Position numbers and translations under genes: made by a program. The notes under the pieces were generated by a model. The model was not told the origin of the DNA. It saw only the letters and a program-made list of their open reading frames with translations, and made no database searches. A DNA stretch of 26,444 bases from a virus. Shown here one piece after another: positions 1 through 26,444 of this stretch. The stretch covers positions 1 to 26,444 of IMG/VR virus record IMGVR_UViG_3300021142_000159, one strand, 5' to 3'. Every line of letters starts with the position of its first letter. Position 1 is the first letter of the stretch.

Positions 1-68
1 ATGAACTACCTGCAAAACGTTGGGTCATTAGGAATGTAGTAATGCCCATCGTTTTGCAGGTAGTTCAT
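1..68. repeat. Terminal inverted repeat, probable snap-back artefact
   Basis: Bases 1-19 are the exact reverse complement of bases 50-68. Inside them, bases 21-30 and 40-48 pair again over 9 bp with a one-base bulge, leaving a 9-base loop at 31-39; positions 20 and 49 are a mismatch. The whole 68 bases can therefore fold into one long hairpin that ends exactly at the window edge. A short imperfect inner stem followed by a perfect outer stem is what snap-back priming and copying would leave. A genuine hairpin is possible but would have to coincide with both a coding sequence and the window boundary. Confidence 0.85.
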
Positions 69-836
69 GTCTTCAATTCGGTTGACTAAAATGTCAAACG
101 AAATTGTGCTGTTCATTAAGTTAGCGGTAATTGGGTTTACCACATCCAAGTTCAATGACTCATACTGAGGGTTTGCAGACATAATTGCTCCCCAAGCCAT
201 GTCAATGGTTGTTGGGTTGTACATAAATCTAAAGCCATACATAGTTGGGTCAACTTGAGTTGGGCTATTTTGAGCAGCTAAAGCTTTCTGTGCTGTAGCT
301 AAGTTTGCTGCTGTGTTAAGAGAGCGGTCCATTTGAAAAGCACCTTTTGCTCCTTTTCCATCTCTCCACGCTTGAGCAACATCTGTGTAAGAGAGGTTGT
401 CTACATACCCGTATAAGCCATCTGCTTTTAAACCAGCTAACGGGTTAAAGTAAGCGTTGTTAACCATAGGAGCATTAAACTTAAACGGACCTTTGTAAGG
501 GTTAGTACTGGGAACTACCGGTGGCTTTGACTGAACTGCAGGTTTGTTATTGTGTGTTCCGTTGTACTTTTCTTGAGCAGTAAGGTACTGCTGGTAGTTA
601 ATGTTGTACGAACCATTTTTATCAGGAACTGCTCCTGGAAAAGGATTAGTGATTGTTGTTTGTCCTGATTTAAACTTGTAGTTTTCATAGCCACGAATTA
701 CATTCCGATGCCCAACGGCGCTCATGTTGTTCCATTGGCTTGGGGTTAATTTAGCCCATTTAGCAGCAGCAGGAAGAGGAGGAAAAGTAGGCTGTGGAGA
801 TGGGGAAGGAGTTACAACGTGATTAAAACCGCTCAT
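6..836 (-). CDS. Baseplate/tail-tube initiator-like protein (CIS tube/LysM-type), 3' end unreliable
   Basis: A 276-residue frame directly after the tape measure and joined to it by a TAATG overlap. The N-terminus is Pro-rich (about residues 8-25). The C-terminal third holds FRFMYNPTTIDMAWG and, about 35 residues on, NSTISFDILVNRIEDM. This resembles the NPT...SF(D/E)(I/L) pattern of the contractile-injection-system tube/LysM adaptor family that links tail tube to baseplate hub. Position after the tape-measure gene is normal for such a baseplate protein. No LysM repeat is visible, but the frame may be incomplete. The last residues (TFCR, stop) are encoded by the inverted repeat at the window edge and are probably false; the real gene probably continues beyond base 1. 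Assignment is from recalled motif similarity. Confidence 0.6.
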   Translation of the reverse strand: MSGFNHVVTPSPSPQPTFPPLPAAAKWAKLTPSQWNNMSAVGHRNVIRGYENYKFKSGQTTITNPFPGAVPDKNGSYNINYQQYLTAQEKYNGTHNNKPAVQSKPPVVPSTNPYKGPFKFNAPMVNNAYFNPLAGLKADGLYGYVDNLSYTDVAQAWRDGKGAKGAFQMDRSLNTAANLATAQKALAAQNSPTQVDPTMYGFRFMYNPTTIDMAWGAIMSANPQYESLNLDVVNPITANLMNSTISFDILVNRIEDMNYLQNDGHYYIPNDPTFCR

Positions 837-3229
837 TAGTTACTTCCAATCGTTGTAATTGCTGCTTTACCTTCTAGCACTGCTTGAACTCGTTTAGCAA
901 AAGCAACAGCTTCTGAATCAGATGCCTGTCCTATTGTTAAATTAATTGTGACATTGTGGCTTGGCAAAGTCTGCGTTGTTGCTGCATTGTTATTCCTTAT
1001 TCCGTAATAAGAGTTAGCCGTAGGTACATAAGCACCATAGCCAGGGGTTCCTCCACCTATGTGGCTTCCCCAACTGCTCTTATTAACCAACTGTAGAATG
1101 TCAGAAGTGGGTGTGGTGCCCTTCTTTAAGGCGTCAACAATGCTGGTGTATCCTCGTGCAGCTGCATCTTTGCCTGTAAGAGTTGAGATAGTTGCTTGCG
1201 TTCCTTCTTGTAGAGAAGGATAGGTCTTTACTCCTACTGAGTTCCAAACAGTAGCGTCCGAAGTTGAGTAAGTTGTGTTCAATGGGTTGTTGTGGTTTAA
1301 ACCACCTTCGTATGCTGCCCAAGTAGTCATCGCTGTCATGTTGCTTGCAGTAGTGGGCGCACCTAAAGATGTTAAAAATGATTTGGCCCAAGCTTGTTGA
1401 GCTTTAGTTCCCGTATTTGTGTTGTTAGGTTTTCCACCAGAAAGGGAAGGGTTTCCAGGAGCGTACCCTCCAGCAATAGCTGAGCCAGAAGTTCCACCAA
1501 GAGGAGAGCCAGCACCGATTAACTGAGCAGGGTCTACAGGATTGTTAGCTCCTTTACGGACTTCGTAATGGAGACTTGGTCCAGTTGTATTACCTGATTT
1601 ACCTGACTTACCAATCTCTTGTCCTTTAAAGACAGGTTTACCAGGACTTACTTCCTTATTGCTTAGGTGTGCATAAACTGTTGAGTAACCATTTGAATGG
1701 TCAATTTGAACAGCTTGTCCGTAATCAGTGCTTAGCGTGTTGCTGGAAACTACTCCGTCCATTACTGCATAAACAGGGGTGCCAACAGAGACGTCATAGT
1801 CAGTTCCTAAGTGGATACCCCCAGTAGAAGACCAAATACCAGAAGAGTCTGTTGCACCATAAGCAGCTGAAACGGGTCCTCCAGGAGTTCCTCCACCTTT
1901 AGGCCCTGAACCGCCAAACGAACCGCCAAATCCTGGGGTTCCTCCACCGCTAGGTCCAGCAAGAAGAGCTGCACCAGCTGCCGCCATAGGAATACCGATA
2001 CCAGCTTCAGAAGATAAAACACCTGCACCTAAAAGAACTCCACCAGCAACTTTCTTTAAGCCGCCAAGCAAACCTGAAAGTCCTGACTTAATTCCTTTAC
2101 CAGCGTTTGTTCCGCTAAGCGTGTCAAGGTAACTCTTGTACTTTTGCATAGACACAATAGTGTCTTTCATTACATTGTTAAACGCAGTTACAGTGTCCGC
2201 TGCTCCTTGCATACCGGAGATTGCGTTATTTTCTCCAGCCATCTGCAGACCAGTTTGTGAAGCATTAATTTGATATGCAGCACTAAATGGGTTTTTGTTT
2301 CCTGCAAAAGCTTTTGCTGAAGCTAGGTCTGGATTTTTGCCAGAAGCAATATCAATAAATGCTTGTGTAATCATTTGCTGTTGGTCGGGACTTGTTACAC
2401 CCATACCAGCTAAAGCAGAGTTTAAGAATCCATTCTTAGCAGAACCTTGAATCTGTGCAGCAGTAGCTCCTGGCTTAATCAGACGGCTATACATCTGTTG
2501 AGCAATGTTTCCGACGCTTAAGCTATTGCCCTTAGAGTCAATAGTTGAGATGCCATATTGATACATTGTGGCACCCGTAGTTCCGCTTTGAAGTCCAGCA
2601 ATTGCTGCAGCAGCATTAGAGTTACTCATGCCCAAGTAGTTTGCAGCACCGCCAACTTGTCGCACTGCGTTTAAGTAGTCTTGACTTCCAGGAACATATC
2701 CTGCGTTAGCAAGAATATTTGCTACCTGTGCGTCAGAGCCAACCCCAGTCATTCCTCCGTTGAGAGCGCTAAATGTAGCTCGCTCTAAACCTGCACGGGA
2801 AGTTCCTGGTGCACGAAGAGCCGCTTGGTAGTATGAGCCAGCACGGTTGATGATTCCTGAAGTGTCCATCGTGGCGCCATACGCCAACGAGAATGGAGCC
2901 ATAGCAACTTGTGCTGCTCCGGTAACCCCACCAATGATTGCTGAGCCGCCCAGCAAGGCTATAGCCCCACTAGACATTCCTGTGGCCCCCATGGAAGTAG
3001 CCGTAGGGTTAGAGAATCCTGCAAGAGAACCCTGCATAAAGCTTCGGATAGAACCAAAGCCAATATTACGAGCGCCTCCGGTGTCAGATACTACGCCGTT
3101 AACTGCTTTAAATTGCTTAGTGGCATCTCCACCAAGAGTGTTGACAGCAGTGTGCAGCTGGTTAATCTTCTTTAGAAGTCCATCAATAGCCGTCGTCAAA
3201 CCCTTGACGTCGTTACTCATGTCTGCCAT
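836..3229 (-). CDS. Tape-measure protein with M23 peptidase and lysozyme-like domains
   Basis: This 797-aa protein should set tail length and help the tail tip cross the cell wall. It follows the tube and chaperone-like genes, the usual place for a tape measure. Order: N-terminal helical part, Ala/Gly-rich hydrophobic stretches (about residues 85-115 and 375-430), Gly-rich linker, M23 (LytM/lysostaphin-type) domain at about 465-575, lysozyme-like domain at about 608-710 (AAYEGGLNHNNPLNT, YPSLQEGTQATISTL), and a short C-terminal tail. M23 motifs seen are HLGTD (zinc-ligand His and Asp), YAHLS (catalytic His) and SLHYE. In SLHYE the first His of the usual HxH is Ser, so full peptidase activity is uncertain. 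Start ATG is preceded by AGAGGTG at good spacing. Two muralytic domains suit a thick-walled Gram-positive host. Confidence 0.88.
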   Translation of the reverse strand: MADMSNDVKGLTTAIDGLLKKINQLHTAVNTLGGDATKQFKAVNGVVSDTGGARNIGFGSIRSFMQGSLAGFSNPTATSMGATGMSSGAIALLGGSAIIGGVTGAAQVAMAPFSLAYGATMDTSGIINRAGSYYQAALRAPGTSRAGLERATFSALNGGMTGVGSDAQVANILANAGYVPGSQDYLNAVRQVGGAANYLGMSNSNAAAAIAGLQSGTTGATMYQYGISTIDSKGNSLSVGNIAQQMYSRLIKPGATAAQIQGSAKNGFLNSALAGMGVTSPDQQQMITQAFIDIASGKNPDLASAKAFAGNKNPFSAAYQINASQTGLQMAGENNAISGMQGAADTVTAFNNVMKDTIVSMQKYKSYLDTLSGTNAGKGIKSGLSGLLGGLKKVAGGVLLGAGVLSSEAGIGIPMAAAGAALLAGPSGGGTPGFGGSFGGSGPKGGGTPGGPVSAAYGATDSSGIWSSTGGIHLGTDYDVSVGTPVYAVMDGVVSSNTLSTDYGQAVQIDHSNGYSTVYAHLSNKEVSPGKPVFKGQEIGKSGKSGNTTGPSLHYEVRKGANNPVDPAQLIGAGSPLGGTSGSAIAGGYAPGNPSLSGGKPNNTNTGTKAQQAWAKSFLTSLGAPTTASNMTAMTTWAAYEGGLNHNNPLNTTYSTSDATVWNSVGVKTYPSLQEGTQATISTLTGKDAAARGYTSIVDALKKGTTPTSDILQLVNKSSWGSHIGGGTPGYGAYVPTANSYYGIRNNNAATTQTLPSHNVTINLTIGQASDSEAVAFAKRVQAVLEGKAAITTIGSN

Positions 3230-3247
3230 CTGCTGTCACCTCTCTTT

Positions 3248-3376
3248 CTAAAGTTGAACTAGGTTCATCCAGTTCATTCGTTCTCGCTGAGAAAGATTTT
3301 GAATCTCACTCAGTGTCCAACCGGGATAAGCACTTGCTAGTACTTTCCATTCTGCTAATAAGTCTGCATAACGCAA
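3248..3376 (-). CDS. Second frame of tail-assembly chaperone (TTG-start or frameshift product)
   Basis: A 42-codon frame fills most of the gap between the gp26-like gene and the tape measure. It reads LRYADLLAEWKVLASAYPGW, then TLSEIQNLSQRERMNWMNLV. The PGW(T)LSEI..LS.RER..W pattern resembles the short second-frame products found before tape-measure genes in many tailed phages. It could start at TTG 3376, but no Shine-Dalgarno sequence precedes it. The frame stays open upstream to 3400, overlapping the last codons of the gp26-like gene in the +1 frame, so it may instead be made as a C-terminal extension by ribosomal frameshifting. It ends 18 bases before the tape-measure start. That it is coding is likely; the mode of expression is inference. 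Confidence 0.6.
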   Translation of the reverse strand: MRYADLLAEWKVLASAYPGWTLSEIQNLSQRERMNWMNLVQL

Positions 3377-3380
3377 TCTG

Positions 3381-3400
3381 CTAGAAGCGAAACAAGGTGC
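3381..3400 (-). promoter_or_regulatory. Candidate programmed-frameshift window
   Basis: These 20 bases are open in both the gp26-like frame and the downstream +1 frame. They run from just after an in-frame TAG of the second frame (3403-3401) to the TAG of the first (3383-3381). A +1 or -2 shift anywhere here would fuse the 268-aa protein to about 43-48 more residues. The first frame reads ACC TTG TTT CGC TTC TAG. No classic X-XXY-YYZ -1 heptamer fits, so any shift would be +1 or -2. The claim rests on geometry and gene position only. Confidence 0.35.
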
Positions 3401-4187
3401 CTAAACTAATAGGAACCATTACCTCACCTTCACAGTCAGGGCAAGGAAGAGTAAGAGACTCAAACTGTGGGCCAGGTACTCTCTTGTTAATCTCTTCAAC
3501 CAGCTTTTGACGGTCTACCAATCCAATGTTCTGTACTTGGTTAGGGGTCAATACTGGTGCGTTTCCAATCTTGGTCACTGTGTTTCCAAGGAGAATGCTA
3601 TTAAGTTCTGCCGAAGTCTTATCGGTGTTTAGGTAAAGCTCTTTTTGCGTGATACCTGTTGGAAGTTGAACTGTGTAAACAGCGTTCTTTCCTTGAACCG
3701 TGAAGACTCTGTCACTCTGGTCTTCAAGCTTCTTTACCTTAATATCATTATCAATTTCTACATCTACGATTTTTTGTTCGTTGCAGGTGTAGCACATTGT
3801 TGGGATGTGAGCCACCGGACCAAATGTTGCTTTAAAAATACCAAGAAGCAACATGTCACGGTCACCAGAAAGTAAACCATCAAGAACTTCTTCAGTGGCC
3901 TTTGCCTGTCCAATACGGACAGTTCCACGCTGAAGAATAGTCAAGATAGCCTTTCCAATAGTGGTTGCACGGGCCATAGCTTCTTCGTCTTTGCCGGTTA
4001 ACTCTCGTACTTCGGCTTCGGTAATGACTTCCCCAGTGGGTGAAATAAACCCACCAGGGAGAGTCACGGTCGTATCCGAAGGAGCAGTTATCTTTATTTC
4101 AGTATTAACTGGTTTCTCAGTCAACGCTTCTTGAATCAAGTCGTTTGCCAATGCGGGATTAGCCGCTGCACTAATTGTGTTCGTCAT
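3381..4187 (-). CDS. T4 gp26-like baseplate hub/tail assembly chaperone protein
   Basis: A 268-aa protein between tail tube and tape measure. About residues 40-135 carry LPGGFISPTGEVITEAEVRE, a TGKDEE motif, a helical segment and LLSGDRDMLLLGIFKATFGP. These are followed by MCYTC and a late LPCPDC, together forming two CxxC pairs that could bind zinc. This LP..G......V....TG.DE...LL.GDR architecture matches the T4 gp26-like baseplate-hub family, whose genes in many myoviruses sit where tail assembly chaperones do. Its end overlaps a second frame (3248-3376), as chaperone genes often do through frameshifting. AAAGGA precedes the ATG. Whether it acts as hub component or chaperone cannot be settled from sequence. 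Confidence 0.7.
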   Translation of the reverse strand: MTNTISAAANPALANDLIQEALTEKPVNTEIKITAPSDTTVTLPGGFISPTGEVITEAEVRELTGKDEEAMARATTIGKAILTILQRGTVRIGQAKATEEVLDGLLSGDRDMLLLGIFKATFGPVAHIPTMCYTCNEQKIVDVEIDNDIKVKKLEDQSDRVFTVQGKNAVYTVQLPTGITQKELYLNTDKTSAELNSILLGNTVTKIGNAPVLTPNQVQNIGLVDRQKLVEEINKRVPGPQFESLTLPCPDCEGEVMVPISLGTLFRF

Positions 4188-4201
4188 TTTATTCCTTTAG
4201 G

Positions 4202-4840
4202 TTAGTTGAAAGCGTCGGCGCTTGTGAAGGTTCCGCCACCACCGCTTGTAGAGGTGAATGAACCCCAGTTGAGGTCAAAGCCCTCATGGACAAGTGCCAT
4301 TTGCTCAACATAAAGAGCATTGTCACCTGCGTTGAGGTCTGAGTATGCAACGGTTGTAGGCCATGCGTTGTAAACCTTGAATCGCATAGCTACTTCGTCG
4401 GTAACTGTTGCAGCTGTTCCGCTACCAGAGGTAACGTCTGCGCCAGCAGAAGGTACTGGATGCTGGAGTACTTGAATCTCAAGGTCGCAACGGAAGTTCT
4501 TTCCGGTTGACAATGTTGAACCGTTGGCTTGAACAGTTGCAAACAACTGCTTCATCCAGTTCCAGTTCTGAGATGTACCTAACATAACACCACGCTGCAG
4601 TGTTAGTGGTGTGAAGGATGTCTGACCAGGAATCTGGTGGACAGTGGTGTTGTAACCACCTTCACGGTAAGGAATGGAGTCTGTGGTTACCGCAAGTCCA
4701 GAGACTGAGGTGAACCCCATTGTTACAGTTGAGTTACCAAAACTGGTGTTACCCGTGTCTTGGGGTTGGAATGACACCAAGAACCGAAAGTTACGAATCG
4801 GGTCAGTGGCGAGAGTGGAACGGCTATTTACGATTGCCAT
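4202..4840 (-). CDS. Tail tube protein (T4 gp19-like)
   Basis: This 212-aa protein should form the inner tube of the contractile tail. It begins with SRSTLATDPIRNFRFLVSFQ, contains GFTSVSGLAVTTDSIPYREGG and HQIPGQTSFTPLTLQRGV, then an NWNWMKQLF segment and a C-terminal KVYNAWPTTVAYSDLNAGDN. Each is a familiar landmark of gp19-type tubes: the DP.RNF.F.V N-terminus, the SG..... YREGG strand, the P.......LQRGV loop, and the NAWP....DL.A C-terminal part. The length is usual. It lies 21 bases downstream of the sheath gene, the standard sheath-tube order, and GAAGGAG precedes the ATG, implying strong translation as expected for a major virion protein. Confidence 0.95.
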   Translation of the reverse strand: MAIVNSRSTLATDPIRNFRFLVSFQPQDTGNTSFGNSTVTMGFTSVSGLAVTTDSIPYREGGYNTTVHQIPGQTSFTPLTLQRGVMLGTSQNWNWMKQLFATVQANGSTLSTGKNFRCDLEIQVLQHPVPSAGADVTSGSGTAATVTDEVAMRFKVYNAWPTTVAYSDLNAGDNALYVEQMALVHEGFDLNWGSFTSTSGGGGTFTSADAFN

Positions 4841-4861
4841 AGTTTTCTATCTCCTTCGTTC

Positions 4862-6403
4862 TTAGACCAAAGTCTTTTGGCTAAGGTCAATCACGATGAA
4901 CTCAGCAGGATACTGCAGAGCGACACCGACTTGGATGTGAACCTCACCATTTGCGATGGTTGTTGATGTGTTGTTTTCTGCATCGCACTTGACGAAGAAA
5001 GCTTGTGCTGGAGTAGTTCCACGCAAGCCACCCTGGTTCAAGTATGAGCTCAAGAACACGGTGAGAGTTGTGCGGATACGAGCCCACAAGTTTTCATCGT
5101 TGTTCTCAAAGATTGCAAATTGGGTGATGTTGTTGAGCTGTGCCTCAATGTAGTTGAGGGAACGGCGCATGTTGACATATTTGTTTGCTGTGCCGTCTTG
5201 AAGCAATGTACGAGCGCCCATTACTGAAAGACCAGCGCCAGGAATCTGACGGATTGGGTTCAGCGGTGTAGATGCTGTGTTCATTGTGTCAAGGTCAGCT
5301 GAGCTAAATGCCAACTCTGTAGCGACAACGCCAAGGATAGAGGTACCAATACCCGCTGGAGCCTTGAATACGCCACGAGAAGTATCAGTCTGCAAGTACA
5401 GACCAGCTACAGAACCGGATGGACCAATCTTGCGAAGTGCACCAGTTCCACGTCCTAGTGGGTCTGCAATGTAGAGCCATGGAAAGTAAGTTGCTGCGTA
5501 AGCACTTGCACCAACTGCGGCTGCAAATGAAACGCCGTTTGCAACGGTGTCTCCTGCTGGAGTTTCTACGATAACAAATGACTTGTTTGCAGAAGCCCAT
5601 GAAGCTGCAGCTGCGTAAACCGTAGCTGCATTTGACGATGAAAGAGTGGTTGTGATGTCAGGAACAAACATAACCAATGGGCGGTTCAGTGAAGTGAATG
5701 ACTCAAATACTGAAGCGCTTCCACCCTTGTAAGCGGTGTAGTCGGTTGCAGCAACAGCTGTTCCGTTTGAACCGGTTGTCAATGGGTATGGGTTTGTTGT
5801 TGCTGGTGTGTTTGTTGGGTGTGCACCTTGAGCAAACTGGATGTTTGGTGACACCAAGTTAATGACTGTACCTGCATAGTTGCTTGAGGTTGCATCGTCA
5901 AAGACGATGTTCTCATAGCGCTCAAGAAGAATGTCATCAGCATTGTTAGCCAACGGGCTAAAGGTATCTGCGACACCGGCATCCTTGTACAAGTAAAGGG
6001 TCCAGTAACCAGAACCAGCGCTACCTGCAGTCAAGACTACGTAGAGCTTGTTGCCATCGGTTCCAGCATTCTTAGAAGTAATAGAGCCGATAACGTTGCT
6101 GGATGAGTCAACGATGTTGACGGTAGCTGCAACTGCATCAACCGCAAGAATGCGCTTGACGTAAAGTTCCTTACCACCGTTATTGAAGAAAGCAGCTACT
6201 TCAAAGGTAGCTGGGTATGAAGCATTGTATCCACCGAAGTATGAGGTGAACTCATACCAAGACTGGACAAGGGTTACAGATTCTGGGCCTTGTGCAAAGG
6301 TTGCAACAACAGCACCAGCAGCGTTTGCTGAGACTCCACCGGTCAATGTCGGTGGGAGTACACGCTCGGTGATATAGACACCGGGACGGGCATATCCTGC
6401 CAT
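4862..6403 (-). CDS. Contractile tail sheath protein
   Basis: A 513-aa sheath subunit that would surround the tube and contract at infection. The N-terminus has the diagnostic ARPGVYITERVLPPTLTGGV and then ATFAQGPE and FGGYNASYPATFEVAAFFNN. The C-terminal third has LNPIRQIPGAGLSVMGARTL, YVNMRRSLNYIEAQLNN, FENNDENLWARIRTTLTVFL, and a final EVHIQVGVALQYPAEFIVID. These match tail sheath families for which the P.N....I.G.G...WG.RT and INVRR....IE patterns are typical; here GLSVMGARTL takes the W.G.RT position. The central 200 residues are more variable and probably surface exposed. TTAGGAG precedes the ATG. The length is in the normal range. Confidence 0.97.
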   Translation of the reverse strand: MAGYARPGVYITERVLPPTLTGGVSANAAGAVVATFAQGPESVTLVQSWYEFTSYFGGYNASYPATFEVAAFFNNGGKELYVKRILAVDAVAATVNIVDSSSNVIGSITSKNAGTDGNKLYVVLTAGSAGSGYWTLYLYKDAGVADTFSPLANNADDILLERYENIVFDDATSSNYAGTVINLVSPNIQFAQGAHPTNTPATTNPYPLTTGSNGTAVAATDYTAYKGGSASVFESFTSLNRPLVMFVPDITTTLSSSNAATVYAAAASWASANKSFVIVETPAGDTVANGVSFAAAVGASAYAATYFPWLYIADPLGRGTGALRKIGPSGSVAGLYLQTDTSRGVFKAPAGIGTSILGVVATELAFSSADLDTMNTASTPLNPIRQIPGAGLSVMGARTLLQDGTANKYVNMRRSLNYIEAQLNNITQFAIFENNDENLWARIRTTLTVFLSSYLNQGGLRGTTPAQAFFVKCDAENNTSTTIANGEVHIQVGVALQYPAEFIVIDLSQKTLV

Positions 6404-6437
6404 GTTTTCTCCTAACTAGTTTTGTAGGGGTTCCGAA

Positions 6438-7109
6438 TTATTCTGGGATAGTAAAGGATTGAACAGCAGTAAAAGGATATGACGTTTGTCCTTGAACAAA
6501 CTCTCCTTCAGTGCCTTCCACCGATACAGTAAGCGCTTTGTAGACTTGGTTGTATGTCTCTGGCGCAATCTCGGATGAGACTCGCACAGTGAAAGCGTTT
6601 ACGAATAGACGCTTTCCTTGTTCAGTAATGTCTCTCTTAGAAATATCCAAGAGGTCCAAACGCCGAACAGTTCCATCATCTAGTTCCAGAACTGCGAACC
6701 GAGGAGGAATCTTGGTGTTGAGAATCTGCGCCAACAACTCACGGTCATGGCGAGGTTGACGAGAGTAGGCAGTGATTTGATAGTCAATATTCATAGGGAT
6801 TGGCCAATGAATATTCCAATCACTTGTCTCTGGGTTGTAATCTCCTGTGCCATCTGGATTTGCTGTTGGGTCAGGCAAATACGAAGGCTTTGTTTTTCCA
6901 CGCATGGAACGAGAAAAATCTTCAGCAATATCAATCATGTCAATAGTCATGTATGGATAGGTCTGGTCACGAAGTTCTTGGTCAGGCTGTCCAAAGTAGA
7001 CCTTGACGTTTCGGGTAGCTGTGCCTGTAGCGTCCGACTTCTGGTCGGTTACCTTGAGGCCAACGAGAAGGTCACGAAGGGCTTTATCTTCTGATAGAAG
7101 GAATGTCAT
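6438..7109 (-). CDS. Putative tail terminator/tail completion protein
   Basis: A 223-aa protein immediately upstream of the sheath gene and overlapping the preceding gene by ATGA. It begins LLSEDKALRDLLVGLKVTDQ, has YPYMTIDMIDIAEDFSRSMR in the middle and a later INIDYQIT-like strand (MNIDYQITAYSRQPRHDREL) followed by LLAQILNTKIPPRF. The pattern of an N-terminal helix, a P.....D......R.....G segment and a Y.IT.......D..L...L helix fits tail-terminator proteins of T4 gp15/lambda gpU type, and its place between a gp10-like gene and the sheath agrees. It has an unusually long C-terminal extension after the RRLDLLDISKRD segment. The assignment depends mainly on gene order. Confidence 0.5.
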   Translation of the reverse strand: MTFLLSEDKALRDLLVGLKVTDQKSDATGTATRNVKVYFGQPDQELRDQTYPYMTIDMIDIAEDFSRSMRGKTKPSYLPDPTANPDGTGDYNPETSDWNIHWPIPMNIDYQITAYSRQPRHDRELLAQILNTKIPPRFAVLELDDGTVRRLDLLDISKRDITEQGKRLFVNAFTVRVSSEIAPETYNQVYKALTVSVEGTEGEFVQGQTSYPFTAVQSFTIPE

Positions 7110-7423
7110 AGCTTCCCTACTCTCTGAGCAAGACGACCAATGAGAAACTTCTCTGCCTCTTGAGTGCGATTAGAGGCACGACGAATAGCAGCCGTTGGAC
7201 GTTGGTTAGGAGTGCCGTACTCTAGGTCTCCAGCCTCTGCCGCATGTGCTTCGTGGACATGAGAGGTGAACTTACCTGAGTCGTATTTAACGTGCATATT
7301 ACGCACAACGTGCTCTGGCCAACCAGAAGCTCGTGCTTCTGAACGAAGCTGAGATGACATAACTTGAGCTGCTTCGTGGCTTGACTTGTGCACGGCGCTA
7401 ATGAAGTTATCTATTGCTTTCAT
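7106..7423 (-). CDS. Putative neck/tail completion protein (HK97 gp10-like)
   Basis: A 105-aa protein starting MKAIDNFISAVHKSSHEAAQ. An upstream in-frame ATG at 7537 exists but lies in the U-tract of the terminator, and the extra residues look non-coding, so ATG 7423 is preferred. Residues 15-60 look helical and basic. Then comes AAEAGDLEYGTPNQRPTAAI and a C-terminal helix. The (L/V)E(Y/F)GT....RP....A pattern is that of HK97 gp10-like tail or neck proteins, which usually sit just before the tail terminator, as here. The stop overlaps the next start as ATGA. No strong Shine-Dalgarno precedes ATG 7423. Confidence 0.5.
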   Translation of the reverse strand: MKAIDNFISAVHKSSHEAAQVMSSQLRSEARASGWPEHVVRNMHVKYDSGKFTSHVHEAHAAEAGDLEYGTPNQRPTAAIRRASNRTQEAEKFLIGRLAQRVGKL

Positions 7424-7533
7424 AACTAAGCCAACTTCTGGGTAGGCGTAGACAGCATGAGATAAACCCCTTATTAAGCGCAAGCAGTGGGACTGCACGG
7501 ACCCGCAGCGGGTTACCGATAAGGTAATGATAG
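7424..7533 (-). other. Non-coding leader of the tail module
   Basis: About 110 bases between the terminator and the first tail-module gene, the longest apparently non-coding stretch in the window. It contains two adjacent short hairpins: ACCCG/CGGGT around a CTG loop, and GCAGT/ACTGC around a CCC loop. A new transcript presumably starts here or the terminator is partly read through. No convincing -35/-10 pair was found, and it does not fold into a tRNA cloverleaf. Confidence 0.35.
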
Positions 7534-7560
7534 ACAAAAGCCCCGAGCTTGTCGGGGCTT
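7534..7560 (-). terminator. Rho-independent terminator after the small-gene cluster
   Basis: On the minus strand a perfect 9-bp stem (AAGCCCCGA pairing with TCGGGGCTT, 7560-7552 with 7546-7538) encloses a 5-base loop and runs into TTTTGT. It begins four bases after the stop codon of the 62-aa Lys-rich gene. It should end transcripts coming from the small-gene cluster and separate them from the tail module below. Confidence 0.85.
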
Positions 7561-7564
7561 AGTC

Positions 7565-7753
7565 TTACTTCTTTTTCTTATCCTTAGCTTTAATCTTCTT
7601 AGCTAAAGCCTTGTCCTTCTTAGTGTCTTCGGCTTGAGTCATGGACTTGTCTTTGTCCATCTTCTTGTCCTTAGACTTGAACTCCATCATCTGGCGAGGA
7701 GTCATGTTCTTCATGACCTTGGCATCTTGTGCTTTGTCGGTCTTCTTATTCAT
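7565..7753 (-). CDS. Lysine-rich small protein, 62 aa
   Basis: A very basic 62-residue protein, more than one third Lys, starting MNKKTDKAQDAKVMKNMTPR and ending AKKIKAKDKKKK. It is predicted to be helical or disordered, with alternating Lys, Asp and Met/Ala. It has no recognised domain. It is the last gene of a coupled series: its ATG overlaps the stop of the 28-aa Cys-rich gene as TAATG, and a terminator follows its stop. Such peptides could bind nucleic acid or an acidic partner, but no function can be assigned. Confidence 0.65.
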   Translation of the reverse strand: MNKKTDKAQDAKVMKNMTPRQMMEFKSKDKKMDKDKSMTQAEDTKKDKALAKKIKAKDKKKK

Positions 7754-7839
7754 TACTTGCCCTTCTTGGTTGAAGGCTTCTTCTTGCAGGCGCCCTTGCA
7801 GTTAGGCTTTGAGCAGCCACATCCACATGCTTTGCACAT
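7753..7839 (-). CDS. 28-aa cysteine-rich peptide
   Basis: A complete small frame, reading MCKACGCGCSKPNCKGAC then KKKPSTKKGK. Six cysteines fall in the first 18 residues in CxxCxCxC....C...C spacing, followed by a basic tail. The density of CxC and CxxC motifs is that of metal-binding peptides of metallothionein or zinc-knuckle type. It starts two bases after the stop of the 55-aa gene and its stop overlaps the next ATG as TAATG, so tight coupling on both sides supports translation. Metal binding is inferred from the cysteine pattern alone; there is no family assignment. Confidence 0.6.
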   Translation of the reverse strand: MCKACGCGCSKPNCKGACKKKPSTKKGK

Positions 7840-7841
7840 AG

Positions 7842-8009
7842 TTACTTACCTTTCTTTCCGGCTTGGGCCATCTTTTCCATTTTTTTCTTGCCGTACTTCT
7901 TCATGCCAGCAGCAGCTGCAACAGCAGCTGGATTCTTGGCACCTGACTTCGCAGCCTCTTCTTCAACTTTCTTGAAGCGAGCACCTGAGCCGAGCTTTGC
8001 TTTAGCCAT
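7842..8009 (-). CDS. 55-aa basic phage protein (NP.A.AA..G.KKYGKKK motif)
   Basis: Starts MAKAKLGSGARFKKVEEEAA and continues with KNPAAVAAAAGMKKYGKKKM, ending MAQAGKKGK. This is the pattern of a widespread family of very small phage proteins carrying a KLGSG.RF N-terminus and a NP.A.AA..G.KKYG...M segment; the molecular role is unknown. The ATG overlaps the stop of the preceding gene as TAATG. The next gene begins two bases after its stop. Confidence that it is a real gene is good because of the recognisable pattern and coupling. Confidence 0.75.
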   Translation of the reverse strand: MAKAKLGSGARFKKVEEEAAKSGAKNPAAVAAAAGMKKYGKKKMEKMAQAGKKGK

Positions 8010-8311
8010 TACTTCTTACCTTTGTTTCTCTTAGAGATGGCAGCAGCTTTCTTTTTGGCGTCAGCCTTAGAGGAAGCACCCCATGCTTGTAGTGATAATA
8101 ATAGTCGTGTCGGCTCACCATTGGGCTTATGCTCTGGGCCAGGTGCTCCACCCATACGAGCAAGAAATGATGCACGACGTGGGTTGTCGCCTTTCTTCAC
8201 TGGAGCTTTGAGGTTGTGTCCTTCTGCCTTTGCAGATGCACGGCCCTTAGCATTCAAGCCGCCTTTTGGATTCTTACCTTCTTTACGTTGCCATGCTGGT
8301 GATGATGCCAT
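8009..8311 (-). CDS. DUF6321-like protein, 100 aa
   Basis: Starts MASSPAWQRKEGKNPKGGLN and contains RASFLARMGGAPGPEH and RLLLSLQAWGASSKADAKKK. The SPAWQRKEGKNP.GGLN.KGR and WGASSK.DA.KKAAAISKRN segments are, from memory, those of a conserved phage family (DUF6321) found in T4-like cyanophages and other aquatic phages, function unknown. An in-frame ATG 30 bases upstream at 8341 exists, but ATG 8311 overlaps the previous stop as TAATG and matches the family's usual N-terminus, so it is chosen. It is strongly basic. Confidence 0.85.
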   Translation of the reverse strand: MASSPAWQRKEGKNPKGGLNAKGRASAKAEGHNLKAPVKKGDNPRRASFLARMGGAPGPEHKPNGEPTRLLLSLQAWGASSKADAKKKAAAISKRNKGKK

Positions 8312-8709
8312 TATTTGCCCTTTTTCTTTTTCTGTTCCCATGGTTGCATGTCTTTATGAGTGACTACTCGTGCATTAATGCTTTTCATACCCTTTTCCAA
8401 AGCATTTTGGACTCTGTGGGTTCCATCAAGGAGGCTATGTGTACCATCTGGATGTTTAAGTGCAACAATAGGGTGGCTCATATCTACCGCATTGGTTCGT
8501 GTTCTATTTTCTTCTGTGCTCTCTCCTAGACGTCCTTCTAGTTGAGGGGCAAATATCTGAGGATTAAAGGTTTTTAACTTACCTTTACTAGCAGCCATAT
8601 TAACAATATCCCCAACTTTAAATGACCATTTACCATGTGGATTTTCAAATCCAGCAGTTTTTTCTAGAGGATTAAATTGTTTAGACATAAAGTTATTTGA
8701 GTCGCTCAT
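8311..8709 (-). CDS. ParB-like domain protein, copy B
   Basis: A 132-aa protein with MSHPIVALKHPDGTHSLLDG followed by THRVQNALEKGMKSINARVV at about residues 76-115. The PI......DG....DG.HR...A...G...I.A.V layout is that of ParB/sulfiredoxin-fold domains, which bind or hydrolyse nucleotides in some families and act as nucleases in others. The N-terminal half has no recognised domain. The C-terminus is Lys-rich. It overlaps the upstream paralogue by ATGA and the downstream gene by TAATG. No catalytic residue set can be confirmed, so an enzymatic activity is not claimed. Confidence 0.65.
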   Translation of the reverse strand: MSDSNNFMSKQFNPLEKTAGFENPHGKWSFKVGDIVNMAASKGKLKTFNPQIFAPQLEGRLGESTEENRTRTNAVDMSHPIVALKHPDGTHSLLDGTHRVQNALEKGMKSINARVVTHKDMQPWEQKKKKGK

Positions 8710-9110
8710 GTTGTTTTACCTGTATTTCTAGGAGGTTTGTTTTTCTTTGCTAAGTGCATAATATCCTTTTTAGGAACTATATGAACATCTAAAGTTTTCT
8801 TACCTTCTACCGTTATTGCTTTTTCCATACGGTTTAATCCATCAGCCACACTTAGATTATTTCCATCTTTTATAACAAGAAGAGGAAAACTGGTATCAGC
8901 CTTATTCATGCGCTCTTTATCGCCTTGCCAGTAGGCTCTATCGTGGGCTAATTTATTTAACGGAAAATTTTTATGAAAATAACTTGGATTACTTTGAGCG
9001 TGGGCTACAACATCTTGCACACTGAAGTAATTACCTTTATCATCGGAAAAATGACTACCTGTAAAATGAGGTATGAATTGATTAGAGCTTAAATTGTCTT
9101 GGGCGGCCAT
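8706..9110 (-). CDS. ParB-like domain protein, copy A (degenerate)
   Basis: A 134-aa paralogue of the next gene, with the same architecture: an N-terminal SNQF.P..... and GNYFSVQDVVAHA region, then DTSFPLLVIKDGNNLSVADG and LNRMEKAITVEGKKTLDVHI, and a basic tail. Where copy B has LDGTHRV, this one has ADGLNRM, so the conserved His of the DG.HR motif is Asn here. The two may be an active/inactive or differently specific pair. ATG 9110 lies one base after the stop of the 78-aa gene. The relationship is visible directly; the ParB-like label is by motif. Confidence 0.6.
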   Translation of the reverse strand: MAAQDNLSSNQFIPHFTGSHFSDDKGNYFSVQDVVAHAQSNPSYFHKNFPLNKLAHDRAYWQGDKERMNKADTSFPLLVIKDGNNLSVADGLNRMEKAITVEGKKTLDVHIVPKKDIMHLAKKNKPPRNTGKTT

Positions 9111-9111
9111 A

Positions 9112-9348
9112 TTACTTTCCTGTCGTTCGGTGGTATTTCTGTACAGCCTTTACACCTTGCTGAACACTCTTAGCTCCAGCTTTTTTGGTGAGATTAATCT
9201 TGTCAAATTTAGCTTTGCGAACATTGGTGTGGTCAACAATCACATCACCATTTTTGTTCTTAAACACTTTGTGTGTTTCACGGGCAGATTTGCCTGGGAC
9301 CTTGATTGCCAAGGTCACAGGCTTCTCTGCTGGCTTCTTATCAGCCAT
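9112..9348 (-). CDS. Small basic protein of unknown function, 78 aa
   Basis: Begins MADKKPAEKPVTLAIKVPGK, contains FKNKNGDVIVDHTNVRKAKF and ends VKAVQKYHRTTGK. The N-terminal half could form a short beta hairpin (TLAIKVPG...THKVFKNKNGDVIVDH); the C-terminal half is basic and helical. The start overlaps the upstream stop as TAATG and the stop lies one base before the next start. No family is recognised. Confidence 0.6.
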   Translation of the reverse strand: MADKKPAEKPVTLAIKVPGKSARETHKVFKNKNGDVIVDHTNVRKAKFDKINLTKKAGAKSVQQGVKAVQKYHRTTGK

Positions 9349-9521
9349 TACTTTTTCTTCTTCTTTGTAGACTTGTTTGCTTCAGACAAAGCGATAGCAA
9401 TTGCTTGCTTCTTTGATTTAACCACAGGTCCAGTTTTTGAGCCAGAGTGAAGTTTGCCTTCTTTGGCTTCCTTCATGACTTTTTCTACTTTACCTTTTTT
9501 AGCCGCTGGTGTCTTTGGCAT
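9348..9521 (-). CDS. DUF6496-like small protein, 57 aa
   Basis: Reads MPKTPAAKKGKVEKVMKEAK then EGKLHSGSKTGPVVKSKKQA and IAIALSEANKSTKKKKK. The KVM.E.K.G.L.SGS....VKS.KQAIAIALSEA pattern matches a small family recalled as DUF6496, widespread in bacteria and phages, function unknown. The start is preceded by GAAAGG at good spacing, and the stop overlaps the next start as TAATG. It is the first gene of the coupled basic cluster that ends at the terminator at 7534-7560. Confidence 0.8.
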   Translation of the reverse strand: MPKTPAAKKGKVEKVMKEAKEGKLHSGSKTGPVVKSKKQAIAIALSEANKSTKKKKK

Positions 9522-9533
9522 TTTTAGCCTTTC

Positions 9534-9959
9534 TTATTCAGAATCGGTTTCTGAATCTTCATCGTCCTCATCATCAAGGTCGTCAAAGTCTTCGTCATCA
9601 AACTCATCTTCGTCAAAGTCATCATCTGAATCGTCATCTGAGTCATCATCTGAATCGGTTGAAGCATCTGCAGGAGCAGCAGCATCAGCTGGTGCATCTG
9701 TTGCAGCAGGAGCGGTTGCATCTGCAGCAGGAGCAGCAGTTGCGTCAGCAGGTGCAGCATCAGCTGCTGGAGCTGAAGCATCTGCTGGAGCAGCTACAGG
9801 AGCATCAGTGGTGACTGGTGCAGCGGCAGCTGAAGCATCGGTGGTTGTTGCATCTGCAGCTGGTGCAGCTACAGTTGCGTCTGCTGGAGCAGCAGTAACA
9901 TCAGGTGTCACTGCAGCTGTATCGGTTGTAGCAGGAGCTACAGGTGTTACATCTGACAT
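9534..9959 (-). CDS. Ala-rich protein with poly-acidic C-terminus, 141 aa
   Basis: Starting at ATG 9959 this gives MSDVTPVAPATTDTAAVTPD, then about 75 residues of Ala/Pro/Thr/Asp repeats (variants of APADATAAPAADA), then about 40 residues made almost only of Asp, Glu, Ser and Phe (DSDDDSDDDSDDDFDEDEFD). It is low complexity and presumably disordered and strongly acidic. A 12-base unit repeats three times near 9629-9660. AGAAAGG at 9966-9972 precedes the ATG and closely resembles the sequence before the 57-aa gene, which argues for independent initiation although the frame is also open from the HNH gene upstream. It may be a scaffold-like or charge-buffering protein beside the basic cluster; function unknown. 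Confidence 0.65.
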   Translation of the reverse strand: MSDVTPVAPATTDTAAVTPDVTAAPADATVAAPAADATTTDASAAAAPVTTDAPVAAPADASAPAADAAPADATAAPAADATAPAATDAPADAAAPADASTDSDDDSDDDSDDDFDEDEFDDEDFDDLDDEDDEDSETDSE

Positions 9960-10550
9960 GTTGTGCCTTTCTAAGGGGGTTGAGTTTTTGGTCAAGTTGC
10001 ATCGTGCGTGGGTCGGACGCACATTGCTAATTATATCAGGACCACCGCTAACTATAGGGATGACGTGGTCTATGTGCAGGCCTAATTCCCAACCGTCTCC
10101 ACGACCCTGAGTACGAGGTGCTGTTAAATCTATCTGAACATTACAGAGATAACAGAAATTCCCATACAGTTCTAAGACTTGTGCTTCTGTGTAATACTCA
10201 AAGCCGTTTTCTCGCTTCTTGGCTCTACGCCTACGAGCAGCAGCATTCATTTTGTCGTTGTTTGCTTTGTTCCATTTAAGGGTAGCTGAACGCACCTTTT
10301 CACGGTTATTGTCCCTGTATTTTTGGTCGTACTTTGTGCGTTGACCTGGATGACTTTTGTTATACCGAATATCGGCAGCACGTTTCTTTTCAGGATGCTC
10401 TTTGTAGTACTTACTTCGGTACTCGTTGCGAGCATCTCTACAGGGCTGGCAAACTGTTGTTTTCGTTTTAGTGTGTTTTGCGTAACCGCCAAGGGTTCCG
10501 CACTCTGCAGTTTTTCTACGCTTAGTAGGTGTACTGCTGGAACTGGACAT
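9534..10550 (-). CDS. HNH endonuclease reading in frame into the Ala-rich acidic protein
   Basis: From ATG 10550 the frame codes 338 aa. Residues about 13-40 hold ECGTLGGYAKH and VCQPCRDARNEYRSKYYKEH, an actinobacterial-type zinc module. A very basic helical region follows, then a helix ending YGNFCYLC and the HNH core LGLHIDHVIPIVSGGPDIIS, NVRPTHARCNLTK (about residues 150-190). Thus CxxC, the catalytic-type DH, Asn and a final Cys-Asn are all present. It is probably a mobile homing-type nicking enzyme. There is no stop after the HNH core: the frame continues through NSTPLERHN into the Ala-rich gene, so the product may be a fusion. ATG 10550 is chosen over 10664 because the latter overlaps the upstream gene by over 140 bases. 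Confidence 0.75.
   Translation of the reverse strand: MSSSSSTPTKRRKTAECGTLGGYAKHTKTKTTVCQPCRDARNEYRSKYYKEHPEKKRAADIRYNKSHPGQRTKYDQKYRDNNREKVRSATLKWNKANNDKMNAAARRRRAKKRENGFEYYTEAQVLELYGNFCYLCNVQIDLTAPRTQGRGDGWELGLHIDHVIPIVSGGPDIISNVRPTHARCNLTKNSTPLERHNMSDVTPVAPATTDTAAVTPDVTAAPADATVAAPAADATTTDASAAAAPVTTDAPVAAPADASAPAADAAPADATAAPAADATAPAATDAPADAAAPADASTDSDDDSDDDSDDDFDEDEFDDEDFDDLDDEDDEDSETDSE
9966..9972 (-). promoter_or_regulatory. Internal ribosome binding site inside the HNH frame
   Basis: The minus strand reads AGAAAGG, then six bases to ATG 9959. The 57-aa gene start at 9521 has nearly the same AGAAAGGC upstream. In the HNH frame these bases are read as codons for Leu-Glu-Arg. This supports a separate start for the Ala-rich acidic protein. 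Confidence 0.6.
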
Positions 10551-11055
10551 CGTTGACCATTTCTTCTGGATTGGTTTGGTTGCAATCCAAGGTAATGACG
10601 CTGTAGTAATTCTTGTAACGTCCTCGTGGCAAGACACGGGTAGGAACAAATACTTCATCCGCAAATACTATGCGGTCTCTGATGTGAGAGCTTGGGTCAG
10701 TCAACATGGCGGGCAAGAGTCTTTCCACATCTGCAACAGCAAGAACAATTCTTAAGGTATCGCTTACGTAGAAACCTCGCTCATTGAGGATATTAGTTGA
10801 GCGCATAAGTTGCCCCATGATTACCGGCATACTAAATGGGTCTTTCCACTTACGGCCCTGACCATTTGTTTGGTTAGAGACGTCGTAGATGTCGTCCACA
10901 ACCACAGATGGATTAGCAGCAAAGTAATCTTTGTCCCAAATATACCATTCAACTGCCGTACCTACAGGCGTGCCCAATTCATCAACTACACCCTCTTCCA
11001 TTGACATCTTTTCAAAGTCAACCTTAAAGCGTCCTTCTACACGTGTTCCACGCAT
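10522..11055 (-). CDS. Putative neck or head-tail structural protein, 177 aa
   Basis: Starts MRGTRVEGRFKVDFEKMSME after TAAGGAG. It is acidic and mixed alpha/beta, with KWKDPFSMPVIMGQLMRSTN in the middle and RVLPRGRYKNYYSVITLDCN near the end. There is no signal peptide, membrane segment or catalytic motif. Its place between the adhesin array and the neck/tail genes, and an appearance typical of virion structural proteins, suggest a role in neck or tail completion, but no family is recognised with certainty. The last 29 bases overlap the HNH gene, consistent with that gene being an insertion. Confidence 0.4.
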   Translation of the reverse strand: MRGTRVEGRFKVDFEKMSMEEGVVDELGTPVGTAVEWYIWDKDYFAANPSVVVDDIYDVSNQTNGQGRKWKDPFSMPVIMGQLMRSTNILNERGFYVSDTLRIVLAVADVERLLPAMLTDPSSHIRDRIVFADEVFVPTRVLPRGRYKNYYSVITLDCNQTNPEEMVNDVQFQQYTY

Positions 11056-11064
11056 GGCGTCTCC

Positions 11065-12432
11065 TTACTGAATAACTGGATAGCGAATTATAATAAGGCC
11101 AGAGCCACCGTTACCTGCAGAACCGGCTTGTTCGTTACCACCGCCACCGCCTCCGGTGTTGGCAGTTCCGCTAGTTTCTGTTTGCAAGTTTTCTGAGGCA
11201 CCACCGTTGTTTCCAGCGCCGCCGTTACCTCCGCCGCCGTATCCGCCAAGACCGTGGTAATCAAATGTGCCGTCTGAACCGCCGTTACCCAAGTTAGTGC
11301 CACCACCTCCACCACCTGCGTAGTAGAAAGTGCTACCAACTAGTTGTCCTGTGCCTGTTGCGGCACCCCATGCGGAGTAAACAGAGGTTCCTACACCGCC
11401 GTTACCTCCATGGTTATTGTTTGCGCTTTCACCTACACCACCGGCGCCACCGCCACCGCCACCGTTACGGACAGCAGAAGCACCAGAACCACCGATGTTT
11501 CCTTGTCCTGAGATTGCGGTTCCTGGGGAGTTTGTTGAGTAACCCATTGCTCCACCACCAGAACCGCCATTACCGGAAAGGCCTGAATTGTAGTTTGTAC
11601 TTCCACCAAATCCGCCGCCAACTGCAGCAGTTAGCGCCGCAACTTGAGAGTTAACTCCGTTGTTTGCGGGGGAAGCTCCTCCTGCGCCTACAGTGCATAC
11701 ATACACAGTTCCAGCTGCAAAGGTGTTACCGGGAAGATACACAACTCCGCCAGCACCGCCGCCACCAGAGAACCGAACACCTGTAGCTCCACCACCAGCT
11801 ACCGCTAATACTTCGGCGTTTTTAATTTGCTCAGTAGGGACAAACGCTCCTGTGGATAAAAACGTGTGATAAATGTACTTGCCGTCTGAAGACACAGTTC
11901 CACCAGATGCTTTAGCTCCTGAACCAATTCCATAAAGAGTAAAAGTAGAACCCGCAATCAACGTTCCTGAAGCTGGGGTAAACGTAATGATAGTTACTCC
12001 TACTTGAGTTCCAATGCTCCAAAGACCAACGGTAGCTAAGTCAATATTTGCAGTGGCGTTTGTTTCCCATGCAGCAGTTCCTAATACGGCTTTAGCATTT
12101 GATGTAGAGGTATAGTTGTAAACATAAAAATCACAGTTAGAAAAAGTGCTGGATGTGTCACTAGCATTGTTGCTATACCCAATCCACAAATTTGATTGAC
12201 CTGTAGCAGTTGTGGGTGATACTCCGCTTCCTGTTGCGTAAATAGCACGGTAAGAATACCCCGTAGAGCTTCCACTAAAAGTTACACTCATACTTCTATC
12301 TCCAGTGCCAGAGACACGGGAAGAAAAAACAACTTTTAAATCAGTGTAGTTTTGAGGAATATTAGTAAAGGTTACTGAGGACTCTCCACCAGCAGCTGTG
12401 ATTGTTTGAATAGCAGAATATGTTTTAGCCAT
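11065..12432 (-). CDS. Gly-rich tail adhesin, array member 6
   Basis: A 455-aa protein in two parts. Residues 1-170 are a beta-rich domain (VTFTNIPQNYTDLKVVFSSR ... STFTLYGIG). Residues about 185-455 begin YIYHTFLSTGAFVPTEQIKN and AEVLAVAGGG, continue as a Gly-rich region with many GGGG, GGAGG and GNGGSG runs, and end GGSGLIIIRYPVIQ. The Gly-rich part has the look of Gly_rich_2-type domains and of the polyglycine-helix sandwich in phage gp38-type adhesins, where surface loops bind receptors. It starts by TAATG overlap with member 5. A virion adhesin is likely; the receptor is unknown. Confidence 0.75.
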   Translation of the reverse strand: MAKTYSAIQTITAAGGESSVTFTNIPQNYTDLKVVFSSRVSGTGDRSMSVTFSGSSTGYSYRAIYATGSGVSPTTATGQSNLWIGYSNNASDTSSTFSNCDFYVYNYTSTSNAKAVLGTAAWETNATANIDLATVGLWSIGTQVGVTIITFTPASGTLIAGSTFTLYGIGSGAKASGGTVSSDGKYIYHTFLSTGAFVPTEQIKNAEVLAVAGGGATGVRFSGGGGAGGVVYLPGNTFAAGTVYVCTVGAGGASPANNGVNSQVAALTAAVGGGFGGSTNYNSGLSGNGGSGGGAMGYSTNSPGTAISGQGNIGGSGASAVRNGGGGGGAGGVGESANNNHGGNGGVGTSVYSAWGAATGTGQLVGSTFYYAGGGGGGTNLGNGGSDGTFDYHGLGGYGGGGNGGAGNNGGASENLQTETSGTANTGGGGGGNEQAGSAGNGGSGLIIIRYPVIQ

Positions 12433-13823
12433 TAGCTTAGGTACCTCACTACTATAAGTCCAGAACCACCTTGTCGTCCATCACCAGCAGCGCCTCCACC
12501 AGTGTTTGCAAGACCAGGGAAACCTTGGCCACTTCCTGGAGCGCCATAAGAGCCTCCACCGCCTTTGCCACCAGCGCCACCAGAAGTACGGCCTGCACCG
12601 CCGCCGCCTCCAGCAAAATACCAGTTACCTGAGTAGTACTCACCTAAGTTAAGTGTACTTCCAATAGAGTTAATTATTGATAGAGTTGCTCCGCTAAGTC
12701 CTACGCCACCTGCGCCGCCATTTGATGCTGTAGGGGCAACACCTGCACCGCCAGCTCCACCGCCACCGCCAGACGCTTCGTTAGGGTTTCCAGCACCATA
12801 TCCAGCGCTACCAGAATTTCCGTAACCAGTTCCGCCAGTTCCTGTTTGAGTAGATGAACCTCCTGCTTGTGTTCCTAGGTAGTTTCCACCACCGCCTGAA
12901 CCACCTGAACCACCAGAACCTCCGCCAGAGCCGTTATTTAAACCACCACCAGCGCCGCCACCTACCGCAGGAGTTAAGGCCCCAAACTGAGAGTTGTTTC
13001 CAGCATTACCTCTTACTGCTTCATATGCGTAAGACGCACCACCAGAGCCAACTGTACACAGGTAGTTAGTGCCTGCAGTTAAAGCTTGAGAAGAGGCGTA
13101 GAAGATACCTCCTGCTCCACCGCCAGCGCCCCAGTCATAACCCGAAGAGCCTCCACCAGCAACTACAAATACATCCGCATTAATTGCAGCGGCTGGTATA
13201 AATGCCCCAGTATTCTTAAATGCATGGTAAGTGTAAGTGCCATCAGTAGCAATAACATCTCCACCAATAGCTTTTGTAGGAATAATAGAGGCTATATCTG
13301 CGGCTTTAATTCCATAAAGAGTAAATGAAGTCCCTACAGCATAGTTAACGGCATTCCAACAAGAAATAGTGATGGAGGTGATTGGGTTATAGGAACGCCA
13401 AAGACCCGTAATAAAACCATACTCTCCGCTGTTAGAGTTAGTCGTATTGCTTCCGTACTTCCAGAGCATAGTCTTGTACATATTTGTATTAGCGTAACTT
13501 GGTATGTGGATTTCGTAAGGGCTGTAAACACCAGACGTAATTGATTCACCATAAACAAAGTTATTATAAATTGATGATGTACTTGTGTTTCTTCCGCTTG
13601 CTGCGGTAGAGGCATAGCTCAAAATATCTGTGTAGCTGTAATTTGTTCCGGTATCGCCGTTGAATTGAATCTTAGAACCACTCGCACCGCTTACCTGCAC
13701 ATTTGCAATAATAACTAAATCGGTATAACCCTGTGGGATGTTAGAAAAAGTTACGGTATTTGTTGCACTTCCCAGTGACTGAGTTGCAATAAAGTTATAA
13801 GTAGATGCGCCAATACTAGACAT
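12432..13823 (-). CDS. Gly-rich tail adhesin, array member 5
   Basis: 463 aa with the same two-domain plan as its neighbours: N-terminal VTFSNIPQGYTDLVIIANVQ ... TSFTLYGIKAAD, then YTYHAFKNTGAFIPAAAINA, DVFVVAGGGSS, a long Gly-rich segment and the closing GGSGLIVVRYLS. The N-terminal domain is as close to the short proteins as to the long ones. The loop segments between glycine runs, such as GYGAGNPNEASGGGGG, differ from those of the other members, as expected for receptor-facing variation. Both ends join neighbours by TAATG. Confidence 0.75.
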   Translation of the reverse strand: MSSIGASTYNFIATQSLGSATNTVTFSNIPQGYTDLVIIANVQVSGASGSKIQFNGDTGTNYSYTDILSYASTAASGRNTSTSSIYNNFVYGESITSGVYSPYEIHIPSYANTNMYKTMLWKYGSNTTNSNSGEYGFITGLWRSYNPITSITISCWNAVNYAVGTSFTLYGIKAADIASIIPTKAIGGDVIATDGTYTYHAFKNTGAFIPAAAINADVFVVAGGGSSGYDWGAGGGAGGIFYASSQALTAGTNYLCTVGSGGASYAYEAVRGNAGNNSQFGALTPAVGGGAGGGLNNGSGGGSGGSGGSGGGGNYLGTQAGGSSTQTGTGGTGYGNSGSAGYGAGNPNEASGGGGGAGGAGVAPTASNGGAGGVGLSGATLSIINSIGSTLNLGEYYSGNWYFAGGGGGAGRTSGGAGGKGGGGSYGAPGSGQGFPGLANTGGGAAGDGRQGGSGLIVVRYLS

Positions 13824-14443
13824 TAACTTGCCGCCTTTATTCCGTACAAAGCAGCTTGACTAAACTGTGCCCAGTTTCCATCTTGTGGAGTTAAAGTAAT
13901 AGAGCTAATTGGGTCAGAGATGTTTGAACCTGTACCTGCTTTATACCAGCCAACAGATGTAAATGTTACTACTCCTGGACTTTGGTTCTGGTCAAACCCA
14001 CTTAATGAACGTGCAACTTTATTTTTTGAAGCATTTGCATAGTCCAAAAAGTCAATAATTCCTCCACCAAAAACATTGGCAGTGGTATTTGCATCTGGAA
14101 CTTGCATAGCGTAAGCAGGGGTGTTACCCACATACACGCCATTTGCTGCCCCAGTACCGTAGAACCCATGTGAGTAGTAGTCAGTTACAGTAGTATCTCC
14201 ATTGAAATAAATAAAAACGTTACTGTTTGAGTTATACGCTCCAGTACAACGCCCTACTACACGTAACTGTAAATGAGTAAAGTTCTGTGGGATGTTGCTA
14301 AATGTAACGGTAGCTTGACCACCGCTAGGAACTACAACAGTAGCAATAGACTGAAAATCGTTCTGTACTGTGGTTTGGTCCCAAAGCTTGGCGCCTTTGG
14401 CGCCTGTGTATAGGCCAGAACCACTTACGTGTTTAATAGACAC
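13823..14443 (-). CDS. Short adhesin-domain protein, array member 4
   Basis: A 206-aa protein made of the beta-rich N-terminal domain alone, with no Gly-rich part. It contains VTFSNIPQNFTHLQLRVVGR, SHGFYGTGAANGVY, DFLDYANASKNKVARSLSGF and ends SQAALYGIKAAS. It is the counterpart of the 192-aa protein at 18041-18619 (both have WD near residue 20, FYGTG/LYGTG and DxLDY...SKNK/NKGK..RSL). The start is GTG 14443 with AAAGGGGAG at good spacing. It may form a collar or base for the long adhesins that follow. Confidence 0.65.
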   Translation of the reverse strand: MSIKHVSGSGLYTGAKGAKLWDQTTVQNDFQSIATVVVPSGGQATVTFSNIPQNFTHLQLRVVGRCTGAYNSNSNVFIYFNGDTTVTDYYSHGFYGTGAANGVYVGNTPAYAMQVPDANTTANVFGGGIIDFLDYANASKNKVARSLSGFDQNQSPGVVTFTSVGWYKAGTGSNISDPISSITLTPQDGNWAQFSQAALYGIKAAS

Positions 14444-14464
14444 AACGACTCCCCTTTGGGAAAA

Positions 14465-14701
14465 TTAGAGAACTAGTACTGCTGCTTCATCTGCTGTCAA
14501 CGGTGTGCCAGCAATCAACTTAGCTTTTGCAGATTCTTTGAGACCAGCAATACGCTCTGCTTCTGCAATGCGTGCTGCTTGTGCATCAGCAGCTGCAGCT
14601 GCAGCTTGGTCAGCAGCAGCAATCTCAGCGGATGTTAGCGGAACAATCATCTGCTCGCCGGTTGAGCAATCAACGATAATCTTTGTTGGTGTATCAGACA
14701 T
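14465..14701 (-). CDS. Small tail-fibre-associated protein, 78 aa
   Basis: Starts MSDTPTKIIVDCSTGEQMIV, followed by an Ala-rich helix (ADQAAAAAADAQAARIAEAE) and KAKLIAGTPLTADEAAVLVL. The KIIVDC.TGE....PLT..E.A.....A pattern occurs in small proteins next to tail-fibre genes in aquatic phages, possibly fibre-assembly helpers; function unproven. It overlaps the 128-aa gene by 8 bases. The Ala-rich stretch is predicted to be a coiled helix. Confidence 0.6.
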   Translation of the reverse strand: MSDTPTKIIVDCSTGEQMIVPLTSAEIAAADQAAAAAADAQAARIAEAERIAGLKESAKAKLIAGTPLTADEAAVLVL

Positions 14702-15080
14702 TTGTTACTACTTCCTTCCATGAAGTTGTTGGTTCGTCCCATTGATACAGCTTGCCGTCCTGGGGCATCGCTGTTGGTGCCTGCCATGTGCACGTGGTCT
14801 CGTCTAGAGTCCAAGATGCAAATGGCTTTGGCGCAATAAAAGCGCCCTCTGTGCCTTTGGTTGCATCAAAACTATAACCTATTCCGGCATAATTAAATTT
14901 ACGAGGAGTACCACCTAAGCGGTGTTCTCCAGCAATTGTGTTATAGGAAGTGGTTACCCAAGTTCCTCCAAGACCTAAATCGTTTGCTAGGTATTCTTGT
15001 GCACGGTCTTCTTGGTTATCTGGGATAACGAGTACACGAGTAACGATGTTGTTCTCGTCTAATTCTGCAGCGTGTGCCAT
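14694..15080 (-). CDS. Conserved tail-region protein of aquatic phages, 128 aa
   Basis: Starts MAHAAELDENNIVTRVLVIP and contains TWVTTSYNTIAGEHRLGGTP, RKFNYAGIGYSFDATKG and FIAPKPFASWTLDETTCTWQ, then APTAMP and a WDEPTTSWKEV end. This MAH.A.LDENNIV..V.V.......W..TSYNT....H..GGTP...N.AGIGY..D.....F..PKP..SW.L...T..W.AP signature is one I recognise from small proteins beside fibre genes of cyanomyoviruses and pelagic phages. Role unknown, probably virion or fibre associated. The ATG follows the small HNH frame by one base. Confidence 0.75.
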   Translation of the reverse strand: MAHAAELDENNIVTRVLVIPDNQEDRAQEYLANDLGLGGTWVTTSYNTIAGEHRLGGTPRKFNYAGIGYSFDATKGTEGAFIAPKPFASWTLDETTCTWQAPTAMPQDGKLYQWDEPTTSWKEVVTNV

Positions 15081-15081
15081 C

Positions 15082-15303
15082 TTACTTAACTCCTAACAAG
15101 TTCTTGCTCTTTAACCATTCGGTCATTGTCTTTGTTCCTTTGGAACTATTACAGGGCTTACACAGCGACTGTAGGTTCCCTACACTATGCCTACCACCCC
15201 TAGCAAGAGGGATGATGTGGTCAAGTGATAGTTTATCTAGTGACCCGCACATAGCGCATGGTGAAAGGCTTTTCTTCTTTACAGACAGAGCAGACTTGCA
15301 TGA
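15082..15303 (-). CDS. Small HNH endonuclease-like frame, start missing or frameshifted
   Basis: After the stop of the upstream adhesin the same frame stays open for 74 codons and encodes PCAMCGSLDKLSLDHIIPLA, RGGRHSVGNLQSLCKPCNSS, KGTKTMTEWLKSKNLLGVK. This is a complete minimal HNH core: CxxC, LDHIIP, GG, NLQ.LC..CN..KG. The only in-frame ATG, at 15252, would lose the first Cys; CTG 15288 is a weak alternative. In the neighbouring frame ATG 15301 opens MQVCSVCKEEKPF and stops after 22 codons. Removing one A from the GAAAAG run would join this start to the HNH core. It is either a decayed homing endonuclease, a gene with a non-standard start, or a sequencing indel. The stop is one base before the next ATG. 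Confidence 0.55.
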   Translation of the reverse strand, partial: SCKSALSVKKKSLSPCAMCGSLDKLSLDHIIPLARGGRHSVGNLQSLCKPCNSSKGTKTMTEWLKSKNLLGVK

Positions 15304-16722
15304 TTACATTTTATAACGAACAATGATAAGTCCAGAACCGCCAGCAACTCCTGCGTAACGACTGCCTGACTGAAATCCTCCAGCACCACCGCCACTTCCA
15401 GTATTAACTGCTCCTACTGTTGGACCTGAGCTATTAATGCCTCCGTTACCGCCACCCCCCAAACCACCCGTACCTGGGGTTCCGTGGGAGGACTCTCCAC
15501 CAGCCCAACCACCTCCACCACCAGCGATGTAGTAAGTGCCGTTTACGTTGACTCCAGTGTTAGTTGCGTATAAAAGTGTAGAAAATGCAGATGTTCCGTC
15601 ACCGCCATTACCCGCATTTGAACCGCTTGCATTTCCTCCAGCTGTGCCAGCTCCGCCACCACCACCGCCGTTATACCGTCTTCCAGAGCCCGAACCGCTT
15701 CCAGTTCCACTGCCACCAGCGTTTCCGTAGTAGGCCGCAGCCCCAGTACCAGTTTGGGTAGAGGAGCCTCCAGCGTTTGTTGTCGTGGAGCCTCCAGTAC
15801 CTGCTCCTCCTCCGCTACCGCCAGATTGACCTACGTTATTATCGTTACCAGTTCCCCCACCACCACCAACTGCAGCAGTTAATGAGCCAAAATAAGAGTT
15901 AACACCATTAGTAGCGACTGCCCCGCCAGAACCAACAGTGCATGCGTAAGAAGTGCCGTTTGTAAGAGGCTGTGAAGTAAAGTAAATAACGCCGCCTGCA
16001 CCACCACCGCCATCAGAAGCGTCGCTTCCAGCTCCACCCCCACCCCCCGCTACTACCAAAACATCTGCCAATAATCTTGTACTTGGTTGAAATGCGCCTG
16101 TGGAGTTAAATGTGTGGTAAACATAAGTACCATCTGTAGTAATAGTTCCGCCAGATGCTCGTACAGAATTTCCTAATATGTTTGCCATATTTTTAACGCC
16201 GTATAGAGTGAACGATGAATATTGAGCAATGTTTCCATTATTTAGTACAAAGGAAAGAGAAGTAACTGCTGCACTGTTTTGCCAAAAAATTGCGCCTTGC
16301 TCTACATACGCTGATGCGGAATTACTTTCAGAGCAGAACTCAAGCGTTGAAGACTTGTAGTTAGACGACGAATACCCAGGCATATACCATTCAAAGGATG
16401 TGTACATACCTGCTGTTTGGCTGCCGCCATCAAAGTAACACTCACTCAACCGTGCGTAAGGTGTTGTACTTACGGTAAACGTTGTGGATTGAGAAGATGA
16501 AGCATTTGTAGAATCCTGTGTGTATACCGCTGAGTGGCTATATCCAGAGTAAGAGCCATTAATTAACCCACCTAAAACAGTGTTTCCTGTTCCAGCACTA
16601 CGCACAGAGCCAACAATCTTTAGGTCAGAATAACCTTGAGGAATGTTATTGAAAGTAACCATTGTGTCTCCACCAGAGGCTGAAACAGTGTAAGAACCAA
16701 GCTTAGTTAGTGTCTCGTTCAT
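15304..16722 (-). CDS. Gly-rich tail adhesin, array member 3
   Basis: 472 aa. The N-terminal domain has MVTFNNIPQGYSDLKIVGSV and ends FTLYGVKNMAN at about residue 180. It is followed by YVYHTFNSTGAFQPSTRLLA, DVLVVAGGGGGAG and a long Gly-rich region with Ser/Thr/Asn loops, closing with GGSGLIIVRYKM. Same plan as members 2, 5 and 6. It starts by TAATG overlap with member 2. The coding frame remains open past its stop into the small HNH sequence, so loss or suppression of one stop codon would extend it. Confidence 0.75.
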   Translation of the reverse strand: MNETLTKLGSYTVSASGGDTMVTFNNIPQGYSDLKIVGSVRSAGTGNTVLGGLINGSYSGYSHSAVYTQDSTNASSSQSTTFTVSTTPYARLSECYFDGGSQTAGMYTSFEWYMPGYSSSNYKSSTLEFCSESNSASAYVEQGAIFWQNSAAVTSLSFVLNNGNIAQYSSFTLYGVKNMANILGNSVRASGGTITTDGTYVYHTFNSTGAFQPSTRLLADVLVVAGGGGGAGSDASDGGGGAGGVIYFTSQPLTNGTSYACTVGSGGAVATNGVNSYFGSLTAAVGGGGGTGNDNNVGQSGGSGGGAGTGGSTTTNAGGSSTQTGTGAAAYYGNAGGSGTGSGSGSGRRYNGGGGGGAGTAGGNASGSNAGNGGDGTSAFSTLLYATNTGVNVNGTYYIAGGGGGWAGGESSHGTPGTGGLGGGGNGGINSSGPTVGAVNTGSGGGAGGFQSGSRYAGVAGGSGLIIVRYKM

Positions 16723-18041
16723 TAGCGTGCATACCTCACAATGATAATTCCTGAACCACCTTGAGAAGCTACTCCACTACCGCTTGCTCCAGCACCACCA
16801 CCAGTGTTAGTAGTTCCATTTCCGCCTCCCGTAGCAGATGTACCTGTTCCTCCTCCGCCTAATCCGCCAACACCACTACCTTGAGAGTTGCTTCCTCCGC
16901 CTGCATAGTAGACAGTTCCTCCAGAATTTTGCCCTGTATTAGTCGCTAGTCCCCATGCAGAGTACGAGTTGGTCCCTACACCGCCGTCTGAGCGACCATA
17001 AGCAACAGTTTCGTTTGTACCAGCGCCACCAGCACCGCCACCACCAGTAGTTCCTGGTTGAGCAGTAATTGCTCCGCCGTTATTTCCTTGGCCCGATGTT
17101 CCCAAACCTCCTGAAAGGTTGCTGGAGTTAGAACCAGAACCACCGCCAGAACCACCTGTTCCACCAACACTGCTACCACCTCCAGCGCCGTAACCTCCGC
17201 CAATTGCTGCGGTAAGAGATAGGGAACCACCAGTTATATTTGAGTTATTTCCTTGAGTACCGTTACCAGAAGAACCGTTTCCAGGTCCTCCGGCACCTAC
17301 AGTGCAGAGATAAGACACACCAGAAGCAAAAGAAACAGAAGGAGTACCAACAACTCCGCCAGCACCGCCTCCTGCGCCCCAGTTAGCACCGTTACCGCCA
17401 CCACCAGCAACGACAAGAACGTCTGCAGTAATTGCACGGTTAGGAGTAAATGTTCCAGTTCCCTTAAAAACGTGGTACACATAAGAAGAGTCATAGGCAA
17501 TAAATGTTCCGCCAGATGCTTGAGATACTTTAGCATTTACTGCACTGATTCCATACAAAGAAAAAGAACTTCCAGCAGCAATATTTCCAGCATTCATAAA
17601 CAACTTAATGGTGTTTATTCCAGCAGTTGTGTTGCTCCAAGTGTTAACATTTGTATCTAAATAATTTAATGGGTTTCCATTTTTACTTACTATGGTTCTT
17701 GAATAACCTGTAGTGGAGTAGTTATAGAAGTTAGTGGTATGCGCTGAGTATCCGCCCGAAGTAGATGATGCTGCAGGAATTTCACCTGTGTAAAGTTGTG
17801 ATTGGTTAGAAATTCTAGAGGAAGACGCTGTTGTTGTGTAGCCTCTCAAATAGGTTGAAGAGTAATTTGTTGAGGCGTCTCCGTTTAATTGCATACCCAA
17901 AGTTGTAGATATAGCAGCAGTGTCTCCTCGCACAGATGAGACTAGCACCAAGTCGGTGTATGTTTGGTCAATGTTACTCAGGGTTACACTGGCTTGATTG
18001 CTGCTTAAAGTTACAGACTGCAAAGGTGTCCATGTAGCCAT
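16722..18041 (-). CDS. Gly-rich tail adhesin, array member 2
   Basis: 439 aa. N-terminal VTLSNIDQTYTDLVLVSSVR ... SSFSLYGISAVN, then YVYHVFKGTGTFTPNRAITA, DVLVVAGGGGNGANWGAGGG and a Gly-rich region that ends GGSGIIIVRYAR. The junction with member 1 upstream is TAATG, as is that with member 3 downstream. The loops between Gly runs are rich in Ser, Asn and Thr and differ from the other members. It probably forms a trimeric or monomeric receptor-binding tip; the oligomeric state cannot be read from sequence. Confidence 0.75.
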   Translation of the reverse strand: MATWTPLQSVTLSSNQASVTLSNIDQTYTDLVLVSSVRGDTAAISTTLGMQLNGDASTNYSSTYLRGYTTTASSSRISNQSQLYTGEIPAASSTSGGYSAHTTNFYNYSTTGYSRTIVSKNGNPLNYLDTNVNTWSNTTAGINTIKLFMNAGNIAAGSSFSLYGISAVNAKVSQASGGTFIAYDSSYVYHVFKGTGTFTPNRAITADVLVVAGGGGNGANWGAGGGAGGVVGTPSVSFASGVSYLCTVGAGGPGNGSSGNGTQGNNSNITGGSLSLTAAIGGGYGAGGGSSVGGTGGSGGGSGSNSSNLSGGLGTSGQGNNGGAITAQPGTTGGGGAGGAGTNETVAYGRSDGGVGTNSYSAWGLATNTGQNSGGTVYYAGGGSNSQGSGVGGLGGGGTGTSATGGGNGTTNTGGGAGASGSGVASQGGSGIIIVRYAR

Positions 18042-18619
18042 TATTTAACTCCATATAGGGAAATAGTTGTTCCAGCGTTAAGGTTTCCTGCTTCGCTAAA
18101 AATAGTAATAGAACTAACAGCAGTACTTGTTACATAGTACCCACTAGAAACGTACTCAATAGTTCCACTGCCGTTGTTATCGTAGCCAAATAACGAGCGA
18201 GTAGTTTTTCCTTTGTTCGTACTTGTGTAGTCTAAGAGGTCACAAGTAAAACCTGTAAAAGCACCACTGCTAGCAGAGTAAGCAATGATTCCATCAGCAC
18301 TAGAGGTAGTTCCTGACCATCCTCCTGCCGCAGAAGAACCAGTTCCATAGAGAAAATGGCGTTGATAGTTGCCCGCAGTAGCGTCATTGTTTATGTAATA
18401 GCCAATCCAACCAGTTGTTGCGCCTCTAACTACACCACGAATCTGCAGATGAGAATATGTTGCTGGGATGTTATTAAACACAATAGACGAATTATCAGCC
18501 GTTAAAGTTAAAGAAGTAATAGCATCCATAGAAGCAGTTTGGCTAATTCCATCCCAAACGTTTTGTTGCTTGGGGAAACCAGCTTGTATACTTTGTTTAG
18601 ATAGGCGACTAACTGACAT
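18041..18619 (-). CDS. Short adhesin-domain protein, array member 1
   Basis: 192 aa: about 30 N-terminal residues including QQNVWDGISQTASMDA, then only the beta-rich domain (IVFNNIPATYSHLQIRGVVR, RHFLYGTGSSAAGG, CDLLDYTSTNKGKTTRSLFG, closing TTISLYGVK). It is the counterpart of the 206-aa protein at 13823-14443 and likewise stands at the head of two long Gly-rich adhesins. AAGGGG lies some 11 bases before the ATG. It probably shares a structural role with the N-terminal domain of the long members. Confidence 0.65.
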   Translation of the reverse strand: MSVSRLSKQSIQAGFPKQQNVWDGISQTASMDAITSLTLTADNSSIVFNNIPATYSHLQIRGVVRGATTGWIGYYINNDATAGNYQRHFLYGTGSSAAGGWSGTTSSADGIIAYSASSGAFTGFTCDLLDYTSTNKGKTTRSLFGYDNNGSGTIEYVSSGYYVTSTAVSSITIFSEAGNLNAGTTISLYGVK

Positions 18620-18632
18620 TAGTTAGTACCCC

Positions 18633-19007
18633 TTACGCTATTTGAGAACCGAAGGCTGAGAACGAGAGAGTGGATGTTGAGGAGTAGACGACGATGGTGT
18701 CACCTGTACCTGCGTTACTCAATGTAATTCCCAGTGTGAGAGCGATGGTGTCGTTACCAGCAATTGGAGTTCCGTAAGCAACATAGTTTTGCGTTGCTAC
18801 AGCGGTACCTGCCTTAACAACAGCAATGTTAAATGTTGCCGCGGTTGAGGCTTGGTTGCAGACAGTAATGGTAGATACAACAGTCTGAGTTGATGCTGGA
18901 ACCTGATAAAGAATAGTGTTGGTATTTGCGGTCAAAGTAGCAGAGTTGTTGCCAGTGCTACCTGAAGCGCCTGTCTGCGCTAGCAGTAAATACGAGGCTG
19001 TTGCCAT
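18633..19007 (-). CDS. Small beta-sandwich virion protein, 124 aa
   Basis: Starts MATASYLLLAQTGASGSTGN and consists of Thr/Ser/Ala-rich beta strands: ILYQVPASTQTVVSTITVCN, NYVAYGTPIAGNDTIALTLG, SNAGTGDTIVVYSSTSTLSF and final SAFGSQIA. The L..VPA.....V.TI.VCN......F...V......Y..........G.......GI.L..GD...V.S....... pattern is common in small proteins of phage fibre regions, probably decoration or fibre-base proteins. The start has AAGGAG eight bases upstream. It stands at the head of the adhesin array. The exact role is not known. Confidence 0.6.
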   Translation of the reverse strand: MATASYLLLAQTGASGSTGNNSATLTANTNTILYQVPASTQTVVSTITVCNQASTAATFNIAVVKAGTAVATQNYVAYGTPIAGNDTIALTLGITLSNAGTGDTIVVYSSTSTLSFSAFGSQIA

Positions 19008-19046
19008 TGAATAAACTCCTTGTGGCTGGTGATACGGTAATTATCC

Positions 19047-19622
19047 TTACCTAGAGGGCGTTGTGTGCCCTAAACTCGTTAAGTTGTTTTCTACAGCGGC
19101 TTTGTATTGCTCTGCCAGGGGCTCAGCAAGAAGTTTCTGAAAGAGTTGGACAGATTCATCTTGGCGCCCTACCCACCATGCACTGACCGCTTTCTCAAAG
19201 GTCAGACCATACTCACCGGGATAATCCACGTCTATAGGGAGCGGCTTTAATTTGACCCTAGGTAAGGACAAACCTACTTCGGCATAGGTATAAGATTCTT
19301 GCCATTTTTGATTGCGCTCAAAGTAGCGTGAGAACAAGAACCACGCCTCTGGGCGATTGGGCAAGTAAGCAATAGCTTTGTAGTAAAGGTTCTGGACGGT
19401 GTGCTCACGGTTACGCTGCATGCTAAAGCATTCAGCTGATTTTAACAGCGAGGCATAGACATGGTCGTAGTGGGTGTAGTAGCCGTACTCTGCCGTGCGT
19501 AGGTAGAACGAAACAGCAGATGCAGTCTGCCCAATCTCATCATAAGCATTAGCAATCTTGAGGTTAAGCTCAGGGCTAAAGGGATTGTTGGATAGCTGAA
19601 CTATCAGGTCTTTAATTTCCAC
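19047..19622 (-). CDS. TPR-like helical repeat protein
   Basis: About 191 aa from GTG 19622 (EIKDLIVQLSNNPFSPELNL). This start has GAGG six bases upstream and overlaps the previous gene by only 11 bases; TTG 19637 is a weaker alternative. Helix pairs recur: LNLKIANAYDEIGQTASAVS, then YASLLKSAECFSMQRNREHT, then AWFLFSRYFERNQKWQESYT, each with the small-residue spacing of tetratricopeptide-like repeats. Later YPGEYGLTFEKAVSAWWVGR resembles the end of TPR segments attached to glycosyltransferases in aquatic phages and bacteria. It adjoins the GH130-like gene, so the two may work together on glycan modification or binding. TPR folds scaffold protein contacts; the enzymatic partner is not in the window. 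Confidence 0.55.
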   Translation of the reverse strand: MEIKDLIVQLSNNPFSPELNLKIANAYDEIGQTASAVSFYLRTAEYGYYTHYDHVYASLLKSAECFSMQRNREHTVQNLYYKAIAYLPNRPEAWFLFSRYFERNQKWQESYTYAEVGLSLPRVKLKPLPIDVDYPGEYGLTFEKAVSAWWVGRQDESVQLFQKLLAEPLAEQYKAAVENNLTSLGHTTPSR

Positions 19623-20610
19623 GGATAGCCTCAGCAATCATTTGGTCTACCAGCTGTGCTGGTACCTGCAAGATAAATGCGGCATTATCCTGAAACCCCC
19701 AAGATAACAATAAGTTACCGTCCAATACAGCAGCTCCACACACAAATTCAATCTTTGCATCTAAGAATGACCACTCGCTAGGAGAAACTCCTACCAGTGT
19801 AAAGTCGGTATCCCACACACAAAGACGATGGCGATAAACGCCATCTTTCTGTCCCATGTAATTTTTAGTGAGAACTACCTCGTGCGTAATAGCAATGTAG
19901 TACTCACCCCAACGAATGACTTGAGAGCCACCACGCAAGTCGGTAGGAGCTTCAACTCCTCGTTGTACTGAAAGTTGAACAGACTCTGTTGTATCTGGAC
20001 TTGCCTGAACTACCTCTGTAGGTGAGGTCCATTTAACGTATTGGTAATCCTTATCAAGGATAGGCATCCAGTTTTTTTCACAATACGATTCTTTGTTAAT
20101 TGGGGCTTCAATACGAACCCGAGAAACTTCTTTAGCAGTCCACGCCTCTTTATCAATCTCTAGCTCAGATAGTTCCATGCGGCCCTGACCATTAGTGGTT
20201 GTGTCTCGGCGCACACCAGTGCCGTAATACTTACCATTCCACTTCACTAATCGCTGGTCTTCAGCCCCTACAAACTCCCAGATAGGCTCATGCAGATTGA
20301 GCATTTCTATCTTGCAATAACTCACGATATTGAAATCAGAGTCTAATTTGCAGAGGTAGTTTTCAGTACGAAGCTTCTGGTCTTCTTCTGGGTGCAGGTA
20401 AGATAGTGGCCCCCAGATGCTTGGAAAGCGTTGGTCATTCTCTGAGTGATAAAGCGTGTAGTTGATATGGCGCAATATGCAGAGGATGTCACCATCGTCA
20501 TCTATAAAGACAGATGGATTCATTAATCCAGTTCCACCAGTAACCGATGCTGGAATAATTAAAGGCGTTAATTTACCGCCTTGTTGCACCGATTGTTGAA
20601 CCAGATTCAT
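19612..20610 (-). CDS. GH130-like five-bladed beta-propeller protein
   Basis: A 332-aa protein with repeated blade-like motifs: GLMNPSVFIDDDGDILCILR (about 28-47), EDQRLVKWNGKYYGTGVR (about 117-134), EKNWMPILDKDYQYVKWTSP (about 179-198), RGGSQVIRWGEYYIAITHE (about 230-248) and IEFVCGAAVLDGNLLLSWGF, QDNAAFILQVP (about 286-316). N.PS......G, ED.RL....G.YY, EKNW.P and (I/E)EF..G......L..S.G..D..A are landmarks of GH130/GH43-type propellers, which act on or bind mannosides and related glycans and are often coupled to glycosyltransferases. Catalytic acid assignment is not certain. It follows fibre genes, so it may be a virion glycan-binding or depolymerising protein or help glycosylate fibres. No strong Shine-Dalgarno is seen. 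Confidence 0.6.
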   Translation of the reverse strand: MNLVQQSVQQGGKLTPLIIPASVTGGTGLMNPSVFIDDDGDILCILRHINYTLYHSENDQRFPSIWGPLSYLHPEEDQKLRTENYLCKLDSDFNIVSYCKIEMLNLHEPIWEFVGAEDQRLVKWNGKYYGTGVRRDTTTNGQGRMELSELEIDKEAWTAKEVSRVRIEAPINKESYCEKNWMPILDKDYQYVKWTSPTEVVQASPDTTESVQLSVQRGVEAPTDLRGGSQVIRWGEYYIAITHEVVLTKNYMGQKDGVYRHRLCVWDTDFTLVGVSPSEWSFLDAKIEFVCGAAVLDGNLLLSWGFQDNAAFILQVPAQLVDQMIAEAIRGN

Positions 20611-20623
20611 GCGGCAAAGACTA

Positions 20624-21295
20624 CTACATGCCGCCTAACAAAAAGACTGAAGGTAGTGGGTCAGAAGCTGCTGATGCCCATTGAACACCTGTACCAGTAG
20701 AGGTGAGTACCTGACCAGATGTTCCCGTAGACGAGTTAGCTGTTACTGTTCCAGCAAGTGTAAGGTTAGTTTCAGTTGCGCCTGACAATGAGGGGGATGT
20801 TGCAAGGACGACGTTTCCAGTACCAGTTACTCCAGCAAAAAATCCGCTGTAATCAGCAGACCATGAAGACGCAGTTGTTCCTGACGCCAAAATAAGGGTG
20901 TAGGTAGCTGCTGTGTTCGCAGGCTGAGCAAAAATAGTGTTGTTACCAGAAGACTGAACAGTGACAACACCGGTGCTGGTGTTGTAGACAACGAACTGCT
21001 TTCCAACACCCATTGTGCTAGCAACAGGTAAAAGAACAGTCTGTGTAGTTGAGCCAGTAAAGAACTGGTTAGGGTTACTTGTAGCTGTAAGAGTTGTTGT
21101 ACCAGCAGCAGTAGCTGTGGTGGTGTAACCAGAAGAACCGCCAGCGTACGACAGTGTTGTCCAGTTAGAAGAACCGTTACCTAGCTTAAACAGACCAGTA
21201 TCAGATTCAAAGCCAAGTTCACCAGCAGCAAGAGTAGGGTTATTGGACGTCCAGTTAGCCGCAGTGTCTCTGCGGTTCTGTATTCTAGTTGTCAT
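20624..21295 (-). CDS. Tail fibre with Mtd-like N-terminal domain
   Basis: 223 aa. The N-terminus, MTTRIQNRRDTAANWTSNNP then TLAAGELGFESDTGLFKLGN, matches the domain at the N-terminus of the Bordetella phage major tropism determinant and many fibres (Q.RR.TAA.W...NP.L..GE.G.E.DTG..K.G.G...W..L.Y), which docks the protein on the virion. The rest is a Thr/Ser/Gly beta-rich shaft, with LLPVASTMGVGKQFVVYNTS and a C-terminal GTSGQVLTSTGTGVQWASAA motif common in phage fibres. No reverse transcriptase or template repeat accompanies it, so diversity-generating retroelement control is not suggested. AGAGAGG precedes the ATG. Confidence 0.8.
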   Translation of the reverse strand: MTTRIQNRRDTAANWTSNNPTLAAGELGFESDTGLFKLGNGSSNWTTLSYAGGSSGYTTTATAAGTTTLTATSNPNQFFTGSTTQTVLLPVASTMGVGKQFVVYNTSTGVVTVQSSGNNTIFAQPANTAATYTLILASGTTASSWSADYSGFFAGVTGTGNVVLATSPSLSGATETNLTLAGTVTANSSTGTSGQVLTSTGTGVQWASAASDPLPSVFLLGGM

Positions 21296-21311
21296 TACTG
21301 ACCTCTCTTGA

Positions 21312-24062
21312 TTAGAAGATTACCGTTGATGCGCCAGCATCAACTAGATAAGTCCAAGTTGTTGTAGTTGCTCCAGATGCTCCTGCGTCATAGATTATAT
21401 CTGGATTTATAGATGCAGAACCGCCATCTAAGTATTCAACTATAAATGTAGCGCCAGAAGTTCCCTGCACACCTTGTGGTCCAGATGGACCTTGCAAACC
21501 TTGTGTTCCTTGCGGGCTCTGTACACCCTGCGTTCCTTGTGGGCCTTGTGGTCCGATAGAACCTTGGGTTCCTTGTGAACCGGTGGTGCCTTGCGTTCCG
21601 GTAGAACCTTGGCTACCGGTAGCTCCCGTGGCTCCTTGCGTTCCGGTAGCACCCTGTGAACCTGTAGCACCAGTAGCACCGGTTGCTCCCTGTGTTCCTG
21701 TTGCTCCTTGTGACCCAGTTGCACCTGTAGCTCCTTGGGAACCCGTTGCTCCCTGAGAACCTGTAGCTCCTTGAGGTCCAGTACTGCCTTGAGACCCAGT
21801 AGAACCTTGAGAACCGGTGGCACCTTGAGTTCCAGTTGTTCCCTGTGAACCAGTTGCACCGATTGGTCCCTGTGTACCTTGGCTGCCTGTTGCACCGGTT
21901 GTACCTTGGCTTCCGGTAGAACCGATAGCTCCCTGGGTACCTGTAGCACCTTGAGCTCCTGTAGCACCTTGAAAACCAGTAGCTCCTTGAGTTCCGGTAG
22001 CACCTTGCGCTCCGGTTGTTCCGGTAGCACCTTGCGTTCCCGTTGCTCCTTGAAAACCTGCGGTTCCTTGAGACCCAGCAGTACCTTGAGAACCGGTGCT
22101 ACCTTGTGTACCCGTGGCTCCTTGAGAACCTGTTGTGCCCTGTAGTCCTTGTGTGCCTTGGATTGCATAAGCAACTTGTGTTGCGGTAAGGATAATGCCA
22201 GGAGTAATAGGGGTTGTAGGAGTAGTCCCCGCAGCAATAGTTTCAATAGAAACTGTTGTGCTTTCTGCTTGCCACATGAAGGTAACAACGTCATTGGCAT
22301 TAAACGTGTAGACATAATTAACAGTCTCAATCATTTGACCTGAAACGGAACCGTGCGATTGAGGTACAGTCATTTGGCTATTGGAGTATGGAACATCTAC
22401 GCCGTTAACTCTTAGCCACAAGTTAGCGTTGTAAATCTGAGACGCAGTGTTAACTAGTTGTACTGAGATAGTTATGCTGTAAGTTCCTTGATGTAAGAAC
22501 TCAATAGAGTTTCCACCCTGAGTTATGACGCCATTGTTCTCATAGGTGTTGTTAATACTGATTGGATAAGCAGTTGTGTTGTTTGCAACAGTTTGAGTAG
22601 TTGTGTCGTAAAAAGAACCATAGTAAGCAATAGTTCCACCAGCGCCTTGGGCACCTGTAGCACCTTGTGCACCTACACCACTAGCCTGTGTCCATTGGAT
22701 AGCGTCTGTACCGATACGGATAGAGCCATCTGAGTTAGAGCCGTTGGCATACATAAGCCATGCGGTCTTACCATAAACAGTTCCATCGGTTACAAAGACG
22801 TAGTCTCCTTCTTCTACCTGTGCTGCAACATGGTTATCCGCATCTGTAGCACGAGTAAGTTTCCAAACAGAGGATGAGCTACCTGTTTGAGTGACTGTAT
22901 AGATACCATTTTGAACTTGAGTTGCTTGACCAGCAATAAGAACACGGTCACCTACTGCTAAGTAAGGACTTGTGTATCCATCAACGTTAAGAACTCCATT
23001 GGATGTTGCAACAATGTATGCGCCAACACCAGTACCATTACTAGCATCAGCAGAACCGTTGTAATAGGTAGCGCCATTACCAAGCGGAGTTGTTTGAACA
23101 GCTTCTACAGACTGGTGAGCGTTCTGAGAGGAAACAGGACCAACGGCACCTTGAATACCTTGCGTACCTTGTGTTCCCTGTGTACCTTGTGTTCCCTGGG
23201 TACCTTGTAATCCTTGTATTCCCTGGCTACCAGTAGAACCCTGACTACCGGTAGAGCCCTGTGAGCCAGTCGTTCCTTGTGCTCCCGTATAGCCTTGGGT
23301 TCCTTGAATGCCCTGTGAACCTGTTGTACCTTGTGAACCAACTGAACCTTGAGAGCCCGTGTATCCTTGCGCTCCCTGTGTTCCAGTGGAACCTTGTACA
23401 CCAGTAGAGCCTGTGTTTCCTTGCGCTCCTTGTGCACCTTGCGAACCAGTTGCACCGGTGGTTCCTTGCGAACCGACAGAACCTTGTGCTCCTTGTGAAC
23501 CTGTTGTTCCTTGACTTCCGGTAGTTCCTTGTGAACCTGTTGTTCCTTGACTTCCGGTAGTTCCTTGTGAACCTGTTGTTCCTTGGGAGCCTGTGCTTCC
23601 AGTAGCTCCTTGGCTTCCAGTAGCTCCCTGTGAACCGATGGTTCCTTGGCTACCGGTGGCTCCTTGGCTTCCCGTTTGTCCAACAGCACCTTGAATACCT
23701 GTTGTACCTTGAGCTCCGGTGATTCCTTGAGAGCCTGTAAATCCTTGCACACCTTGTGAACCCGTAGAGCCGGTGGTTCCTTGGGAGCCTGTTGCTCCAG
23801 TAGTTCCTTGAGTTCCTACTGAACCCTGTGAACCTGTAGCGCCTTGGTTTCCTGTTAAACCTTGAGAACCAGTTGTTCCTTGCGGCCCTGTTGAACCTAT
23901 TGTTCCCTGTGCGCCTTGTAACCCAGCGCTAACCCACTCAGAGCCATTCCAAGTGTAGAGAGCATTAGTAACCGTATTAAAGTAGACATCGCCAATAGAC
24001 GGACTGCTAGGCGCAGAGGCCAAATGCAGTACGTTAAGCGGTGTTAAAAACCTACGGCTCAT
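21312..24062 (-). CDS. Collagen-like tail fibre, 916 aa
   Basis: The N-terminus ([20 protein letters not shown], then [20 protein letters not shown]) matches that of the next fibre gene upstream and should anchor to the baseplate. Two long Gly-X-Y blocks follow, about residues 50-308 and 630-880, mostly [12 protein letters not shown] and GATGSQ, hence Gln/Thr rather than Pro-Hyp collagen. Between them lie a domain with [20 protein letters not shown] (about 320-460) and a C1q/TNF-like beta-sandwich region ([20 protein letters not shown] ... [14 protein letters not shown], about 480-625). The C-terminus is a 35-residue cap. Collagen-like blocks form trimeric rods in phage fibres. AAAGGG precedes the ATG. 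A 36-base tandem repeat lies in the first block. Confidence 0.85.
23491..23585. repeat. 36-bp tandem repeat in the collagen-like fibre
   Basis: Bases 23491-23526 are repeated exactly at 23527-23562, and the first 23 bases again at 23563-23585. Each unit codes for four Gly-X-Y triplets (GSQ/GTT type). Exact repetition, where the surrounding triplets vary in synonymous codons, indicates a recent duplication by slippage or unequal recombination that lengthens the fibre rod. Confidence 0.85.
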
Positions 24063-24081
24063 GTACGCCCTTTACTAGTTG

Positions 24082-25953
24082 TTAGCCAACCACCACTACA
24101 CGGAATGCGTTGCTTGATGGGGCTACTGCAAAGACTACAGTCACCTTTGAGTTGTTTGCGTGTGTAACATCCGCAAAAACTTCTTCCTTTGTTGTCGCAT
24201 CGTAGATGGTAACAACAACATCTTCTGTATCAAGGTTGTGAGTGATATCAAAAGAAGTGCTTGTTCCATCACCGATAGACGTTGCGTACTTCTTGGTAAG
24301 GGAGGTGTAGTCAATGACTTGGAGAGCACCAGTTGAGCCATTAAACTCAAGACCAGTTCCGTTGTTGACGGCAATACCGCTTGAGGTAAGTGCCATACCT
24401 TGGGTGCCTTGGACAACTGCAGAGATAACCCCGTCAGAGATGCTAATGCCGTTACCCTGTGTGTACTCACCAGCGGCCGAGAACTGTGTCCAAGTAGAAG
24501 CAGACGCAGTGTAGGATGTGATAATCCAACCTTGAGCAGCGTGTGTTCCTTCTTCTACAAGTGTGTAAGAGCCTTCTTTAAGAGCGGTATCCTCTGGGTT
24601 TGTTGAGAGGACAAGCATGTTTGTTCCGCCGTCAAAGACGTATATGCCGTTTTGGGTCGCATCGGTCTGGGCCTTAACAAGAACACGGTCAGTGTTGTTA
24701 AGTTCAACTCCACCAATAACAGTAGTTATTGGAGAGGTAAGGTCAATGTTGTCGTCAGATGCAGCCTTTACCGAACCAAGGACATAGAGTCCTGATGCAA
24801 TATTGTGGATGTCTGAGATTGTTGCAATCTGGTTCCCAGAAGAGACTGAACCAATGTACGAGTGAGAAGAATCAGATACAAGAACGATGTTGTTGTTATT
24901 TGCACTGATGATAAGGTTAGTATCTGAATCGCTGTAGAAAGAACCGTACTGGTTGCCGTTATCATTATAGCCACGATAAAGATTGACAGTTCCATGGGTC
25001 TCAATAACCCCAGAACCGTTTGTACCACTGAGTGCTACAAGGTTGTTTCCAGAAGCATCCTTGATGTACAGGTAACCATCTGTAGATGTATCAGTGCCAC
25101 CAGCGTAAATGCCGTTCTTTACATACAGGTTGTTTCCTGATGTGATGTTGTTTCCAGAAGTTGTTTGGAAGTTAGATAGAGACTCAACTCCGCTATCACC
25201 ACCAAGGGTGACCCATCCGTTATTAGACTCAAGAACAAGATTGTTGTTTGTCGCTGTTACATGGAATGTTCCGTCAGAGATTGCAGCAACAATACCTTCT
25301 TGAGTACCGGACTGGTCTCCGCCATACCAGTACTCAGTCTTGCGAAGGTGTAACTCACTATTAAGTGCGTCAATAATTCCGGAAGCTGAGTTAAGGATGA
25401 TGTTACCGCTGCTTTGAGTTTCAAGCTCAAGAGCACGTCCAACGGCAACTACGTTAAAATTACCACTGTATGAGTTAGCTGTGACAACACCATACTGTGT
25501 TCCGTCTAACCAATATTCATTCTTTTTAAGGTGGAATTCACCGTTAGTAACATCAATGTACGATGGAAGGCTGACAGTTACATCACCGGTTGTTTGGCTT
25601 ACTGAAATCTGATTAGAAGTACCATTTACAGAGTTAACGTAGGTGGCAGTTCCTGATGTGCCAATCTGCAACCATGCAGAGCCATTATCAAAATAAAGTG
25701 TTTGAGTGTCGGTAGCAACATACACACGACCAGCGTTACCAGCAGCAGGAATAGCTGAGTAGGTGCCGTACTCAACGGAACCACCGACTGCTACCCAAGC
25801 CGTGCCGTCATAAACACGAATCTCATTAGCAACGGTGTTGTAGTAGGTGTGGCCTTTACCGTAAGGTGATGGGTTGTCTGCCAGATTCTGAATCGTAAAA
25901 TTCTGAAGTTCAAGTCCGGTCAGACTCAGTGGTGTGTAAAACTTACGGGCCAT
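24082..25953 (-). CDS. Large tail fibre/receptor-binding protein, 623 aa
   Basis: ATG 25953 is preferred to ATG 25956 because AAGGAG then stands five bases upstream and the product aligns as MARKFYTPLS with [10 protein letters not shown] of the 916-aa fibre. After this anchor comes GHTYYNTVANEIRVYDGTAW, then beta-rich repeats (GEFHLKKNEYWLDGTQYG and SELHLRKTEYWYGGDQSG are two copies of one unit). A domain at about 390-510 has VELNNTDRVLVKAQTDATQN and GIYVFDGG, shared with the middle of the 916-aa fibre. The C-terminal head has TSTSFDITHNLDTEDVVVTI and ends APSSNAFRVVVVG. ITHNL heads recur in the next upstream gene. It is likely a homotrimeric fibre or baseplate spike-side protein. Confidence 0.8.
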   Translation of the reverse strand: MARKFYTPLSLTGLELQNFTIQNLADNPSPYGKGHTYYNTVANEIRVYDGTAWVAVGGSVEYGTYSAIPAAGNAGRVYVATDTQTLYFDNGSAWLQIGTSGTATYVNSVNGTSNQISVSQTTGDVTVSLPSYIDVTNGEFHLKKNEYWLDGTQYGVVTANSYSGNFNVVAVGRALELETQSSGNIILNSASGIIDALNSELHLRKTEYWYGGDQSGTQEGIVAAISDGTFHVTATNNNLVLESNNGWVTLGGDSGVESLSNFQTTSGNNITSGNNLYVKNGIYAGGTDTSTDGYLYIKDASGNNLVALSGTNGSGVIETHGTVNLYRGYNDNGNQYGSFYSDSDTNLIISANNNNIVLVSDSSHSYIGSVSSGNQIATISDIHNIASGLYVLGSVKAASDDNIDLTSPITTVIGGVELNNTDRVLVKAQTDATQNGIYVFDGGTNMLVLSTNPEDTALKEGSYTLVEEGTHAAQGWIITSYTASASTWTQFSAAGEYTQGNGISISDGVISAVVQGTQGMALTSSGIAVNNGTGLEFNGSTGALQVIDYTSLTKKYATSIGDGTSTSFDITHNLDTEDVVVTIYDATTKEEVFADVTHANNSKVTVVFAVAPSSNAFRVVVVG

Positions 25954-25962
25954 CATGTCTCC

Positions 25963-26367
25963 TTATGACAGATACGCAACGCCTGAAAACGCTGCAAGAA
26001 AAGTTACCGTTAGACTGTTCGGATTGGTATACACGATTTCGCCTTCGCAAATTGCACCAGTGGAGTCCATTGTAGTGACGTTTGGGTAGAAATTAAGGTT
26101 ATGTGTGATAGTCCATGTAGCAGACGAAACATTTTGGTTGTGTACATACGCAATTTGGCGAGTTGCCCCAGATATACCTTGGAGACCCTGTGTTCCTTGG
26201 GTTCCCTGGACTCCTTGCGGTCCAACAGCGCCACCTTGTCCTGGGCGAACAACAATCGTGGATTGAACAGACTGGGTTGAAGTAATAACGTCTACAACAA
26301 CAGGGCTTGTCTGTTGGACTGTTACGACAGCCTCATGACAGTGGCAGGTTGAGCTTCCTGCACACAT
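25963..26367 (-). CDS. Short collagen-like fibre protein, 134 aa
   Basis: Starts MCAGSSTCHCHEAVVTVQQT, with three Cys near the N-terminus. It then has a Gly-X-Y stretch at about residues 49-69 ([16 protein letters not shown]) and a C-terminal domain WTITHNLNFYPNVTTMDSTG ... VTFLAAFSGVAYLS. The ITHNL....P.VT..D..G......I.Y.....LTVTF.....G.AYL pattern is a frequent fibre-tip domain in phages and is related in plan to the end of the 623-aa fibre. The start overlaps the upstream stop as TAATG. The CHCH at residues 8-11 could bind metal. Confidence 0.7.
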   Translation of the reverse strand: MCAGSSTCHCHEAVVTVQQTSPVVVDVITSTQSVQSTIVVRPGQGGAVGPQGVQGTQGTQGLQGISGATRQIAYVHNQNVSSATWTITHNLNFYPNVTTMDSTGAICEGEIVYTNPNSLTVTFLAAFSGVAYLS

Positions 26368-26444
26368 TAGAACGTTACCTGACGAGTGACGAAGACAGTT
26401 CCACGCATGTAGGTCTTTTCGTATGTGGTGTCCACAGTAGACCT
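26367..26444 (-). CDS. C-terminal fragment of an unidentified upstream gene
   Basis: The minus strand at the window edge is open for 25 codons (RSTVDTTYEKTYMRGTVFVT, RQVTF) before a TAA that overlaps the next ATG as TAATG. Only the last residues are inside the window. They look like beta strands of a virion protein, but no identification is possible. Confidence 0.55.
   Translation of the reverse strand, partial: RSTVDTTYEKTYMRGTVFVTRQVTF

Follow-up and report, generated by a model that had tools for sequence, protein, structure and literature searches.

The DNA analysed here (referred to as the window) is an IMG/VR contig in its full length of 26,444 bases. Its minus strand encodes tail proteins of a contractile phage, among them the sheath, the tube, the baseplate hub, a large protein that resembles a tape measure and contains a peptidase domain, and fibre proteins of the collagen-like and Mtd_N types. 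Two gene triplets, S1-L1a-L1b followed by S2-L2a-L2b, are located within positions 18619-11065 on the minus strand, which also carries the other window genes described below. The first module consists of the short protein S1 (18619-18041, 192 aa), which is its class-1 chain, and two long proteins, L1a (18041-16722, 439 aa, class 2) and L1b (16722-15304, 472 aa, class 3). The second module consists of S2 (14443-13823, 206 aa, class 1), which begins with a GTG start codon, L2a (13823-12432, 463 aa, class 2), and L2b (12432-11065, 455 aa, class 3). The modules are separated by a small HNH endonuclease gene (15252-15082, 56 aa), a gene for a 128-aa protein assigned to phrog_7759 (15080-14694), and a gene for the 78-aa partner of the 128-aa protein (14701-14465). 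A 124-aa protein assigned to phrog_1276 is encoded directly upstream of module 1 (19007-18633). These coordinates agree with the original prediction of six related proteins ordered short-long-long twice. The assignment of the module as tail fibre or adhesin is upheld, and the tail-gene context and the N-terminal fibre attachment expected of a distal tail-fibre module are both present.

The short proteins consist of a ~28-aa N-terminal peptide, the anchor (residues 1-28 in both S1 and S2), and a ~170-aa N-domain (ND). The long proteins, which match phrog_2295, consist of an ND followed by a ~280-aa glycine-rich domain, or tip, of the PF21722 (Gly_rich_2) family. In L1a the ND spans ~18041-17544 and the tip ~17543-16725, and in L1b the ND spans ~16722-16192. 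At the curated cut-off of PF21722 (24.3 bits), L1a (53.2 bits), L1b (40.2), and L2b (35.5) score above and L2a (20.2) scores below. The ND is common to short and long proteins (S1-S2, 30% identity, E 5e-19; S1-L1a, 27%, E 2e-11), and in alignments the short proteins cover the first ~170 residues of the long proteins, as had been proposed. Corresponding members also pair across the two modules, short with short, L1a with L2a (104 bits), and L1b with L2b (116 bits), however, the identities of these pairs are only 30-40% and their lead over other pairs is small. Single-chain AlphaFold2 modelling predicts S2 to be a beta sandwich with a mean pLDDT of 86, and the L1a model has a mean pLDDT of 92. 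A Pfam search gave no convincing family match for the ND, and Foldseek comparison of the ND fold with the PDB returned weak galectin-like matches only, none with E < 1e-3. Comparison with BFVD gave strong matches to many uncharacterised phage proteins. No solved structure related by sequence was found in the PDB search.

Relatives were collected by scanning IMG/VR twice with alignments of the long and the short proteins, which yielded loci in 91 contig groups, the window included, and an ND profile was then used to locate NDs in these groups. In total, ~190 independent IMG/VR contig groups and loci were sampled. The design is nearly universal across the 91 groups: a first gene with an N-terminal extension is accompanied by two more ND genes, and this set is present in 1, 2, or 3 copies. 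The 110 non-redundant complete triplets of the first set contain 330 NDs, of which 326 keep their position in their best match outside their own module. A tree of the 330 NDs requires 5 changes of position label, compared with ~157 when the labels are shuffled. The clear exceptions are modules with the gene order class 2-1-3 (L100, L150, and both modules of L128), in which the leading class-2 ND bears the N-terminal extension; in L128 this extension is of the usual anchor sequence type. When classes rather than positions are placed on a 75-row IQ-TREE tree, each class forms one side of a branch, with support of 99, 50, and 97. The families phrog_2295 and PF21722 do not separate the three classes. 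For a held-out test, class HMMs built from the 110 modules were applied to loci from two more viral scans and one GTDB scan. After removal of loci that shared DNA with the first set 105 remained, 99 of them with an ND, and exactly one ND per class was present in all 100 complete modules. Three of these 100 have the 2-1-3 order (L240, L260, and L199, the last with a weak class-2 margin), and all eight incomplete modules are located at contig ends. Annotated phage relatives were also sought, and the only one found, Caudovirales ct2KA10, is itself unannotated and features a 1-2-3 triplet. The conserved unit is the triplet, and its NDs belong to three ancient classes. The classes always co-occur and so probably belong to a single assembly instead of being six alternative tips. 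The original prediction of several alternative receptor-binding tips does not fit this pattern, as the members of a triplet are different ND classes with one of each per module; it missed the main point, which is that short, long, long denotes three distinct classes that always occur together.

Gene fusions do not change this count, because fused genes still give one ND per class. In the first set, a single gene encodes two NDs at four loci. Three of these genes clearly connect the third ND of a module, via a linker of ~90-100 aa, to the first ND of the module that follows (L131, 6804-8099; L136, 4714-6033; L149, 7182-8522), which suggests that heads can be coupled serially in pairs. The fourth (L078, 592-1899) is a third/first ND fusion disturbed by an apparent frameshift. 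One held-out locus, L268, features an ND1-ND2 fusion. Solitary ND genes exist outside triplets in a few loci (L034 at 14127, L120 at 15185, L041 at 4879, and L186), several of them with longer N-termini, so the function of some NDs does not depend on triplet membership, which counts against the heterotrimeric head proposed below. These solitary genes may be homo-oligomeric relatives.

All four within-module junctions of the window are TAATG, as had been claimed. TAATG is also found at three other junctions of the window (9348, 8009, and 836). Among 120 related triplets, a one-base overlap is present at 99 of 240 junctions and TAATG itself at 95; the remaining junctions are 4-base overlaps or gaps of 0-29 nt. 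TAATG is an ordinary one-base overlap that reflects ordinary translational coupling, and its proposed role as a recombination device is not upheld, since it is frequent outside the modules of the window and does not stay constant across the family. Genes for HNH-type endonucleases are located between triplet members in eight relatives (L030, L036, L044, L053, L064, L071, L118, and L138), where the gaps are 386-568 nt. These genes lie at gene boundaries with the neighbouring genes undamaged, and several feature the motif HHKNG..NDNRPENLELW. Because an HNH gene can stand between triplet genes with neither gene broken, the strict overlap is not required. The HNH gene of the window is absent from the corresponding place in L007, L027, and L086.

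The two modules of the window are distant from one another. The mean of their three ND identities is 0.32, their mutual similarity ranks 105 and 94 of 109, and tandem modules generally are no closer than all module pairs (0.392 vs 0.396). In a concatenated-ND tree, module 2 clusters with the second modules of L007, L027, L086, and L028 (SH-aLRT 99), and module 1 clusters with the first modules of L007, L027, L086, L065, L028, and others (SH-aLRT 95). Anchor peptides are of two types, which sort by module. The duplication or acquisition that produced the two modules is older than these phages, because the modules fall in two lineages shared with other phages and have two anchor types. The similarity ranks and the tree rule out a recent duplication in this phage, and the whole-module duplication that had been proposed for this lineage is not supported. 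A module duplicated in this lineage to give alternative receptor-binding tips, with uniform TAATG ends permitting gene-by-gene exchange, would account for the presence of two modules, the matching of corresponding members, and the exchange of heads between relatives. It is nevertheless a very unlikely explanation given two old lineages no closer than random, a junction that is neither universal nor specific, and triplet members that are different classes and not alternatives.

Exchange was examined in four pairings of closely related phages (L065/L013 twice, L055/L091, and L028/L024). Their flanking 400 nt share 76-100% identity, and the anchors are 93-97% identical in the three pairings where they were measurable, whereas the three NDs are 42-53% identical and the tips 57-65%. 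In L065/L013, a DNA identity of ~98% ends ~110 nt into the first gene. Related phages thus exchange the entire head, while the anchor and the flanks stay in place. The part of the original prediction that concerned the swapping of head parts is supported by these values; the part that made TAATG the enabling element is not.

The anchor and the tips are distributed unequally over the three chains. The median N-terminal extension is 26 aa in gene 1, 3 aa in gene 2, and 2 aa in gene 3. The first-gene anchor is 28 aa in the window and reaches ~300 aa in other phages, where some extensions bear fn3 domains and match minor tail proteins (L008, L048, and L141). Glycine-rich tips are present in 0 of 110 class-1 chains, 56 of 110 class-2 chains, and 73 of 110 class-3 chains; both latter chains have a tip in 56 modules, only class 3 does in 17, and no chain does in 37. 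This distribution bears on the role of the short proteins, which in the window are the only tipless chains and might on that account be a dedicated cap or assembly factor outside a head formed by the long proteins as a heterodimer. Such a role is highly improbable, as the 37 of 110 modules lacking any tip make the short protein not special by length, and its N-terminus is the anchor, with fn3 domains in some phages, which fits a structural chain.

A 1:1:1 heterotrimeric head best fits the strict one-of-each content, which is kept despite gene-order swaps and fusions, the single anchor of each set, and the coupling of translation. It is proposed, with a probability of roughly 0.6, that each triplet encodes one 1:1:1 tail-fibre head built from three different paralogous chains, and that this phage has two such heads, the oligomeric state being deduced from the conservation of the gene set. 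In the proposed head, the N-terminal anchor of the class-1 chain would dock the head to the remaining fibre or the baseplate, and the three NDs, as beta sandwiches, may pack about a pseudo-threefold axis. A glycine-rich tip of the Pam3 type may project from the class-2 and class-3 chains and would contact the host. The one- or few-base spacing of the genes would couple their translation and favour equal amounts of the three chains. The two heads could occupy two sites, be alternatives, or be stacked, the last being suggested by the ND3-ND1 fusions of some relatives; since each head has its own anchor type, two sites or stacking is proposed. Heads would be exchanged between related phages while the anchor and the flanks remain.

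Three separate homotrimers, one per gene, placed one after another or next to each other on the fibre with one of each needed, are possible but rather unlikely. Phage tail fibres are usually homotrimers, the fibre of cyanophage Pam3 with its possibly similar glycine-rich fold among them, and the stacking of three obligatory layers would also give a strict one-of-each content. Three separate homotrimers produced in equal amounts would account for much of this gene pattern as well. However, the anchor is present on the first gene only, no class-1 chain has a tip, and the ND1-ND2 and ND3-ND1 fusions would tie together the chains of different homotrimers. Additionally, the closest precedent with positional clades is heterotrimeric.

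Known systems share some of these features. The gp38 adhesins of T-even phages (S16, T2, and PP01) have a polyglycine-rich receptor-binding tip with variable distal loops, and gp38 is a single separate adhesin gene whose product sits on gp37. The tips described here are likewise glycine-rich, and the PDB search gave no gp38 sequence match. The Pam3 tail fibre gp24, which has the chaperone gp25, features a TNF-like domain and a glycine-rich distal domain (PMC9608196; PDB 7ypx). It is the product of one gene and forms a homotrimer with an alpha-helical anchor (PMC9608196), unlike the three-gene set found here, which Pam3 lacks. The L1a model, a two-domain query with a pTM of 0.68, may resemble Pam3 gp24 in its distal glycine-rich part; the Foldseek match has a probability of 1.00 and 21% identity, but an E of 2e-3 and TM of 0.26/0.42. 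This possible resemblance counts against the heterotrimer, since the Pam3 fibre is homotrimeric, yet 0, 1, or 2 of the 3 chains have a tip here. In Dishui Lake virophage 2 (DSLV2), a 2025 study reported that three consecutive tail proteins with positional clades co-purify as a heterotrimer (PMC12724248). Co-expression gave a 1:1:1 complex, and cell binding was also reported (PMC12724248). The DSLV2 proteins contain PF07484, the phage collar domain, and are similar to T4 gp37 (PMC12724248). The triplets described here are also three consecutive paralogues with position-specific clades, however, PF07484 was found in none of the six proteins of the window, even at E 1, and for this reason they are not filed as DSLV2-type members, though they may work alike. 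They differ further in belonging to tailed phages, in their glycine-rich tips, in the anchor on one chain, in the tandem modules, and in that the heterotrimer is inferred from genes. A literature search on this three-class family found nothing beyond the virophage and Pam3 papers.

Coevolution between the classes was studied by coupling analysis on 210 paired modules. The top-10 mean Z of the inter-class DCA couplings is 9.7 for the true pairing, 7.2-7.6 for nearest-neighbour re-paired modules, and 6.5-6.9 for random pairing, and a mutual information (MI) control concurs (top-50, 5.9 vs <=5.3). In 26 two-module phages, the inter-class distance correlations are 0.46-0.57 within a module and 0.21-0.43 across modules. 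These margins are small and partly phylogenetic. The couplings favour contact between the classes and support the heterotrimeric head, short of proof. Same-column couplings (2:25-3:25 and 1:25-2:25) were considered as a sign of the threefold axis; they are suggestive in DCA, partly reflect shared residues, and are not significant in the MI control.

In many freshwater phages three different but related tail-fibre genes are found together, always one of each kind, and this pattern suggests a fibre head of three different chains and not of three copies of a single chain. A broader generalization, held tentatively and at somewhat less than even odds, is that tailed phages with obligate ABC heterotrimer heads, in which one chain is anchored and two bear tips, are widespread, with up to three heads in tandem, some stacked by ND3-ND1 fusion, and with heads exchanged as cassettes while the anchor peptide stays fixed. 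If the heterotrimeric head is correct, asymmetric receptor-binding heads would be a common design in freshwater phages, and host-range prediction would have to read the head as a three-gene set and not as single genes. It would also be a case independent of the 2025 virophage, in a family set apart by its domain content through the lack of PF07484.

Genes that neighbour the modules are also conserved. Relatives of the 128-aa protein are found in 57 of the 91 contig groups, and in many two-module phages they are located between the two modules; relatives of the 78-aa protein are found in 47 and those of the 124-aa protein in 38. The 128-aa and 78-aa genes (14465-15080 in the window) co-occur between modules in many phages and are a possible fibre-assembly helper pair, and the 124-aa protein is possibly a neighbour or adaptor. 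One actinobacterial MAG contig, together with a relative of the 128-aa protein from a Pontimonas phage, hints at aquatic actinobacteria as possible hosts. The 128-aa family is also found in cyanophages and in phages of Pelagibacter and Pontimonas. Elsewhere in the window, the product of 20624-21295 has an Mtd_N domain (the N-terminus of the major tropism determinant), adjoins a 916-aa collagen-like protein, and is a further receptor-binding candidate. A single ORF at 9534-10664 consists of an endonuclease VII-like HNH protein and a long acidic Ala/Asp-rich tail, which may once have been a separate gene.
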